This document shows, piece by piece, positions 1 through 64,000 of a DNA stretch of 64,000 bases. The DNA comes from Gimibacter soli (lineage in GTDB: Bacteria; Pseudomonadota; Alphaproteobacteria; Sphingomonadales; Kordiimonadaceae), in assembly GCF_028463845.1 (NCBI RefSeq), contig NZ_CP116805.1, forward strand, positions 992,001-1,056,000, written 5' to 3'. The position numbers and the translations under genes are program-made. How positions within the stretch are numbered: the first letter of the stretch is position 1; the number at the start of each line of letters is the position of its first letter. The notes beneath the pieces are model-generated. The model ran no database searches, was not told the DNA's origin, and saw nothing but the letters and a program-made list of their open reading frames with translations.

Positions 1-1
1 A

Positions 2-202
2 GTCGGGGTCAGCCCGGCGGCGCGGCCTGCGGCCTGCCTTGATGATGATCTCGCCACCGCCATTCGCGGCGCATTGGTCTTTGACCGTGACGCCTGCCTC
101 GATCTTGCCCGCCGGTTCAGTTGGCAGACGGTTGCCCGCCAGTTTGTGGCGTCGCTTCAGGGAATTTCCTGCTTTGCCGAGGAAGCCCGCCCGGCGGCGT
201 GA
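2..202 (+). CDS. C-terminal end of a glycosyltransferase (partial, cut by window edge)
   Basis: The frame is open from base 2 to the TGA at 200-202 and has no start codon inside the window. The visible 66 residues include an ARRFSWQTVARQFVASL segment, the amphipathic C-terminal helix typical of group 1 (GT4) glycosyltransferases, where the W follows a short S/F-rich stretch. The rest of the enzyme lies outside the window, so donor and acceptor cannot be judged. If the call is right, polysaccharide genes lie on both sides of the prophage remnant. Confidence 0.55.
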   Translation, partial: VGVSPAARPAACLDDDLATAIRGALVFDRDACLDLARRFSWQTVARQFVASLQGISCFAEEARPAA

Positions 203-211
203 GGTGCTGGG

Positions 212-901
212 CTAGTCCGAATAGCGCCGCGTTACCCACAATACCCCCGCGACAATATCGCCGGTGCCGACACTGTCGGCACCTGTGCTGTCGGCGCGCG
301 CGCCGGGCATCAGGCGGAAAGGCCAACTTTCGTAAGCGGGGTTCGGTTTCTCGGGCAGGGGCACGAGCCAGTCCTCGCCGCTCGCGGTGCGGTGATACTG
401 GCGGGCTGCGATGCGGCCGCCCGGGCGGGAAACCAGCAGGATCACGCCCGGCGTCATCGGGAAGAAATGCTTGCGCGGGTCGGCAGCGATGATGAGGCTG
501 CCGGGCCGGATTTCCTGCGCCAGGCTATCGTCCCCCATCAGATAGCAGGAAAGCCCCTCCGGGCTTGTCGCATCAAGGGGGACGGCGACTTCGCGCAAGG
601 CCATATCATCGGGCAGGGGCTCCAGCACACCGCTGCCTGTCAGGCGACCACGGATCGGCAAGGTGGCATGCGCGCCTTCCTGCGTCGGGACGGGCGCACC
701 GGCGGCGAGGCTGAGGAGCAGGGCGCGTACGCTCATGCCCAGCATCTCGGCCATCGGGATCACTTCATCCGACTGGACCTCGCGGGTGCCATTAACGATA
801 TCCGAAATGCGCGGCGGTGGCAGGCCGAGGGTCTCGGCCAAGTCCTTCAACTTGAAACCCCGCTGTTTGAGGGCGTCTTTGATCCAGGGCTGGGTGCGCA
901 T
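212..901 (-). CDS. XRE-family phage repressor with S24 (LexA/CI-like) C-terminal domain
   Basis: This 229-residue protein has an N-terminal helix-turn-helix (about residues 10-60: LKDLAETLGLPPPRISDIVN). The C-terminal fold (about 80-229) is that of S24 peptidase-like repressors, including a GDDSLAQEIRPGSLIIA block that aligns with the catalytic-Ser GDSM block. It probably represses the divergent prophage genes to its right. Two features needed for autocleavage look altered: the usual Ala-Gly bond region reads TGSG, and the general-base Lys appears replaced by Arg (AARQY). It may therefore not respond to RecA; this is inference from a by-eye alignment. It is divergent from the next gene, with a palindromic operator between them. 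Confidence 0.85.
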   Translation of the reverse strand: MRTQPWIKDALKQRGFKLKDLAETLGLPPPRISDIVNGTREVQSDEVIPMAEMLGMSVRALLLSLAAGAPVPTQEGAHATLPIRGRLTGSGVLEPLPDDMALREVAVPLDATSPEGLSCYLMGDDSLAQEIRPGSLIIAADPRKHFFPMTPGVILLVSRPGGRIAARQYHRTASGEDWLVPLPEKPNPAYESWPFRLMPGARADSTGADSVGTGDIVAGVLWVTRRYSD

Positions 902-931
902 GGCGCTATAATTATGGTTCTCGTAAAAAAT

Positions 932-956
932 GTCATTTACTATGGTCGTAAATGAC
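932..956. promoter_or_regulatory. Palindromic operator between repressor and divergent prophage gene
   Basis: Perfect inverted repeat GTCATTTAC-N7-GTAAATGAC (9-bp arms at 932-940 and 948-956). It lies about 30 bp upstream of the repressor start, in an AT-rich stretch unlike the surrounding GC-rich DNA. Position and symmetry fit an operator bound by the S24-type repressor as a dimer. Binding is inferred. Confidence 0.65.
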
Positions 957-962
957 GATAAT

Positions 963-983
963 AAAAATACGAATAACGAAAAT
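963..983 (+). promoter_or_regulatory. AT-rich shared motif, copy 1
   Basis: The motif AAAAATACGAA-N3-CGAAAAT lies between the operator and the gene starting at 1028. The same motif, differing only in the three central bases, occurs at 1822-1842 just upstream of the terminase promoter. Such an AT-rich 21-mer repeated in two regulatory gaps of a GC-rich region suggests a common protein-binding site, but no family is recognised. Confidence 0.4.
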
Positions 984-1027
984 AATTGATCAAATCAAGC
1001 CCGGATCAAGAATGAGGACCGACAGCC

Positions 1028-1627
1028 ATGCAGAATCTGATCGACACTGCCATCCGTGCCTTGGCGCACGACATGCCCGTTAAAACCGATGCCAGCCTGA
1101 CAGCCGCCTTTCTCGAGGTGCGGATGATCGATGCGGTCTGGACGCTGCGCCGGATGCCCGACCGGGAGGCCGGTCTTCTCTATTCCCGCCAGATCCTGTG
1201 GCCGGACATGAAGGTGGACCGTCATACAGCAGTGCCGGCAGCGCTGGGGCGTGTAGCTGCTGCAAAACGGATACCGGCAGAGCCGCGGTCAATCGACCTG
1301 ATGCAGCCGGTGCTGGACCTGTTGCGCCTGCTGCCGGATGTCGAAGATCGCAGGATCGTCTTCTGGGGCGCCTGGCATCAGGACGGCGTCCGGCAGGAGC
1401 GTATGCCCTGGGCCAAAGTTCGGCGCAGCCTGTCCGGGCATCTGGGGGCGGAGAGGGCAAAGGGCCTGTCGCGCTGGACGTTGAAGAGGCGTTATGACGA
1501 TGGCCTTGGCTGGATCGCCCGGCTGCTCATCCGCGCGGAAACGGGTAGCATCACGGACACGTTAACGAATTCGGAAAAAAAGGCTTGCGTAGGCGCGGCC
1601 CATCGGGCACCATCCGTCAAGCCATAG
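1028..1627 (+). CDS. Phage-associated protein, DUF6362-like
   Basis: A 199-residue basic protein. Its core (about residues 25-70 and 140-170) carries a SRWTLKRRYDDGLGWIA segment, characteristic of a small family found just upstream of terminase genes in alphaproteobacterial prophages (DUF6362, recalled from memory). That segment resembles a helix-turn-helix recognition region, and an early-gene DNA-binding role is possible but unproven. The gene is transcribed away from the repressor, with the operator and an AT-rich motif in front, and is followed by a rho-independent terminator. The C-terminal 30 residues are low-complexity. Confidence 0.65.
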   Translation: MQNLIDTAIRALAHDMPVKTDASLTAAFLEVRMIDAVWTLRRMPDREAGLLYSRQILWPDMKVDRHTAVPAALGRVAAAKRIPAEPRSIDLMQPVLDLLRLLPDVEDRRIVFWGAWHQDGVRQERMPWAKVRRSLSGHLGAERAKGLSRWTLKRRYDDGLGWIARLLIRAETGSITDTLTNSEKKACVGAAHRAPSVKP

Positions 1628-1638
1628 TGACCGAATGC

Positions 1639-1674
1639 GCCCGCCGAAGGGGTTTCCCCTGAGGCGGGCTTTTC
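1639..1674 (+). terminator. Rho-independent terminator 1 after the DUF6362-like gene
   Basis: GCCCGCC (1639-1645) pairs with GGCGGGC (1663-1669) around an inner AGGGG/CCCCT pairing, followed by TTTTC. It lies 12 bases after the stop at 1627 and ends the early transcript. Confidence 0.75.
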
Positions 1675-1821
1675 TTTGTGGAATCCGGCACTTTTCGGCC
1701 CCGATTCAGCCATTTCGGCCTCGCAGTCTCCCAAATATACAATCAAAGATTTCATTGAACGCTTTCCGCGTGCAATTCTGCCTTGGTATCGAGTCGTCAG
1801 TGATTTTGGCGCAGTTCAATA

Positions 1822-1842
1822 AAAAATACGAAATTCGAAAAT
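1822..1842 (+). promoter_or_regulatory. AT-rich shared motif, copy 2
   Basis: Second copy of AAAAATACGAA-N3-CGAAAAT (first at 963-983). It lies immediately upstream of the -35 element at 1848, a position suited to an activator or repressor of the structural-gene promoter. Confidence 0.4.
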
Positions 1843-1847
1843 TTATC

Positions 1848-1876
1848 TTGCACCCTTTGCGGCATTTTGCTACATA
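1848..1876 (+). promoter_or_regulatory. Sigma-70-type promoter for the phage structural genes
   Basis: TTGCAC (1848-1853) and TACATA (1871-1876) are separated by exactly 17 bases. The predicted transcription start is near 1883, giving a leader of about 90 bases before the small terminase gene. That leader contains the hairpin at 1900-1933. Confidence 0.55.
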
Positions 1877-1899
1877 GTGATTATCAGATTGGAAATGTG

Positions 1900-1938
1900 C
1901 GCCCGCCGAGAGCCTGATAGCTCCCGGCGGGCGTTTCC
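1900..1938 (+). terminator. Leader hairpin with U-rich tail (terminator or attenuator 2)
   Basis: CGCCCGCCG (1900-1908) pairs perfectly with CGGCGGGCG (1925-1933), followed by TTTCCTTTTCC. It lies only about 20 bases after the predicted start of transcription and before the terminase genes. It could attenuate the structural operon or end a very short RNA. Its stem shares GCCCGCC/GGCGGGC with terminator 1. Confidence 0.6.
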
Positions 1939-1971
1939 TTTTCCGACTTTGCTTCCGGTGGTGACATTCCC

Positions 1972-2442
1972 ATGACCCTCCCCCCTGCAGCGTCACCACC
2001 GGGCCGGGCGGCGCGGCGACAGGCTTATCTGATCGCCCGCGCCGCCGGCGAAACCCGTTCGGGGGCAGCAGCCTTTGCCGGCGTGTCTCCGTCAACCGTC
2101 CGGCGGTGGTCCCGCACCGATCCCGCCTTCAGGGACGCCGAGACGGCGGTTACCACCGGCGCGCTCGATGCCCTTGAGGCGGAAGCGGTGCGCCGCGCCC
2201 TTCACGGTGTCGAAAAGCCGGTGTTTCGGGGCGGTGAGCAGGTGGCGACGGTAACCGAGCTTTCTGACGGGCTGCTGACCCTTCTTCTGAAGCAGCGTTG
2301 GGCTGAGCGGGAGACTGAAAGAGCAGCGCGGCAACGCACCGGCCTGCAGGATATGGAAAGGCTGAGACGTGCCCTTTATGAAAAGCTCGCTCGCCAGATT
2401 CTCGCGCCCGGCGCTGAAGAAACTGATCCGGGGGCTGAGTGA
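1972..2442 (+). CDS. terS: Phage terminase small subunit
   Basis: A 156-residue protein with a helix-turn-helix near the N-terminus (about residues 20-50, including AAAFAGVSPSTVRRWSRTD) and a helical, charged C-terminal half. This matches small terminase subunits that recognise DNA for packaging. It is the first gene of the head module and its 3' end overlaps the large terminase gene by about 74 bases, the usual order in GTA-like clusters. Identification rests on the HTH plus position; small terminases are poorly conserved. Confidence 0.75.
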   Translation: MTLPPAASPPGRAARRQAYLIARAAGETRSGAAAFAGVSPSTVRRWSRTDPAFRDAETAVTTGALDALEAEAVRRALHGVEKPVFRGGEQVATVTELSDGLLTLLLKQRWAERETERAARQRTGLQDMERLRRALYEKLARQILAPGAEETDPGAE

Positions 2443-3667
2443 CGAGGAAACTGCCCTCCTGTTTTACGATTGGCCCTTCTGGGCGCGGCCCGAACAGCTT
2501 GCCCCGGCGGGTGACTGGCGGTGCTGGCTGGTGCTGGCCGGGCGAGGCTTCGGGAAAACGCGATCAGGGTCCGAATGGGTGCGCGGCCTTGTCGAGGGCG
2601 GTGCAGCGCGAAGGTTAGCGCTTGTGGCGCCGACGCTGGGTGATGCGCGAGCGGTGATGGTGGAAGGTGAAAGTGGCCTTCTCGCGATTTCGCCGCCATG
2701 GGCTCGCCCGGTGTTCGAGCCCTCGAAACGTTTGCTGACTTGGCCGAACGGGGCGGTTGCTACGCTGTTCGGTGCTGAAGAGCCTGACCGGCTGAGCGGT
2801 CCACAGTTTGACGCTGCGTGGTGCGACGAGCTTTGCGCCTGGGGGCGGGCGGACGAGACGCTCGACATGCTGCGGTTCGGACTGCGGCTGGGAGATGCCC
2901 CCCGGCTGCTTGTTACCACCACACCCCGCCCCATGCCGCTATTGAAGCGGCTGATGGCGGACAGGGCGACAGCGGTGACGCGGGGGCGGACCCGGGACAA
3001 TAGCGCCAATCTTGCTGCCGGGTTCCTGGATGAAATCACCCGCAAATATGGCGGCACGCGACTGGGCCGGCAGGAACTGGACGCTGAAATTCTGGAAGAT
3101 ACGCCGGGCGCGCTTTTCGCCCGCGACCGGATCGAGACGCTGCGGGTTTCTGGTGTGCCCGAGATGCAGCGGATTGTCGTGGCGCTCGACCCGCCTGTCA
3201 CGTCTGGCGAGACAGCGGACGAGTGCGGACTTGTGGCCGCCGGGCTCGGGGTGGATGGGCATGGTTATGTGCTTGCGGACCAATCGTCACGCGGGCTTAC
3301 GCCGCTTGAGTGGGCGGCGAGGGCGGTGGATCTTTACCACGAATTGCAGGCCGACCGGATTGTCGCGGAAGGCAATCAGGGCGGCGATCTTGTGCCGGCC
3401 CTGATCGGACAGGTGGACGCGAGCGTGCCGGTGAAGCGGGTGCATGCCCGCGTTGGCAAACGGCTGCGGGCTGAACCCGTGGCGGCCCTTTATGAACAGG
3501 GCAGGGTGCACCACACCGCCTGTTTCCCCGCCCTTGAAGACCAGATGGCCAATTTCACCGGCAGCTTGCCGGGCGGCGCGAGCCCTGACCGGCTGGATGC
3601 GCTGGTCTGGGCGCTGACCGACCTGATGCTGACCCAACCCGTCAACCTGAACATGAGGATGCTTTGA
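2369..3667 (+). CDS. terL: Phage/GTA terminase large subunit
   Basis: A 432-residue DNA-packaging motor. The ATPase half has a Walker A motif, LAGRGFGKTRSGSEWV (about residues 57-72), and a Walker B-like FDAAWCDEL (about 148-156). The C-terminal nuclease half has conserved acidic positions (VALDPP near 272, VAEGNQGGD near 332, SPDRLDALVWAL near 408). Length and motifs match GTA gp2-type terminases. The start is uncertain: the GTG at 2369 or the ATG at 2378 both fit, and both overlap the small subunit gene. It ends in a TGATG overlap with the portal gene, indicating translational coupling. The gene appears intact although the downstream capsid gene is destroyed. Confidence 0.92.
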   Translation: MPFMKSSLARFSRPALKKLIRGLSDEETALLFYDWPFWARPEQLAPAGDWRCWLVLAGRGFGKTRSGSEWVRGLVEGGAARRLALVAPTLGDARAVMVEGESGLLAISPPWARPVFEPSKRLLTWPNGAVATLFGAEEPDRLSGPQFDAAWCDELCAWGRADETLDMLRFGLRLGDAPRLLVTTTPRPMPLLKRLMADRATAVTRGRTRDNSANLAAGFLDEITRKYGGTRLGRQELDAEILEDTPGALFARDRIETLRVSGVPEMQRIVVALDPPVTSGETADECGLVAAGLGVDGHGYVLADQSSRGLTPLEWAARAVDLYHELQADRIVAEGNQGGDLVPALIGQVDASVPVKRVHARVGKRLRAEPVAALYEQGRVHHTACFPALEDQMANFTGSLPGGASPDRLDALVWALTDLMLTQPVNLNMRML

Positions 3668-4824
3668 TGCGATTCCTTTCGCGATTGCGCGCCCTGCGGC
3701 CCGAGGCAAAAGCGGCGCCGAAACCCCTTCTGGCCCGGACACTGCCGGGCGATGCCGTCGCGACCCCGCGCCGATATGACCGTCTGGCGAGCGAAGCCTA
3801 TCAGCAGAATGTCGTCGCCTACCGGGCGATCAATCTGGTCGCGCGCGGGATGGCATCGATCCCGCTGGAGGTGATGGTGGGCGATGTGCCGATGGACCGA
3901 CATCCGCTCCTTGATCTGTTGCGGCGCCCCAATCCGAAGCTGAAGGGGGCAGGGCTTCTGTACCAGATGGTCGGCTTCTACCTGATCGCCGGCAACAGCT
4001 ATGCCCTGAAGATCGGCCCCGATGGCCGCCCGCCGGGCGAACTTTGGCTGATGCGGCCCGACACCATGTCGGTGATTGAGGGCGCAGACGGGGTCGCCAG
4101 CGGATACCGGCAAACCGTTCTCGGGCGCCGGCAATCCTTCGAGGCGTCGGCGATGCTGCACTGGAAAAGCTTCAATCCCTTGTCGGACTGGTACGGCATG
4201 GCGCCCCTGGAGGCGGCGGCGATGGCGATCGATGCCCACAACGAAGGCAGCCGCTGGAACCTCGCCCTCATCCAGAATGGCGGAACCCCCTCTGGCGTCC
4301 TCTATCAGGAGGACGGCGGGGTGCCGCTCACCGAGGCGCAGTTCGCCCATCTGAAGACACAGGTGGAAGAACGCCACATGGGGCCGGTGAATGCCGGTCG
4401 TCCACTGCTGCTGGAAGGCGGGCTTAAATGGCAGCATATGGGGCTGTCGCCGAAGGATATGGATTGGCAGGCCGCCAAGAATATGAGCGCGCGGGAAATC
4501 GCGCTCGCGTTCGGCGTGCCGCCCCAGATGCTCGGTATCCCGGATGCCCAGACCTATTCCAACTATGCCGAGGCCCGGCAATCCGTGTGGGAAGACACGA
4601 TCATTCCGCTGGCTTCGGAACTGGTCGGTGAGCTTAATGCCTGGCTCGCACCAGAATATGGACCGAACGTTCGGTTGATAATGGATCTGGACGAGATTCC
4701 GGCGCTGGAGCCGAAACGGCAAGCAAAGTTCGACCGGCTGACCCGGGCCGATTTCCTGACCCGCAACGAGAAGCGTGCTGCCCTTGGCTATGGCCCCAAC
4801 ACAAAGGAAGACATGGATGCATGA
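3667..4824 (+). CDS. HK97/GTA-family phage portal protein
   Basis: A 385-residue protein of the HK97-type portal family. It forms the dodecameric ring through which DNA enters the head. Recognisable are the N-terminal AYRAINLVARGMASIPLEV region (about 45-63), LYQMVGFYLIAGNSYALKI (about 98-116) and MSAREIALAFGVPPQMLGIP (about 275-294). The ATG at 3667 shares its A with the terminase stop. The length is normal for the family and no frameshift is seen. Confidence 0.93.
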   Translation: MRFLSRLRALRPEAKAAPKPLLARTLPGDAVATPRRYDRLASEAYQQNVVAYRAINLVARGMASIPLEVMVGDVPMDRHPLLDLLRRPNPKLKGAGLLYQMVGFYLIAGNSYALKIGPDGRPPGELWLMRPDTMSVIEGADGVASGYRQTVLGRRQSFEASAMLHWKSFNPLSDWYGMAPLEAAAMAIDAHNEGSRWNLALIQNGGTPSGVLYQEDGGVPLTEAQFAHLKTQVEERHMGPVNAGRPLLLEGGLKWQHMGLSPKDMDWQAAKNMSAREIALAFGVPPQMLGIPDAQTYSNYAEARQSVWEDTIIPLASELVGELNAWLAPEYGPNVRLIMDLDEIPALEPKRQAKFDRLTRADFLTRNEKRAALGYGPNTKEDMDA

Positions 4825-5755
4825 TGTGATCGATCTGAAGCTCGAGGCGAAGGCAGCGGGACCGGCCGGCACGTTCGAGGGCTACGGCGCCGTGTTCGGC
4901 AATGTGGACAGGGACGGGGACCGTCTGGCAAAGGGTGCCTTCGCCGAAAGCCTGAAAGTGCGCATGCCGGCGCTCTTGTGGCAGCACAATGCCAAGGAGC
5001 CCATCGGTTGTTTTGACCATGTGGCGGAAGATGCCCGCGGCCTGCATGTGAAGGGGCGCCTTTCCATGGAGGGGCGGGGCAAGGAAGCCTATGACCTTTT
5101 GAAAATGGGTGCGCTCGACGGGCTTTCCATCGGATTTGTGACCCGCGAAGCCAGCCGCGACGTTGCGGCCGGTGTCCGCACCATCCTGAAGGCCGATCTG
5201 ATGGAAATCTCCCTCGTCACCTTTCCCGCGAACGAGCTTGCCCGTGTGGCTGCAGTAAAATCAGCACCGGAGATCAGCAGTCCGCGCGGATTGGAGCATT
5301 TTTTGAGGGAAGCCGGCCTTACACGCATGCAGGCCAAGGCGGTGACGGCGAAAGGGTATAAAGGACTGGCCCGCTCGTCTGACGACCAGAGCGCCATGAT
5401 TGCAACCATGATGGCGCGCCTTGCGCGCAAGGATGCAGGGGTGGTCAGCGTTGAAGCGCCACCCGGCCAATTTGGCGCCTGGGTGCGGCTGCCGGCCACC
5501 GGCTTCGGCCGTGAGGATTTCGACTATCTGGTCAATTTCTCCGGCGCTGGCGAACTTGTAGGCGCGATCGAGCTGGAGGTGGCTTATCAGGGCTTGCATG
5601 GCCCGGCTACTGCCCGCACTATCGCCGGAGGGTTGAGTGCGCCTTCCGGTAGCCTCACCCTGCGCCTGCCGGGTGGTAGCTGGCAGGAACCACAGGTGCG
5701 GGCCCGAAGCCTTGCACCATTCGGCCAGAATATAAGGGTGACCTATTCGGGATAA
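4817..5755 (+). CDS. HK97-family prohead protease with extra C-terminal domain
   Basis: The first ~190 residues match HK97/GTA prohead proteases: FEGYGAVFGNVDRDGDRLAKGAF, then WQHNAKEPIG with the catalytic His near residue 58, and a DGLSIGF block carrying the Ser. The family tail motif (FLREAGLTRMQAKAVTAKG) follows. The start is the ATG at 4817, preceded by AAGGAAG and overlapping the portal gene by 8 bases; the upstream GTG at 4775 is less likely. Unusually, about 120 further residues form a beta-rich, glycine-rich segment (WVRLPATGFG, LTLRLPGGSW) not usual for this family. It would process capsid and scaffold, but the capsid gene downstream is truncated. Confidence 0.85.
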   Translation: MHDVIDLKLEAKAAGPAGTFEGYGAVFGNVDRDGDRLAKGAFAESLKVRMPALLWQHNAKEPIGCFDHVAEDARGLHVKGRLSMEGRGKEAYDLLKMGALDGLSIGFVTREASRDVAAGVRTILKADLMEISLVTFPANELARVAAVKSAPEISSPRGLEHFLREAGLTRMQAKAVTAKGYKGLARSSDDQSAMIATMMARLARKDAGVVSVEAPPGQFGAWVRLPATGFGREDFDYLVNFSGAGELVGAIELEVAYQGLHGPATARTIAGGLSAPSGSLTLRLPGGSWQEPQVRARSLAPFGQNIRVTYSG

Positions 5756-5764
5756 GGGGGACTT

Positions 5765-6223
5765 ATGAAGTTGCAGGCTCTGGCGACAACACTTGTGCGG
5801 TTTATTGCGCTGTTCTTTTCACTGCTCGCATTCCAGGGGCTTGTCTCCGGTTTGCTTATCAGGGTTGGCCATGATGCTGCAGCTGGCCAGTACAGCTGGC
5901 AGCCGCAATTTGATCTGTTCCAGCTCGCGCTTGGCATTGCCCTTTGGGTTCTGGCGCCCCGTATCGCGCTCCTGATGCAAGGCGGAGTGATGGCGCCGGA
6001 CATTGAGGCAACGCCTGATCGCCTCCTCAAGGCTGGCGCGTTTCTCCTGGGCCTTTATTGGCTGATCCGCAGCCTGCCGACGGCACTATGGACGGTCTTT
6101 TACGGCCCGGGCATGGGGCAGGGAGTGCTGTTCACGCTGGTGACGCCGGAAATGCTGACGGCCCTCATGGGGGCAATTGTGATGCTGGTTTCAATCCGGC
6201 AGCGGACCAAAGACTCTTCCTGA
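5765..6223 (+). CDS. Small integral membrane protein in the phage head module
   Basis: A 152-residue protein with about four hydrophobic segments (residues ~8-30, ~50-70, ~88-110 and ~118-142), so probably an inner-membrane protein. It starts 9 bases after the protease stop, with a G-rich RBS (AAGGGGG), and is co-transcribed with it. No family is recognised. Its place between protease and capsid is not part of the standard GTA order, so it may be a moron (cargo) gene. A strong terminator follows directly. Confidence 0.6.
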   Translation: MKLQALATTLVRFIALFFSLLAFQGLVSGLLIRVGHDAAAGQYSWQPQFDLFQLALGIALWVLAPRIALLMQGGVMAPDIEATPDRLLKAGAFLLGLYWLIRSLPTALWTVFYGPGMGQGVLFTLVTPEMLTALMGAIVMLVSIRQRTKDSS

Positions 6224-6252
6224 CTGAAACAACATTTTCAGATTTGAACGAG

Positions 6253-6280
6253 GGCGCCCCACCGGGCGCCTTTTTTGTTT
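6253..6280 (+). terminator. Strong rho-independent terminator before the capsid remnant
   Basis: GGCGCCC (6253-6259), loop CACC, GGGCGCC (6264-6270), then TTTTTTGTTT: a textbook terminator. It sits inside what should be one continuous structural operon, between the membrane protein and the capsid remnant. Confidence 0.85.
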
Positions 6281-6394
6281 TCCGGGCTTGCCGTTGCCTG
6301 CGCGAAGCAGTGGACGGACCCGGTGCCGGCGAGTGTGACGGGATGTCGCTTTCAATGGCTCTTGTCATTCCGAACAACATTGAAGGACAGATAG

Positions 6395-6637
6395 ATGGAA
6401 CTCACCGATCTTAAATCGGCAGTTGACGCTTATGCGGACGCCGCCGAAACCGGCCTCGCTGCGCTCGAAACGCGGCTTGGCCAGATTGAAACCAGACTGG
6501 CGCGCCCCGGCGCCGTGCCGGAGGTGAAAGCGGCAACCGAAGCCGCTACGGCGCACAAGACCGCCTTCTTCGACGGCTTCATCCGGAAGGGTGACGACGC
6601 AGACCTGAGGGCATTTATGGTAAGCTTCTGCTGCTGA
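6395..6637 (+). pseudogene. Major capsid protein, N-terminal remnant (truncated)
   Basis: The first ~74 codons resemble the N-terminal scaffold/delta domain of HK97/GTA major capsid proteins: ATG with a GAAGGA RBS, a coiled-coil stretch with LETRLGQIETRLARP, then AFFDGFIRKGDDADLRAF, which normally precedes the protease cleavage site and the capsid fold. After about base 6612 the sequence is no longer capsid-like. The frame ends at the TGA at 6635-6637 while a different frame encodes the tail protein. The whole capsid fold (usually ~300 residues) and the head-tail connector genes that should follow are missing, so no head could be built from this locus. Confidence 0.75.
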
Positions 6638-7011
6638 AGATCAGGAACGGCGCGACCTACGAGGCCGCAGGTGGTTTCCGCACCAACAGTTTCACCTTTT
6701 CGGGTGAGACAATTGACGTGACTTCGAAGGATTCGGGTGGTTACCGCGCACTGATGGCAGGCGGCACCCGGGCACTTTCCACATCCGGTTCCGGCGTTTT
6801 CGTGTCAGACGATATCGTCAAGATGCTCAATACCAAAATCGCTGCCGGCGAGCTTGTTGACTGCGAACTCGTTGTGCCTGGCCTTGGCAGCTACAGCGGC
6901 ATGTTCGCCATCAAATCGCTGGAAATGAGCGGCGAACATAACGGGGAGGTTACCTATTCAATCAGCCTCGACAGCGCCGGTGTCGTTGCATTCACAGCGG
7001 AGGCTGCGTGA
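6619..7011 (+). pseudogene. Major tail (tube) protein lacking its N-terminus
   Basis: From 6619 the frame encodes GKLLLLKIRNG, then a typical TP901-1/GTA gp9-like tail tube protein: TFSGETIDVTSKDSGGYRAL, VSDDIVKML, and a C-terminal MSGEHNGEVTYSISLDSAG. The first few residues and the start codon are absent because the frame is fused, one base out of register, to the capsid remnant. The first possible start is the GTG at 6718, which would remove about 33 conserved residues. The stop (7009-7011) overlaps the next ATG. It is probably not translated into a working tube subunit unless the ribosome changes frame near 6619-6637. Confidence 0.75.
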
Positions 7012-7394
7012 TGGCGCGGCAGATTTCCGGCGAAGTGAGCCTGAAGGTCGGGCGGCAGGTAAGGCGCTTGCGGCTTGAGATCGGCGGTATTCTGGACCTT
7101 GAAGATCATTTCGATATGGGTTTGGTGCCGCTCTTGACCACCCGTCTGCCGGAGTGCCGCCTTGGTGATCTGGCGGCGCTCCTTGTTGCCATGACGGGCG
7201 GCGCGCCAGCGGATGAAGGCGCCCGCCGGACGGCAGCAGCTGACATCCATGAAGCGGGTATTGCGACAGCCGCAAAAGCCATTGCACGATGTCTCGAGCT
7301 TACTTTTTCGGGAAGCGAATGCTCGCCAGTGGTTGAGGAGAGCGTCGGAAAAAAGCCGGTACGGGGCCGGAGAGCACCATCACACCCGACATGA
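7011..7394 (+). CDS. Tail assembly chaperone, GTA gp10-like (Phage_TAC_11 type), G product
   Basis: The 127-residue protein starts at the ATG at 7011, coupled (TGATG) to the tail tube remnant. The N-terminal part (SGEVSLKVGRQVRRLRLEIGG...LEDHF) matches the gp10 / TAC_11 chaperone family, which coats the tape measure during tail assembly. Near its 3' end (7349-7355) lies the slippery heptamer A_AAA_AAG in the correct register. After it the zero frame has only 12 more codons before the TGA at 7392-7394. A -1 shift at the heptamer would give a 194-residue G-T product ending at 7594. Confidence 0.75.
   Translation: MARQISGEVSLKVGRQVRRLRLEIGGILDLEDHFDMGLVPLLTTRLPECRLGDLAALLVAMTGGAPADEGARRTAAADIHEAGIATAAKAIARCLELTFSGSECSPVVEESVGKKPVRGRRAPSHPT
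7349..7355 (+). promoter_or_regulatory. Programmed -1 ribosomal frameshift site (A_AAA_AAG)
   Basis: The zero-frame codons are GGA AAA AAG, giving the optimal bacterial slippery heptamer A_AAA_AAG as in E. coli dnaX. An SD-like AGGAG (7336-7340) lies 8 bases upstream, the arrangement that stimulates shifting in dnaX. A short GC-rich CCGG-N7-CCGG hairpin can form just downstream. After a -1 slip the reading frame runs straight, without a stop, into the 67-residue chaperone domain at 7391-7594. Tail chaperone G/GT frameshifting is well established in siphophages; its use here is inferred. Confidence 0.7.
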
Positions 7395-7594
7395 TGCTGG
7401 CTATGGGCTATCTTGGCTGGTCCCCTGATGTGTTCTTCTCTGCGACACTGCCCGAGCTTCTATACGCCATTGCCGGTTGGCAAAGAGCGCGGGGAATAGG
7501 GCTGGGTGCAGGATGTCAGATCCGCGCGCAGCCATCCCCTTTGACGCAAGCGGAGCTAGCGGCCCTGATCGCTGGCGCGGGTTCCGGGGTTTAG
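7391..7594 (+). CDS. Tail assembly chaperone T domain, gp10.1-like (Phage_TAC_6 type)
   Basis: The frame encodes MGYLGWSPDVFFSATLPELL and then an Ala-rich helix with QAELAALI. This is the pattern of the short GTA gp10.1 / TAC_6 proteins, where W, P and the F-W-x-A-T-P-E-L-like core are conserved. The ATG at 7391 overlaps the stop of the preceding gene (ATGA) but has no convincing SD near it. The frame is open back to the slippery heptamer at 7349, so the domain is probably made as the C-terminal extension of the chaperone by -1 frameshifting. Independent initiation at 7391 remains possible. Confidence 0.7.
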   Translation: MMLAMGYLGWSPDVFFSATLPELLYAIAGWQRARGIGLGAGCQIRAQPSPLTQAELAALIAGAGSGV

Positions 7595-7597
7595 AGG

Positions 7598-7966
7598 CTA
7601 TTCGTCGCGATTGGCACGCAGGCCGGAGGCACTTGTGCGGGTGGGCGCGCCAAGGATGGGCTCGCGGCGGCCGGGCTGGGGTTGCGCCGTTGCTTCTTCA
7701 GCAAAGGCTGCGGGTTGATTGCGCGGCGCTTCAGGCCGTTGTGGCAGGGTGGCGCCGGGCTGTTGGTGGCGGCGTCCTTCGAGGGCTTCACGCAAGGCTG
7801 CGATCTCATCGACGAGGGCCGTCATTTCTGACGAAACTTTTTCAAGGTGTTTCTTCAGGCCGAAGATGGCGAACGGAGCGAATGCCCAGAAGACAGCCGC
7901 CATGATCAGAACAAAAACAGCGATCCCCATGCCGGTTTCGCCAATCAGATTTTCGAGAGTTGCCAC
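7598..7966 (-). CDS. Small single-pass membrane protein with coiled coil (phage cargo gene?)
   Basis: A 122-residue protein read against the phage operon. It starts at GTG (7966) with an AGGAG RBS 6-7 bases upstream. One hydrophobic helix (about residues 12-36, GIAVFVLIMAAVFWAFAPFA) is followed by a charged coiled-coil stretch (about 38-65) and a Pro/Gln/Arg-rich tail. The architecture resembles phage-shock PspB-like or spanin-like proteins, but no family is recognised. It is convergent with the chaperone gene and probably follows the lipoprotein gene at 8057-8674 in transcription. Confidence 0.55.
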   Translation of the reverse strand: MATLENLIGETGMGIAVFVLIMAAVFWAFAPFAIFGLKKHLEKVSSEMTALVDEIAALREALEGRRHQQPGATLPQRPEAPRNQPAAFAEEATAQPQPGRREPILGAPTRTSASGLRANRDE

Positions 7967-8056
7967 GTTGCGCTCCTGGCTGCGGCCCCTGGCCGCGCTA
8001 CTGTGCGGACCATAACGTCAGTAGGGCGGGAATTCAATGCCGGCAGGTCATGGCTT

Positions 8057-8674
8057 TTAGTTGGCAGGTGTGTTCCGATGCTGTGCAAGCAGCATCTGGA
8101 AGCTTTCGAAAAAGCCTGCAGGGATGTCGAAATTCTTTGTACCACTGCGCCCTGCGATCTGGATTGAGAGGCCCGTGCCGCCAAGGCGGGCAAGATCGTC
8201 TTCGGTGAGCTTCAGGGCCACATCCTCATTGACTGAGCATTGGATAAGATTCCGGCCACAGGCTTGAATCTCGGCTTCAGTACATTTGCCGCCGTCGCGA
8301 GCCGTGCATGAAACGGCATCTCGGCTGAGGACTTGTAGCGGCAGTTCAGCGCCGTTCACGTAGGCCCGATCAAAATAGTTCCAGTTGTCGCTCCAGAGGA
8401 TGAAATAGAGCTGCATATAGTCCCGCCGTGCCGCTGCATCGGTTTGGCCGCGATCAGCACGCAGAAAATATCGATCATAGTTGCCGAAGCCGTTCGAATA
8501 AATGATCGCACTTTTTAGATGCGTGGTTTGCTGATGTGCATCGAATTCCACGGAAGAATGCTTGAGGACGAGCGCAGGGTCCGTCGCCGCGCGCTCGGCA
8601 ACATACTCACCTCGTGCCATGCAGCCAGCCAGACAGCCCGCGACAAGGGCGGTGAGAAACAAGCGGAACGGCAT
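8057..8674 (-). CDS. Lipoprotein of unknown function inserted in the tail module
   Basis: A 205-residue protein with a lipoprotein signal peptide: MPFRLFLTALVAGCLAGC, lipobox LAGC, mature Cys at 18. The ATG at 8674 is preferred over the one at 8701 because a GGGGAGA RBS precedes it. The mature part has four further Cys (CTARDGGKCTEAEIQACGRNLIQC region), which could form disulfides in the periplasm. No family is recognised. Lying reversed between tail chaperone and tape measure, it looks like a moron expressed from the lysogen or domesticated element. Confidence 0.6.
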   Translation of the reverse strand: MPFRLFLTALVAGCLAGCMARGEYVAERAATDPALVLKHSSVEFDAHQQTTHLKSAIIYSNGFGNYDRYFLRADRGQTDAAARRDYMQLYFILWSDNWNYFDRAYVNGAELPLQVLSRDAVSCTARDGGKCTEAEIQACGRNLIQCSVNEDVALKLTEDDLARLGGTGLSIQIAGRSGTKNFDIPAGFFESFQMLLAQHRNTPAN

Positions 8675-8791
8675 CAGCGTCTCCCCTACAGCAATATGCA
8701 ATCCTGAATAGTGTTAGCGGTGGACTTCCCGCCATTCAAGAAAAAAGAACATAGAGCGAACACATGTCGCCATCAGAACGAGGACGAGATC

Positions 8792-9517
8792 ATGAATGAC
8801 AGCATCGAAATTGGTGCATTTGGGCAGACCATTGCCGAAATGCTGGAGAACGGCTTTGTGACCCGAGAGCTTGAGAAAGCAGCGCGTGTGCTGGCAGAGG
8901 CAAGTGCCGTTTTTTCGACCCTTGCCCGAAGTCTCAGTGGGGGCGCGTCATCGGCTATCGCGGAACATAAGGCGCGTGGCAGCAACCAGTCCGGCACCGG
9001 AACGCCGGATGACGCCGCACAGGAGCAGCCGAAAAAGGAAGCATCCACCCGGTCCACCGAGAAGGGGCTGCTTGAGATCAAACTGAACGTGCTGGAACTG
9101 ATTGATGACCTGCAGGCGGCATTCCGGAAGCTCGGTACGTCTGTTCTGGAAACACTGGTGCAACCGGTCAATCAGGCAATCTCGACGCTCGCGTCCAAGG
9201 CCTTCGACAGGCTTCTGCAGGCAATTCTTCCGGGCTTTTTTGGATTCGGCAAAGCCGGTGGCGGCCGGCTGCAGCCCGGCACACCGACGCTGGTTGGCGA
9301 GCGCGGGCCGGAACTTGTTGTGGCCCACCGTCCGGCAACCGTCATAAATGCCGCCGACACACGCGGGTCCATTGGACCGGGTGTGACTGTGCAACAGACG
9401 CTGAATTTCGACCTCGTACCGGCGCCGACGATTGGCGCGATGATCGAGAACGCCATGCCCGCCATTGTGGAGGCATCGAAAATGGCGGTGCTTTCCTCCC
9501 TGCGGCGCGGAGCGTGA
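8792..9517 (+). CDS. Short tail tape-measure-like protein (GTA gp11 type)
   Basis: A 241-residue protein starting at ATG 8792 (GAGGACGAG upstream); earlier starts add a basic stretch without support. It is helix-rich up to about residue 150. It then has the glycine-rich, conserved tail of short tape measure proteins, GRLQPGTPTLVGERGPELVV (about 163-182), followed by a short beta segment. The length is similar to GTA tape measures, which set a short tail. It restarts the plus-strand tail module after the reversed insertion. Confidence 0.75.
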   Translation: MNDSIEIGAFGQTIAEMLENGFVTRELEKAARVLAEASAVFSTLARSLSGGASSAIAEHKARGSNQSGTGTPDDAAQEQPKKEASTRSTEKGLLEIKLNVLELIDDLQAAFRKLGTSVLETLVQPVNQAISTLASKAFDRLLQAILPGFFGFGKAGGGRLQPGTPTLVGERGPELVVAHRPATVINAADTRGSIGPGVTVQQTLNFDLVPAPTIGAMIENAMPAIVEASKMAVLSSLRRGA

Positions 9518-9521
9518 GCCG

Positions 9522-10136
9522 ATGAGCATCATATATCCCCTCGTCATGCCCTCGTCACCGACGCCGAGCGCGGTGGAGCTTTATATCGACCGGAACCAGA
9601 CAAAGACAGAAAGCTACAGCCGCCTGCTGCAGGTACAGCGCGCCCCCGGTGATCGCTGGACGGGAAAACTGACGATGCCGCCGATGACCAAGGCGCAGGC
9701 GACCGATTGGCTCGGTTTTTTCGATGCGCTTGATGGCTTCGTCGGCACCTTCTGGATGCCGCATCCCGATTTCACTGTGGCGAGCGGTGGGGCGGGTGGC
9801 ATCGCCAGTGGCCGTGTGAAGGGGGCAGGACAGCTTGGCGCGAGGATTGTGACGGACGGCTGGGGAGCGAATGTTGCCGGGCTTTTACGCCGCGGCGACG
9901 TGATCCAGATCGGTAATCATCTGCACAGGGTGACGAAGGATGTGGGGAGCGATAGCGGTGGCAATGCCACGCTTGATATCGCGCCGGCCATCTACACGGC
10001 TCCTGCGGATAACAGCGCGGTTGTCACCGATGGTCCCAAAGGCCTGTTCCGATTGGCAGCGGGGTTTGTGGCACCGACGAGCGATCAGATGAACCTTTTC
10101 ACCTTCAGCTTCGCCGTGGAAGGAGCGCTGGAATGA
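9522..10136 (+). CDS. Phage tail protein (distal tail/tail-tip type)
   Basis: A 204-residue protein starting at ATG 9522, 4 bases after the tape measure stop. Its YSRLLQVQRAPGDRWTGKLT and MTKAQATDWLGFFDALDGFVGTFWM segments are typical of siphophage tail-tip proteins located directly after the tape measure. The rest is beta-rich. It overlaps the next gene by ATGA. It takes the place of GTA gp12 but is not of the DUF2460 type as far as can be seen, suggesting a module from another siphophage lineage. Confidence 0.65.
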   Translation: MSIIYPLVMPSSPTPSAVELYIDRNQTKTESYSRLLQVQRAPGDRWTGKLTMPPMTKAQATDWLGFFDALDGFVGTFWMPHPDFTVASGGAGGIASGRVKGAGQLGARIVTDGWGANVAGLLRRGDVIQIGNHLHRVTKDVGSDSGGNATLDIAPAIYTAPADNSAVVTDGPKGLFRLAAGFVAPTSDQMNLFTFSFAVEGALE

Positions 10137-10783
10137 CCGATCCGCGATTTGGCGTTGAAGGCACAGCCGCACTTGGCGGGCCGGAAGTGATGCTTATCCC
10201 CATCGTGTGGCTCGATATCGAAGGCGACCCGGTGCGCGCATGGGGTGGCATCGGGGACCTTCAGTGGAATAGCCAGACCTGGACCGGGATCAGCCAGATG
10301 GGCGATATCGGGCCGATCAAGACCGGGGTGAAGAATGCGATGCCGGGCCTGTCGCTCAGCCTGAACGGGCTGCCGGCGAACCTGCTGGCGGATGCCAGGT
10401 CGGCGGCCTATCGCGGGCGGCGCGGTTATGTGTGGCTCGGGCTTTTTGATCCTGAAACGCTCGCCATGCTCGACGGTGATGCGGCCCTGATGTTTGCGGG
10501 CGAAATCAGCGCCATGAACCTTTCAAGCGGGCCAAAGGAAGCGCGCATCACGGTCGAGATCGAAAGCCGGATGGCGCTGCTGAGCCGGCAGATGACCCGC
10601 TACCGGACGCAGGCCGATCAGGTGCGGCGTCATACGGGTGACCGCTTTTTCGAGTTCGTGCCGGCGGTCCTGAACAAGACCATCTATTGGGGGCTTGAGG
10701 CCTCGAAAGCCGCGACCGGTGGCGGGGCCAAGACCGCCGGCATCTACGGCGGCGGTTTCAATCCGGCTGTCAAACTTCGCTAG
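10133..10783 (+). CDS. Phage tail-tip protein of unknown subfamily
   Basis: A 216-residue, beta-rich protein coupled to the previous gene by ATGA. It contains a WNSQTWTGISQMGDIGPIKT region and a GRRGYVWLGLFDPETLAML stretch. Both are reminiscent of baseplate-hub-like proteins that lie between distal tail protein and the peptidase in GTA-like phages (position of gp13). No catalytic motif is visible. The C-terminal 20 residues are Gly-rich. The functional call rests mainly on position. Confidence 0.55.
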   Translation: MTDPRFGVEGTAALGGPEVMLIPIVWLDIEGDPVRAWGGIGDLQWNSQTWTGISQMGDIGPIKTGVKNAMPGLSLSLNGLPANLLADARSAAYRGRRGYVWLGLFDPETLAMLDGDAALMFAGEISAMNLSSGPKEARITVEIESRMALLSRQMTRYRTQADQVRRHTGDRFFEFVPAVLNKTIYWGLEASKAATGGGAKTAGIYGGGFNPAVKLR

Positions 10784-10792
10784 GGGCACTCC

Positions 10793-11218
10793 ATGCAACG
10801 TTATGCTGACTGGCCGGTGCGCTTGCGCGCCGCCATCAAGGCTGCCGAGGGGCAGCCTTTTCATTATGGGCGCCATGACTGCTGCACGGCGGCGGCGGGC
10901 GTCATCCTCGCCGTCACCGGCACTGATCTCATGAAAGGCTGGCGTGGCCGCTACCGGAGTGCAGCCGGGGCTGCGCGCGTGATGGGGGGCGCAAGCCTCC
11001 TTGAAACCGTCGCGCCAGTCTTTGGGGCGGCGGGTGCCGCGCCCATCCCGCCCGCGATGGCAACAGCCGGGGATCTGGTGCTGACCGACAAGGCGCAGCA
11101 TGACGCCTGCAGGGGCCAAGCCCTTGGCATCTGTATCGGCGCTGGTGCGCTCTTCCCCGGTGAGGCCGGCTGGATATCGCTGCCTGTCAGCGCCTGCATT
11201 GCCGCCTGGAGGGTTTGA
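10793..11218 (+). CDS. DUF6950-family phage protein (NlpC/P60-like)
   Basis: A 141-residue protein. The segment PFHYGRHDCCTAAAGVILAVTG (described as PFHYGRHDCC then TAAAG) and the following GWRGRYRSAAGAARVM match the DUF6950 family. That family occupies the place of the tail cell-wall peptidase gene, and the HDC motif resembles the Cys active site of NlpC/P60 enzymes. If active, it would locally cut peptidoglycan during DNA entry. It sits 9 bases after the preceding gene and 3 bases before the large tail protein gene. Confidence 0.7.
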   Translation: MQRYADWPVRLRAAIKAAEGQPFHYGRHDCCTAAAGVILAVTGTDLMKGWRGRYRSAAGAARVMGGASLLETVAPVFGAAGAAPIPPAMATAGDLVLTDKAQHDACRGQALGICIGAGALFPGEAGWISLPVSACIAAWRV

Positions 11219-11221
11219 GAG

Positions 11222-14200
11222 ATGGGAAAGATTGTAAAAACCGCGCTGTTCGTGGCGGCGGTCGCGATTGTGACGGTTGCGACAAATAATCCCTGGCTCG
11301 GGGTTGAGCTTGGCAAGGCATCGTTCCTTGGTCTCAGCGGTTATGCAGCGATTGCGGCATCGGGCGCCGTGCTGGGCGCAGGGCTTGGACTGCTGTCGAG
11401 CGTGCTGGCACCGAGTGCGCGCGACATGGGCCAACAGGCCGATGCCAAAACCCCGATCACCAACAGCGTCGATACCCGCAAGGCGATTTACGGTCGGGTG
11501 CGCGTGGGGGGTGCCGAAGTCTTTATCGAGGAATATGACACATCTGCCGGCAACGACATCCCGAACGACACGCTCGTTTTTGTGCGGGCGGTGGCGGATC
11601 ATCCCGTTCATGGCTTTGGTCAGTTCATGCTGGGGGATCAGGCTGTCAGCTTCAGTGCTGGTGCTGCGACCGGCGACCTTGCCGGGAACCTGTGGCTATA
11701 TACCCATGACGGTCGCCAGACGGTGGCGGAGCCTGCGCTGGTGGCGGCTAGCCAAGGCTGGACAGCCGCGCACAAGGAGCAGGGTATCGCCTATTATGCC
11801 GTCAAGGCACTCTATGATAACGCCAAATTCCCATACGGCGCGGGGGAGCTGCGCCGCTGTTCCATCGATGTGCTTGGCAAGCGGCTCTATGACCCGCGCA
11901 AGGACAGCAGTGTCGCGGGCGGATCGGGGGCCCACAGGCTGAACGATCCCGCCACATGGGAATATTCAACCAATCCGGCGCTGTGCATTCTCGATTTCCT
12001 CCTTGATCCCGACGACGCGCTCGGTAATGCCGTCCCTTCGGAGGAAATCGATATCCCGGCTGTCGTGGCAGCAGCATCGATCTGCGATACAAGCATCGGC
12101 GTGAAGGTAGGTGGCGCAATCCCTCGCTACAGCCTCAACGGCCTGATCGACAGCGCCCGGCCCAAGCTTGAAAACCTGCGTTTGATGCTGACGGCCATGA
12201 GCGGGCGTATGCAGTGGCTGGGCGGCAAACTGGTGATCCATGCGGGGAGCGCCGGCTATGCCACTGCCGTGACCTTCGGTGACGATGATATCATCGCCGC
12301 CACCTTTTCGGCGATGCTGCCGTCCGGCCAGCGCTACAACGAGGTGCGCGGCACCTTCATCGATCCGACAGCGGGGTTTGAGCCCGCCGAGTTTCCGGCT
12401 TTTGTGGATAGCGCCGCACAGGCCATGGAGGGCGAGGTTGTCCTTAACCTGCATTTGCCGCTTTGCCAGGATCACCGCGAAGCCCAACGCCACGCCAAGA
12501 TCGCGCTTGGGCAGGCCCGGCAAGCCGTGATGACGCTGGAGACAGGCGCCAAGGGCTTGCTTGTCAAGCCGATGGATGTGGTGATCGTGCACCATTCCGG
12601 GCTCGGGTTCGATGCCAGCAGCGAAGATTTCCGTGTGGTCGAACATGAAACAATGCCCCCTGCTGCGGGCAAGCCGCTCACTGTGCGGCTCGGGCTTATT
12701 GCCGAGGACGCAGCGATCTACAGCTGGAATGCCGCGACCGAGGAACTGGACAAGAATGCCAATCCCTCCCTTCGCAGCATCAGCGGCCGGGAAGTTTCGG
12801 CGGTGACCGGGCTTACGCTCAGCCCCGTTACCCTCACCAACACCGATGGCAGCGAAACGGCGGCGATCAATGTTGGCTGGAACGCGCCGGGGCCGGCGGT
12901 TGCCTCCACCCTTGTCGATGTTCGCAAAGTGGGTACGAGCGTTTGGCGGGCTGGCGGGTCGGCCCTGCGCGGCGACAATGACGTGCTTCTGGAAGTGCCC
13001 GAGAAAATGGCGCTCGAGGTGCGTGCCCGCCACGTACTGGGTAACGGGCTCATCGGCCCGGCGGCCAGTGGCACGGTCACTAGCCCCGATGTGGCAGGCA
13101 GCGGTACGGTCGTGTGGGAAGATATTGATGGCGACGGCAAGCCAGACGACTGGGCGGACGTGACAGCCGACAACCAGTTCTTCCCCGACCCCGATGCCCT
13201 GTGGGATTTCGGTGGCGTGAGCGGTGCGGACATCGACTGGACCGGCCACAATGCGACGCTCACGCTGGAAAGCCGGTATCTGAGTTTTGCGCGGATTGCG
13301 GACAATAATTCCTGCGGTATCGACAGCGACAGCGACCTGAAGATCAACGGCGGCACCTATCCACTGGTGCAGGTGCGTGTGCGGCGACCGGAAGGCTCGG
13401 CGGTTGCCAATGCCCGGCCACGGCTTCTGTGGAAGCGAACGGGCGACACCAATTTCAGCTATTCAGACCGTATCTATACGCTGACAACGCGACCGTTGGT
13501 GAGCCCCGATGGCTGGACGACCTATGTGTTCGACCTGTCATTCGATCCGGACTGGACCGGGCACACAATCCGCCAGTTGCGGTTCGAGCCTGATAGCAGC
13601 CCGAACGAGGACGCCTTCCTGATCGATTATATCGCTGTCGGGCGGGTGGGGCTTGGCAGTGCCGGTGACGCTGCTGCGGTTGGCAATCTGTTTGATCAAT
13701 ATTACACCGCCGCCTTCCCGCCTGTGGACAGCGAGGCCGAAAGCAATTTCGGTTCGATATCGCTCGCAGCCGAGGGACTGGCAGCTGGCGACACGATCAG
13801 CTTTGGCTGTGATGTGCTGACGGGTGGTGCGCGCAAGGGCGGCTGCTACATGGTTTTCCATGATAGCGGCGGCGATGCGGTCAAGGCTGTGTCTTCAGGT
13901 GTTGTGGATACGGGTGGCGCGTGGCGGACCGTCTCGCGTGGCGGTATCACCGTGCCGGCAAATGCGGTGTCGGCGTCCCTGCGTGTTCAGCGGCAGAACG
14001 GGGTGGAGCTGACCGGTACGGTTGCCGGACGGCGACCGTTCCTTTGCAAGGGCAGCGAGCCCCGCCCGCCGCTGCCGACCCGGTCGGATGTGGAAGAAGG
14101 CGCCACCCGCAACACGGGGTCGCTCGCTGACAAGGATCTAGCCACCTGGAACGAACTCGTCGCCGGGGCTGCCACCAGCGTGGTGATGATGCCGATCAAT

Positions 14201-14569
14201 TTTTCCGGCCCGATTTCGACCAGTTCACCGAAAGCTGTGATCCAGGCATTTCATCCGCTCGGGTCTTATGTCCGCTGGGCCTTCTCGGGCTATTTCCGCA
14301 CCAGCACGTCCAAGACCTGCACGGTGCAGATTTACCGCAAGGTGCCAAGCACGGGCGGCGATTTCCTCGAGGGCGCCGTCATTTTCGAAAAGACGGTGAC
14401 CTTCACCACAACGCCGACCTTCCATCTGTTCACGGGGATCGACAGCGCGGCGGGCGGCAATGCGACCGAACCGCAGTCGTCCTACGGTATCGTCATCACG
14501 CCCAGTTCGGGATCGACGACGCTGACGGCGGTGGACGGCTCCACTTTCCTTGAGGAGTACCGTCGATGA
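11222..14569 (+). CDS. Large tail-tip/host-specificity protein (J-like, 'megatron'-type)
   Basis: A 1115-residue protein, the largest of the prophage. Two hydrophobic N-terminal stretches (about 5-25 and 36-64) precede the family hallmark TNSVDTRKAIYGRVRVGG (about 79-96). The central hub-like region runs to about 520. It is followed by an FN3-like module, an acidic calcium-loop-like DIDGDGKPDDW (about 634-644), and two beta-sandwich modules that look like carbohydrate-binding jelly rolls (about 660-810 and 830-940). The tail tip would contact the cell surface, so polysaccharide binding is plausible. The stop overlaps the next gene by ATGA. The gene looks intact. Confidence 0.82.
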   Translation: MGKIVKTALFVAAVAIVTVATNNPWLGVELGKASFLGLSGYAAIAASGAVLGAGLGLLSSVLAPSARDMGQQADAKTPITNSVDTRKAIYGRVRVGGAEVFIEEYDTSAGNDIPNDTLVFVRAVADHPVHGFGQFMLGDQAVSFSAGAATGDLAGNLWLYTHDGRQTVAEPALVAASQGWTAAHKEQGIAYYAVKALYDNAKFPYGAGELRRCSIDVLGKRLYDPRKDSSVAGGSGAHRLNDPATWEYSTNPALCILDFLLDPDDALGNAVPSEEIDIPAVVAAASICDTSIGVKVGGAIPRYSLNGLIDSARPKLENLRLMLTAMSGRMQWLGGKLVIHAGSAGYATAVTFGDDDIIAATFSAMLPSGQRYNEVRGTFIDPTAGFEPAEFPAFVDSAAQAMEGEVVLNLHLPLCQDHREAQRHAKIALGQARQAVMTLETGAKGLLVKPMDVVIVHHSGLGFDASSEDFRVVEHETMPPAAGKPLTVRLGLIAEDAAIYSWNAATEELDKNANPSLRSISGREVSAVTGLTLSPVTLTNTDGSETAAINVGWNAPGPAVASTLVDVRKVGTSVWRAGGSALRGDNDVLLEVPEKMALEVRARHVLGNGLIGPAASGTVTSPDVAGSGTVVWEDIDGDGKPDDWADVTADNQFFPDPDALWDFGGVSGADIDWTGHNATLTLESRYLSFARIADNNSCGIDSDSDLKINGGTYPLVQVRVRRPEGSAVANARPRLLWKRTGDTNFSYSDRIYTLTTRPLVSPDGWTTYVFDLSFDPDWTGHTIRQLRFEPDSSPNEDAFLIDYIAVGRVGLGSAGDAAAVGNLFDQYYTAAFPPVDSEAESNFGSISLAAEGLAAGDTISFGCDVLTGGARKGGCYMVFHDSGGDAVKAVSSGVVDTGGAWRTVSRGGITVPANAVSASLRVQRQNGVELTGTVAGRRPFLCKGSEPRPPLPTRSDVEEGATRNTGSLADKDLATWNELVAGAATSVVMMPINFSGPISTSSPKAVIQAFHPLGSYVRWAFSGYFRTSTSKTCTVQIYRKVPSTGGDFLEGAVIFEKTVTFTTTPTFHLFTGIDSAAGGNATEPQSSYGIVITPSSGSTTLTAVDGSTFLEEYRR

Positions 14570-15168
14570 GCGAAGCGCAATTCCAGATCCAGTATGATCT
14601 GGCAACCGGGATTATCGCCCTGTGCCAACCCTGGCCATACCCTGCGCCGATGACGCCACCCGCCGGGGTTGGCATATTGCTGGCCGGGCGTTTCGTTGAC
14701 CCCTACCGGGAACGCGTTGACATCACCGCTGATCCGCCAGTGCCTGTGCTTGTGGTTGAAGACCCTGGCGCGCTTCTGGCCGCCGCGAAACGGGAGGCGC
14801 TTGACCGGATCGATGTGGAAGCAGGCGAGGCGAGGCGGCAGATCGGCAGCCCCGGCTATGCGATCGACGCGACCTATAAGGCGAAGGAAGAAGAAGCCCG
14901 CCGTTATGCTGCTGAAGTGGAGGCGAGCGGGAACCCCGACGCGCATCTGGCTGACTATCCCTATATCGCCGCAGGCGTTGGCATCGATGCGGCCACACCC
15001 GCCGGCGTGGCGACACTTTATCTGGCGATGGCAGCCGAATGGCATGGCTTCAATGCAGCGGTCGAGGCCGTCAGGATTGCTGCGAAACAGGCGGTGGCAA
15101 CTGCTTTAAGTCCCGCTGAGGTCAAGACACTCGTGAATGCCATCGTCTGGCCAGAATCCGCAATCTGA
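14566..15168 (+). CDS. Phage protein downstream of the J-like gene (possible tail accessory/assembly protein)
   Basis: A 200-residue protein coupled to the J-like gene (ATGA). The N-terminal ~60 residues are beta-rich and the C-terminal half is helical and charged (ALLAAAKREALDRIDVEAGE; KAKEEEARRYAAEVEA). This architecture is seen in tail fibre assembly or fibre-tip accessory proteins next to host-specificity genes. No specific family is recognised. Confidence 0.55.
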   Translation: MSEAQFQIQYDLATGIIALCQPWPYPAPMTPPAGVGILLAGRFVDPYRERVDITADPPVPVLVVEDPGALLAAAKREALDRIDVEAGEARRQIGSPGYAIDATYKAKEEEARRYAAEVEASGNPDAHLADYPYIAAGVGIDAATPAGVATLYLAMAAEWHGFNAAVEAVRIAAKQAVATALSPAEVKTLVNAIVWPESAI

Positions 15169-15179
15169 GGAAATGAAAA

Positions 15180-15473
15180 ATGGAACAATCCGGTCCCTTC
15201 GAAAATGCCGACGGGCTGGTGGTGCTGAGCCCCGAAAGCCTTGAGGCCATGCTGGAACGTGCCGCCACGCTGGGCGCCCGCCGCGCGCTTGAAGGGGTGG
15301 GCCTGCATGACGCCGACGCCGGCGAGGATGTGCGCGATCTGCGCAGTATGCTTTCCGACTGGCGACATGTGCGGGCGGGTTTCATGCGCCAGTTGGGGCG
15401 GGTGCTGTTCTGGGCCTTCATCGCGCTTGGCGCGGTGATGAGCGCCCACAGCGGCTGGTTCGGAGGCAAATGA
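15180..15473 (+). CDS. Small membrane protein, DUF6127-like
   Basis: A 97-residue protein with an N-terminal helical segment, LSPESLEAMLERAATLGARRALEGVGL, here in pieces of at most 20 residues: LSPESLEAMLERAATLGARR then ALEGVGL. An acidic linker (DAGEDVRDLRSMLSDW) and one C-terminal transmembrane helix (about 72-90) follow. This matches the small DUF6127 proteins found before the holin in alphaproteobacterial prophages. It may assist lysis. Confidence 0.65.
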   Translation: MEQSGPFENADGLVVLSPESLEAMLERAATLGARRALEGVGLHDADAGEDVRDLRSMLSDWRHVRAGFMRQLGRVLFWAFIALGAVMSAHSGWFGGK

Positions 15474-15474
15474 C

Positions 15475-15939
15475 ATGGTGCTTGAAAGCCTGATCGGCGG
15501 AGCGCTCACCCGTCTTGCCCCTGAAATCATCGGCCTTTTCCGCTCGAAAGCCGACCGGGAACACGAATTCAGAATGGCCAAGCTCGGTTATGATGCTGCC
15601 GAGCGGCAGGTTGATATGCGGATGGCCGAGCTTGCCGTGACCGAACGGACGGGTGAGCTGAATGCCATGATGGAAGCGATCAAGGCGCAAGGGAAGCGAA
15701 CCGGTATCTGGATCGCGGATGCGCTGTCAGCGCTCGTTCGCCCACTTGTCACTTACTGGTGGATGCTCCTTTACACAGCGTACAAGGCGGCAACCCTGAT
15801 CGCCGCCTACCGCACTGAGGGCAGCGTTGTTGCCACACTTCTGGGTGCATGGACGGAGGCCGACATGGCGATCCTTTCATCCATCCTAGCTTTCTGGTTC
15901 GTGGACCGCGCGCTCAGGCGGCAGGGCAATCTACGGTGA
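15475..15939 (+). CDS. GTA-type holin with three transmembrane segments
   Basis: A 154-residue protein matching the GTA_holin_3TM pattern: a charged N-terminal half with ADREHEFRMAKLGYDAAERQ, then hydrophobic segments at about 80-98, 103-118 and 128-146 separated by short loops. The conserved SALVRPLVTYWWM precedes or forms the first segment. It would permeabilise the inner membrane so that the lysozyme encoded next can act. The stop overlaps the lysozyme GTG (GTGA). Confidence 0.8.
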   Translation: MVLESLIGGALTRLAPEIIGLFRSKADREHEFRMAKLGYDAAERQVDMRMAELAVTERTGELNAMMEAIKAQGKRTGIWIADALSALVRPLVTYWWMLLYTAYKAATLIAAYRTEGSVVATLLGAWTEADMAILSSILAFWFVDRALRRQGNLR

Positions 15940-16409
15940 CGGAGGGGCCTGATTTCATCAAGCGGTTTGAAGGCTTACATGACGGCGACCGACGCACGCC
16001 GCTTCTTGAGCCGATGCGTGACCCGGTCGGAATCTGGACGCTCGGCTGGGGGTCGATTTACGATATCCGGGGCTTCCGGGTGGGTGTGGCGACACCGGCA
16101 ATATCGCGGGACGAGGCAGAAGTGTTGCTTCAGCGGGATTTCTGCGCCGCGTCCGAGATGGCAATCAGGCTTTCACAACCTGCTGAGCTGGCGAATGCGC
16201 AGATTGTTGCGCTTGGCTCCTTTGTCTATAACGTGGGCGCGGCGGCCTTTCATGCCTCGACCTTGCGACGCAAGGTAAAGGAGAATGATGCAACCGCTGT
16301 AATGGAGTTCGGCCGCTGGATTTTTGCGGGCGGCAGGCGTCTGCCGGGGCTGGTTCGTCGCAGGGCTGCCGAGGCAGCGCTTTATCTGGGGAATGACCCG
16401 TTTGGCTGA
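15936..16409 (+). CDS. Phage lysozyme (GH24, muramidase)
   Basis: The 157-residue protein starts at GTG 15936, overlapping the holin stop. The active-site pattern of GH24 lysozymes is visible: Glu in IKRFEGLHDGD (about residue 11), Asp in MRDPVGIWT (about 29) and Thr in the same segment before LGWGSIYD. There is no signal sequence or SAR helix, so export depends on the holin. The 3' end overlaps the phosphopantetheinyl transferase gene by 17 bases. Confidence 0.88.
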   Translation: MTEGPDFIKRFEGLHDGDRRTPLLEPMRDPVGIWTLGWGSIYDIRGFRVGVATPAISRDEAEVLLQRDFCAASEMAIRLSQPAELANAQIVALGSFVYNVGAAAFHASTLRRKVKENDATAVMEFGRWIFAGGRRLPGLVRRRAAEAALYLGNDPFG

Positions 16410-17043
16410 TATCGAGATAAGGCTTGCGCCCGTGCCGGATGGCCCCGCTGACCTGTCGCTTCTGAGCGCGACGGAGCGGGAGCGGCATGTCGGCATGGAC
16501 CCGGGCGCGGGCCGAGCCTTTGCTTGCGGGCGGGCGTTGTTGCGCCAGATGCTTGGCGCGGTGCTGGCGCTGCCACCTGAAAATGTGATGCTGACGCAAT
16601 CGGGGGCAGGGCGCGTGGCGCTGGTGTCTGCCGGGGCCGCAGGGCCGCATTTCTCGGTGAGCCATACGCAATATGAAGGCCGCGCCTGGGTGACAGTAGC
16701 GGTCAGCCGGGATTTGCCCGTCGGCATCGATATCGAAGCGCCGGGCCGCGCGCTTGATTGGCGGCGCACCGCCACGCGGCGCTATCATCCGGATGAAATG
16801 CAGAGGCTTGCAAGCCTGCCCGAAGGCGAAGCCCGGCAAGCTTTTTTTGATTTATGGACGCAGAAGGAAGCCTTGGTGAAGCTGCGCGATGGCAAGCTTT
16901 TGCCAACCCTTGCCGCCCTGGTGCCCGCAGATGTCTGGTCGGTGACCCGCAGGCTTTCGCCGCTGCCGCTGACGTGTAGCTTGGTTGTTGACGGGCCTGA
17001 GGAAAGATCGGTCGCATGGCATTTGCCCGGGGACAGGGCGTAG
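16393..17043 (+). CDS. 4'-phosphopantetheinyl transferase (Sfp-type)
   Basis: This 216-residue enzyme transfers the phosphopantetheine arm of CoA to carrier proteins of fatty-acid, polyketide or peptide synthases. Sfp-family motifs are present: FSVSHT (about 88-93), the Mg-binding GIDIE (about 111-115) and FFDLWTQKEALVKLRDG (about 151-167). It starts at ATG 16393 inside the end of the lysozyme gene; longer frames are lysozyme sequence read out of frame. No synthase gene is in the window, so its partner is unknown. A small hairpin overlaps the stop. Confidence 0.9.
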   Translation: MTRLADIEIRLAPVPDGPADLSLLSATERERHVGMDPGAGRAFACGRALLRQMLGAVLALPPENVMLTQSGAGRVALVSAGAAGPHFSVSHTQYEGRAWVTVAVSRDLPVGIDIEAPGRALDWRRTATRRYHPDEMQRLASLPEGEARQAFFDLWTQKEALVKLRDGKLLPTLAALVPADVWSVTRRLSPLPLTCSLVVDGPEERSVAWHLPGDRA

Positions 17044-17060
17044 CGCACGCTTGCGCTTTT
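17042..17060 (+). terminator. Possible short rho-independent terminator at the end of the PPTase gene
   Basis: AGCGCA (17042-17047), loop CGCT, TGCGCT (17052-17057), then TTT. The 6-bp stem is short, so it may be only partly effective. It separates the PPTase gene from the Kdo/capsule operon. Confidence 0.4.
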
Positions 17061-17076
17061 ACGCCTGACAGGATAG

Positions 17077-17949
<873 letters not shown>

Positions 17950-17954
17950 GCCGG

Positions 17955-18458
17955 ATGGTGAAGCTTTTCGTCCTTGATGTTGATGGGGTCCTGACTGACG
18001 GGACGCTCCATTACAGCGCGGACGGCGAGATCATCAAGGTCTTCCATGTGGAAGACGGGCTGGGGCTGAAACTGCTCGCCAAGCTTGGTATCGAGGTGGC
18101 GGTGATTTCGGGGCGCCGGAGTGCGGCGCTCGAACGGCGGCTTGACGATCTGGGTATCCGCCGCCGGCGCCTGAAGGCATCGGACAAGGTGGCGGCGCTC
18201 GGCGATATCTGTGCCGACACGGGCGTCACGCTTGCCGACTGTGCCTTCATGGGCGACGATCTCGTTGATTTGGCCGTGATGAAGGCTGTGAAGCTTGCCA
18301 TTGCGCCGGCGAATGCGGTGCCCGAGGTGAAGGCGATTGCCCATCATATCACGCAGCGATGCGGGGGGCAGGGCGCGGCACGCGACGCGTGCGAGTATCT
18401 GGCCGGGCTCGCAGGCACCAGCCTCGCCGCACTTTTCGATGGCAAGGCAACGAACTGA
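17955..18458 (+). CDS. kdsC: Kdo-8-phosphate phosphatase
   Basis: KdsC removes the phosphate from Kdo-8-P. The 167-residue HAD-family (C0 subclass) protein has motif I DVDGVLTDG (about 8-16), motif II VISGRRS (about 49-55) and motif IV FMGDDLVDLAVM (about 97-108). The length is normal for KdsC. It lies 5 bases after kdsA and 9 bases before kdsB, consistent with one transcript. Confidence 0.93.
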   Translation: MVKLFVLDVDGVLTDGTLHYSADGEIIKVFHVEDGLGLKLLAKLGIEVAVISGRRSAALERRLDDLGIRRRRLKASDKVAALGDICADTGVTLADCAFMGDDLVDLAVMKAVKLAIAPANAVPEVKAIAHHITQRCGGQGAARDACEYLAGLAGTSLAALFDGKATN

Positions 18459-18467
18459 GGGCGCCTG

Positions 18468-19211
18468 ATGAAAGTTGTCATACCTGCCCGCTACGCCTCG
18501 TCCCGCCTGCCGGGCAAGCCCCTTGCCGATATCGCGGGCAAGCCGATGATCCGCCATGTGGTCGACCGCGCACTGGAGGTGGCAGCACCGGCTGACGTCT
18601 ATGTCGCGACCGATGATGACCGCGTCGCTGCCGCTGTCGCCGCATTCGGCGGGCAGGCCGTGATGACGCGCGCCGACCATGTGTCGGGCACGGACAGGAT
18701 CGCGGAAGTCGCAACCGCGCTGGGCTGGGCTGAAGACGAGATCGTGGTGAATGTGCAGGGCGACGAACCCCTGCTGCCTTCGCCCTTCATCCGCCTTGTC
18801 GGTGCAGCGCTTGAGGCGGACGCGACCGCCCATATGGCGACATTCGGTTGCCCCTTCACTTCGGCGGCTGATGTGGCCAACCCCAACATGGTCAAGATCG
18901 TGATGGCGGGCACCGGCCATGCCAGCTATTTCTCGCGTGCAGCAATCCCGTTCGACCGCGACGGCGGCGGCATCGACCTCGCCCGCTTCCCCTACCTTCG
19001 CCATATCGGGCTTTACGCCTACCGTGTCGCGACGCTGAAGCGACTGACTGCGCTGCCGCCGGCACCCACAGAATCGGTTGAAATGCTCGAACAGCTTCGT
19101 GCGCTTTGGCATGGCATGGCGATCCGGGTGGAAGTGATCCCGGAGGCACCGCCGCCGGGCGTGGATACGCCCGAAGACCTTGAAGCGGTACGCCGCCTTC
19201 TTGCGGGCTAA
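18468..19211 (+). CDS. kdsB: CMP-Kdo synthetase (3-deoxy-manno-octulosonate cytidylyltransferase)
   Basis: KdsB activates Kdo with CTP to CMP-Kdo, the donor for KpsC, KpsS and lipid A Kdo transferases. The 247-residue protein has the nucleotidyltransferase signature [16 protein letters not shown] (about 5-20), DDDRV (about 49-53), NVQGDEPLL (about 95-103) and the C-terminal [12 protein letters not shown]. It is 3 bases upstream of kpsC. Confidence 0.95.
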
Positions 19212-19214
19212 CGC

Positions 19215-21284
19215 ATGACAGGCCGTATCCTCACCCCCATCACTTCCACGATGGCCAAGGACAAGGCGATCCGGAAGCTTCTGGGCGCGCCTGTCCGGCG
19301 CGGCCACTGGGGTGCGCGGGCCGGCGACACACTCGCAGGCTGGGGTGTGAAGCTGAACGGCCAGCATATCCGGGCGAAGGCGGCCCGCACCGGGCTGCCT
19401 TACATCACGCTTGAAGATGGTTTCATCGGCTATCTGACGCACCCGAGCCGCGATCCGCGCCGCCTGAGCCTGATCGTGGACCGGCAGGGCATCTATTATG
19501 ACGCCAGCCGCCCGAGCGAACTGGAAGCCATCCTGAATGCCGGTGACGCCTTTCCGGCGAGCCTTCTGGGGCGCGCCGAGGCAGCGATGGCGCTTATCCG
19601 GCGCTGGCGACTGTCGAAATATAATCAGGGCCGGTTCGAGGTCAGTCCTGAAACGCAAGCCCTGATCGAAAGCCACAAGGGCCCGATGGTGCTGGTGGTG
19701 GACCAGACAGCGGGGGACCTGTCGATCGGGCTTGGCGGGGCCTCCGCCGAGACCTTCACGGCGATGCTGGAAGCGGCGAAAGCCGAGAACCCCGATGCGC
19801 TGATCCTTGTGAAAGTGCACCCCGACGTGCTGGCAGGGCAGAAGAAGGGTCATTTCGGACCTGAATCGAATGTTGCGAATGTGCGGCTGATTGCCGATGA
19901 CTGCGCGCCGCTCGCGCTTATCGAACGTGCCGCGAAGGTCTATGTAGCCACCAGCCAGATGGGGTTCGAGGCGCTGATCGCCGAAAAGCCGGTCGTATGT
20001 TTCGGCCAGCCTTTCTATGCCGGCTGGGGCCTCACCGATGACCGCCAGCCCATCGCGCGCCGCACGGCGAAGCGCAACAGGGCCGAGCTTTTCGCCGCCG
20101 CCTGCATCGGATACTGCCGCTATATCGACCCCTATACCCGCACGCCGGTTGAGCTTGAGCATGTGCTTGATCTGCTTGTTGCCGAGCGCCAGGTGCCCCG
20201 CATCACGGCGAAGACGACCTATGCCGTTGATTTCAGCCTGTGGAAGCGCGGCTTCATTGGCAATTTCCTGGAGCCGGGGGCAGGGCGCGTGCGCTTCGTT
20301 TCCGAGGTGGCGCTGGCGAGCATGACCTTTGCGCCGGATGACGCAATTGCGGTCTGGGGGCGCAAGCTTGACAAGCTGGTCGAAACCCTGCCGGGCCATG
20401 TGCCGGTCTGGCGGATCGAGGATGGCTTCCTGCGTTCAGTGGGGCTCGGCAGCGATCTTCGCCGTCCGTCGTCGCTCGTCGTTGACGGAGAGGGCATCTA
20501 TTATGATGGCGGGCGCGTCAGCCTGCTCGAAACCTTCCTCTCCACCCACGAATTTTCGGACCGCGATCTGGCGCGCGGGCGGGCATTGACGGACAAGATC
20601 CTGTCGCTGCGGCTATCCAAATATAATGTAGGCTCGCGCGGCAGCCTCGATTTCAAGGCGAAGGCCGCGGGCCGCAAGGTGATCCTGGTGCCGGGGCAGG
20701 TGGAGGGTGATGCCTCGCTTCGCTTCGGGTCACCCGAGGTCTCTGCGAACGGTGCACTTTTGCAGGCGGTGCGGGCGGCAGAGCCTGAGGCCTATATCGT
20801 CTATAAGCCCCATCCGGACGTGGTGAGCGGCAACCGCGAGGGTGCGGTGGCGCCCGAAATTCTGGCTTCCTGTGCGGACGAGATCGTGGATGCGGCCGAT
20901 ATCATCGATTGCCTTGAGGCGTCGGCCGAGGTGCACACGATGACGAGCCAGACGGGCTTTGAAGCCATCCTTCGCGGCATGCCGGTTGTCACCTATGGCA
21001 TGCCCTTCTATGCGGGCTGGGGGCTGACAACCGACCGGATGGCGGCTTCCCTTGTGCGGCGGGGTCGCGGTCTGCCGCTTGAGGCGCTCGTATATGCTGC
21101 GCTCGTTGCCTATCCGCGTTATGTGGAATGGCCGTCCGGACGCTCGACAAGCCCCGAAGCGCTGACCGAGGCGATGGCCAAAGCCGCGAAGAAGGGCAAG
21201 CGGGTGGCGGCGCGCGGGCCGGTCGACAAATTGTTGGGCAAGGGGCGCAAGCTGCGCTATCTCCTCTCCGCGCTTCTTAAATAG
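19215..21284 (+). CDS. kpsC: Capsular polysaccharide beta-Kdo transferase KpsC
   Basis: KpsC extends the conserved poly-Kdo linker that joins ABC-transporter-dependent capsules to lyso-phosphatidylglycerol. The 689-residue protein has two homologous halves, each a Kdo-transferase module. Repeated landmarks are GYLTHPS/LRSVGLGSD near the start of each module, the pair GIYYDASRP / GIYYDGGRV, KVHPDVL / YKPHPDVVSG, and TSQMGFEALI / TSQTGFEAILRGMPVVTYG with FYAGWGLT in both. This dual organisation fits the enzyme's two alternating linkages. It is cytoplasmic and acts with KpsS (25256-26467). The C-terminus is basic. Confidence 0.94.
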   Translation: MTGRILTPITSTMAKDKAIRKLLGAPVRRGHWGARAGDTLAGWGVKLNGQHIRAKAARTGLPYITLEDGFIGYLTHPSRDPRRLSLIVDRQGIYYDASRPSELEAILNAGDAFPASLLGRAEAAMALIRRWRLSKYNQGRFEVSPETQALIESHKGPMVLVVDQTAGDLSIGLGGASAETFTAMLEAAKAENPDALILVKVHPDVLAGQKKGHFGPESNVANVRLIADDCAPLALIERAAKVYVATSQMGFEALIAEKPVVCFGQPFYAGWGLTDDRQPIARRTAKRNRAELFAAACIGYCRYIDPYTRTPVELEHVLDLLVAERQVPRITAKTTYAVDFSLWKRGFIGNFLEPGAGRVRFVSEVALASMTFAPDDAIAVWGRKLDKLVETLPGHVPVWRIEDGFLRSVGLGSDLRRPSSLVVDGEGIYYDGGRVSLLETFLSTHEFSDRDLARGRALTDKILSLRLSKYNVGSRGSLDFKAKAAGRKVILVPGQVEGDASLRFGSPEVSANGALLQAVRAAEPEAYIVYKPHPDVVSGNREGAVAPEILASCADEIVDAADIIDCLEASAEVHTMTSQTGFEAILRGMPVVTYGMPFYAGWGLTTDRMAASLVRRGRGLPLEALVYAALVAYPRYVEWPSGRSTSPEALTEAMAKAAKKGKRVAARGPVDKLLGKGRKLRYLLSALLK

Positions 21285-21299
21285 ACAGAGGAACACTCG

Positions 21300-22289
21300 G
21301 TGCCGGGCAACCTTTCCACCCGCTGGCGCAAACTGATGACGCATCCGGTCGGCTATTGCCTTGATAGCCGCTTCGCGCCCTTGCGTGCGCTCGGGGCCCG
21401 GATGCGCGATAGCGAACGGGCGCGGCTGCTGGCGGCGGGGGCCGCAAATGCTGATGTGTCGGTCACCGTGGTGATGACGGCCTACAATACCGGTCACCTG
21501 ATCGAGAAAGCCGTGCGAAGCGTACTTGACCAGAGCCACGCGAACCTGCGGCTGATGGTGATCGATGACGCCTCATCCGACGAAACGCCCGATATCCTGT
21601 TGAAGCTGGCGGCTGGCGACCCGCGCCTCATTGTTGTACGGTCCAGCCGCAATCACGGTACTTACTGGTCGAAAAACTGGTGTCTCGCACAGGCTGACAC
21701 CGATTTCGTGGCCTTCCACGACAGCGACGATGTGTCAGACCCCGACCGTATCCGCATCCAGCTTGGTTATATGCTCGGCAACCCGAAAGCCATGGCCTGC
21801 ACCGTGCGCTGGCAGCGGGTGGACGAGGATGGCCGGCTATTCACCGTTGACGGGAAGACGGACCGCAATGCAGTGATTTCCACCATGATCCGCCGCCAGC
21901 CGGTGCTTGAGAAAGCCGGTTTCTTTGACTGTGTGCGGATCGCGGCGGACACCGAATTTCAGTACCGGCTGCGGAAGCTCTTTGGCTACGGTGCCGTCCA
22001 TAACCTGTATCACGTTCTTTATACCGGCTTGCTGCGCGCGGGATCACTGACGACGGGCGTGGGCTCGGGCTTCACATGGGAAGCCGATGGCATGCGGCTG
22101 GACCGCACGCTTCATGGCAACCGCGCGCTTTACCATCAGACCCACACCGACTGGCATGCGTCGGCTGACATAGCCGCACTCCGCTTGCCCTTCCCACCCG
22201 CCGGGCGTCCGTTCCCGGTGCCGGCTGATATCGTGCGCGGGGCGGATGACCCTGATGCGTCCGCCGCAGCCATTGTCACGCCTGTGTGA
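21300..22289 (+). CDS. Glycosyltransferase family 2
   Basis: A 329-residue enzyme starting at GTG 21300, 15 bases after kpsC, with an AGAGGAA RBS. The GT-A fold runs from about 55 to 200: SVTVVMTAYNTGHLIEKAV, VIDDASSD, and the metal-binding DSDD (about 141-144) in VAFHDSDDVSDPDRIR. A His/Arg-rich C-terminal region has no membrane helix, so it is cytoplasmic. It probably adds a sugar of the capsule repeat; donor and acceptor are unknown. Confidence 0.85.
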   Translation: MPGNLSTRWRKLMTHPVGYCLDSRFAPLRALGARMRDSERARLLAAGAANADVSVTVVMTAYNTGHLIEKAVRSVLDQSHANLRLMVIDDASSDETPDILLKLAAGDPRLIVVRSSRNHGTYWSKNWCLAQADTDFVAFHDSDDVSDPDRIRIQLGYMLGNPKAMACTVRWQRVDEDGRLFTVDGKTDRNAVISTMIRRQPVLEKAGFFDCVRIAADTEFQYRLRKLFGYGAVHNLYHVLYTGLLRAGSLTTGVGSGFTWEADGMRLDRTLHGNRALYHQTHTDWHASADIAALRLPFPPAGRPFPVPADIVRGADDPDASAAAIVTPV

Positions 22290-22341
22290 TGGAAGGCAGC
22301 AAAGGTTGGCGGCCCATAAAGATTTTTTCGCTTTCTTCACT

Positions 22342-22353
22342 TTGCTGCACTGC
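22342..22353. promoter_or_regulatory. TGC-rich 12-mer upstream of cysD
   Basis: TTGCTGCACTGC lies in the 128-base gap before cysD and recurs exactly at 26471-26482 in the gap after kpsS. A 10/12 match is at 37831-37842 between galE and a divergent glycosyltransferase gene. TGC-rich sites of this kind resemble operators such as those of PhaR-type regulators; the binder is unknown. Confidence 0.3.
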
Positions 22354-22417
22354 GCTACAACCCCCGAACATTTTGCGGCTTTCCGGGCCGCGTCCTCTCA
22401 GTAAGACCGGGTAGCAC

Positions 22418-23320
22418 ATGAAGACGCTGACACACCTGAAGCGGCTCGAGGCCGAAAGCATCCAGATCATGCGGGAAGTCGTGGCTGAGGCCGAAAACCC
22501 CGTCATGCTCTATTCCATCGGCAAGGATTCGAGCGTGATGCTCCATCTTGCGATGAAGGCTTTCTATCCTTCCAAGCCGCCGTTTCCGGTGATGCATGTG
22601 GATACCACCTGGAAGTTCCGGGAGATGATCGAGTTCCGTGACCGTTACACGGCCGAACTTGGCCTCGACCTGATCGTTCATATCAATCAGGAAGGTGTGG
22701 AACAGGGTATTGGTCCCTTCACGCATGGCTCGGCGGTTCATACCGACATCATGAAGACGGCTTCGCTGAAACAGGCGCTCGATAAATACGGCTTCGACGC
22801 CGCCTTCGGTGGCGCGCGCCGTGACGAGGAAAAGAGCCGCGCCAAAGAGCGCATCTTCTCCTTCCGTTCGGCCCAGCACCGCTGGGACCCCAAGAACCAG
22901 CGCCCCGAGCTGTGGTCGATTTATAATGCCCGCAAGTCGAAGGGGGAAAGCATCCGCGTCTTCCCGCTGTCAAACTGGACCGAGCTGGATATCTGGCAAT
23001 ATATCCATCTGGAGCAGATCCCGATCGTGCCGCTGTATCTGGCGAAGGAACGCCCCGTCGTTGAACGCGACGGCACGCTGATCATGGTGGATGATGAGCG
23101 TATGCCGCTGAAGCCAGGTGAGGTGCCCGAGATGCGCACGGTGCGTTTCCGTACGCTCGGCTGCTATCCGCTGACGGGTGCCGTTGAAAGCCACGCGGCG
23201 ACGCTGCCGGAAATCATTCAGGAAATGCTGCTGACGACCACATCGGAGCGTCAGGGCCGTATGATCGACCATGACGCCGCCGCGAGCATGGAGAAGAAGA
23301 AGCAGGAGGGCTATTTCTGA
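22418..23320 (+). CDS. cysD: Sulfate adenylyltransferase subunit 2
   Basis: CysD is the catalytic PP-loop subunit of ATP sulfurylase and forms APS from sulfate and ATP, driven by GTP hydrolysis in CysN. The 300-residue protein has the PP-loop [19 protein letters not shown] (about 28-46), [31 protein letters not shown] (about 130-149) and the C-terminal [11 protein letters not shown]. It overlaps cysNC by one codon position (TGATG). It lies within the capsule locus rather than beside cysH/cysI-type genes, so PAPS for sulfation is the likely purpose. Confidence 0.97.
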
Positions 23321-25239
23321 TGTCGCACCAGTCCGACCTGATCGCCACCGATATCCATGCCTACCTGAAGGCGCAGGAAGAGAAATCCCTGCTGCGCTTC
23401 ATCACCTGCGGGTCTGTGGATGATGGCAAATCCACCCTCATCGGGCGGCTTCTCTATGATTCCAAGATGATCTTCGAGGATCAGCTGGCAGCCCTTGAAA
23501 ACGACAGCAAAAAGATGGGCACACAGGGGCAAGAGATCGACTTCGCCCTTCTGGTCGATGGCCTCGCCGCCGAGCGCGAGCAGGGCATCACCATCGATGT
23601 GGCTTATCGCTTCTTCTCGACCGACAAGCGCAAATTCATCGTGGCCGATACGCCCGGCCACGAACAATATACCCGCAACATGGCGACGGGCGCCTCGACC
23701 GCCGACCTCGCCATCCTGCTGATCGATGCGCGCCGGGGTGTGCTCACCCAAACCCGCCGCCACAGCTTCATCGCGTCGCTTCTGGGCATCAAGCATGTGG
23801 TGCTGGCCATCAACAAGATGGACCTGATGAATTATTCCGAGATCGTGTTCCGCGATATCGAGGCGGAGTATCGCACCTTCGCGGCGGAGCTCGGCGATCT
23901 CAATATCACGGCGATCCCGATGTCGGCGCTGAAGGGTGACAATATCCTCACCCCGAGCCCCGAGATGCCCTGGTACAACGGCCCGACGCTAATGCATCAT
24001 CTGGAAACCGTTCAGGTGGAAGACGCGCGCCAATCCGGCCCGTTCCGCCTGCCGGTGCAATGGGTGAACCGTCCGAACCTCGATTTCCGGGGTTTCTCGG
24101 GCACCATCGCGGGCGGCACCGTGAAGCCGGGTGACCGGGTGAAAATCCTGCCGTCGGCCGTGGAAACCACCGTGAAATCTATCGTCGTCCATGGCGGCGA
24201 TCTGGACGAAGCTGTCGCTGGCGAAGCTGTCACCCTGACGCTTGCCGATGAAGTGGATGCCAGCCGCGGTGACGTGATCGTCGGCAAGGACCATCCGGCC
24301 GAAGTAACCGACCAGATCGAAGCCAAGATCATCTGGATGTCGGACGAGCCGATGCTGCCGGGCCGTCCCTACCTGATCAAGACCGCGAACCGCACACTGC
24401 CGGGCCAGATCAGCGACCTGAAATACAAGGTCAATGTGAACACGCTTGAGCATACGGCTGCGAAGAAGCTGGAGCTGAACGAGATCGGCGTCTGTAACGT
24501 CAGCCTTTCCGACCGGATCGCTTTCGACCCCTACGCACAGAACCGCGACATGGGCGCCTTCATCATCATCGACCGCCTAACCAACAACACCGTTGGTGTT
24601 GGCATGATCGACTTTGCGCTCCGCCGTGCGTCGAACATCCATTGGCAGGCACTGGATGTGAACAAGGATGCCCGCGCCGAGATGAAGCACCAGCGCCCGG
24701 CGGTGCTGTGGTTCACCGGGCTGTCGGGGTCAGGTAAGTCGACGATTGCCAACATCGTCGAGAAACGCCTGTTTGCCCGTGGCCGCCATACCTACATTCT
24801 GGACGGTGACAATATCCGCCACGGCCTCAACAAGGACCTTGGCTTCACCGATGCCGACCGCGTGGAAAACATCCGCCGGATCGGCGAGGTGGCGCGGCTG
24901 ATGGTGGATGCGGGCCTTGTGGTCCTCACCTCTTTCATCTCGCCCTTCCGGGCGGAACGCCGCATGGTGCGCGAGCTGGTGGCGGGCGGTGAATTTGTCG
25001 AAGTGTTTGTCGACACGCCGATCGAGATTTGCGCCGAGCGTGACCCCAAAGGCCTTTACAAAAAAGCGAAGGCCGGCGAGATCAAGAACTTCACAGGCTT
25101 CGACAGCCCCTATGAAGCGCCGGAAGTCCCGGAAGTTCATGTGAAGACAGCCGAGAAGTCGGCCGAGGCTTGCGCCGACCAGATTATTGCGTACCTTGAG
25201 GCAAACGGCTATCTGAGCGCCAACGGCAAATCGACCTGA
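23320..25239 (+). CDS. cysNC: Bifunctional sulfate adenylyltransferase subunit 1 / APS kinase
   Basis: This 639-residue fusion completes sulfate activation. The N-terminal GTPase (CysN) has the P-loop [17 protein letters not shown] (about 31-47), the [12 protein letters not shown] switch (about 110-121) and NKMDLM. EF-Tu-like beta-barrel domains extend to about 445. The C-terminal APS kinase (CysC) has its own P-loop [14 protein letters not shown] (about 464-477), [15 protein letters not shown] and [14 protein letters not shown]. The product is PAPS, the sulfate donor for sulfotransferases; three such genes lie in the window (32090, 48090 and 49013). Confidence 0.97.
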
Positions 25240-25255
25240 AAGGCCTGACCGCCCC

Positions 25256-26467
25256 ATGACCACACCGGCCCCTCGACGCATTCTCCTGCTGCAGGGGCCA
25301 CTGGGGCCGTTCACCGCCTACCTGATTGCCGAACTGCGCAAATCCGGGGCCGAGGTTTTTCGCCTCAACCTCAATGGCGGCGACGCGCTTTATGGCGGCT
25401 TTTTCGGCGGCTACGAGGTCGCCGCGCCTTATCGGGGAAGGGCCGAGGACTGGCCCGATTTCCTGACCCGTTTCCTTGCCGATAACAGGATCGGCACGGT
25501 GGTTGCTTACGGCGATTGCCGTTTCTACCACCGGGTGGCGCGCGAGATTTGTGCGGCTCAGGACTTGCGCTTCTTCGGACTGGAGGAAGGCTATATCCGG
25601 CCGGGCTATGTGACGCTTGAAGAGGGCGGTAACAATGGCAATTCGCGCTTTCCGGAACGCTTCGCGGCGGGCGAGACGAGTGCTGCCGACATGCCGGCGC
25701 CGGATGCCGGCCCTTCCACCTTCTGGTCGCAAGCCGGGTACGCTTACAGGTACTATGGCGGCAAGTTCTTTCGCGGCGACCTGTTCCCCCATTATGTCCA
25801 CCACCGCCCGGGTGCCTGGCCCTATGAAGTCTATTGCTGGGGGATGGCCGCACTGAGGAAACAAATTTACCGGCGGTCAGATGCACGGCTCGAAGCGCGC
25901 CTGCACAGCGACCTGTCGGGACGTTTCTTTCTGGTGCCGCTGCAGGTCGCCATTGATGCGCAGGTCCTCTATCACAGCGACTTCGCATCGGTTGGGGCTT
26001 TCGTCGAGACGGTTGTCGCGAGTTTCGCCCAGCATGCGGGCCGCGATGATCACCTTGTGCTGAAGCACCACCCGATGGACCGCGGCTTTTCGCACTATGG
26101 CCGCCTGATCCGGCGTCTGATCCGTGCCCATGGGCTTGAGGGCCGCGTGCATTATTGCTTCGATCTTGATCTGGACCGGCTGTGGCCGCATGTGAAGGGC
26201 TGCGTCACCATCAACAGCACGGTCGGTTTCTCGGCACTGAAAGCAGGTGTGCCGACGGTAGCGCTCGGGCGGTCGATGATGGCAGTGCCGGGAATGGCGC
26301 AGACGGGGGGACTGGACACCTTCTGGACGTCACAACTAAAGGTGGAATCAGGTGCAGTGCAGGCGTTTGTTTCGCACCTGATCGCAGAAACGCAGGTGCC
26401 GGGCAGCTTCTACCGTAGAGACAATGTGACAGCAGCACGCGTTGCTGCAAAATTGCTCGCGGATTAG
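25256..26467 (+). CDS. kpsS: Capsular polysaccharide beta-Kdo transferase KpsS
   Basis: KpsS adds the first Kdo to lyso-phosphatidylglycerol to start the capsule lipid terminus. The 403-residue protein begins with LLQGPLGPFTAYLIAEL and carries the family blocks VVAYGDCRFYH, FFGLEEGYIRPGYVTLE (about 101-117) and LVLKHHPMDRGF (about 265-276). The C-terminal CVTINSTVGFSALKAGVPTV segment (about 320-339) parallels KpsC. There is no membrane segment. It follows cysNC by 16 bases, so sulfate activation and linker synthesis share a transcript. Confidence 0.92.
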   Translation: MTTPAPRRILLLQGPLGPFTAYLIAELRKSGAEVFRLNLNGGDALYGGFFGGYEVAAPYRGRAEDWPDFLTRFLADNRIGTVVAYGDCRFYHRVAREICAAQDLRFFGLEEGYIRPGYVTLEEGGNNGNSRFPERFAAGETSAADMPAPDAGPSTFWSQAGYAYRYYGGKFFRGDLFPHYVHHRPGAWPYEVYCWGMAALRKQIYRRSDARLEARLHSDLSGRFFLVPLQVAIDAQVLYHSDFASVGAFVETVVASFAQHAGRDDHLVLKHHPMDRGFSHYGRLIRRLIRAHGLEGRVHYCFDLDLDRLWPHVKGCVTINSTVGFSALKAGVPTVALGRSMMAVPGMAQTGGLDTFWTSQLKVESGAVQAFVSHLIAETQVPGSFYRRDNVTAARVAAKLLAD

Positions 26468-26738
26468 CGCTTGCTGCACTGCAAAAAAATTGTCATCTTA
26501 AGCATATTGCCTCAGTGAATATCTCATTCAGGCGAGGTTCATGAAGGCGAGAATAGAAAGTCGACAGGCAATTGCTGCAAATATTTGCCTTCTGTTGTTA
26601 AACAGAATCGCTTGTGGTAGCGTGCCAATCGCTCGGCCCACGCCCGAAAGGCAAGGGCTCAACAGGGTAGATAAAAGACCTGAAAAACAAAAGGTTGATG
26701 GGACGATCTGCCAAATAATAAAGGCTTAGGGATCTTTT
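26468..26738. other. Intergenic region between kpsS and kdsD/kpsF
   Basis: This 271-base stretch is more AT-rich than its surroundings and has no convincing gene. It begins with the TTGCTGCACTGC element (26471-26482), which is followed by a run of A. A 62-codon frame (26541-26729) is judged spurious. The composition suggests that a promoter for the kdsD-kpsMTED segment lies here, but no clear -35/-10 pair could be fixed. Confidence 0.45.
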
Positions 26739-27746
26739 ATGAAGACCTCCGCGGATCATAATGTTTTAGAACTTCCGAACAGCATCAAAGCCGATTTCGG
26801 GATGACCATCGAGAATATCGGCGCGTCATTTCTCAAGCAAGGACAGGCCCTTGAAAGGCTCGCACAGGCATATGACGAGGATGCCTACCGCGATGCCGTA
26901 AGGCTGATGCTGAATACCTCAGGCCACCTGATCGTTGTCGGCATGGGCAAGTCTGGCCATGTGGCGCGCAAGATATCCGCGACGCTGGCTTCCACGGGCA
27001 CGCCGTCCTTCTTCCTGCACCCGGCAGAGGCGAGCCACGGTGACCTCGGGATGGTGACCAAGGGCGACACGCTCCTGATCATTTCCTATTCCGGCGAGAC
27101 GAACGAGATCGTCCAGCTGCTGCCGTCGCTCAAGTCGTTCGGCAACAAGATCATCGCCATCACCGGCGTGCGCAATTCGACGCTTGCCCGCGCCGCAGAC
27201 GTGGTGCTCGAGATTCCGGTCACTGAAGAAATTTGCCCGAACAATCTCGTGCCGACGACCTCGATCGTGGTCACTGTTGCTATCGGGGATGCACTGACGA
27301 TTGCCCTGATGGCCCTGCGCAACTTTCATGCGAAAGATTTTGCCCGTTACCATCCCGGCGGGTCGCTTGGTCGCCGCCTTCTGAAGAAGGTGGGTGATGT
27401 GATGCTGGCAAATTCGGTGCCTGTCGTCACCCCGCAGATGGTGCTGATCGAGCTTGCCGCCGAAATGGCCGGTGGCCCGGCTGGCGTCGCCGTGGTGGTC
27501 GATGAGGACCACCGCCCGGTGGGGATTGTCACCAAAGGCCAGCTGGCCGTTGCGCTGCGGGTGACGCGGCGTGTGCGCGAGGTTTCCGCCTTCCAGTGCA
27601 TGAGCAAGGAATTCTCCACGATCCAGCAGGACCAGCTCGTTGATGATGCTGAAACCATGATGCGTGCCGACGAGGTGAAGTTCCTTGTGGTGATCGATGC
27701 TGAAGGTCGTTATGTTGGCCTTTACAAGCACGAAGAAGAGCCGTGA
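26739..27746 (+). CDS. kdsD: D-arabinose-5-phosphate isomerase
   Basis: The enzyme converts ribulose-5-phosphate to arabinose-5-phosphate, the substrate of KdsA; capsule-locus copies are called KpsF. The 335-residue protein has an N-terminal SIS domain (about 45-185: VVGMGKSGHVARKISATLAS, HPAEASHGDLGM, SYSGETNEIV) and two CBS domains (about 215-335: VGIVTKGQLAVAL, MMRADEVKFLVV). The His in SHGDLG and the GMGKSG loop are the expected active-site features. It lies 46 bases before kpsM. Confidence 0.93.
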   Translation: MKTSADHNVLELPNSIKADFGMTIENIGASFLKQGQALERLAQAYDEDAYRDAVRLMLNTSGHLIVVGMGKSGHVARKISATLASTGTPSFFLHPAEASHGDLGMVTKGDTLLIISYSGETNEIVQLLPSLKSFGNKIIAITGVRNSTLARAADVVLEIPVTEEICPNNLVPTTSIVVTVAIGDALTIALMALRNFHAKDFARYHPGGSLGRRLLKKVGDVMLANSVPVVTPQMVLIELAAEMAGGPAGVAVVVDEDHRPVGIVTKGQLAVALRVTRRVREVSAFQCMSKEFSTIQQDQLVDDAETMMRADEVKFLVVIDAEGRYVGLYKHEEEP

Positions 27747-27792
27747 TAGCCGCGTGAAGGCCTCCGGCTGATCCGGAAGCGACTGTCGGCCC

Positions 27793-28575
27793 ATGAGAAA
27801 GCGTTCCGCCCTTTCAATCCAGAAGGACGTCATCTTCGCCATATTCGTGCGCGAAATTGTTTCGCGCTTCAGCGGATATGCGTTCGGGGCCGTCTGGCTT
27901 GTGCTTGAGCCGCTGATGATGATGATCATCTTCATCATGATCTTTGGTGCACGCGGGCGCGGCGAATTCGGCTATGCGGAACCCCCTGTCTTCATCATGG
28001 CGACCTTCCTGCCTTTCCGGATGCTGTGGCAATCCACCATGAGGAAAAATCTGAGCGCGCTTGGCGAGGCGCGGGGCCTGATGGGCTTCCGCCAGGTCCG
28101 GCTATTCGATGTTTTCATGGCGCGGGCACTTGCCGAAGCCGGGCTTTTCTGTGCTGTTGGCCTTCTTCTCATCACCGGTTTCTGGTGGGTCGGTTTCGAC
28201 CCTTGGCCCGATGATATCCTCGAGGTCCTTGCCGTATCTTTTGTCCTTTGGCTGTTTGCTGCCAGTTTCGGCATGATTGCCTGCATGGCCAGCAGTGTGG
28301 CCAAGGAAGTTGAGAAGGTGATCGGCATTATCACGATGCCGCTGCTTTTCATTTCAGGTGTCTTCTTCCCGATGACCGCCGTGCCGGATTCGTACCTGAA
28401 GCTGCTTTCATGGAACCCGCTGGCGCATGCAGTGGAGATGATCCGCGAAGGCTGGTTCGCAAACTATGTGAGCCCGATGGCAGATCCGGGCTATCTGATC
28501 GATTGGACGGTCATCTGCATGGCCCTCGCGATGGCGACATACAGGCTTAACTGGCGACGGGTTATCGCCTCATGA
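27793..28575 (+). CDS. kpsM: Capsule ABC transporter permease KpsM
   Basis: The inner-membrane channel subunit of the polysaccharide exporter, of the ABC-2 type. The 260-residue protein has six hydrophobic segments (about 33-53, 60-80, 113-135, 142-165, 172-190 and 232-250). The family block MPLLFISGVFFPMTAVPD (about 180-197) is followed by WNPLAHAVEMIREGWF (about 206-221). It overlaps kpsT by 4 bases (ATGA). Confidence 0.93.
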   Translation: MRKRSALSIQKDVIFAIFVREIVSRFSGYAFGAVWLVLEPLMMMIIFIMIFGARGRGEFGYAEPPVFIMATFLPFRMLWQSTMRKNLSALGEARGLMGFRQVRLFDVFMARALAEAGLFCAVGLLLITGFWWVGFDPWPDDILEVLAVSFVLWLFAASFGMIACMASSVAKEVEKVIGIITMPLLFISGVFFPMTAVPDSYLKLLSWNPLAHAVEMIREGWFANYVSPMADPGYLIDWTVICMALAMATYRLNWRRVIAS

Positions 28576-29222
28576 TCCAGCTTGAGAATGTCTCCAAATA
28601 TTTCCCGACACGCTACGGCCCGAAATATATTTTCCGCAACCTCAACCTGCGTATTCCCGATGATCGGGATGTTGCCATTCTCGGGCAGAATGGTGCCGGC
28701 AAGTCAACGCTGTTGCGCCTGATCGGCGGGATCGATTTTCCCTCTTCGGGGCGCATCGTCAGCGACCGGTTTGTCAGCTGGCCGTTGGCGCTCGGTACCG
28801 GCTTCCATCGTTCCATGACCGGCCGCGAGAATGTGCGTTTCGTGTGCCGCATCCATGGCATCCGCGATACGACCGATATCGAGGAATTCGTGAAGGATTT
28901 CGCGGAGATCGGTGAGAATTTCGAGCTGCCGGTTGGCGGCTATTCGTCGGGGATGCGGTCGAAATTCGGTTTTGCCGTGTCCATGGGTTTTGATTTCGAT
29001 ACTTATCTGATGGATGAAATTCTGGCAGTGGGTGACGCAGCCTTCCGGCGCAAATGCCGCGAGGCTTTGATGGCAAAGCGGGAAAGCTCGAACATCATCC
29101 TTGTGTCACACGCCGAGGAGAGTATTCGCGAACACTGCAATGCGGCAATTTTGCTTGCATATGGCAGGGTGGAATTTTACGAGAGTGTGGAGCGGGCGCT
29201 CTACCGTTACCAGCGTCTGTAG
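28572..29222 (+). CDS. kpsT: Capsule ABC transporter ATP-binding protein KpsT
   Basis: The 216-residue nucleotide-binding subunit that powers capsule export with KpsM. Walker A is LGQNGAGKSTLLRLIGG (about 37-53), the signature is GYSSGMRSKFGFAVS (about 123-137) with SSGM in place of LSGGQ as usual in this family, and Walker B is YLMDEILAVGDAAF (about 143-156), followed by the H-loop VSHAEES. The length is typical. Confidence 0.94.
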   Translation: MIQLENVSKYFPTRYGPKYIFRNLNLRIPDDRDVAILGQNGAGKSTLLRLIGGIDFPSSGRIVSDRFVSWPLALGTGFHRSMTGRENVRFVCRIHGIRDTTDIEEFVKDFAEIGENFELPVGGYSSGMRSKFGFAVSMGFDFDTYLMDEILAVGDAAFRRKCREALMAKRESSNIILVSHAEESIREHCNAAILLAYGRVEFYESVERALYRYQRL

Positions 29223-29272
29223 GGATGCAGCCTCCGGTTCGGAGGCGTAACCGGACGCCCGATGGGGAATTC

Positions 29273-30454
29273 ATGATGTCATCGCTCGAGAAACTGAAGG
29301 GTGCGGTCGCACAGCGGCTGGATCGGCGCGGCGAAACGGCGCTGCGCCGTTCCGTTGTGCCCGATATCCGCCGCCGCATGATCGGCCTTGGCAGTTATCG
29401 CTGGGTTCTTGTGCTTTTTGCCATTGCTGCCTTTTACTATGTGGCGATGGCAAGCAATCGCTATGTCGCCGTGGCCGGGGTCTATGTGAAGGCTTCTCAG
29501 TCCGAAGGCGGCGACGTTAGCCAGATCGGCCTTCTGAGCGGTCTTGGTAGCAACCATCAGGATTCGACCCTCCTGCAGGACTTTATCCATTCGCAGGACA
29601 TGCTCAGGAAACTGGATGAGAAAGTGGGCCTGCGCGCGCACTATAGCTCACGCGACTGGGACTTCATCTCGCGGCTTGATGATGATGCGACGGTCGAGGA
29701 CTTCCTTCAGTATTATCAGGATCATGTCACTGTACAGCTGAGCGGCGACAGCGGTGTTCTCACCGTCGAGGTGCAGGGCTTTGACCGTGATGCAGCGCTC
29801 CTCATTCTTCAGACAATCATCGCCGAGGCAGAAACATTCATCAACGATGTCGGCCATCAGGTTGCGCGAGCTGAAATTGACTTTGTGGAAGGCGAGATGA
29901 AGCGCGCGCAAGAGAGGCTCAATGCCGCGCGCGAGCGCATGCTCGACTTCCAGTCAACCAACAAGATCATCAGCCCTGTGGTTTCGGGGCAGGCGCTGCA
30001 GGGCGTGGTGAATGAACTGAGTGCGCAACTTGTCCAGCTGAAGGCGGAAGAACGCGCCTACGCCGACTACCTGAATGATGACGCGACCCAACTGATCAGC
30101 ACGCGTAACAGAATTGCCGCAATCGAGGCCCAGATCGAAGCCGAGAAAGCAAAACTGACGAGCGGTGCCGAAGGGGCGCTGAACGAACTGACGGCCGATT
30201 ACCAGGAAATGGAAATCGATCTGCAACTGGCTACCAATATCTATCAGGCGACCCTCGTGGGCTATGAAAAGGCCCGTGTGGAAGCTTACCGGAAGCTCAA
30301 ACACCTGGTGGTGGTGCAGGCGCCGGCCCGGCCCGACGAGGCCCTCTATCCGCGCATTCTTTACAATCTGACGACCTTGTTCGTCCTATTGAGCCTGGCT
30401 TACGGGATTATCATGATGACGATTGCCACGATCCGGGAGCACCGGGATGTTTAA
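29273..30454 (+). CDS. kpsE: Capsule export inner-membrane protein KpsE (PCP family)
   Basis: This 393-residue polysaccharide co-polymerase links the KpsMT transporter to the outer-membrane channel. It has an N-terminal transmembrane helix (about 38-56, LVLFAIAAFYYVAMA), a long periplasmic part with coiled coils (about 195-330, rich in E, K, A and Q), and a C-terminal helix (about 362-385, TTLFVLLSLAYGIIMMTIAT). The start at 29273 (or the adjacent ATG at 29276) is chosen; the longer frame reads through kpsT. It overlaps kpsD by 8 bases. Confidence 0.9.
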   Translation: MMSSLEKLKGAVAQRLDRRGETALRRSVVPDIRRRMIGLGSYRWVLVLFAIAAFYYVAMASNRYVAVAGVYVKASQSEGGDVSQIGLLSGLGSNHQDSTLLQDFIHSQDMLRKLDEKVGLRAHYSSRDWDFISRLDDDATVEDFLQYYQDHVTVQLSGDSGVLTVEVQGFDRDAALLILQTIIAEAETFINDVGHQVARAEIDFVEGEMKRAQERLNAARERMLDFQSTNKIISPVVSGQALQGVVNELSAQLVQLKAEERAYADYLNDDATQLISTRNRIAAIEAQIEAEKAKLTSGAEGALNELTADYQEMEIDLQLATNIYQATLVGYEKARVEAYRKLKHLVVVQAPARPDEALYPRILYNLTTLFVLLSLAYGIIMMTIATIREHRDV

Positions 30455-32090
30455 ACGCCTTCTTGTCTTCTTCGCATTCCTCTCGGTTTTCGGTCTTTCC
30501 AGTACAATCGCGACAGCGCAAACAGCGCCGACCACGCCCGAGGCGGCGCAGGTGGCCGAGCAGTCGCTTGAAACGATCTCCGATCCGAATGAAACGGTCT
30601 TCGGGGACTGGATTTTCAAGGGCATGTTTGCGCAGCAGTCCTTCATCGGGTTCAATCCGAACTATCTGATCGCTGTTGGCGACAAGATCCAGGTTCGGCT
30701 CTGGGGCGGTTATGAGTTCGCCGGCGGGCTGATTGTTGACGCACAGGGGAACGTGTTCCTGCCAGGCGTCGGTCCGGTGAAGATCGCAGGTGTGCGCAAC
30801 GAAAACCTGAACGAGGTCATCACAGGGGCGATCAAGAAAGTCTACCGCAAGAATGTGAATGTCTATGCGAGCCTTGAAGGTGCCGAACCGGTGAAAGTCT
30901 TTGTCACCGGTTTTGTCCGCCAGCCGGGCCTCTATGCAGGTCACGCGTCGGACAGCGTTCTCTACTTCCTCGACAAAGCCGGCGGCATCGACCCCACACG
31001 GGGATCCTTCCTGAAGGTTGATATTCTTCGGGGGGGCAGCGTTGTTCGCACGGTCAACCTTTATGACTTCATCCTGTCAGGCGCCATGCCGGCCATGCAG
31101 ATTCACGACGGCGATACCGTGGTGGTGAATGCCGTGCAGGGGCAGGCCGGGGTTTTCGGCGAGGTTCAGAACCCGGCACTTTTCGAATTCAATGGCGGAT
31201 CCATTCCTGTCGAGAAGCTGCTCGCCTACGCACGTCCTTTCCCGCAGGCAACCCACATCCGTATCAGCCGCAACAATCTGCAGCGGGCTGAAGTGGAATA
31301 TTTTGCGCTGGCCGAAGTAGCCGGCCGCACCATCAACCCGGGCGATGTGCTTGATATCGTTTCGGACAAGAATCCGGGTACGATCAGCGTCCGGGTGGAA
31401 GGCGAACATCTTTCTTCGAAGGAGTTTATCCTCCCGTATGGGGCGACCCTTGGCGATGTGCTCAAGCAGGTCCATTACGGCTCCGACGCGGAAATGGATG
31501 CCATCCAGCTGATGCGCAAGAGCGTTCAAAAGCGTCAGAAAGAGATGCTGGAAGCGCAGCTGGTGGCGCTTCAGAGCAGCGTTCTCACGGCTCGCTCCAA
31601 TACCGTAGAAGAAGCGGCATTACGCGCACAAGAAGCCAATCTGATCCTCCAGTGGGTGGAGCGGGCCCGCAACATTGAACCCAAGGGCCAGGTGGCGATT
31701 GCAGGGTCTTCGGTGCGGGACCAGATCCTTCTGGAGTCCGGCGATATCATCCGTATCCCGCGCAAGAGCGAGCTAATCCTCGTGCACGGCGACGTTCTGT
31801 TCCCGACGGCGATCGCGTGGCGCGACAATTTCACGGCGGCCGACTATATCGAACAGGCTGGCGGCTTCACGCAGAAGGAAAGTGCCTCGAACGTGCTTCT
31901 CCTGCACCGTGACGGCACATTCGTGAAGCTGGACCGGGGCACCCTGAACAGCAAGCGGCTGGGCCTGAAGCCGGGCGATGAAATTTTCGTCCTGCCGCGC
32001 GTTGCGACGAAGAATGTCCAGATTGCCAAGGATATTATCGAAGTCCTGTATCAGCTTGCGCTGTCGGCCGGCGTTGTCTTCGGCATCTGA
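30447..32090 (+). CDS. kpsD: Capsule outer-membrane export protein KpsD (OPX family)
   Basis: This 547-residue periplasmic/outer-membrane protein completes the trans-envelope channel. It has a signal peptide (MFKRLLVFFAFLSVFGLSST, cleavage likely near ATAQT). The polysaccharide export domain (about 65-150: YLIAVGDKIQVRLWGGYEF, GNVFLPGVGPVKIAGV) is followed by SLBB-type repeats (FVTGFVRQPGLYAG; VHGDVLFPTAIAWRDNFTAA; QAGGFTQKES). No lipobox is visible, in line with group 2 KpsD rather than Wza. The ATG at 30447 lies within the end of kpsE. Confidence 0.92.
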   Translation: MFKRLLVFFAFLSVFGLSSTIATAQTAPTTPEAAQVAEQSLETISDPNETVFGDWIFKGMFAQQSFIGFNPNYLIAVGDKIQVRLWGGYEFAGGLIVDAQGNVFLPGVGPVKIAGVRNENLNEVITGAIKKVYRKNVNVYASLEGAEPVKVFVTGFVRQPGLYAGHASDSVLYFLDKAGGIDPTRGSFLKVDILRGGSVVRTVNLYDFILSGAMPAMQIHDGDTVVVNAVQGQAGVFGEVQNPALFEFNGGSIPVEKLLAYARPFPQATHIRISRNNLQRAEVEYFALAEVAGRTINPGDVLDIVSDKNPGTISVRVEGEHLSSKEFILPYGATLGDVLKQVHYGSDAEMDAIQLMRKSVQKRQKEMLEAQLVALQSSVLTARSNTVEEAALRAQEANLILQWVERARNIEPKGQVAIAGSSVRDQILLESGDIIRIPRKSELILVHGDVLFPTAIAWRDNFTAADYIEQAGGFTQKESASNVLLLHRDGTFVKLDRGTLNSKRLGLKPGDEIFVLPRVATKNVQIAKDIIEVLYQLALSAGVVFGI

Positions 32091-33328
32091 TGAAAGCGGG
32101 GAAACGAGCACAGCCGGCGGTGGTTGGCGATCAGTTCGATGCGCTGATGGCGAGCCTTCAGGCATGGGGTGTGCCGAGCCTTTTCCGGCGGCTGGAATCG
32201 ATCGACCTTCTTGTCATCGATCAGCAGCTGCAAAGCGCCCTTGAGGCATTTGTCGGTGCGAAACTGACCTGCCGGGTTGTGCGGCCTGAAGAGCTGGTCG
32301 AGAAAAAGGCGCTGGGACGCATGCGGCGTGCCTACGTCTTTTCGCTGGTTGACGAGTGGGCCATTGTAAGGAAATTGCGGGGGTGGTTCCCCGGGAAGAT
32401 TGTGCTTTCTGTCCAGTATGATCTGGGGCCTGCTGGCGCTTTGCGGCCGGTTCGTCAGCGGCCGCTTCCCGAAAGCAATGTCGATATGGAGGCACCGCCG
32501 CTTGTCATTCTGTCCAGCCCTGGCAGTGATGCGGAATATCTGATCAACCTCTTGCAGGTTGGCGGGCTTGGAGATTTCCCGGAATATCTGGGTGGCCCGC
32601 TTGTCAATCTGCTTCCCATGTTGAAAGGGCGGTTTCATTTGCCGCGCTTCCTGATGGGGTCGGTGATGCGCCAGCCCGAGCAGGGCCCGTTCCAGATGTT
32701 GGTGCAAACAGACGTTCTCGATGCGCTTTATGATATTGGAGCCCTGTCGACGGAACGCATGCTGAAATGGTTGAATTCGACCAAGGCGCGGGTCATCTAT
32801 TTTGTGCGTCGGGACAAACTGATGCAGGCGGGCCTTGTGGGTGCGCTCGCCGATAGTCACTTCCGCTCGGTGTGGAAGATGCCGCCGGCGCAGAGACTTA
32901 AGTTCGACGGCGAATCTGTGGACTTCGCAGCGACGAACCGGCTGCTGAACCGGATCATGGAGCATGAAGCGGAACTTGAGGAGCGCCTTGAGCCTTTCGA
33001 TAACGTGAAGATGCTGACGCTTGAAGACCTGATTGCCAGGCCGACGGACGTGTTGAAAGACATTGGCATGTTCCTTGGACGGCCTGTTAGCATTGCCGAC
33101 GATCTGCCGTCTTATGCGAGCGTTTATAATTCGATGCCCAACATGCTGCGAAGCATCGTCGGTTTTCGCTATGAACTGATTGACCGCCTTGGCCTGCATA
33201 TCAACGAAGCGGGTTCGGTACTTGGGCTGGCAGATGAATTGTTCAAATTCGGCAAAACAATGCCAGCCGAGCCACGACGGCTCGGACGAAAGCCGGACAC
33301 TGTGAAAAGGTGGCGGAAGACCCGTTAG
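32090..33328 (+). CDS. Stf0-like sulfotransferase homologue at the end of the kps operon
   Basis: A 412-residue protein whose ATG overlaps the kpsD stop (TGATG). After a ~130-residue N-terminal domain of unknown type, the segment LVILSSPGSDAEYLINLLQ (about 139-157), followed by FPEYLGGP, aligns with the PAPS-binding loop and YF/YL motif of Stf0 sulfotransferases. RVIYFVRRDKLMQAGLVGAL (about 235-254) matches the second conserved block. The usual RSGST is changed to PGSDAE, so PAPS binding may be altered or lost. Context (PAPS synthesis, capsule export) supports sulfation of the capsule or a regulatory relative. Confidence 0.65.
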   Translation: MKAGKRAQPAVVGDQFDALMASLQAWGVPSLFRRLESIDLLVIDQQLQSALEAFVGAKLTCRVVRPEELVEKKALGRMRRAYVFSLVDEWAIVRKLRGWFPGKIVLSVQYDLGPAGALRPVRQRPLPESNVDMEAPPLVILSSPGSDAEYLINLLQVGGLGDFPEYLGGPLVNLLPMLKGRFHLPRFLMGSVMRQPEQGPFQMLVQTDVLDALYDIGALSTERMLKWLNSTKARVIYFVRRDKLMQAGLVGALADSHFRSVWKMPPAQRLKFDGESVDFAATNRLLNRIMEHEAELEERLEPFDNVKMLTLEDLIARPTDVLKDIGMFLGRPVSIADDLPSYASVYNSMPNMLRSIVGFRYELIDRLGLHINEAGSVLGLADELFKFGKTMPAEPRRLGRKPDTVKRWRKTR

Positions 33329-33341
33329 GGTCGCGCGTAAT

Positions 33342-33941
33342 TCAGGCTGCGATGACCTCAACCCGGCTGACAGCAAGGCTGCGACCGGCTTCGGTATCAT
33401 CACCCTTCAGGCCGGATCGGTCCGTTTGAATAGTCAGAAGGTGGCACGCGGCACCGGGAGGCATTCGGGTCGGGGCAATTGCACCGTCATAGGTCCACCC
33501 TTTCAGCCCCTTCCGGCGAAAGGCTCCCTTCACGGGATTGCCATCAAGCCATACACTGGCTTCCTTCAGGCACCGCCCGCGCACCAGACCGGTACCGGTG
33601 ATGCGCAACCGGGCGCCAGCAGAGAGATCCAGTCGCAGCATGAGGCTCGCCATGCGGTCCATCCAGCGGTGCCGGTTACCCCGTCCGTCGGACTCCAGCA
33701 CCGACCAGCCGGCTCCGAAAAAAGTGTCGGCCTCGGCCAGAATATCGGCAACGCCGGGCAGGGCTGCTTCATTCGTGACCGTAAACGGTGCAACGGCCTG
33801 CGCGCGATCATGATGCCGGGCAAGAATGCCGAGTGTAGCGTCGACATAGGCCAGGGCCGCCTTCGGGAATCGCGGCTTCAGCGTTGGTGTGCTGAGGGCG
33901 GAGTAGGGCATTTTCATGCTATTGTCTTTGTCTTCGGTCAT
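33342..33941 (-). CDS. Protein of unknown function, beta-rich C-terminal domain
   Basis: A 199-residue protein starting at ATG 33941, which forms an ATGA overlap with the gene upstream in the operon; earlier starts are less likely. Residues ~70-199 look like a beta-sandwich: GWSVLESDGRGNRHRWMDR, then SLMLRLDLSAGARLRITGTG, then SVWLDGNPV, ending in SLAVSRVEV. Such modules accompany polysaccharide enzymes and may bind sugars. There is no signal peptide. The last gene of the galE operon. Confidence 0.55.
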   Translation of the reverse strand: MTEDKDNSMKMPYSALSTPTLKPRFPKAALAYVDATLGILARHHDRAQAVAPFTVTNEAALPGVADILAEADTFFGAGWSVLESDGRGNRHRWMDRMASLMLRLDLSAGARLRITGTGLVRGRCLKEASVWLDGNPVKGAFRRKGLKGWTYDGAIAPTRMPPGAACHLLTIQTDRSGLKGDDTEAGRSLAVSRVEVIAA

Positions 33942-35662
33942 CGTGTCATCCATAGCCCGGTATTGGCCAGCCATCGGGTCATCTGTGCCTGTGGCGAGAC
34001 CTGACCTTCGGCTGAATGTATCAGCCGCAGTCTGAACTCAGCCAGGCCGCATGTGTCTACTGCCACGGTGTCTTGTGTGCCTGGCGGAAGATCAAATGTA
34101 CGGTCCATGCTGGCGATCCGTACGCTGGTCTCGCCCCTGTTCTCAAAGTAAACGGGCCGGTCGCCACCGGCAAGCAGCAGACACCGGATGGCAAGGCCCC
34201 GGTGATCGAGCATCCAGAGCGTGCCGCCTTCCGCGCAAGCGCGCCACGAGGCATCACCGGTTGCCACACTGGGCTGCAGTAACAGCACTGCGCCGCCTTG
34301 CCACGGCGCAGCGGCACAGGAAACGGTATCAATCGCGCGAAGCCCGTTTCTCTGATGCTGCAGGTCGGCGTCCGTTCCTATGACCGGTGCCTCGAAGCCG
34401 AGCCGTGCGAGCAACCCGGGGACGGGAAGCCCCGTCGTTTCCCCCAGCCGTTTCGCAAGCGCCGCCGCAGCGAAACGGGGCGAGGTGATGGCATCCGCGT
34501 CTGGCCAGATATTGGCCATCACGGCCGGGCCGGGGGCGGCACCGATCAGCATTGTGCGACCTTTGGGCGGTACTTGGGAAAGCGTGACGGCACCGGTTGC
34601 CTTCACCGCGACCGGCGCTTCGGCTTGCGTTGAAGCTGGCGTTTTGAGGGCAGATAGAAGTCGGGTCACATCGTCCGTATTTGTCAGGCCGCTCAGCCAC
34701 GCATGCAGGGTGGTGGCGCGTGCCTCGGCAAGTGAGGCATCGCTGGCGAGCGCGCCGATGGCCGCAACGAGCTGGTGGTGGGCATCCGCATGATCAATTC
34801 TGACCCCCACATCCGATGGCATATGGGGTGAAGCATGCACCAAGGGGACGCCAGCCTCCGCTGCCGTGCGGACAAAGGGCGACCATGCAGGGGCCGGATC
34901 GGCGTGCAGATGGACAGCAATAGTTGCGCCTGCCAGCCCGGGTGCATGTGGCGCAGATGTGAGGCGTACAGCCCATCCGAGACGGCGAATGGCATCGACG
35001 GCGGCTTGAAGGGCTGATGATGTTTCGGTGCAGGCGATCACGATCTCACGGACGGCGTTTGGCGCGCGCCTTTTTTGCGGCGCCAGCGGTGGCGCCTTCA
35101 GCACTGTTGTGGAAACGCCCTCTGCTGCCAGCAGGCTGGCGATATGGGGGCTGGCAGTGAACACGCCATCTGCAAGGTCAGCGGCAGGCTTCAGCGCCGG
35201 CATGGCCGCTGCGAGGCCATCGGTGAAGCGGCGCCGATTGACGAGCGCTTCGGCGAGCACATCGCCTTCCTCGTCATAGGTCGCCACCAGCAAGTTGGCG
35301 AAGCCGTGGGGCCACTCACCCCGGCGTTTGAAATCATCGACAAAGGCTTCGAAAAGCGTGTCGGTGAAAATCATTAGCGCGCCGGGCCGGGCGCGCAGCG
35401 CCTGAAAGAGAATGCCCCCGGCTGTGTCCCGGTCGGCCAGATGCAGGCGGGACAGGCGGCTGAGCGTTTCGTCAGCCAGATAGTGCCGCCAGTGCATATA
35501 GGTTGGCCCGCCTTCAGGGCTGTCGGGCAGGAGATCCAGATCGTCCCCCACGCACCAGACATCGGCATGACGGGCAAGGGTTTCGCCAAGGGCTATGTTG
35601 CGTGAGGCGGCCTCACTGCCCGAGCTGTCGAAGCTGCCGATGAGGACAAGGGCGCTGGTCAT
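33938..35662 (-). CDS. Divergent glycosyltransferase-like protein (GT4 fold)
   Basis: A 574-residue protein starting at ATG 35662, overlapping the preceding gene by ATGA. It opens with ALVLIGSFDSSGSEAASRNI, resembling the first Rossmann domain of GT4 enzymes. It continues with an Ala-rich second domain (IVIACTETSSALQAAVDAI near 220) but lacks a clear E-x7-E donor motif. From about 390 onwards an unrelated C-terminal part ends in a beta-rich VYFENRGETSVRIASMDRTF segment. It may be an inactive or atypical glycosyltransferase, or a scaffold. Confidence 0.55.
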   Translation of the reverse strand: MTSALVLIGSFDSSGSEAASRNIALGETLARHADVWCVGDDLDLLPDSPEGGPTYMHWRHYLADETLSRLSRLHLADRDTAGGILFQALRARPGALMIFTDTLFEAFVDDFKRRGEWPHGFANLLVATYDEEGDVLAEALVNRRRFTDGLAAAMPALKPAADLADGVFTASPHIASLLAAEGVSTTVLKAPPLAPQKRRAPNAVREIVIACTETSSALQAAVDAIRRLGWAVRLTSAPHAPGLAGATIAVHLHADPAPAWSPFVRTAAEAGVPLVHASPHMPSDVGVRIDHADAHHQLVAAIGALASDASLAEARATTLHAWLSGLTNTDDVTRLLSALKTPASTQAEAPVAVKATGAVTLSQVPPKGRTMLIGAAPGPAVMANIWPDADAITSPRFAAAALAKRLGETTGLPVPGLLARLGFEAPVIGTDADLQHQRNGLRAIDTVSCAAAPWQGGAVLLLQPSVATGDASWRACAEGGTLWMLDHRGLAIRCLLLAGGDRPVYFENRGETSVRIASMDRTFDLPPGTQDTVAVDTCGLAEFRLRLIHSAEGQVSPQAQMTRWLANTGLWMTR

Positions 35663-36789
35663 GCGGCTTTCCCCCGTGCGTCGCCGAACAGGCGGATCAG
35701 GGTTTCCCACTGGCGGCCTTCGTAAGTCTCAAACAGCTGCCGCCCGGCGAGGCCGAGTTCGATGATGTCATCCAGTTTATCCACCAGGCGAGCGAGGGCA
35801 GCGCCGTAGGCTTGCATATCGGCCAGCCGGTGGCCGGGATGGACGGGGCCAAGGCCGGTCATGGCATCTTCGGTGGCGAGGAGCGGTTTGCCGAAGGCGA
35901 GCGCCTCGACCGATTTGATCTTCAGCCCCGTGCCGCCGATATTGGGGTTAAGGATCAGGTCCATCTCCCGATAAAAGTCGGCGGGGTCGGCGATGAAGCC
36001 GAGCCGCCGGAAGCCGCTGGCTTCCCCCGGTGCTGTTTGCCCGATGGCGCCGGCGAGACAGAAGTCGTGGGCGGCGGTGAGTGCCGGGTGGACGGCCAAA
36101 ACGCGGTTCAACTCAGCGAGCGTATGCTGGTTCACGAAATTGTCGCTCGCCATGAAGCCGATCTTCAGCCGTTTCGGGTTGGCGGGGGCCTCAAGCGGCA
36201 GGAAGCGGGGGCTTTCGATATGGCCGAGGATTTCAACGCGCGCCTTGGTGCGACGGGCAAGCTCGGCTGCCTCCACATCCTGGATGGCGAGCACCGTACC
36301 GGCGCGGTTAAGGCCTTTGCCTTCAAGCGCCGGGCTCGTTGAATACCAGCTCGCCTCCATGCCGCCGTCGCGCAGGCGTTTGTGGCGGCCACCGAACAGG
36401 TCGTGGGTGTCGATGAAGGTTGGGATGCCGGCGGGCACACCGGTTAGCCATTTCGAAAACCATACATAATTGGCTAGGCAGGCGCCGATCTGCCAGCGGT
36501 CCATGATGCGGGCGGTGACGGCGCACAGCTCGTCCACATACCATTCATCAAGCCCGTGGTGGCGCCAGCGCGGCGGGCGGCGCTTGCCCTTGGCTTCGAT
36601 GATATGGACATGGTCCCACGCCTCGCGCATCGCATTTTCCTGTGCCGCCGTGAGGCCCTCGAGGGTCGCATGCACGAAATGGATCGTGTGGCCCAGTTCC
36701 TTCAGGGCCCTCAGCAGGCGGAACACCCGGGCGCGGTTGCCGTGGTTCTGCGGGTGCGAGGGAATGGGCGAGGTGACAAGGATATGCAA
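35659..36789 (-). CDS. Glycosyltransferase family 4
   Basis: A 376-residue enzyme with the classic GT-B pattern: ILVTSPIPSHPQNHGNRARV at the N-terminus, then FIDTHDLFGGRHKRL (about 124-138). The donor-site region NPNIGGTGLKIKSVEALAFG (about 285-304) has its Glu in KSVEAL, followed by KPLLATEDAMTGLG. No membrane segment. It lies 16 bases after galE in the same operon, so a galactose-containing product is possible but not shown. Confidence 0.85.
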   Translation of the reverse strand: MHILVTSPIPSHPQNHGNRARVFRLLRALKELGHTIHFVHATLEGLTAAQENAMREAWDHVHIIEAKGKRRPPRWRHHGLDEWYVDELCAVTARIMDRWQIGACLANYVWFSKWLTGVPAGIPTFIDTHDLFGGRHKRLRDGGMEASWYSTSPALEGKGLNRAGTVLAIQDVEAAELARRTKARVEILGHIESPRFLPLEAPANPKRLKIGFMASDNFVNQHTLAELNRVLAVHPALTAAHDFCLAGAIGQTAPGEASGFRRLGFIADPADFYREMDLILNPNIGGTGLKIKSVEALAFGKPLLATEDAMTGLGPVHPGHRLADMQAYGAALARLVDKLDDIIELGLAGRQLFETYEGRQWETLIRLFGDARGKAA

Positions 36790-36805
36790 GGATGTCTGCC
36801 CCGTC

Positions 36806-37798
36806 TCAGGCTGCTTTCGCCTGCGCCTGCAGGAAGCGCCAGGCGTGGGCGATCATATCGTCAAGCGCGGGCCAGTCGGGTGTCCAGCCAAGCAGGGTGT
36901 GGGCGAGGGCAGGGTCGGCAACCAGCACCGGCGGGTCACCGGCGCGGCGGGCTTCCTCGATCACCGGGACCGGATGGCCGGTCACGCGGCGGGCGGCTTC
37001 GATCACCTGCCGCACCGAAAAGCCGCTGCCGCTGCCAAGGTTGAAGGCCTCGACCGCCGGGCGTTCGCCACCCGCTTCCAGTCGCTGCAGGGCGCGCACA
37101 TGGGCGGTGGCAAGGTCGGCCACATGCACATAGTCGCGCACACAGGTGCCGTCAGGGGTGGCATAGTCGGTGCCGAACACACGAATGGCATCGCGCTTGC
37201 CAGATGCGACTTCCAAGACCAGCGGGATCAGGTGGGTCTCGGGCTCATGCCTTTCGCCCGCGCGACCCTCCGGGTCGGCGCCTGCTGCATTGAAATAACG
37301 CAGGGCAATCGCCTTCAGCCCGTGGGCGGTGGCGGCATCGCGGATCATGCATTCGACCGCCCATTTGGTCTGGCCGTAAGGGTTGACCGGCGCCTTTGGC
37401 AGGTCTTCCCTGAGCGGCGCGTTACCGGCCTGCCCGTACACGGCAGCGGTGGAGGAAAAGACAAGCCTGCCCACGCCGTGATCCTTCATGGCGGATAGGA
37501 GCGCGAGGCTGCCGCTGACGTTGTTGTCGTAAAAGGCAAGCGGCTCGCGGACGCTGATGCCCGCCTCGATCGATGCCGCGAAATGGATGACGGCGGCGAT
37601 ATCATGGTCGCCAAACACCCGGTCCAGCAGGGCGCGGTCGCGGATATCGCCCTTGATGAGGCGCGCGTCGCCCACCGCGTCGGCATGGCCGTTTGAAAGG
37701 TCGTCAATCACGACAGGCGCGTAGCCCGCAGCCTTCAGGGCAAGAAGCGTGTGGGAGCCGATGAAACCTGCGCCGCCGGTCACAAGGATGGTTGTCAT
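36806..37798 (-). CDS. galE: UDP-glucose 4-epimerase
   Basis: GalE interconverts UDP-glucose and UDP-galactose using bound NAD. The 330-residue SDR protein has the NAD motif [15 protein letters not shown] (about 6-20), the catalytic Ser-Thr region FSSTAAVYG (about 119-127), and the Tyr-Lys pair NPYGQTKWAVE (about 144-154). YFNAAGADP and the C-terminal substrate region follow. It is the first gene of a four-gene minus-strand operon. UDP-glucose would come from GalU (61648-62517). Confidence 0.95.
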   Translation of the reverse strand: MTTILVTGGAGFIGSHTLLALKAAGYAPVVIDDLSNGHADAVGDARLIKGDIRDRALLDRVFGDHDIAAVIHFAASIEAGISVREPLAFYDNNVSGSLALLSAMKDHGVGRLVFSSTAAVYGQAGNAPLREDLPKAPVNPYGQTKWAVECMIRDAATAHGLKAIALRYFNAAGADPEGRAGERHEPETHLIPLVLEVASGKRDAIRVFGTDYATPDGTCVRDYVHVADLATAHVRALQRLEAGGERPAVEAFNLGSGSGFSVRQVIEAARRVTGHPVPVIEEARRAGDPPVLVADPALAHTLLGWTPDWPALDDMIAHAWRFLQAQAKAA

Positions 37799-37947
37799 GG
37801 GGTCTCCTGCCGTTCAGGCCCGATGCCTGCTTGCTGCATGGCCTATCAGGCAGCCGGGATGAACGCAAGGCGTTGCGTGTCGCCGGAATGTAGGCTACGA
37901 GCCAGCAGAAGATCGGCTCATGGCAGAGAAGGAAGGGCTCCATACAG

Positions 37948-39183
37948 ATGCGCATCCTGTTCATTCATAACAATTTCCCCGGCCAGTATCGGCGGATTGA
38001 ACGATATTTTCAGGATGACAAGTCGGTTGACATGCGCACGGTGACGCTGAAGGCCAACAAGCAGGATATCAAGCTGCGCCAGTCGCGGTTCGAGCCGCAC
38101 CGGGCCGCCACCAAGGGCATCCACCCGGCGGTCCTTACGACCGAGCAGGCGGTCCTGATGGGGCAGGCCGCCTATTCCGCCATGTTGAACCACCGCAAGG
38201 AAGGCTGGCAGCCGGACATCATCCTGTCGCACGCCGGTTGGGGCAGCGGCATGTTTGCCAAGGACGCCTTCCCGGATGCCAAACAGCTCAGCTATTTCGA
38301 ATGGTTCTACCACGCCCATGGGTCAGACTTTGAATATATGCGCGGCAACGAAGGCATCGACGCCAATGACGAGCTGCGCCTGCGCATGAAAAACACGCCG
38401 CTCCTGACCGAGCTTGCGTCCATGGACTGGGGCCAGTGCCCCACGGCTTTCCAGCTTTCACAACTGCCGACTGTCTTCCACTCTCGAATCACGCAACTGC
38501 ATGACGGGGTGGATACCGACTATTTCGCGCCGGACGCCAAGGCCGTGCTGCAGGTGGGCAAACTGCGCCTCACCGCCGACGACGAGGTGATCACCTATGT
38601 TGCGCGCGGGATGGAAGAATATCGCGGCTTCCCGCAGTTCATGGAAATGGTGTCGATGCTGCAGAAGCGCCGGCCCAACCTGCAGGTCGTGCTGCTGGGT
38701 GACGACCGGGTGGCATACGGCGCCAAGCGGAAGGACGGCAAGACGTTCAAGCAATGGGCGCTCGAGACTTTCGAGCTTGATCTTTCCCGCATCCATTTCC
38801 TCGGGCTGCAGCCCCTGGGCATCTTCCGCACGCTGATGCAGATATCGAAAGCGCATGTCTATCTGACCGCGCCCTTCGTGCTTTCCTGGTCGATGCTGGA
38901 AGCCATGAGCACCGGCGCGCTGATCGTCGGCTCTGAAACCGCCCCGGTGCAGGAGGTTATCACGCACGGTCAGAACGGGCTTCTTGTGCCCTTCCGCGAT
39001 CCTGCAGCGCAGGCTGCAGCAATTGAGGAAGTTCTGAACCGGCAAAAGGACTTCGCGCCGCTTCGCGAAGCGGCTCGCCAGACCATCCTTGAACGCTATG
39101 ACACCCGCCAACTACTGCCGAAATATGCGCAATTGATTCAATCTGTTGCAAATGGGTCACAGTTTCAGGGGGCAGCGCAATAA
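37948..39183 (+). CDS. Glycosyltransferase family 4
   Basis: A 411-residue GT-B enzyme, divergent from galE. The N-terminus MRILFIHNNFPGQYRRIERY, then DIILSHAGWGSGMF (about 90-103) and ELHDGVDTDYF-like LHDGVDTDYF (about 185-194), precede the donor domain: VTYVARGMEEYRGFPQFME, LGDDRVAYG and TAPFVLSWSMLEAMSTGALI (about 308-327, with the donor-site Glu in SMLEAM). It stands alone before the RTX gene and probably adds a sugar to a surface polysaccharide. Confidence 0.88.
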   Translation: MRILFIHNNFPGQYRRIERYFQDDKSVDMRTVTLKANKQDIKLRQSRFEPHRAATKGIHPAVLTTEQAVLMGQAAYSAMLNHRKEGWQPDIILSHAGWGSGMFAKDAFPDAKQLSYFEWFYHAHGSDFEYMRGNEGIDANDELRLRMKNTPLLTELASMDWGQCPTAFQLSQLPTVFHSRITQLHDGVDTDYFAPDAKAVLQVGKLRLTADDEVITYVARGMEEYRGFPQFMEMVSMLQKRRPNLQVVLLGDDRVAYGAKRKDGKTFKQWALETFELDLSRIHFLGLQPLGIFRTLMQISKAHVYLTAPFVLSWSMLEAMSTGALIVGSETAPVQEVITHGQNGLLVPFRDPAAQAAAIEEVLNRQKDFAPLREAARQTILERYDTRQLLPKYAQLIQSVANGSQFQGAAQ

Positions 39184-39426
39184 AATGTGCGTGTCGTGAT
39201 CAACGCATATTGAAAATTGCCGTCAACGATGGTCATCTTCGTGTCGATTCAGGCGGCATATGCCGGGCACCATTCATGACAAATGGTTCTCGACTAGGAA
39301 TTATGCAGTTGACATCAACGGCTCCCTCTCGCTAGAGGTGGCTGTAGGGGGCATGAAAGCGAACCGCTTTGTGTAAGCATTCGGCCTCGGTTTGAAAAAA
39401 CGAGATGCTTTTTCAGGAGGAAAGCT
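39184..39426 (+). promoter_or_regulatory. Leader and promoter region of the RTX gene
   Basis: A 243-base untranslated stretch. A perfect -35 TTGACA lies at 39309-39314, with a weak -10 (TAGAGG, 39333-39338) 18 bases further. The gene has a full consensus Shine-Dalgarno AGGAGG (39415-39420) 6 bases before its ATG. A TGAAAAA/TTTTTCA hairpin (39393-39415) abuts the SD and could stabilise or control the mRNA. Together these suggest high expression. Confidence 0.5.
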
Positions 39427-41220
39427 ATGGCAACTTGGAACGGTACGTTGGGCGATGACGTCTTCAACGGTACGGACGCAGATGACATCGCGCGTGGCGG
39501 TGCTGGCAACGATAACATTGCTGGCGGCCCGGGCGACGACAGCCTTCTCGGCGGCGACGGTAACGACACCGTAACCGGCGACGCGGGCAAAGACACCATT
39601 CTTGGTGGCGCTGGTGCAGACACCCTGCACGGCGGCGACGGCAACGACGAAATCACCGGCGGCGCTGGTGCTGACTCGATCGACGCCGGTGCTGGCGACG
39701 ACACCATCTTCGGTAGCATTGCTAACGATGCTGACGACACCATTCTCGGTGGCGACGGCGACGACACCTATGTTCTGTCGGACACCCTCGGTGCTGGCGA
39801 CCTCGTAGTTATCGGCGGCCAGGTCGTCGTTGACGCTGACGCTTCCGGCACGCTGACGGCTGGCGACATCCTGCTGGATGGCGTTGAGTTCGTGCAGGCT
39901 TCTGGTGCGACCATCGAAATCGCTGATACCGATCTGGACTTCACCTACGACATCAACATCGACATCACCGATGGCGTTGACGACACCGACTTCTCGGTTG
40001 GCGAAGTCTTCCATTGGAACGGCACCACCATCTCGGCTCCGGGCGCATTCGCTGTTGCCGCGATCAACGGTGAAGCTGTTGCTGACGGCGACGAAATCAC
40101 CCTCGCCAGCGGTATCGTGCTGACCTTCGACGCCGCAAACGGCGAAGTTGATGTCGACATGCCGGATTCGGCTCGTAACGAGCTCGAAGACACCGAAGAA
40201 ACCTTCACGGTTACCTTCTCGGACGGCGGCACCCCGGCTACCACCTACACCGCGACCATCACCATCACCAACACGGCTGATGCTGATAACTTCGTTGCTG
40301 GTGAAGGCGACACCGACCTGTTCGGCACCGACGCTGACGACACCCTTACCGCTGTTGCATACGACGACGACGTTCTCATGAACGGTCGTGGTGGCGACGA
40401 CGTTATCCTTGCTGGCGCAGGCGATGACACGATCAACGCTGGCGACGGCGATGACTCGGTTGAAGCTGGCAACGGCGACAACGTGGTCTGGGCTGGCAAA
40501 GGCGACACCGGCGACGACACCATCAATGCAGGCACCGGCGATGACACCATCGGCGGCGGCGCTGGCAATGATGAGATCGATGCTGGCAACGGCGCGAACC
40601 TTGTTTACGGCGCTGCAGGTGATGACGACATCACCACCGGCACCGGCGCTGACGTTGTTTGGGGCGGTGCTGATAACGACACCATCAGTTCTGGCGCAGG
40701 CAACGACGAAATCGGTGCTGGCACCGGTGATGACTCGGTTGACGCAGGTGCAGGTGACGACGTTGTATACGGCGGCGCTGGTGCAGATAGCGGCGACGAC
40801 ACCATCTTCGGTGGTGCTGGCGACGACACCCTCTGGGGTGGTGCAGGCGACGACACCCTCCGTGGTGGCGACGACGAAGACTATCTCGGTGCTGGTTCGG
40901 GCGACGACAGCGTCAACGGCGGTGCAGGCGATGACACCATCCTCGGCACGGCTGGCGACGACACCCTGGTTGGCGGCGCAGATGACGACCTGTTCATCTT
41001 CCAAGCTGGCATGGGCGCTGACGTGATCCTCGACTTCGATGATGCCGGCAACGACGTGATCGACGTTTCGGCCTTCGGGATTGCCAACCTGTCGGAAATC
41101 CTCGAAATCGCGACGGAATCCGGCGGCGACGTTATCCTCAACTTCGGTGGCGGCGACATCCTCGTGCTCGATGCAACGACGCTTGGTTCGCTCACCACGG
41201 CAGACTTCGTCTTCGCCTAA
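39427..41220 (+). CDS. RTX calcium-binding repeat protein, type I secreted (S-layer- or adhesin-like)
   Basis: A 597-residue acidic protein. It starts with TWNGTLGDDVFNGTDADD and has two blocks of glycine-aspartate nonapeptide repeats of the GGxGxDxUx type (about 12-110 and 310-520), which bind calcium after export. Between them (about 160-290) lies a beta-rich VCBS/cadherin-like domain (FTVTFSDGGTPATTYTATIT). The last ~75 residues (ADVILDFDDAGNDVIDVSAF... to TTADFVFA) match the C-terminal secretion region of serralysin-type RTX proteins. There is no N-terminal signal peptide and no enzymatic domain, so a structural role fits. The codon choice is strongly biased (GCT, GGC, GAC), suggesting high expression. 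Confidence 0.9.
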   Translation: MATWNGTLGDDVFNGTDADDIARGGAGNDNIAGGPGDDSLLGGDGNDTVTGDAGKDTILGGAGADTLHGGDGNDEITGGAGADSIDAGAGDDTIFGSIANDADDTILGGDGDDTYVLSDTLGAGDLVVIGGQVVVDADASGTLTAGDILLDGVEFVQASGATIEIADTDLDFTYDINIDITDGVDDTDFSVGEVFHWNGTTISAPGAFAVAAINGEAVADGDEITLASGIVLTFDAANGEVDVDMPDSARNELEDTEETFTVTFSDGGTPATTYTATITITNTADADNFVAGEGDTDLFGTDADDTLTAVAYDDDVLMNGRGGDDVILAGAGDDTINAGDGDDSVEAGNGDNVVWAGKGDTGDDTINAGTGDDTIGGGAGNDEIDAGNGANLVYGAAGDDDITTGTGADVVWGGADNDTISSGAGNDEIGAGTGDDSVDAGAGDDVVYGGAGADSGDDTIFGGAGDDTLWGGAGDDTLRGGDDEDYLGAGSGDDSVNGGAGDDTILGTAGDDTLVGGADDDLFIFQAGMGADVILDFDDAGNDVIDVSAFGIANLSEILEIATESGGDVILNFGGGDILVLDATTLGSLTTADFVFA

Positions 41221-41241
41221 GCGAAACACGATACGACTTTC

Positions 41242-41274
41242 GAAAGGGGACCCACGGGTCCCCTTTCTGCTTTT
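41242..41274 (+). terminator. Strong terminator after the RTX gene
   Basis: GAAAGGGGACCC (41242-41253) pairs perfectly with GGGTCCCCTTTC (41256-41267), followed by TGCTTTT. This hairpin would make most transcripts stop after the RTX gene, giving far more substrate than exporter mRNA. Confidence 0.8.
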
Positions 41275-41454
41275 GGGGACTATTTGAAGTTCCCTGACAC
41301 CGGTCTTGATCATCGACAGCGGCAAAACCCTGTGATAGGTACCGGTGTGATCCGCCCCGCCAGATGCGCGGGCCGGGCGTTTGGCCATTATGTTGGGCAA
41401 GGCTTGTGAAAGCGCTTTGGTGCGCCGCCTCCAACGGCAAGGACTGGACCATTC

Positions 41455-43167
41455 ATGAGTTTGCAAGAAGACTTCCAGGCAGCACAGGTTGACCTCAAAA
41501 AGGGCCTGAAGCTGGCTGCCGGCTATTCGTTTGTGGGGAGCCTTTGCCTGCTCGCCATGCCGCTGTTCCTGTTTCAGGTCTATAGCCGGGTCATCGCGTC
41601 GCACAGTATGGAGACGCTGATTGCGCTCGCCTTCATTGTGATCGTCGTGCTCATCGGCTACGCCATTTTCGATGCGGCGCGGCAATATTATCTGGCGCGG
41701 GCCGCTGTGAAATTCGAAGGCCAGCTTGCAGGCCTCGTTCTCGCGGGCGAAATGGCTCGCCAGATGGATACCAACCGCCAGACGATCAATGATCTCTCGA
41801 CGGTGCGTTCAACGATCGCTTCTTCCGGTTTCGGGTCGCTTTTTGACCTGCCGATGATGCCGATCCTTCTGATCCTCATCTTCTTCATCCACCCGGTGCT
41901 GGGCGTGGTTGTCCTGTTGGGCGGGGCGGCACTCATTGCGGTCTCCGCCTTCGGACTTATACGGACTACGCCGTTGAACAAGCAGCTGACGGAAGAGATG
42001 CAGGCAGCCAGCCGCGCCCTTGATGACCAGCTGAATTCGCAGGAACTCGTCCGTGCCCAGGGCCTCTACCGCGAAAGTGTGCGGCGCTGGGGCGGGCGTT
42101 ATGGCAAGATCCTGAACAGCTATCTTGATACTGTCGTCACCAACCAGGTCTTCGCGTCGGCCACCAAGGCCGGCCGTCAGATCCTGCAGATCCTGATCAT
42201 CGGGTCCGGTGCCGCGCTCGTTCTCAGCAATGAAGCGTCAGCCGGCATCATTTTCGCCACCTCGATCATCGGCGGCAAAGCGCTCGCGCCCGTAGAAGCC
42301 CTGATTGCCCAGTGGCGTCAGCTTAAAGGCGGTCACGAATCGTGGAAGCGCCTGCAGGCGCGTCTTGAAGAACTGAGTCTGCCTGAAAACCGCACGCCGC
42401 TGCCGCGCCCCAAGGGTCGCATCACCCTCGACCGTGTGATCTACAGCCCGCGCCCTGGCATGCCGCCGATCATTAAAAGCGCCTCGGTGCAGATCGCCGG
42501 TGGCGATACCGTCGCCATGATCGGTCCGTCTGGTGCCGGCAAATCGACGCTGGCCCGCCTGATCGTCGGCTATCTGGAACCTACCCTCGGGCGCATTGCG
42601 CTCGATGGACAGGAACTTGGCGTCTGGGATCCTGTGGCGCGCGGCCTGCACGTTGGCTATATGCCGCAGCAGGTCAATTTCTTCGAGGCGACAATCCGCG
42701 AGAATATCGCGCGCCTGCGCCTTGATGATGATCCGACCCTCGCGGTTTCCACGGCGCAAAGCCTGGGTATTCATGACATGATCATGCAGTTTCCGATGGG
42801 GTATGACACGTCGATTGCGCGGGGTGTCTTCTGGCCGTCGGGCGGTCAGGCGCAGCTTATTGCGCTGGCCCGCGCCTTTTATGGCAACCCTTCGGTTCTG
42901 GTACTTGATGAGCCGAACGCAGCGCTCGACCAGATGGGCGAACGCATCCTCCATCATGCGATCAAGAGCGCCAAGCGGCGCGGCATGACCGTGATCGTGG
43001 TGACCCAGCGTCCGTCGCTTGTCCAGCATGTGGACAAGGTGATCATGATGCAGGGCGGCGAGATCAAGGATTTTGGCCCGAAAGACGAAGTGCTGGCACG
43101 CAACGGCGTGAAACAGGCACAGCGCATTTCGGTCAGTGCCGCCAACGAGGCGGAAGGACAAGCCTGA
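41455..43167 (+). CDS. Type I secretion ABC transporter (permease-ATPase, PrtD/RsaD-like)
   Basis: A 570-residue half-transporter. The membrane domain (about 20-300) has hydrophobic segments near 22-48, 58-80, 128-175 and 240-275 and lacks the C39 domain of HlyB, as in PrtD-type exporters. The ATPase domain has Walker A MIGPSGAGKSTLARLI (about 355-370), signature WPSGGQAQLIALARA (about 461-475, Pro replacing the usual Leu) and Walker B LVLDEPNAALD (about 482-492). It is the first gene of a unit with an HlyD adaptor, just after the RTX gene, which is its probable substrate. Confidence 0.93.
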   Translation: MSLQEDFQAAQVDLKKGLKLAAGYSFVGSLCLLAMPLFLFQVYSRVIASHSMETLIALAFIVIVVLIGYAIFDAARQYYLARAAVKFEGQLAGLVLAGEMARQMDTNRQTINDLSTVRSTIASSGFGSLFDLPMMPILLILIFFIHPVLGVVVLLGGAALIAVSAFGLIRTTPLNKQLTEEMQAASRALDDQLNSQELVRAQGLYRESVRRWGGRYGKILNSYLDTVVTNQVFASATKAGRQILQILIIGSGAALVLSNEASAGIIFATSIIGGKALAPVEALIAQWRQLKGGHESWKRLQARLEELSLPENRTPLPRPKGRITLDRVIYSPRPGMPPIIKSASVQIAGGDTVAMIGPSGAGKSTLARLIVGYLEPTLGRIALDGQELGVWDPVARGLHVGYMPQQVNFFEATIRENIARLRLDDDPTLAVSTAQSLGIHDMIMQFPMGYDTSIARGVFWPSGGQAQLIALARAFYGNPSVLVLDEPNAALDQMGERILHHAIKSAKRRGMTVIVVTQRPSLVQHVDKVIMMQGGEIKDFGPKDEVLARNGVKQAQRISVSAANEAEGQA

Positions 43168-43168
43168 G

Positions 43169-44542
43169 ATGACGACAAGCAACAATACAGTCGCGAAAAT
43201 GGTGCCGATGCCGGCGACAATCGAGGATCAGTTCGATCGCAACGGCCTCACCGATTGGGCGGCGAACGTGCAGGATACCCATGGCGGTCTGGTGACGGTC
43301 GCCAAGATCACATTCCTGGCGCTCGTGGTGATTGGCGGCATCTGGGGTTCCACGGTCAAGATCGGCGGGGCTGTCATCTCCGGGGGGCGCGTTATCGCCG
43401 TGGACCGCAACCGCGTTGTCCAGCACCTTGAAGGCGGCATCCTGAAAAGCCTTGATGTCCGCGAGGGCGATATCGTCAAGGCAGGGCAGGTTGTGGCCCA
43501 GCTGGATGACACCCGCTCGGCGCCTGATCTTGCGAACTATCTGGTCCAGCGGGTCATTCTGGAAGCACAGCTGGCGCGCCGCCGCGCCGAGGTGAACCTG
43601 ACCGATACGATTGACTTCGCGAAGATCGAAGGGACAACGATCGCCTTGCAGCCGCGCGTTCAGGAAGCGATCGCCAGCCAGCAGGGCGAGTTCAAAGCAC
43701 AGCGCGATTCCATGCTGGCGGACCTTGATATCATCGACACAAGAATCCAGTCGCTGCGCAAGGATATTGTCTCGACGGACGAACTGATCGGCGCGCTGAA
43801 CAGCCAGAACGTTCTTTACAACAAGGAACTGAATGACTTCCGCGAGCTGCTGGACAAGGGCCTGATCCGCCGGACGCAGGTTTACGCCACCGAGCGCAAG
43901 GTGACGGAAATGAACGCGAATATCGCGATCAAGAAGCTGGAACGCAACCAGATCCTCAAGGATATCGATGGTCTGGAGAGCCAGAAACGGCAGGTCCAGC
44001 TGCAATATGTTGAAGAGGCGAGCCGCCAGATCAGCGAGCTGCAGCGCAACCTCAACACGCTGGACGAAGCAATCACCCGCCTGCAGGATTCGGTCGAACG
44101 CGCCCGGATCAAGTCGCCGGTTGATGGTACCGTCTTCAAGATCACGGCCCGCACGCTCGGTGCCGTTATCCAGCCCGGCCAGCCGATCATGGAAATCTTC
44201 CCGAATAACGACAAGCTGACGATCGAGGCCTATGTCAATGTGCGGGATATCGAGCAGATTCATAACCGGCAGAAGGTGAATGTCGTCTTCCCGTCGAACC
44301 GGCTGAACCCCAGCCAGACGATCCCGGGCGAGGTAACCTATCTTTCGGCGGATGCGGTGATTACCGAGGCCAATCCTTCCGGCAACTATATCGCCCACGT
44401 TCAGGTGGACCCCGGCCAGACCGATCAGGATATCCTGCCCGGCAACCTTGCCGAGGTCTATTTCGTGACCGAGCCGAAGACCTTCTTTGCCTATATGTTT
44501 GAACCGATCACCCGGTTTGCCTTCAGGACATTCAAGGGTTGA
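43169..44542 (+). CDS. Type I secretion membrane-fusion protein (HlyD family)
   Basis: This 457-residue adaptor joins the ABC exporter to an outer-membrane TolC-like channel, which is not encoded in this window. It has a cytoplasmic N-terminus, one transmembrane helix (about 44-64), the lipoyl half VIAVDRNRVVQHLEGGILK (about 82-100), long coiled coils (about 150-320), the second lipoyl half ARIKSPVDGTVFKI (about 322-335), and a beta-barrel to the end. It starts at ATG 43169, one base after the ABC gene. Confidence 0.93.
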   Translation: MTTSNNTVAKMVPMPATIEDQFDRNGLTDWAANVQDTHGGLVTVAKITFLALVVIGGIWGSTVKIGGAVISGGRVIAVDRNRVVQHLEGGILKSLDVREGDIVKAGQVVAQLDDTRSAPDLANYLVQRVILEAQLARRRAEVNLTDTIDFAKIEGTTIALQPRVQEAIASQQGEFKAQRDSMLADLDIIDTRIQSLRKDIVSTDELIGALNSQNVLYNKELNDFRELLDKGLIRRTQVYATERKVTEMNANIAIKKLERNQILKDIDGLESQKRQVQLQYVEEASRQISELQRNLNTLDEAITRLQDSVERARIKSPVDGTVFKITARTLGAVIQPGQPIMEIFPNNDKLTIEAYVNVRDIEQIHNRQKVNVVFPSNRLNPSQTIPGEVTYLSADAVITEANPSGNYIAHVQVDPGQTDQDILPGNLAEVYFVTEPKTFFAYMFEPITRFAFRTFKG

Positions 44543-44567
44543 TGGTCGCTTGGGGGGCGACGGGGGT

Positions 44568-46094
44568 ATGACAGAGCTGAAGCTCACGGCGGCTGCCGCA
44601 GCGGTACTGTATGGCCATCAGCAGACCATCCTGTTTGATGACGGGATGGTTGCCCGCTATGGCCGCCTAGTGCGCATGGCGGGGATGGCTGTCGTGCTTG
44701 GCACGTCTGACGGTCGCTTCTACCTGGCGAACGAGAAGCCGGCGGATGCCACGATGGCCTTTTACGGCGTTCCCGCCAACCTGCGGCTGGTGGTTGCCGG
44801 ACGCGGCTTCCGGCGTGTTCTTGGCAGGATCGAAGATGCATATGAAGAAGCCGGTGCGCACTTGCGCCCGGTCTTCCATTCGCTGCGCCTCTGGCCCCTC
44901 GCATGGGTTGGCCTGTATCGTGCCCTGGTCAAGGCGCAGGCCGCCGCGGTACGGGATACCGGGGAGCGGACAGCAGACCTGACCCGACAGATCGTTTTCC
45001 TGCGCGAGCAATCCGAAGACCGCGCGCTGCAGGTGGAACTGGCGCGGCGCATGCTGGCGGGCGCCGGCATCGATAGCCATTTCCCGGTTTTTGAAGCTGC
45101 CGCCGACGGCGAAAGCATTGGCCCCGGCCATGACGTTGATTGCCTTTCCTTCAGCCAGATATTGCCGGTGGGCATCGGGGCAGCGGGCCGCATCGTGCTG
45201 CCGGTCTTTGCGCCAGAAGAAAAGCCTTCTGCGGGGCAACTTGTCGTGCGGGTCCTGCGCGCGGCGGATGACGCGTGCCTCGCCAGCCATGAGGTTGAAT
45301 TTGCGGCGGTGGACACGGATTCCATCACGCTTGACCTGCCGACAGCGGGGCCGGTCGTTTACGGGGACCTGATCCTGAACGTTGAGTGGCAGCCTGCGGG
45401 CAAGACGGCGGGTAAAGCTGTGCCCCATTTCCGCCTCGCGACCGCGCACGCCAACCGCTTCGGCGCAGACGGGCGCACGCTTGGCCTCGGCATTTTCCGG
45501 CGGCTCGACGGCGATAGTGAAATGCCTCCTGCCTCGCCGGCGGTGATGCCGGTTCGCCGCATCACACCGGTGCGCTTCGCCGAGGTTATGGACAGCGTCG
45601 TCATCCCCGGTGGCCGGGAAGCCATGGTGGCAGCGCATGCGAAATCCGGCATCATGGCTGTGCGCTTTCATGAAGATGCCGGCTTCCTGCAACTCCACCC
45701 GGCGCCCGATCGGCCGTCCTGCGTTGCTTTTACCGCCGTTTGTCCGTCCGCATGGATGCAGATCACAGCGCGCATCGCAAATGCCAGCACAGCAGCACCC
45801 GCCTACCGTTTCGTGCTTGCCCATGTGCCGCACGGTGCAGGCGGAGATACGGTGCTGATGGGCCGGATCGCGGCAGCTGCGTCGGAAGGCGGTGTTGTGC
45901 CTGACGTTATCTGGGCAGCGGAAGTGCTGAAAGGCGGCGACCATGGACGGCTAATTCTTAGCCAACCTGCGGGCCGCGGTGCAGTTGGCGATATCGTCTG
46001 CATGGCCCTGCCGACAGATGGCGGCGTTGCCTATGGCTGGTGTCGCTGGCATAGCCTCGATATCGAATCTCTCCCCGCTACACAGCTGGCCTGA
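44568..46094 (+). CDS. Protein of unknown function, DUF6212-like
   Basis: A 508-residue protein starting at ATG 44568, 25 bases after the HlyD gene; a longer frame (44487) is HlyD sequence in another frame. The N-terminal part holds predicted helices and strands (FYGVPANLRLVVAGRGFRRV). The middle has a short helical stretch (ADLTRQIVFLREQSEDRALQ), then mixed beta-rich modules. It recalls the DUF6212 family, seen near glycosyltransferases and RTX exporters (family name from memory). There is no signal peptide or membrane segment. Co-transcription with the exporter suggests a role in modifying or delivering the surface protein or polymer. Confidence 0.6.
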   Translation: MTELKLTAAAAAVLYGHQQTILFDDGMVARYGRLVRMAGMAVVLGTSDGRFYLANEKPADATMAFYGVPANLRLVVAGRGFRRVLGRIEDAYEEAGAHLRPVFHSLRLWPLAWVGLYRALVKAQAAAVRDTGERTADLTRQIVFLREQSEDRALQVELARRMLAGAGIDSHFPVFEAAADGESIGPGHDVDCLSFSQILPVGIGAAGRIVLPVFAPEEKPSAGQLVVRVLRAADDACLASHEVEFAAVDTDSITLDLPTAGPVVYGDLILNVEWQPAGKTAGKAVPHFRLATAHANRFGADGRTLGLGIFRRLDGDSEMPPASPAVMPVRRITPVRFAEVMDSVVIPGGREAMVAAHAKSGIMAVRFHEDAGFLQLHPAPDRPSCVAFTAVCPSAWMQITARIANASTAAPAYRFVLAHVPHGAGGDTVLMGRIAAAASEGGVVPDVIWAAEVLKGGDHGRLILSQPAGRGAVGDIVCMALPTDGGVAYGWCRWHSLDIESLPATQLA

Positions 46095-46100
46095 GCGCCC

Positions 46101-48080
46101 ATGCAGGAAGCCGCCCTCACCAGATCGGAAAAAACCTTGCCCGTCGGGGTGGTGATCCCTGCCTACGGGCACCCGCAGTTTCTGGCAGAAACGATCGCCA
46201 GTGCGTGCGAGCAGACCTGCAGGTTTGATCATTATGTGGTCGTGGTGGATGACGAGTGCCGCTACGAAGATACCCGCCGCGTCACGCAGGAGCTGATGGC
46301 ACTTTATCCGGGCCGTCTGTTCTATCTGCGCCAGCCCAATACGCGGCTGCCCGGCGCGCGCAACGCCGGTATCCGGTTCCTGATGGATTTGCTGCCCGAC
46401 CTGGACGCGATCTTCCTGCTGGATGCCGACAACAGGCTCGCGCCCTGGGCTTTGCAGCGCTACCGCGACATTCTAGGGGATGATCCGGCGGTTGGCTGGG
46501 CTTATCCGGATATTGCATTCTTCGGCATGAACCGTGTGGATGGCGGCGTCGATATCCGGGAAACAGCGCCGGAATATTCCCGGCTCAAACATCTCGTCAG
46601 CAATCTTTGTGAAGCGGGTTCCATGGTGCGGGCCAGCCTGTTCCGTGATGGTGTCTTTTTCGACGAGGCCATGAAATACGGCCTTGAAGACTGGGACTTC
46701 TGGCTTTCAGCTGTGGAAGCCGGATACACGGGCGTAAGGGCGCGGGACTGCGGCTTCTTCTATCGCCGCCGGCCTGAAAGCATGATTGCCGACGCGCAGC
46801 GCCACAGCTCGGTCTGGCTCGATAAACTTCAATCCAAACATGCGTCGCTCACCACACCCAGGATGCTGGTAAAGCTGGAGCATGAGGAGGCGCCGGCCTT
46901 CGCCATATGGCTTGTTGACACTGGCGAAGTGATTCTGACCAGCGACCCGATGGCCAAGGGCCGTACGGTCAGTCTTGAAGCATTTCAGGATGAATGCCGC
47001 GCCTGGCTCGAAAAGCCGGACGAGACCTTTGTGCCGACACATCTGATCGCGATGGACGCAGCCGTATGGGAAACGCTGCGGACAACCAGCCGGATGCTCC
47101 GCCTGCTTTTCTGGCAGATCAGGGATCATAGCGATGCACCACGCTATTACAGGTTCGGCAATGCGGCGTCCTTCAGCCTGATGCGCGGTGGGGCAGCACC
47201 GGAACGCGCGGTTTTTGCCGTATGGGCAATGGATACCTTTAGGCAAGCCGTTGCGGCGGGCGTGATGACCGGCCCATCGGCTGGCGGCATCGTCGCAACA
47301 CCCGAAGGGCTTGAGGTGGAGCTTCCGACACAGGATGGGCTCCACTTGCATCTGGAGGGGCTTTTCAAGGCGCTTCTGCCGAAGAGGCAGCAATTGCATG
47401 CGCGTGGCCGTCGTTTCTCAGGCCCGTTCGCCCAGACTGTCAGGGAAGAACTGCAGCAACTGGCGAGTTTCTCGGCTGGCCATCATCCCTATCCCTGTCT
47501 GGTCGAGGACCGGCGGCGCGTGGTGGTGGTGGCGGATATCGGCGATGTCATCACCCGCCGCTATTGGAACGGCTGGGGACGGCTGGTGGAGGCCTTGTCA
47601 CCGAAGGCGGATCTGGTGCTGGCGGTTGAAGGCTCGGGCACGTTCGATATCCGTCATCTTGGCAAGCTGGATCATTTCAGGCCTTTCACCGAAGTGTTGC
47701 CGATGAAATGGAGCGACGAGCCGGATGAATATGCCCTCTATATGGGGGAACGCCTGCCTCACGAGGGTGGCATCGTACGCACACTTGCCGTGCCCTTCCA
47801 GCAGGCAGATGCGGTGATCGCCGCCGGTTCCGTCCGCAGCCTTGAGCTCTTTGGCCTTGTCCGGTCGCAAGGCGTGCCGGGTTATGTCTATCTTGATCCC
47901 GAACTGGCCGTCGTCGGGGCCGACGGGGACGGCAGCCTTGCGGTTGTTCGCGCGCTTGAGCATGCGATCGCGGGTATCTGGACAGATGATCAGGATGTGC
48001 GCGACGCGCTTATCGCGGGCGGCGTACCGGGGGGCAAGATCACCTCAGTCCATCGGGGGCTTCAGCCCCTCAGCGAATGA
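46101..48080 (+). CDS. Large glycosyltransferase (GT2 N-terminal domain) with second GT-like domain
   Basis: A 659-residue protein. The GT2 domain (about 14-240) shows VGVVIPAYGHPQFLAETIAS, VVDDECRYEDTR, FLLDADNRLAPWAL with the metal-binding DAD (about 116-118), and GLEDWDFWL (about 194-202). The region after about 440 (VVVVADIGDVITRRYWNGW onwards, ending DVRDALIAGGVPGGKITSVH) resembles the Rossmann domain of a GT-B enzyme, so two activities or one plus an accessory domain are possible. It follows the DUF6212-like gene by 6 bases. Confidence 0.8.
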   Translation: MQEAALTRSEKTLPVGVVIPAYGHPQFLAETIASACEQTCRFDHYVVVVDDECRYEDTRRVTQELMALYPGRLFYLRQPNTRLPGARNAGIRFLMDLLPDLDAIFLLDADNRLAPWALQRYRDILGDDPAVGWAYPDIAFFGMNRVDGGVDIRETAPEYSRLKHLVSNLCEAGSMVRASLFRDGVFFDEAMKYGLEDWDFWLSAVEAGYTGVRARDCGFFYRRRPESMIADAQRHSSVWLDKLQSKHASLTTPRMLVKLEHEEAPAFAIWLVDTGEVILTSDPMAKGRTVSLEAFQDECRAWLEKPDETFVPTHLIAMDAAVWETLRTTSRMLRLLFWQIRDHSDAPRYYRFGNAASFSLMRGGAAPERAVFAVWAMDTFRQAVAAGVMTGPSAGGIVATPEGLEVELPTQDGLHLHLEGLFKALLPKRQQLHARGRRFSGPFAQTVREELQQLASFSAGHHPYPCLVEDRRRVVVVADIGDVITRRYWNGWGRLVEALSPKADLVLAVEGSGTFDIRHLGKLDHFRPFTEVLPMKWSDEPDEYALYMGERLPHEGGIVRTLAVPFQQADAVIAAGSVRSLELFGLVRSQGVPGYVYLDPELAVVGADGDGSLAVVRALEHAIAGIWTDDQDVRDALIAGGVPGGKITSVHRGLQPLSE

Positions 48081-48089
48081 GGCTGAACG

Positions 48090-48869
48090 TCACTTGCCCG
48101 AAGCGTCGGCAATGATGCGGTTCGTATAGGCTTCGAACCATTCATCGTTCCGCGCGTTCGACAGGCGGACCATCTTGCGTTCAGCAAACTCACCTGCCAG
48201 CTCAATCCCGGCAAAGGCCGCCAGCCGCTGCAGATAGCCGGGGAAGTCTTTGCAGTTCTCTTCATAATGCAAGGTCAGGGGCTCGATACCCCAATCGTGG
48301 AAGAAGCGCTGCCACAGCAGGTTTTCTTCAACGATGGCGGTGATCTTGGCAGCAAGGGCATGTTCGTTGAACCGCGCCTGCTGGTTATAATCGGCCTTGT
48401 AGCCCTTCATCAGGTTGCCGGCGAAATGCTTGTCGTCGGCCTTGGCGGTGGCATGGTTGACGCCGGTCTGTGTCGCCATCTCGCGGGAAATGGCCTGCCG
48501 CACCAGATCGTCACGCCGCAGCCATACCCAGACTGCGTCTCCGAACATCGCCTGCACATGCGGGAACGCCTTCCCGTCGGTATGCACGGGGGCGCCCTCA
48601 AGCCCGGCGAGGCAGGCGTCGACCTTGCCGATCTGATTTGCCATCAGCTTCACGGCGAAGACACCGTTCTCGCTCGTCGCGCGCTTGATGATGCCGCCAA
48701 GGCTTTGCGGCCAGTTGGCGTCGCTTTTTGCCGGGTTCCAGGGCAGGAAATATTCCTCGGGCTGCCCAAGGACGCCAGCATTGCGCATGTCTTCGCAGAT
48801 CATGGTGGAGCCGCAGCGCTGGGTGGCGCACAGGATGATCTTCTTGGCCGGCAGTTCAGGCAGTTGCAT
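48090..48869 (-). CDS. Stf0-family sulfotransferase
   Basis: A 259-residue protein starting at ATG 48869 (GAGGA upstream); the longer frame adds an unsupported 52 residues. The N-terminal PAPS loop CATQRCGSTMICEDMRNAG (about 13-31) with the following GQPEEYFLPWNP is the Stf0 signature. The second block VWVWLRRDDLVRQAISREMA (about 111-130) matches the 3'-phosphate-binding region, and LTLHYEENCKDFPGYL the C-terminal part. It transfers sulfate from PAPS to a hydroxyl, probably of a sugar. It is divergent from the next sulfotransferase gene. Confidence 0.9.
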   Translation of the reverse strand: MQLPELPAKKIILCATQRCGSTMICEDMRNAGVLGQPEEYFLPWNPAKSDANWPQSLGGIIKRATSENGVFAVKLMANQIGKVDACLAGLEGAPVHTDGKAFPHVQAMFGDAVWVWLRRDDLVRQAISREMATQTGVNHATAKADDKHFAGNLMKGYKADYNQQARFNEHALAAKITAIVEENLLWQRFFHDWGIEPLTLHYEENCKDFPGYLQRLAAFAGIELAGEFAERKMVRLSNARNDEWFEAYTNRIIADASGK

Positions 48870-49012
48870 TCTTCGGGCAGTCCTCAGTTCATAACAGGGC
48901 GACACCATACAGTTGCCGGCGATGACGGGCAAACCCAAAGCGTGTGAATTGCTGTGGTCATCAGGCGTGGTGGCGTCTATGAAGGGGCAGGACTGATAGC
49001 GCCCGGAAACGA

Positions 49013-49711
49013 ATGATGCCTGCAAACCTCACGCCCAACGATCCCCTTTGGCCATCCAAGGGCTTTGTCTTCATCGTTTCGTACGGGCGTACGGGTTCGA
49101 CCCTGTTGCAGGCGATGCTGCAATCGATCGACGGTTATTTTATCAGGGGCGAAAACTGGAACACCCTGTTTCCGCTGTATCGCAGTTACCAGCTGGCGCG
49201 CCATGCGAAGGTCCGGCAGGGCCAGAAGCCGTTGGAGCCAAGCCGCCCATGGTACGGTGCCGACGAGATAGTGCCCGAGGAATACGGGCAGGCGCTGGCG
49301 CAGCTTTTTGTGCATCAGATCCTGAAGCCACCGGCGGGGCAGCGGGTTCTGGGGTTCAAGGAAATCCGTTTCACCAACGCCAAGGGCGACGAGTTCGACC
49401 ATTTTCTTGATTTCATGACCCGTGTGTTCGCGCCGGCCAAGTTCATCTTCAATACGCGTAGTGCGGACGATGTGGCCAAGTCCAAATGGTGGGCCGATCT
49501 GCCGGAAGACAAGGTGCGGGCGACCATCGCAGAAGCCGATGGCCAGTTCAGCCGCTACATGGCTGCGCATCCCGACATCTGCTATCACGCCCGCTACGAG
49601 GACTTTTCGCAAGGAGCACACGCCTTTGCGCCGATTTTCGAGTTTCTGGGCGAGCCTTTTGACGAGGCAAAGGCAGCGGACGTCCTCGCCCGCCAGTACG
49701 CCAGCTGGTAA
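49013..49711 (+). CDS. Sulfotransferase family protein
   Basis: A 232-residue protein. The PAPS-binding loop FIVSYGRTGSTLLQAMLQSI (about 20-39) is a clear sulfotransferase P-loop. FIFNTRSADDVAKSKWW (about 142-158) fits the 3'-phosphate motif, and ICYHARYEDFSQ (about 188-199) the usual C-terminal Y-E-D block. It starts at 49013 or the adjacent ATG at 49016. It is divergent from the Stf0 gene (143-base gap) and convergent with the large glycosyltransferase gene. The carbohydrate acceptor is unknown. Confidence 0.88.
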   Translation: MMPANLTPNDPLWPSKGFVFIVSYGRTGSTLLQAMLQSIDGYFIRGENWNTLFPLYRSYQLARHAKVRQGQKPLEPSRPWYGADEIVPEEYGQALAQLFVHQILKPPAGQRVLGFKEIRFTNAKGDEFDHFLDFMTRVFAPAKFIFNTRSADDVAKSKWWADLPEDKVRATIAEADGQFSRYMAAHPDICYHARYEDFSQGAHAFAPIFEFLGEPFDEAKAADVLARQYASW

Positions 49712-49723
49712 GCCTGATCTTTC

Positions 49724-52700
49724 CTAGAACATTTCGCTCGTATCGGCGAGCGTGCCCCGGAGCATCCCTTCAAGCCGCGCGCGTGTGATTTTACGCTGAT
49801 GCTCCAGTGCTGCTTCCGGCACGTCGTTCGCGGCGGCCCATGCGGTATCCGCCTTGTCGAATCCGGCAATGGCTTGTTCCAGCTGCTCCGGCGACCGCAT
49901 CAGTTCGTAGCCGAAGAAATGCTTGAAGAAGGCGCTTTCAATGAAATGCCGTTCTTCGGTGTCCGCTTCGTTGAAATCGTGGCTGTGATAGACCACTGCT
50001 TGCGGCGCATAGACCTTGGCATAGCCTGCCTTGATAATGGCTTCAGCCCACAGCTGGTCTTCGCCGAACTTGGTGCGTGGATAGGGGATTTTCTCCCAGA
50101 TCGTACGGCGGAAGCAGCTGTTGTTGTCGCTGTAGAAATGCAGCTTCTGCCGCCACGATGGGTCTTCTGCGGCATAACGGTTGGCATCCGTCGCCTTGTC
50201 GAGCGCGAGCGGCAGCCGGTCGAACCCCGTGAAATGCGCTTTCATGTCCCGCTTCGTGAAGGGGGTGGCATCAGGCCACGCCAGATGCTTGCCGAAGACG
50301 CCTGCGGCATCCGGATAATGTTCAAGCGCGGTCACCAGATTGAATAGCCAGCGGGTCGAGGCGGGCAGGGCATCATGGGTGAGGTAAGCGATGAATTCGC
50401 CGCTTGTCAGCTCGGCGCCAAGGTTGCGCGTATCGCCGTGATTGAAATCCTGCTTGTTGATCTGGTGCAATTTCACGGTCGGATATTTACGCACGATATT
50501 CAGCGTGTCGTCCTTCGATCCGCTGTCGATCACCAGAATTTCGAACCGCCACGGCGCCTGTTGTTCAAGCACGGCTTTCAGAACCTTCTCGAAATCCGGG
50601 CCGGGGTTGAGCGTCGGGATCACCACCGATGCCTTCATCGGCATCATGGTTGCCGGGGGCTGGACGGCAACACCATTCGTGCGCTCCCAAAGGCCCGCAC
50701 AGATGGCCTGTTCCACTTCGCGGGCGGCATTTTCCCAAGAGAAATGCTCGACCCAGCGCATTGCCGCCGCAGCCTGCTGCGTACGCGCGGCCGGGTCGTC
50801 AATCAGGCGCTCCAGTGCATCGGCGATGCTCGCCGGATGCGGGGCCGCGAACGAGACGGTCTCGACCGGGAAGATCGCCCGCGTGCTTTCCACATCCAGT
50901 TCCACAAGCGGCAGGCCGCACGCCATCATCTCCTGCGGCACCAGTGAATAGTTGGTCGCCGAAAAGACGAGGCCGATATCGGATGTCCGGAACAGGTCGG
51001 CGAGCGCCTCGGGCGTCGTCACGCCATGATCTCGGAACACGAAAGGCGCTGCGTCAAGCTGCAGGTCGGCACCGAAGAAATCCACCTCGAACGCGATGCC
51101 GCGGCGCGCCAGTTCTTCAAGCGCCAGCATCGCGAATTCTACTGCGCGCCGTGCCGTGAAATGCCGGGCATAAACGGCGATGCGGGGCACCTTGTTCTGC
51201 GTCCGCGCGGCAGGCGGGTAATAGACGCTGCGGTCGGCGGCCAGCCAGAAATGGCTGGCTTTGCGGCCATAGCGTTCGCCCATCAGGCCAGCGAGCCACG
51301 GGCTCGCGCAGATGCAATACAGGTCCTGCCGGTAGGTTTCTTCCGCCGCCAGATAGCGTGCCCCCATCGGGTGGAAGGCCGGTTCGAAATCTTGCACGAA
51401 ATAGAAACGCTGCTTGAAATGGGTGGCCGACATGACCGGCCATACCGACCAGCAATCGGTGGCAATCAGGGCGTCGCCCCGGGCTTCGGCAAAGCTGCCG
51501 TCAATAAAACGCACTTCGCCGGCAAAGTGCTGGAAGTGCTTGACGATTGTCTCGTAGGCCTCGGCTGGGGTTTTGTGCTTGGACGGATTGTTGACCCAAA
51601 TGGTCACCCGGTGCCCCATCAGCTCCAGCAGATGGGTCATGCGGAAGATCGTCATGTGGCCGCCGCCGCCGATCGCGAAATCGGGCACCACCCAGTGGAT
51701 ATCAAGCGCCATCGGGTTGAAGGCACCTTCAGGCTCGGCAAGTGGCCGTACGGGATAGCGAACCATGTCGCGCATCGGCTCCAGCCCTGGCAGCTGGGCT
51801 GACGGGTCCGTTGCTCCGCTTCCCTGCATGTGATCGGCGGCTGTGGGGAATGCGCGTCCTTCGTGGATGCCGATCGTCAGATAGTGCGCGAGCGGCTCGG
51901 CAGCGCCGATATCGGGATTCTTCGCGCGGTACAGGCCAGGGTCGAAAATGCGGCTCGGGCGGTAACCCTTGGCGGCACCTTCGCGGATATAGTGCGCCAG
52001 CGGGTTTTCGTCGCCGATTTCGCTGGCATGCAGGGCCTTGTACCAGCGGCTGTCGAAATGCGGGTTCGGGCGCCGGCCTTCGTTGCTGCCGTGGAGGAGA
52101 TATTGAACGAGCGGATCAATCTTCGCCCAGACAGCATCGGGATACCGCTCAAGATACCATTCCGCATCGAAAAGATCGGAAGCGAGCAGCAATTCGTAAT
52201 CGCGCCTGACTTGATCTGATGCACCCTCGGTGAGGGCCGGACAATAGAGCGCCGCGTTGGCCACAGCACCATTGCGCATGAAGTGGCTGAGGGGGGCAAG
52301 GCCGCTTTCCACCGCTTCGGGACGATGGTTCAGGTATAGGGACGGGCTGAACCGGCGGCTCGGCGCATTGCCTTTGGCGGCCCCTTCGCGGATGAAATGG
52401 GCAAACGGATTGCGGCCGCCGATTTCCAACCGGTAGGTCTGGAGATACCAGGCGGTGTCGAAATACCGGTTGGGCCAACGCCCGGCAGGCACACCCTTTT
52501 CAACATAATGGGCAACCGGATCGACCGTTGTGGCGTCAGCGTTGCGGCGCGTGTACCAGTCACTGTCGAAAAGCCCGGAGGTGCGGATGGCGAGATAGTC
52601 TTCAAGCTTCGCGGCACCATAGCTGCCGGAAAAGGCCTGGCCGAGTACGATGGCACCCGCCGTGCTGCCTTTGGCCAGATAGTGGGCGAGCGGGTCCTCA

Positions 52701-53068
52701 TCCTTGCCGATCATGGTTGCATTGAGCGTGCGGTAGCAGCTCGCCGAAAACTCGGCGCACGGGTCTTTGCTGCTGCTGCGCCAGTGCCGGGCATAGTGCC
52801 TGAGGGCACGGCCCTTACCGGCCTTGCCGTTTTTCATATAGCGGTCGGCATACCATACCGGATCGAACCACCGGTTCGGTCGGATACCCTGCGCTTCACC
52901 CCAGACGACATAATGAAAAACGGGGTCGAGCCCGCAACGCCGCACATCGGCGTTCTCGGCAAGATACCAGTCGCGGTCGAAAAGGCCGGTCGCGATGACC
53001 TGACGACGGAGTCGCGCCCGCTTGAAATATCGGCGCAGTTTCTTGAGCGGGCTGTCGGACGGATGCAT
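49724..53068 (-). CDS. Bifunctional glycosyltransferase (GT4 + GT2) with N-terminal FDxxWY repeats
   Basis: A 1114-residue protein starting at ATG 53068; the longer frame overlaps the upstream gene. Residues ~25-450 contain eight copies of a unit marked by FDxxWY or a variant and followed by DPxxHYxxxGxxEG (for example GLFDRDWYLAENADV and DLFDAEWYLERYPDA). A GT4 domain follows (about 480-850: HWVVPDFAIGGGGHMTIFRM, YFVQDFEPAF, YSLVPQEMMACGLPLVELD), resembling rhamnosyltransferases of the WsaF type. A GT2 domain ends the protein (about 860-1090: SVVIPTLNPGPDFEKVLKAV, LVIDSGSKDDT, TKFGEDQLWAEAI). With the adjacent rfb genes, a role in rhamnose transfer is likely. Confidence 0.85.
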   Translation of the reverse strand: MHPSDSPLKKLRRYFKRARLRRQVIATGLFDRDWYLAENADVRRCGLDPVFHYVVWGEAQGIRPNRWFDPVWYADRYMKNGKAGKGRALRHYARHWRSSSKDPCAEFSASCYRTLNATMIGKDEDPLAHYLAKGSTAGAIVLGQAFSGSYGAAKLEDYLAIRTSGLFDSDWYTRRNADATTVDPVAHYVEKGVPAGRWPNRYFDTAWYLQTYRLEIGGRNPFAHFIREGAAKGNAPSRRFSPSLYLNHRPEAVESGLAPLSHFMRNGAVANAALYCPALTEGASDQVRRDYELLLASDLFDAEWYLERYPDAVWAKIDPLVQYLLHGSNEGRRPNPHFDSRWYKALHASEIGDENPLAHYIREGAAKGYRPSRIFDPGLYRAKNPDIGAAEPLAHYLTIGIHEGRAFPTAADHMQGSGATDPSAQLPGLEPMRDMVRYPVRPLAEPEGAFNPMALDIHWVVPDFAIGGGGHMTIFRMTHLLELMGHRVTIWVNNPSKHKTPAEAYETIVKHFQHFAGEVRFIDGSFAEARGDALIATDCWSVWPVMSATHFKQRFYFVQDFEPAFHPMGARYLAAEETYRQDLYCICASPWLAGLMGERYGRKASHFWLAADRSVYYPPAARTQNKVPRIAVYARHFTARRAVEFAMLALEELARRGIAFEVDFFGADLQLDAAPFVFRDHGVTTPEALADLFRTSDIGLVFSATNYSLVPQEMMACGLPLVELDVESTRAIFPVETVSFAAPHPASIADALERLIDDPAARTQQAAAAMRWVEHFSWENAAREVEQAICAGLWERTNGVAVQPPATMMPMKASVVIPTLNPGPDFEKVLKAVLEQQAPWRFEILVIDSGSKDDTLNIVRKYPTVKLHQINKQDFNHGDTRNLGAELTSGEFIAYLTHDALPASTRWLFNLVTALEHYPDAAGVFGKHLAWPDATPFTKRDMKAHFTGFDRLPLALDKATDANRYAAEDPSWRQKLHFYSDNNSCFRRTIWEKIPYPRTKFGEDQLWAEAIIKAGYAKVYAPQAVVYHSHDFNEADTEERHFIESAFFKHFFGYELMRSPEQLEQAIAGFDKADTAWAAANDVPEAALEHQRKITRARLEGMLRGTLADTSEMF

Positions 53069-53078
53069 GGCTGACTGG

Positions 53079-55442
53079 TTACTCTTTTGGCTGGATTGGC
53101 GCTTCGATCGCCTGAAATGCCTTGCCCTGACGAGCAAAAAGCGACGGATACCAGGGGTCGCCGGCAAAGGTGGCGCCCCACTTGGCCCTCATATGGTCGC
53201 GTTCTGCTTCCTCGCGGGCGCTTTTGGCGCGGTCCTGCGCGTCATACCCCCGGCTTTTCGACTCAAAATGCGACAAGGTCAAGGCAGGAACGTACAGGGT
53301 GGCAAGGCCGGCGGCCCCTGCTTTGAAGCAGATTTCATAATCGCTGTAACCGATACCGAGGTCATCCTCGTCAAATCCACCGATGCGGTCGAACACATCG
53401 CGGCGACAGCCGAGGAATGCCCCGAAGACGGCAAGCGTGCGATGCGGGCGGCGGGTGCGGTCCAGATACAGGCCATCATCGCAGGTGTCGCCCATGCCTT
53501 CCTGCGCTCCGTCCACCACAGAATGGAAGATCACACCGGCATGCTGGATCGTGCCGTCTTCATAGAGAAGCCGCGCGCCTACGATACCAACCTCAGGGCG
53601 GGCGAGATAGCCTCGCAAAGTCTGGTCCCAGCCCTCCGTCAGCGCCAGCGTGTCATTATTCAGGAACAGCAGATAATCAGCATCGGTTGCCTTTGCGGCT
53701 GCGTTGTTGAGCGCCGACCAGTTGAAGGGCCGGTCATCGCGGATCAGCTTGATACTGCCTTTGCGGGCAGCTTCAGCGAGCCAGGCGAGGGTGGCCGGGT
53801 CGTCGCTGCCATTGTCGACAATGATGATCTCTGTATGGGCGTCGTGGCCAAGCGTGCGGTGCAGGCTTTCAACACAGGGGCGCACGAGATCAAGCCCGTT
53901 CCGGGTCGGGATGATGATCGCAAGCTTCGGCAGGGCGGGGTCTGCTTCCCATTCGATTGTCAGGCAGTCGTCGATAGCACCGCCGAAAATGTCACTATGG
54001 GGGTGCACTGTGGCCTTGCGGCGCGTGCGGGCGAGGTGTGCGGTCACTGCCGCCGGGTCTGCCTCGGCGCGCGGTGCTGTGCCAAGGTGCCACGTCACAC
54101 CGGGCGCGGAGGCCAGCGCTTGGGCGCCGCCTTCTTCGAACGCGCGCAGCATCAGGTCTTGCCCGCTCGTCAGCCCCTTCTGCTTCACCAGAAACTCCCG
54201 ACGCACCAGAAGGGCGCGGCCGCTGTCATTGCGTGAAAGCAGCAGGTCATGGTCGAACGCCGCGAACAGGCGAGGGGCGATATAGCGCCCGTCGGCGGAG
54301 ATATGGTCGTGATCGGGATAAAGCACCAGCGCATCCGGCTGGCGTTCGATCATGGCGGCGAGGTGGGCAAGCGCGCCGGGCTCCAGTTCATCCTGCGCAT
54401 GCAGGGGCATCACCCAGTCGGCGGCTATATCGCCGGCCGCGTTCGCAAGGGCCTCCCAGTCGGGCACATCGCCAACCGGCAGGGTGGCGATCCAGCCGGC
54501 ATCGCCACCAGCGGCCAGCTCCGGGCGGTAAAGGGCCGCATACAGATCATAGTTCGCGAGCGGGAAGCGGCGAAACTGGTCAACGCCCGGCAGCGCCCCG
54601 GTGATATGGGTCAGCAGCTCCAAAAAAGCGGCATCCCGGGTGTCTTTCTGCGCCAGTAGCGTCTGTCCGATATCGGCCAGGCGCTGCAGATGGCCAATGG
54701 TAGTGATCTCGTCGCGGTGGATTTCCGTAGCCGGCATGATCGGGCGGCCCGTGCGGCGGTCGTGCGCTGTCAGCAGCAGAGTGGGCGCCCCGTCCAGCCG
54801 GCGCGGGACACCGACAGTCTTCTCGAAACCGAAACGTCCGTGGCCGCCGTGAATATCCTGCAGGTCACGCCGCATCCTGTCAGGACGCGTGGTGCCGACA
54901 TAGGCGCCGTTCAGGAAGAAATCGAGTTCGAGCACAAGGTCCGGATCATCGGTCGCCACAGCCCAGCCACGCACGGTCGATCCGCTTACCGTCTCGATCC
55001 GGGCGAGGGTCGCGGGCTGACTGTCTCCATGACGGGCGAGCCGGTCCATCATCCGGGCATAGGCCTTGCCGTCACGCGCCGCAACGAAGGCGCGCCTTGC
55101 CCTGTCGCCTTCGAAGGAAGCGGCAAGGAGATCGGCCCAGCCGAGATCGGGCGTAGCGTCTTCGGCATCGAAATGCCGCGCCAGTCCCTTCAGCACCATC
55201 CTGCGGGCAGTGATGGGCAGCCATTCGTGGGGCAAGGACAGGCCTTCCTCCAGTGCCAGAAGGACAGCATCGCGAAACTCGTTTGTGGCGATCAGGCGTT
55301 TGGCGACACCAAAGGGGGTGTCCTCTTCACCGTTGATCCGGGCGAAGTCCTTCTCGCTTGGCTCCCTGCCAAGGCACCAGAGATAGAGATACCGGACATC
55401 GTCCGGACCAAGCTTCCGGCGGCCTCTGAACCAGCGTTTCAT
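53079..55442 (-). CDS. Large GT2 glycosyltransferase with N-terminal DUF4214-like domain
   Basis: A 787-residue protein. Residues ~12-60 (DVRYLYLWCLGREPSEKDF) look like the DUF4214 helical domain. A small beta domain (about 150-240: VRGWAVATDDPDLVLELDFF) is of a type seen in glycan enzymes. The C-terminal GT2 domain (about 505-740) is clear: LAIIIPTRNGLDLVRPCVES, IIVDNGSDDP, LFLNNDTLALTEGW with the metal-binding NND, and FDEDDLGIGYSDYEICFKAG. It starts 16 bases after rfbA and ends 10 bases before the 1114-residue transferase gene, so it belongs to the rhamnose operon. The acceptor is unknown. Confidence 0.87.
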   Translation of the reverse strand: MKRWFRGRRKLGPDDVRYLYLWCLGREPSEKDFARINGEEDTPFGVAKRLIATNEFRDAVLLALEEGLSLPHEWLPITARRMVLKGLARHFDAEDATPDLGWADLLAASFEGDRARRAFVAARDGKAYARMMDRLARHGDSQPATLARIETVSGSTVRGWAVATDDPDLVLELDFFLNGAYVGTTRPDRMRRDLQDIHGGHGRFGFEKTVGVPRRLDGAPTLLLTAHDRRTGRPIMPATEIHRDEITTIGHLQRLADIGQTLLAQKDTRDAAFLELLTHITGALPGVDQFRRFPLANYDLYAALYRPELAAGGDAGWIATLPVGDVPDWEALANAAGDIAADWVMPLHAQDELEPGALAHLAAMIERQPDALVLYPDHDHISADGRYIAPRLFAAFDHDLLLSRNDSGRALLVRREFLVKQKGLTSGQDLMLRAFEEGGAQALASAPGVTWHLGTAPRAEADPAAVTAHLARTRRKATVHPHSDIFGGAIDDCLTIEWEADPALPKLAIIIPTRNGLDLVRPCVESLHRTLGHDAHTEIIIVDNGSDDPATLAWLAEAARKGSIKLIRDDRPFNWSALNNAAAKATDADYLLFLNNDTLALTEGWDQTLRGYLARPEVGIVGARLLYEDGTIQHAGVIFHSVVDGAQEGMGDTCDDGLYLDRTRRPHRTLAVFGAFLGCRRDVFDRIGGFDEDDLGIGYSDYEICFKAGAAGLATLYVPALTLSHFESKSRGYDAQDRAKSAREEAERDHMRAKWGATFAGDPWYPSLFARQGKAFQAIEAPIQPKE

Positions 55443-55458
55443 GGAAGGAACCTGGCCC

Positions 55459-56340
55459 TCAGAAGCCGGCTGCCGGGCCGAACTTGAGGAGCGACTTCAG
55501 ATACTCGCCGTAGCTGTTCTTGTAGCTCGCCGCCAGTTTTTCGAGCGTGGCGTCATCGATGAAGCCGGAACGCCACGCTACTTCCTCGGGGCAGGCGATC
55601 TTCAGGCCCTGACGGGCTTCGATCGTCTGAACGAAGGTGGCAGCCTGCAGGAGGCTGTCGACGGTGCCGGTATCGAGCCATGCGGTGCCGCGCTGCAGCT
55701 TGATCACATGCAGGTCGCCGCGCTTCAGGTAGGCGTCGTTCACGCTCGTGATTTCAAGCTCGCCGCGTGCGGAGGGCTCTACCGTCTTGGCGATATCGAC
55801 GACATCCTTGTCGTAGAAATAGAGGCCGGTAACAGCAAGGTTGCTCTTCGGCTTGGCGGGCTTTTCCTCGATGGAGATAGCACGGCCCGAGGCATCCATT
55901 TCCACCACGCCAAAGGCGGTCGGGTCACCCACCGGGTAGGCGAACACATAGGCGCCTTTTTCCACCTTGCCAGCCTGCTTCAGATACTGGGTGAAGCCGG
56001 CGGCATAGAAGATATTGTCGCCAAGGGCGAGCGCGCAGGCATCGCCGTCCACGAACTTTTCGCCAATGAGGAAAGCCTGCGCCAGCCCCTTGGGCTCGGG
56101 CTGCACGGCATACTCAAGGCGAATGCCCCACTGGCTGCCGTCGCCCAGAAGGTCGCGGTAGAGGGGGGTATGTTCGGGCGTCGAGATGATCAGGACTTCG
56201 CGGATACCGGCCAGCATCAGCGTGGTCAGCGGATAATAGATCATCGGCTTGTCGTAAACCGGCAAGAGCTGCTTGCTGATCGACTTGGTGATCGGATAAA
56301 GCCGCGTGCCAAGCCCGCCAGCCAGAATGATGCCCTTCAT
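55459..56340 (-). CDS. rfbA: Glucose-1-phosphate thymidylyltransferase
   Basis: RfbA makes dTDP-glucose, the first step to dTDP-L-rhamnose. The 293-residue protein has the signature [20 protein letters not shown] (1-20), [23 protein letters not shown] (about 109-115) and the C-terminal [13 protein letters not shown]. Length and motifs are those of the RmlA family. The four rml genes lie together in the order rfbC-rfbB-rfbD-rfbA along the minus strand. Confidence 0.97.
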
Positions 56341-56374
56341 GCTTCCCTCCGGAAAATTGAATGCCGACGCGAGA

Positions 56375-57262
56375 CTAGCCGACTTCGCCCGTCTCGACTA
56401 GGCGTTTGACGCAGGCGTCGGTACTGGCCTCCCATGCGGGCAGGCGGACGCTGAAAACGGTTTCGAGCTTGCCGCAATCGAGCCGGCTGTTGGCCGGGCG
56501 TTTGGCGGGTGTCGGATAGTCAGCCGTGGTGATTGCATTCACCGTTGGCGCCTTCTGACCGGCGATGTGTTCGCCCGCTTCGAAGATGCGGGTGGCAAAG
56601 CCGTGCCAGCTGATACTGCCTGTGCCTGCCAGATGATAGATGCCGGCCTTGCCCTCGGTGCCCTTTTCAAGGACAGCGACAAGGGCGGCGGCTATATCCG
56701 GTGCATAGGTCGGGTTGCCGACCTGATCGGCCACCACGCCAAGCGTGTCGCGGGTGGCGCCAAGCTTCAGCATGGTTTTCAGGAAATTCTTGCCCCAGGG
56801 GCTATAGACCCATGCCGTGCGGAAGACGAGGGCATCGGGGTTCACCTGCATCACTGCCTGCTCGCCGGCGAGCTTTGACCGGCCATAGGCACCTGTGGGG
56901 CCTGTCGGGTCGGTTTCCACATAAGGTGCATCCTTGGTGCCGTCGAACACATAGTCCGTGGAGATATGCAGGAATGGCAGCCCGCGCGCGTGGGCGATGG
57001 CGGCAAGCGCGGCGGCACCATCGGCATTGATGGCGGTTGCCTCGTCCTCATCCGTCTCGGCGGCGTCCACCGCCGTATAGGCGGCGGCATTGATGATGGC
57101 GTCGGGACGGAAGGCAGCCACAGCTGCATCCATCGAGGTCGGGGACTTCAGGTCAAAATCCGGGCGGCCGAAGGTTTCAAGCGTCAGGTCCTCACGGCCT
57201 TTCGCCAGTTCTTCAAGCGCCAGCGCGACCTGACCCGATTTTCCCGCCACAAGGATGCGCAT
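56375..57262 (-). CDS. rfbD: dTDP-4-dehydrorhamnose reductase
   Basis: RfbD reduces dTDP-4-keto-L-rhamnose to dTDP-L-rhamnose with NAD(P)H, the last step. The 295-residue SDR protein has an N-terminal [20 protein letters not shown], in which the usual GxxGQ motif is kept as [21 protein letters not shown] (about 54-69), [10 protein letters not shown] (about 101-110) and the catalytic YGRSKLAGE (about 127-135). It lies between rfbB (4 bases) and rfbA (34 bases). Confidence 0.95.
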
Positions 57263-57266
57263 GCGA

Positions 57267-58316
57267 TTACTTGCCTTTCAGAAGGCCGCGGCGTTCCTGC
57301 GCCACCTCGCGCAGCGGGCCCCACCACCATTCGTTATCGAGATACCACTGGATGGTCTTCCTGATGCCGGTCTCGAAATTGTCGCCGGCGCGCCAGCCGA
57401 GCTCGTCTTCAAGCTTGGTGGCATCGATGGCATAGCGGGCATCGTGGCCCGGCCGGTCGGTCACGAAGGTGATCTGCTCGGCATAGGGTTTGTTCTTGGG
57501 GCGGATTTCATCGAGGACAGTGCAGATGGTTTTCACCACATGCAGGTTGGTACGCTCGTTACGGCCGCCCACATTGTATTTCTGGCCCAGCCGGCCTTTC
57601 GCCATGATGGTGTAAAGCGCACGGGCATGGTCTTCCACAAACAGCCAGTCGCGGACGTTGGAACCGTCGCCGTAAATCGGCAGCGGGGCGCCATCAAGGG
57701 CATTCAGGATGACAAGCGGAATGAGCTTTTCCGGGAAGTGATACGGCCCGTAATTGTTCGAGCAGTTCGAGATCACGACCGGCAGGCCGTAAGTCTCGTG
57801 CCAGGCATTCGCCAGATGGTCAGCCGATGCCTTCGATGCCGAATAGGGGCTTGAAGGATCGTAGGGTGTCGTTTCGGTGAAAAGACCGTCTGCACCGAGC
57901 GAGCCATATACCTCATCCGTCGAGACATGCAGGAAGCGGAAGGCGGCTTTGTCGGCTTCGTTGAGACCCATCCAATAGGCCCGTGCGGCTTCCAGCAGCT
58001 GGTAGGTGCCGACGATGTTGGTCTGGATGAAATCACCGGCTGCGGTGATCGAGCGGTCCACATGGCTTTCGGCAGCCAGATGCATCACGGCGTCCGGCTG
58101 ATGCTTGGCGAAAATTTCGTCAAGCGCCGCACGATCGCAGATGTCGGCTTTTTCGAACGTGTAAAGCGGGCTGTCCTCGATCTCTTTCAGGCTCGCCAGA
58201 TTGCCGGCATAGGTCAGCTTGTCTAGATTGACGACCTGATGGCCGAGGTCCTTGACAAGATAGCGGCAAACCGCCGAACCGATGAAGCCGGCACCGCCGG
58301 TGACGATGATTTTCAT
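57267..58316 (-). CDS. rfbB: dTDP-glucose 4,6-dehydratase
   Basis: RfbB converts dTDP-glucose to dTDP-4-keto-6-deoxyglucose. The 349-residue SDR enzyme shows [20 protein letters not shown] (about 4-23), [12 protein letters not shown] (about 81-92), [11 protein letters not shown] (with the Thr-Asp-Glu catalytic set), [11 protein letters not shown] (about 162-172) and [13 protein letters not shown]. The length is normal. Intact, 6 bases downstream of rfbC. Confidence 0.97.
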
Positions 58317-58322
58317 GTGGGG

Positions 58323-58886
58323 TCAGCCTTTATAGACAAAGGGATTGTCGAGGTCTTTCAGCCGCGGCAGCTTCCTGTCCTTGTCAGAAAGGATCGCTTT
58401 TGCGGGGTCGATCGGCCACTCGATGCCAAGGTCCGGGTCATCGAAGGCGATACCGCCGTCGCAGCCTGGCGCGTAGAAATCGGTAACCTTATAGAGAAAC
58501 TCGGTATCGGGCTCGAGGGTGCAGAAGGCGTGGGCAAAGCCGCCCGGCACCCAAAGCTGGCGCCAGTTGTCCGCCGACAGCTCCACCGATACATGCTGGC
58601 CGTATGTGGGCGACCCCTTGCGGATATCGACCGCTACATCCAGCACCCGGCCACGAGAAACGCGGACAAGCTTGCCTTGTGTGTGCGGCGGCGTCTGGAA
58701 ATGCAGCCCGCGCACAACGCCCACATCGCGCGACAGCGAATGATTGTCCTGCACAAAGGTCACGCCCGGTACATGCTCGTTGAACACGCGGGTCGAGAAA
58801 GTCTCGGAAAAGAAGCCGCGATCATCACCAAAGCGTTTCGGGGTAAAGAGAAGGACGCCGGGCAGGGCCAGTTCTTCGACGGTCAT
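58323..58886 (-). CDS. rfbC: dTDP-4-dehydrorhamnose 3,5-epimerase
   Basis: RfbC epimerises dTDP-4-keto-6-deoxyglucose at C3 and C5. The 187-residue cupin protein has DDRGFFSETFS (about 22-32), FVQDNHSLS, RGLHFQTPPHTQGKLVRVSR with the catalytic His (about 60-79), DVAVDIRKGSPTYG and FLYKVTDFYAP with the catalytic Tyr. It starts at ATG 58886; the longer frame adds a Pro/Arg-rich stretch from the intergenic region. First gene of the rhamnose operon. Confidence 0.96.
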   Translation of the reverse strand: MTVEELALPGVLLFTPKRFGDDRGFFSETFSTRVFNEHVPGVTFVQDNHSLSRDVGVVRGLHFQTPPHTQGKLVRVSRGRVLDVAVDIRKGSPTYGQHVSVELSADNWRQLWVPGGFAHAFCTLEPDTEFLYKVTDFYAPGCDGGIAFDDPDLGIEWPIDPAKAILSDKDRKLPRLKDLDNPFVYKG

Positions 58887-59023
58887 TGAGCCTCCAAGAG
58901 CGTTTGGTGACAAGGGGTTCGGGACTTTATAGGGGATGCCGCGGGGGAAGGAAAGGGGGCAAGGGCCTTGCGCCGCGCGCGGCGACAACTTATGAGATAG
59001 GGACCTCGACAGGGCAGGCATGG

Positions 59024-60178
59024 ATGCTCAAACGCAAACTCAGGAAAAAGCCGGTGGCCAAGGCCTCCGCGCCGGTGGCAACACCCGGCGCGACGGTGCT
59101 GGGCGTTTATCCGTATGCCCGCCGAAACCCTTTCCAGCGGATGCTTTATGCTGATCCGGGCTGCCATGATGTTGATATCATCATGCTCGCCCGCCCCGAT
59201 GAACTGGAAGCCATCGCTGCGGGTCGTCCTGCCATCGCCCATTATCACTGGGTCCATAGCCTGTTCGACGGTATGAAATCACCCCGTGCGGTGGCGAAGG
59301 CCGCGAAACAGTTTATCGCGCACCTTGATGCGCAAAAGGCGGTCGGCACCGGTATCGTCTGGACACTTCATAATGTAATGTCGCACCGCAGCCGCTGGCC
59401 CGAAGAAGAGTTGATGGTGCGCGAAGCGCTCGCTGCGAAGGCCGATATCATCCATGTGATGAACCCGGATAGTGCGGCGATGACCGGGCCCCTCTACCGG
59501 CTGGACCCCGAGCGTGTACAGCATGTGCCCCACCCGAGCTATTTCGGTGTCTATCCGGCCTATCAGGCGCGCCCGGTGGCGCGGCGGTCGCTGGGGCTGA
59601 AGGACGGCGAAATTGCGCTCTTGTTCTTCGGTATGATCGAGCCCTACAAGGGGTTGCGCACTTTCCTTGCCTCCCTCGATACACTGCAGGACCGGCTTGG
59701 CGGGCGTGTGCGGGCGCTCATTGCCGGGCGACCGTCCGACAAGGACTTTCTGGCCGAGGTTGAAGAAACAGTACGGAAGCGGAATGATATACGCCTTCAT
59801 GCTGAAGCCGTTGATGATCAATCCGTTCAGACATGGTTCAGGGCGGCGGACATAGTGATGTGCCCCTATCCGCGCGGCCTCAATTCCGGGGTGGCGCAAA
59901 CGGCCATCAGTTTCGGTCGCCCGGTGGTGGCGTCCGCCGGATTGCAGCCGACCTTGCCGGACATTCCGGGTGCGGTATCGGTGTTTGATCCCTCGGCGCC
60001 TGATACATTCGTGACGGCGACGTTGGCGGCGGTGAAGGCGGCAGCGCGGCCCGAACTGGAAGCCGAGCTGCTCGAATGGGCGGCGCGACTCGCACCAGAA
60101 TCTGTTTCAAGGCGATTCTTCGCCATGCTAGAAACGGCAGGACTGCTGCCGTCGGACGACCGGGAGAATAAAGCGTGA
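59024..60178 (+). CDS. Glycosyltransferase (GT-B fold, GT4-like)
   Basis: A 384-residue enzyme starting at ATG 59024, divergent from rfbC (137-base gap); the longer frame from 58886 reads antisense to rfbC's start region. The N-terminal domain has GVYPYARRNPFQRMLY, AHYHWVHSLFDGM (about 66-78) and WTLHNVMSH. The donor domain has LFFGMIEPYKGLRTFLASL (about 202-220), PYPRGLNSGVAQTAISFGRP (about 282-301) and VVASAGLQPTLPDIPG. The RGLNSG stretch takes the place of the usual E-x7-E region. It ends in a GTGA overlap with manC, so mannose transfer is a reasonable guess only. Confidence 0.82.
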   Translation: MLKRKLRKKPVAKASAPVATPGATVLGVYPYARRNPFQRMLYADPGCHDVDIIMLARPDELEAIAAGRPAIAHYHWVHSLFDGMKSPRAVAKAAKQFIAHLDAQKAVGTGIVWTLHNVMSHRSRWPEEELMVREALAAKADIIHVMNPDSAAMTGPLYRLDPERVQHVPHPSYFGVYPAYQARPVARRSLGLKDGEIALLFFGMIEPYKGLRTFLASLDTLQDRLGGRVRALIAGRPSDKDFLAEVEETVRKRNDIRLHAEAVDDQSVQTWFRAADIVMCPYPRGLNSGVAQTAISFGRPVVASAGLQPTLPDIPGAVSVFDPSAPDTFVTATLAAVKAAARPELEAELLEWAARLAPESVSRRFFAMLETAGLLPSDDRENKA

Positions 60179-61626
60179 CCAGACTGTCGGACCATGTGGG
60201 GAAGATCCAGCCGGTGATCCTGTCGGGCGGGTCGGGTTCGCGCCTGTGGCCGCTGTCGCGCACGCACTATCCCAAGCAGTTCCTGCCGCTCTATGGCGAC
60301 AAGAGCCTTTTCCTGCAAACGCTGGAGCGGGTGTCGCATTCCTACGGTTTCCGCGATCCGATGGTGATCGCGAACGAGCATCACCGTTTCATCGTCAACG
60401 AGCAGGCCGCCAAGGCCGATGTGGCGCTTGGGCCGTTCCTGCTGGAACCCGTTGGCCGCAATACGGCGCCTGCCATTGCGCTCGCGGCCCTCAGGATTGC
60501 CGAAAGCGATCCCGAGGCGCTTCTGCTGGTGCTGCCTTCCGATCATGTGATTGCCGACGTACCGGCCTTCCACAAGGCGGTTGCCAAGGCTGCTGCCGTC
60601 GCCGCGGAGGGTCGCCTTGTCTGTTTCGGGATGACGCCGACGCGGGCCGAAACCGGCTACGGCTATATCGCGGCAGGCAAGCCGGTCGCCGGTCATGAAG
60701 GGGCCTTCGCGATTGACGCCTTCAAGGAGAAACCCGATGCGAAGACGGCTGAAGGCTATCTGAAATCGGGCGGCTACAGCTGGAACAGCGGCATGTTCAT
60801 GTTCCCGGCGGGCCTCATCCTTGATGAATTCCGTGCCCACGCGCCGGCTATTCTTGATGGAGCCGTCAAGGCGCTTGCGAGTGTGCGGCATGATCTAAAT
60901 TTCGAACGACTTGGCGAATCCGAGTTTGGCGCGATTCCCGCCGATTCCATCGACTATGCCATCATGGAAAAAACGGCGCGGGCGGCTGTGGTGCCCGCCA
61001 GTTTCGGCTGGTCGGACGTGGGCAGTTTCGGCGCGCTTTGGGATATCGCCGAGAAGGATGCCGGCGGCAATGTGACGCACGGCGATGTGATTGCCGAGGC
61101 CTGCCGTAACAGCTATTTTCACACCGATGGCCGCATGGTTGCCGCCCTCGGGCTTGAAGACCTGATCGTTGTCTCCACCGAAGATACCGTCCTTGTCGCC
61201 CACAAGGGGCAGGACCAGGATGTGAAGAAACTGGTGGAACGCTGCAAGGCCGAAGGCCGCAGTCTTGTCGACCTGCACACCACCGTCTATCGCCCGTGGG
61301 GCAGCTACCGTTCGATTGCAGTCGGCCCGCAGTTTCAGGTGAAGGAACTGGTCGTGAAGCCCGGCAAGAAACTGAGCCTGCAGATGCACCATCACCGCGC
61401 CGAGCATTGGGTGGTGGTCGAGGGGACGGCGACGGTCACCCGCGACGAGGATATCCTCACCCTGCATGAAGACCAGTCGATCTATCTGCCGCTCGGGTGT
61501 CGCCACCGGCTTGAAAACCCGGGCAAAATCGATCTCAGGCTGATCGAGGTCCAGTCGGGCAGTTATCTCGGTGAAGATGATATCGTCCGCTTCGAGGACG
61601 ATTTCGGCCGCCTGAAGGACAAATAG
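60175..61626 (+). CDS. manC: Mannose-1-phosphate guanylyltransferase / mannose-6-phosphate isomerase
   Basis: ManC makes GDP-mannose from mannose-1-phosphate and GTP, and type II enzymes also isomerise fructose-6-phosphate. The 483-residue protein has the pyrophosphorylase signature LSGGSGSRLWPLSRTHYPKQ (about 14-33), VLPSDHVIAD (about 119-128) and FKEKPD (about 182-187). A C-terminal cupin isomerase domain (about 365-480) carries RPWGSYRSI and LQMHHHRAEHWVVVEG. The GTG start overlaps the upstream glycosyltransferase stop. No GDP-mannose-consuming pathway enzyme (gmd etc.) is in the window. Confidence 0.95.
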   Translation: MTRLSDHVGKIQPVILSGGSGSRLWPLSRTHYPKQFLPLYGDKSLFLQTLERVSHSYGFRDPMVIANEHHRFIVNEQAAKADVALGPFLLEPVGRNTAPAIALAALRIAESDPEALLLVLPSDHVIADVPAFHKAVAKAAAVAAEGRLVCFGMTPTRAETGYGYIAAGKPVAGHEGAFAIDAFKEKPDAKTAEGYLKSGGYSWNSGMFMFPAGLILDEFRAHAPAILDGAVKALASVRHDLNFERLGESEFGAIPADSIDYAIMEKTARAAVVPASFGWSDVGSFGALWDIAEKDAGGNVTHGDVIAEACRNSYFHTDGRMVAALGLEDLIVVSTEDTVLVAHKGQDQDVKKLVERCKAEGRSLVDLHTTVYRPWGSYRSIAVGPQFQVKELVVKPGKKLSLQMHHHRAEHWVVVEGTATVTRDEDILTLHEDQSIYLPLGCRHRLENPGKIDLRLIEVQSGSYLGEDDIVRFEDDFGRLKDK

Positions 61627-61636
61627 GCGGCCGAAA
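61602..61636. terminator. 12-bp hairpin between convergent manC and galU
   Basis: TTTCGGCCGCCT (61602-61613) and AGGCGGCCGAAA (61625-61636) are perfect complements around an 11-base loop, spanning the manC stop. No strong T run follows on either strand, so it is a candidate bidirectional barrier rather than a textbook terminator. Confidence 0.4.
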
Positions 61637-61647
61637 CAGGCTTTCAG

Positions 61648-62517
61648 TTATTTCAGCGTGACGAGCGGGGCAAGCCGGGCGGCGAGCTTCGGGTCGTCCA
61701 TGGCCATCGAAAGGTTGGCCATCAGCCAGCCGACCATACTGCCGCAGTCAAACCGGGTGCCCGAGAAGCGCACGGCGTGGAAGGGCTGCTTGCCGATCAG
61801 CTTGGCCATCGCGTCGGTCAGCTGGATTTCGCCGCCGGCACCGATTTCCTTCGACGACAGCAGGCCCATGATCTCCGGCTGCAGGATGTAGCGGCCAACC
61901 ACGGCTTGCGTTGAAGGGGCGGCTTCCGGCAGTGGCTTTTCCACAAGGCCGGTCACTTCGATGCAGCGGTCGCTTTTCTGGTCGCCGGGGGTGATGACGC
62001 CGTATTTGGAGGTGTCCTCGCGCGGCACTTCCATGGTCGCCACAAGGTTGCCGCCGAGCGTTTCGTACGCCTCGACCATTTCCTTCAGGGCGCCGTCCTT
62101 GCCCTTGATCAGGTCATCGGGCAGGGCAACGGCGAAGGGTTCATTATTCACCAGTTCCCGCGCGCACCATACGGCATGACCAAGGCCGCGCGGCCGCATC
62201 TGCCGGACATAGGCGATGCGGCCTTCTTCCAGAAGCATGCTGCGGGCAACTTCAAACGCTTCATCCTTGCCGCGCTCGCGCAGGATATCCTCAAGCTCGT
62301 AGGCATGGTCGAAATGGTCTTCCATCACCTGCTTGTTGCGGCCGGTGACCAGAATGACGTCCTCGATCCCCGCCTGCCGTGCTTCCTCGATCGCATACTG
62401 GATCAGCGGCCGGTCAAGAACCGGCAGCATTTCCTTCGGGATGGCCTTGGTGGCCGGCAGGAAGCGGGTGCCGAGGCCGGCAACGGGAAGCACAATTTTG
62501 CGGACGGGACGGGGCAT
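61648..62517 (-). CDS. galU: UTP-glucose-1-phosphate uridylyltransferase
   Basis: GalU makes UDP-glucose, which feeds GalE and glycosyltransferases. The 289-residue protein has LPVAGLGTRFLPATKAIPKE (about 10-29), MLPVLDRPLIQYAIEEA, FAVALPDDLI (about 126-135), VEKPLPEAAPS and the C-terminal GTRFDCGSMVGWLMAN. Length and motifs are normal. It lies 3 bases after pgi in the same direction. Confidence 0.96.
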   Translation of the reverse strand: MPRPVRKIVLPVAGLGTRFLPATKAIPKEMLPVLDRPLIQYAIEEARQAGIEDVILVTGRNKQVMEDHFDHAYELEDILRERGKDEAFEVARSMLLEEGRIAYVRQMRPRGLGHAVWCARELVNNEPFAVALPDDLIKGKDGALKEMVEAYETLGGNLVATMEVPREDTSKYGVITPGDQKSDRCIEVTGLVEKPLPEAAPSTQAVVGRYILQPEIMGLLSSKEIGAGGEIQLTDAMAKLIGKQPFHAVRFSGTRFDCGSMVGWLMANLSMAMDDPKLAARLAPLVTLK

Positions 62518-62520
62518 ATG

Positions 62521-63792
62521 TCACTCCAGTTCAGCGAGATACTTGCGGGTCAGGATCTTGCTTTCCTCCACAGCTGGCTGGTCGAAGGCATCCACACCCA
62601 TCAGGTGTGCCATGACCACGGTTTCCAGCATGAAGGACATGAACAAGGCCCCGATATTCTCTTCGTCCAGCGCGTTGATCGTCAGCTGGCGGATGATGCG
62701 GCCACGGGCGCGCAGGGCATCCTGCGTGGCGCGCGCCTGACAGGTGACCGTATCGCCGATGGTGCGGCCGGCCATGTAATCAAGGCCGTTATCCTTGGCG
62801 GCTTTGGGGTCCAGCCGCGGGCCTTTGCCGTAGCTCGGCACCACAATGAAGGTCGAGAATTTGTCGTCCGGGCCATCCAGAAACAGCTGCAACTGGCTGT
62901 GCTGGTCCACGGGGCCGACAGCGCGAATGGGCGTCGTGCCCTTGCCGTCCTTGCCAAGGCTTTCAGCCCAGAGCTGGCCGTGCCAGCGGGTGAAGGCGCG
63001 CAAGGCATCGGCATAGGCCATCAGCAACACCTGCGTCACGCCGCGATGCTCGGCAAGCGTATGGGTGAGCGCAGCGCCGATGACGGCGGCGGTCGTTTCC
63101 GGCACGCTGCCGACAGCCTTGTAAATCTCGTGCGCGCCGTGACGGAAGCCTTTCACCGAAAGGCCCGCGGCGGCAACAGGCACCATGCCCACGGTGGTCA
63201 GCACGCTGAAGCGGCCGCCCACATCCAAGGGATGCTCCACAATGTGCGAGCCCAGTGCTTCGCCGTAAGCACGCAGCGCACTCGGCTTCGGCTCGGTGAT
63301 GAAGCTGAAATGATCCTTCAGCGGGCGTTTCGTCTGCGGCTCCAGCCAGGCACGGAAGGCCAGAAGCTGGGCGAGCGTTTCCGCCGTGGTGCCGGATTTC
63401 GAGATCGACAGGACATGCGTCTCGTTCGGGTCGAGCGTCGCGAACAGGCGGTCCATCTCGAACGGGCAAAGGCTGTCGGGGGTATGGACCGTCACACCGG
63501 TCGAGGGACGGTAGCGTGCAATGGCAAGCGCTGCCTGCGCGCCAAGGCTCGATCCGCCGGTGCCCAGCACCACAAGCTCCTTGAAGCCGCGCTGGATTTC
63601 ATGCGCGAGCGCCTCGATGGCGGCATGATCCTGATCTTCGCCGGTGCGGCGGGCAAACGGGGGCAGGGCATCCATGGCCAGCGCCCGGGCATAAGCCGAG
63701 GCCTTTTCGAGATTCTTGTCGAACGCGTGCTTCAGCCCCACGTCATCAAGAAGGTCATCAAGCGGGCGGCTGCCGAAATCCATCGTGAACAT
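62521..63792 (-). CDS. pgi: Glucose-6-phosphate isomerase
   Basis: Pgi interconverts glucose-6-phosphate and fructose-6-phosphate, linking glycolysis to GalU and ManC precursors. The protein is about 423 residues from ATG 63792 (GGGAAG about 10 bases upstream); ATG 63783 is an alternative. SIS-domain features include VVLGTGGSSLGAQAALAIAR (about 73-92), VLSISKSGTTAETLAQLLAF (about 124-143), GGRFSVLTTVGMVPVAAAGL (about 191-210, with the catalytic region), and HLMGVDAFDQPAVEESK near the end. It belongs to the shorter bacterial type, well below the ~550 residues of E. coli Pgi. Confidence 0.95.
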   Translation of the reverse strand: MFTMDFGSRPLDDLLDDVGLKHAFDKNLEKASAYARALAMDALPPFARRTGEDQDHAAIEALAHEIQRGFKELVVLGTGGSSLGAQAALAIARYRPSTGVTVHTPDSLCPFEMDRLFATLDPNETHVLSISKSGTTAETLAQLLAFRAWLEPQTKRPLKDHFSFITEPKPSALRAYGEALGSHIVEHPLDVGGRFSVLTTVGMVPVAAAGLSVKGFRHGAHEIYKAVGSVPETTAAVIGAALTHTLAEHRGVTQVLLMAYADALRAFTRWHGQLWAESLGKDGKGTTPIRAVGPVDQHSQLQLFLDGPDDKFSTFIVVPSYGKGPRLDPKAAKDNGLDYMAGRTIGDTVTCQARATQDALRARGRIIRQLTINALDEENIGALFMSFMLETVVMAHLMGVDAFDQPAVEESKILTRKYLAELE

Positions 63793-64000
63793 TATTGGTC
63801 TCACTTCCCTTGAGTCTGTAAATGACAACGTTGCCATTCAAGCTCTTCTGCGGCTTTTGTGCAAGCTGTCTTTTACTCGGGACACCATGATCGAACGAAC
63901 ATGTTGCAGCACCATAAAGGATGATCAAGGAAAGTGCCATAGGGTCCGAGAGGGAACGGCATCAAGGACTTGGAGGAAGGTCCCATTCCTCGAAAAGGCG
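63793..64000. other. Upstream region of pgi to the window edge, no gene supported
   Basis: About 208 bases with no recognised gene. An open plus-strand frame begins at ATG 63887 and runs off the window, but its short Cys/Arg-rich product looks like nothing known. The pgi promoter should lie here on the minus strand; no clear -35/-10 pair could be assigned. Confidence 0.4.

Follow-up and report, generated by a model that had tools for sequence, protein, structure and literature searches.

Probable −1 frameshift site between two GTA-type tail chaperone genes of Gimibacter soli and its relatives

Tail chaperone genes of gene transfer agents (GTAs) are currently read and annotated as two genes. 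A pair of this type, gp10 and gp10.1, lies in a 64,000-nucleotide stretch of the Gimibacter soli genome (contig NZ_CP116805.1, positions 992,001 to 1,056,000; the whole stretch is called the window here) and raises the question of whether the second gene is translated separately or joined to the first by a −1 frameshift, as a sequence-only reading of the window had proposed. We followed this proposal computationally in the window and in related genomes and viral contigs.

RESULTS

A slippery heptamer lies in phase between two open frames

The gp10-like gene (7011 to 7394, plus strand) encodes a zero-frame product of 127 amino acids, ends with TGA at 7392 to 7394, and matches Phage_TAC_11 (PF11836; E value, 3.3e-8; 33.9 bits, above the Pfam gathering score of 27.8). 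TAC_11 occurs in one copy in the genome. The zero-frame codons GGA AAA AAG stand at 7347 to 7355 and contain the heptamer A_AAA_AAG (7349 to 7355, plus strand), on which a tandem tRNA-Lys slip to AAA AAA would be possible. An SD-like AGGAG (7336 to 7340, plus strand) precedes the heptamer by an 8-nt spacer (7341 to 7348). The −1 frame has no stop from 7337 until 7592 to 7594, and its extension beyond the heptamer (7355 to 7594, plus strand; 79 codons plus the stop) carries a TAC_6 domain (Phage_TAC_6, PF09550; match at 7391 to 7474; E value, 2.8e-5; 24.9 bits, gathering score 23.4). The sequence-only reading had described these codons, this heptamer, this SD-like element, and a 194-residue fusion ending at 7594; all were found as described, the heptamer exact to the base, and the predicted fusion (7011 to 7594, plus strand) would consist of 115 plus 79 residues. 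Since the A6G string is common in the genome (284 matches, 155 forward and 129 reverse), the evidence lies in its phase, place, and conservation, not in the string itself.

The predicted fold of gp10 (mean pLDDT of 86) matched a tail assembly chaperone (E value, 4e-4) and Rhodobacter phage RcapNL gp16 (E value, 0.0098) among predicted viral structures. Comparison of the fold with the PDB (Foldseek, VIA-align) gave nothing convincing (best Z of 3.5), a sequence search of solved structures returned chance matches only, and gp10 had no match in PHROGs. In the tailocin rhizoviticin, a gene annotated as GTA gp10 is one of four whose deletion cut or abolished activity (PMC10811719).

The heptamer, its phase, and its codons are conserved in relatives

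Homologues were drawn from whole genomes, named genomes, and viral contigs, and a script read each gp10 stop, the frame of TAC_6, the open −1 stretch, and any in-phase heptamer. The viral contigs yielded no relative when searched with the window gp10 alone, and gp9 alignments were used instead. The TAC_6 Pfam model overlooks the window's own copy when the whole genome is searched, so absence by this model has little meaning.

Counted over related sequences without phylogenetic correction, in-phase slippery heptamers were present in 22 of the 23 Kordiimonadaceae TAC_11/TAC_6 pairs whose TAC_6 lies in the −1 frame and in 64 of the 67 distinct related viral contigs. The Kordiimonadaceae heptamers were GGGAAAG (19 pairs), AAAAAAG (the window and its genus mate, L030), and, in L069, both GGGAAAG and AAAAAAA; viral contigs carried GGGAAAC, GGGAAAG, or AAAAAAG, with a single AAAAAAA and a single GGGAAAA. 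Judged from these loci, the genus Pseudokordiimonas has A_AAA_AAG, while G_GGA_AAG, which we take to be the heptamer of phage lambda G/GT, is the usual Kordiimonadaceae form. Within the Kordiimonadaceae overlap, XXXAAA[AGC] occurred in phase at 23 of 484 positions, compared with 2 of 462 and 0 of 484 in the other phases and 1 of 2,140 in the gp10 body. The Gly codon of the heptamer was GGA in all 22 Kordiimonadaceae and all 52 viral cases, although GGA makes up only 17 of 210 (8%) and 133 of 680 (20%) of the Gly codons in the respective gp10 bodies. In 43 of the 64 viral contigs the heptamer lies at most 2 codons from the upstream −1 stop, which leaves almost no other place to shift.

Two Kordiimonadaceae loci look different: L035 (G006) matches TAC_11/TAC_6 poorly and has no heptamer, and L071 (G005) has TAC_6 in the +1 frame.

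Anti-SD pairing 5′ of the heptamer exceeds that of the gp10 body in strength, clearly so in viral contigs (mean of −6.65 versus −2.47 kcal/mol) and also in Kordiimonadaceae (−5.3 versus −2.93 kcal/mol), where the signal is a modest one, with 5 of 22 falling in the best tenth. The genus mate has GAGGAG at the position of the SD-like element. No downstream stimulatory structure was found in the window (z score of +1.18, weaker than shuffles) or in Kordiimonadaceae (mean z score of −0.73). tRNA-Lys was found with the UUU anticodon only, among 41 tRNA matches in the genome, a list that is incomplete since it holds no tRNA-Ile. In E. coli, having tRNA-Lys(UUU) alone is the condition for slipping on AAG. 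A study of E. coli is cited here in support of the frameshifting reading (PMC5009743).

The surrounding element has lost most of its capsid gene

By sequence, the setting is a head-tail cluster resembling GTAs. A gp9-like tail tube gene (Phage_tail_2, PF06199; E value, 4e-32; 6604 to 7011, plus strand), which has no start codon, lies directly upstream of gp10; downstream of the pair come a tape-measure-like gene (8711 to 9517; 268 amino acids; weak matches to tape measure proteins) and, beyond it, large tail genes. The pair sits where G/GT-type chaperones characteristically do, with a tail tube gene on one side and a tape-measure-like gene on the other. Two minus-strand open reading frames (ORFs) without a Pfam match (7598 to 7966 and 8057 to 8701) separate gp10.1 from the tape-measure-like gene, and Pseudokordiimonas caeni has minus-strand ORFs of similar size at the same place (L098, 9705 to 10811).

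P. caeni, the nearest named genome, belongs to the same genus as the window, which is thereby assigned to Pseudokordiimonas (Kordiimonadaceae). It retains a region that a 4.65-kb deletion removed from the window, where 6612/6616 joins positions that correspond to 4075/8723 in the genus mate (L098). Lost with it were the gp9 start codon, the greater part of the capsid gene, and the genes between the two; the region kept by the genus mate includes a capsid-sized ORF. At 6395 to 7011 of the window, a capsid N-terminal fragment runs out of frame into gp9. The major capsid protein gene expected of a complete RcGTA-like head-tail cluster is missing from the window, and the whole genome contains no Phage_capsid match. 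The sequence-only reading is supported with three qualifications: the usual Kordiimonadaceae heptamer is G_GGA_AAG, GTAs of RcGTA-type Rhodobacterales lack the heptamer, and the window element lacks most of the capsid gene.

Because the deletion has damaged the element, it is doubtful that the site functions in this genome, where it may have lost its importance. It is quite possible, if slightly short of an even chance, that the site is a relic, with frameshifting operating in the ancestor and in the genus mate while the pair has fallen out of use in a decaying element. The extent of the deletion and the genome-wide absence of a Phage_capsid match fit such decay, but gp10 and TAC_6 are both open and, compared with P. 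caeni, both frames are, by the following ratios, under purifying selection: dN/dS for gp10 as far as the heptamer is 0.061, and that for the whole −1 extension is 0.172 (0.125 beyond the gp10 stop), at about 0.63 to 0.69 synonymous differences per site, although a large part of the divergence may be older than the deletion. (The protease dN/dS was left out as an alignment artefact.) The nine bases GGAAAAAAG are identical in the window and P. caeni. A role as a headless tail-like particle would be conceivable and would speak against disuse, but gp9 is without a normal start codon. A relic would share its origin with the frameshifting explanation, and our confidence in the one overlaps with our confidence in the other.

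Start signals for a separate TAC_6 are mostly missing

In independently started TAC_6 genes, the start codon precedes the conserved core Pro by about 20 residues. Among the 83 heptamer-type pairs in which the TAC_6 core was found, a start at least 15 residues before the core was present in 20 and was preceded by an SD in 2. Most relatives have no initiation signal for the second ORF. The window has ATGATG over the gp10 stop (7391 to 7396, plus strand), 11 and 10 residues ahead of the conserved Pro and without an SD; a start there would remove part of the usual N-terminal stretch of TAC_6, and the two triplets are more likely internal Met codons. The outcome that the sequence-only reading had named as contradicting it, no conserved slippery site in homologues together with a conserved independent RBS for the second gene, was looked for and did not appear: the slip site is conserved among homologues and the second gene has no conserved RBS, which supports the −1 frameshift interpretation.

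A separate TAC_6 could also arise by ATGA coupling, in which translation re-initiates at the ATGATG over the gp10 stop; the sequences of many Rhodobacterales GTAs suggest this arrangement. The ATGs at 7391 and 7394 are in the TAC_6 frame, and in many heptamer-free relatives a start codon lies at −1 or +2, but we consider re-initiation unlikely here: an SD is out of reach (the nearest GGAG is 18 nt upstream), about 10 residues retained by independently started homologues would be lost, most Kordiimonadaceae lack the ATGs at the same place and have no other usable start there, and the conserved GGA-AAG codons would be left unexplained. A TAC_11-TAC_6 fusion is a natural arrangement, since gp16 of Rhodobacter phage RcapNL (L242, 2414 to 2986; annotated as a hypothetical protein) carries both domains in a single ORF.

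Slippage of RNA polymerase, rather than the ribosome, on the six consecutive A residues at 7349 to 7354 is very improbable; a run of six is short for transcriptional slippage, and this mechanism was rejected because the corresponding position in relatives holds GGGAAAG or GGGAAAC and no homopolymer. Hardly any weight can be given to a chance heptamer within an ordinary gene overlap, for although A6G is frequent in the genome, its phase, position, and codon conservation in Kordiimonadaceae and viral contigs speak against it.

Other lineages show other junction types

In a gp9 plus gp10 tree, junctions of one kind cluster together, yet switches are frequent: slip-type and own-start pairs replace each other at least 17 times, where "own start" means that the heptamer is absent and an in-frame start codon is possible, initiation itself being a prediction. 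Named Rhodobacterales genomes have own-start pairs in all but one case, the exception being of the A_AAC_CCT type; pairs of named Hyphomicrobiales genomes are of the C_CCT_TTN, A_AAC_CCT, or own-start kind; and the XXX_AAA type is seen in an Emcibacter.

A_AAC_CCT stands at gp10 ends in L126, L127, L140, L141, L143, L144, L148, L150, and L152 and in phages L244 and L245, often ahead of TGA, with a −1 frame that reads on through KP[LFY] to FPW and the TAC_6 core. Asn-Pro near the gp10 end is encoded by AAC CCT in 13 of 19 cases, while 2 of the 39 Pro codons within these gp10 bodies are CCT. The T doubles, in five genomes, as part of a TTG overlapping the stop, a rival start, and we regard A_AAC_CCT as a candidate only for a noncanonical slip site. 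An in-phase C_CCT_TTN is found near the gp10 end in L041, L045, L047, L049, L093, L094, L108, L146, and L156; it encodes Pro-Phe in both frames close to the FPW with which the TAC_6 core opens, and in most of these loci nearby starts are inside the core.

We tentatively suggest, without rating it as probable, that frameshifting is the older route to a fused TAC_11/TAC_6 product and that alphaproteobacterial GTA-like elements still use it, on slip sites of at least three kinds (XXX_AAA, C_CCT_TTN, and the noncanonical A_AAC_CCT of Hyphomicrobiales), while Rhodobacterales GTAs and others would have switched to separate initiation. If this is true, the chaperone ratio would be part of the conversion of a phage to a GTA.

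DISCUSSION

The site, its phase and conservation, the open −1 frame, the mostly startless TAC_6 of relatives, and the natural RcapNL fusion can all be read from the genomes, and they make it very likely that gp10/gp10.1 is a tail assembly chaperone of the lambda G/GT type expressed by programmed −1 ribosomal frameshifting. We infer the slippage itself, its rate, and the roles of both products as follows. Most ribosomes would translate gp10 up to the TGA at 7392, while a fraction would pause on GGA-AAA-AAG with AGGAG, 8 nt upstream, paired to 16S rRNA. With tRNA-Lys in both the P and A sites, these ribosomes would slip back by one base (AAA AAG to AAA AAA) and continue to 7594, yielding the gp10-TAC_6 fusion. 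In analogy to the lambda chaperones, coating of the short tape measure protein would fall to gp10, and recruitment of the tail tube protein (gp9) to the TAC_6 part of the fusion.

If the fusion is the working product, knockouts and expression of g10/g10.1 homologues must respect it. Kordiimonadaceae offer a natural comparison of frameshifting and independently initiating versions of one pair; this includes short-tailed GTAs, in which control of tail length by the chaperone ratio is least understood. The heptamer, its phase, and the GGA codon provide a concrete marker for reannotating related phages, and all nine phage records consulted annotate the pair (or the RcapNL fusion) without a frameshift join. 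The mechanism is of a known kind, and its use in the GTA TAC_11/TAC_6 pair appears to be undescribed: the open-access literature (open licences only) yielded no description of frameshifting for TAC_11/TAC_6 or GTA g10/g10.1.

Phage lambda G/GT involves Pfam families other than TAC_11 and TAC_6, whereas the window genus has A_AAA_AAG and a short tape-measure-like protein (268 amino acids). The likeness to E. coli dnaX drawn by the sequence-only reading holds for A_AAA_AAG with an upstream SD-like element, but the window spacer of 8 nt is shorter than that of dnaX (about 10), the downstream stem-loop signal of dnaX is missing, and frameshifting in dnaX gives a truncated product rather than a fusion. 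For tail assembly genes of Paenibacillus larvae phages, an AAAAAAG frameshift was likewise predicted from sequence (PMC6003738); these phages share the heptamer and a related major tail protein upstream, but they are distant, have a longer downstream gene, and infect a Gram-positive host. RcGTA-type g10/g10.1 of Rhodobacterales is a homologous TAC_11/TAC_6 pair in the same gene order, but in the loci compared, which exclude R. capsulatus, it has no XXX_AAA heptamer, and the second gene is reached by stop-start overlap or lies in another frame. RcapNL gp16 combines TAC_11 and TAC_6 in one chain, as the predicted fusion would, but does so as a single ORF with no frameshift.
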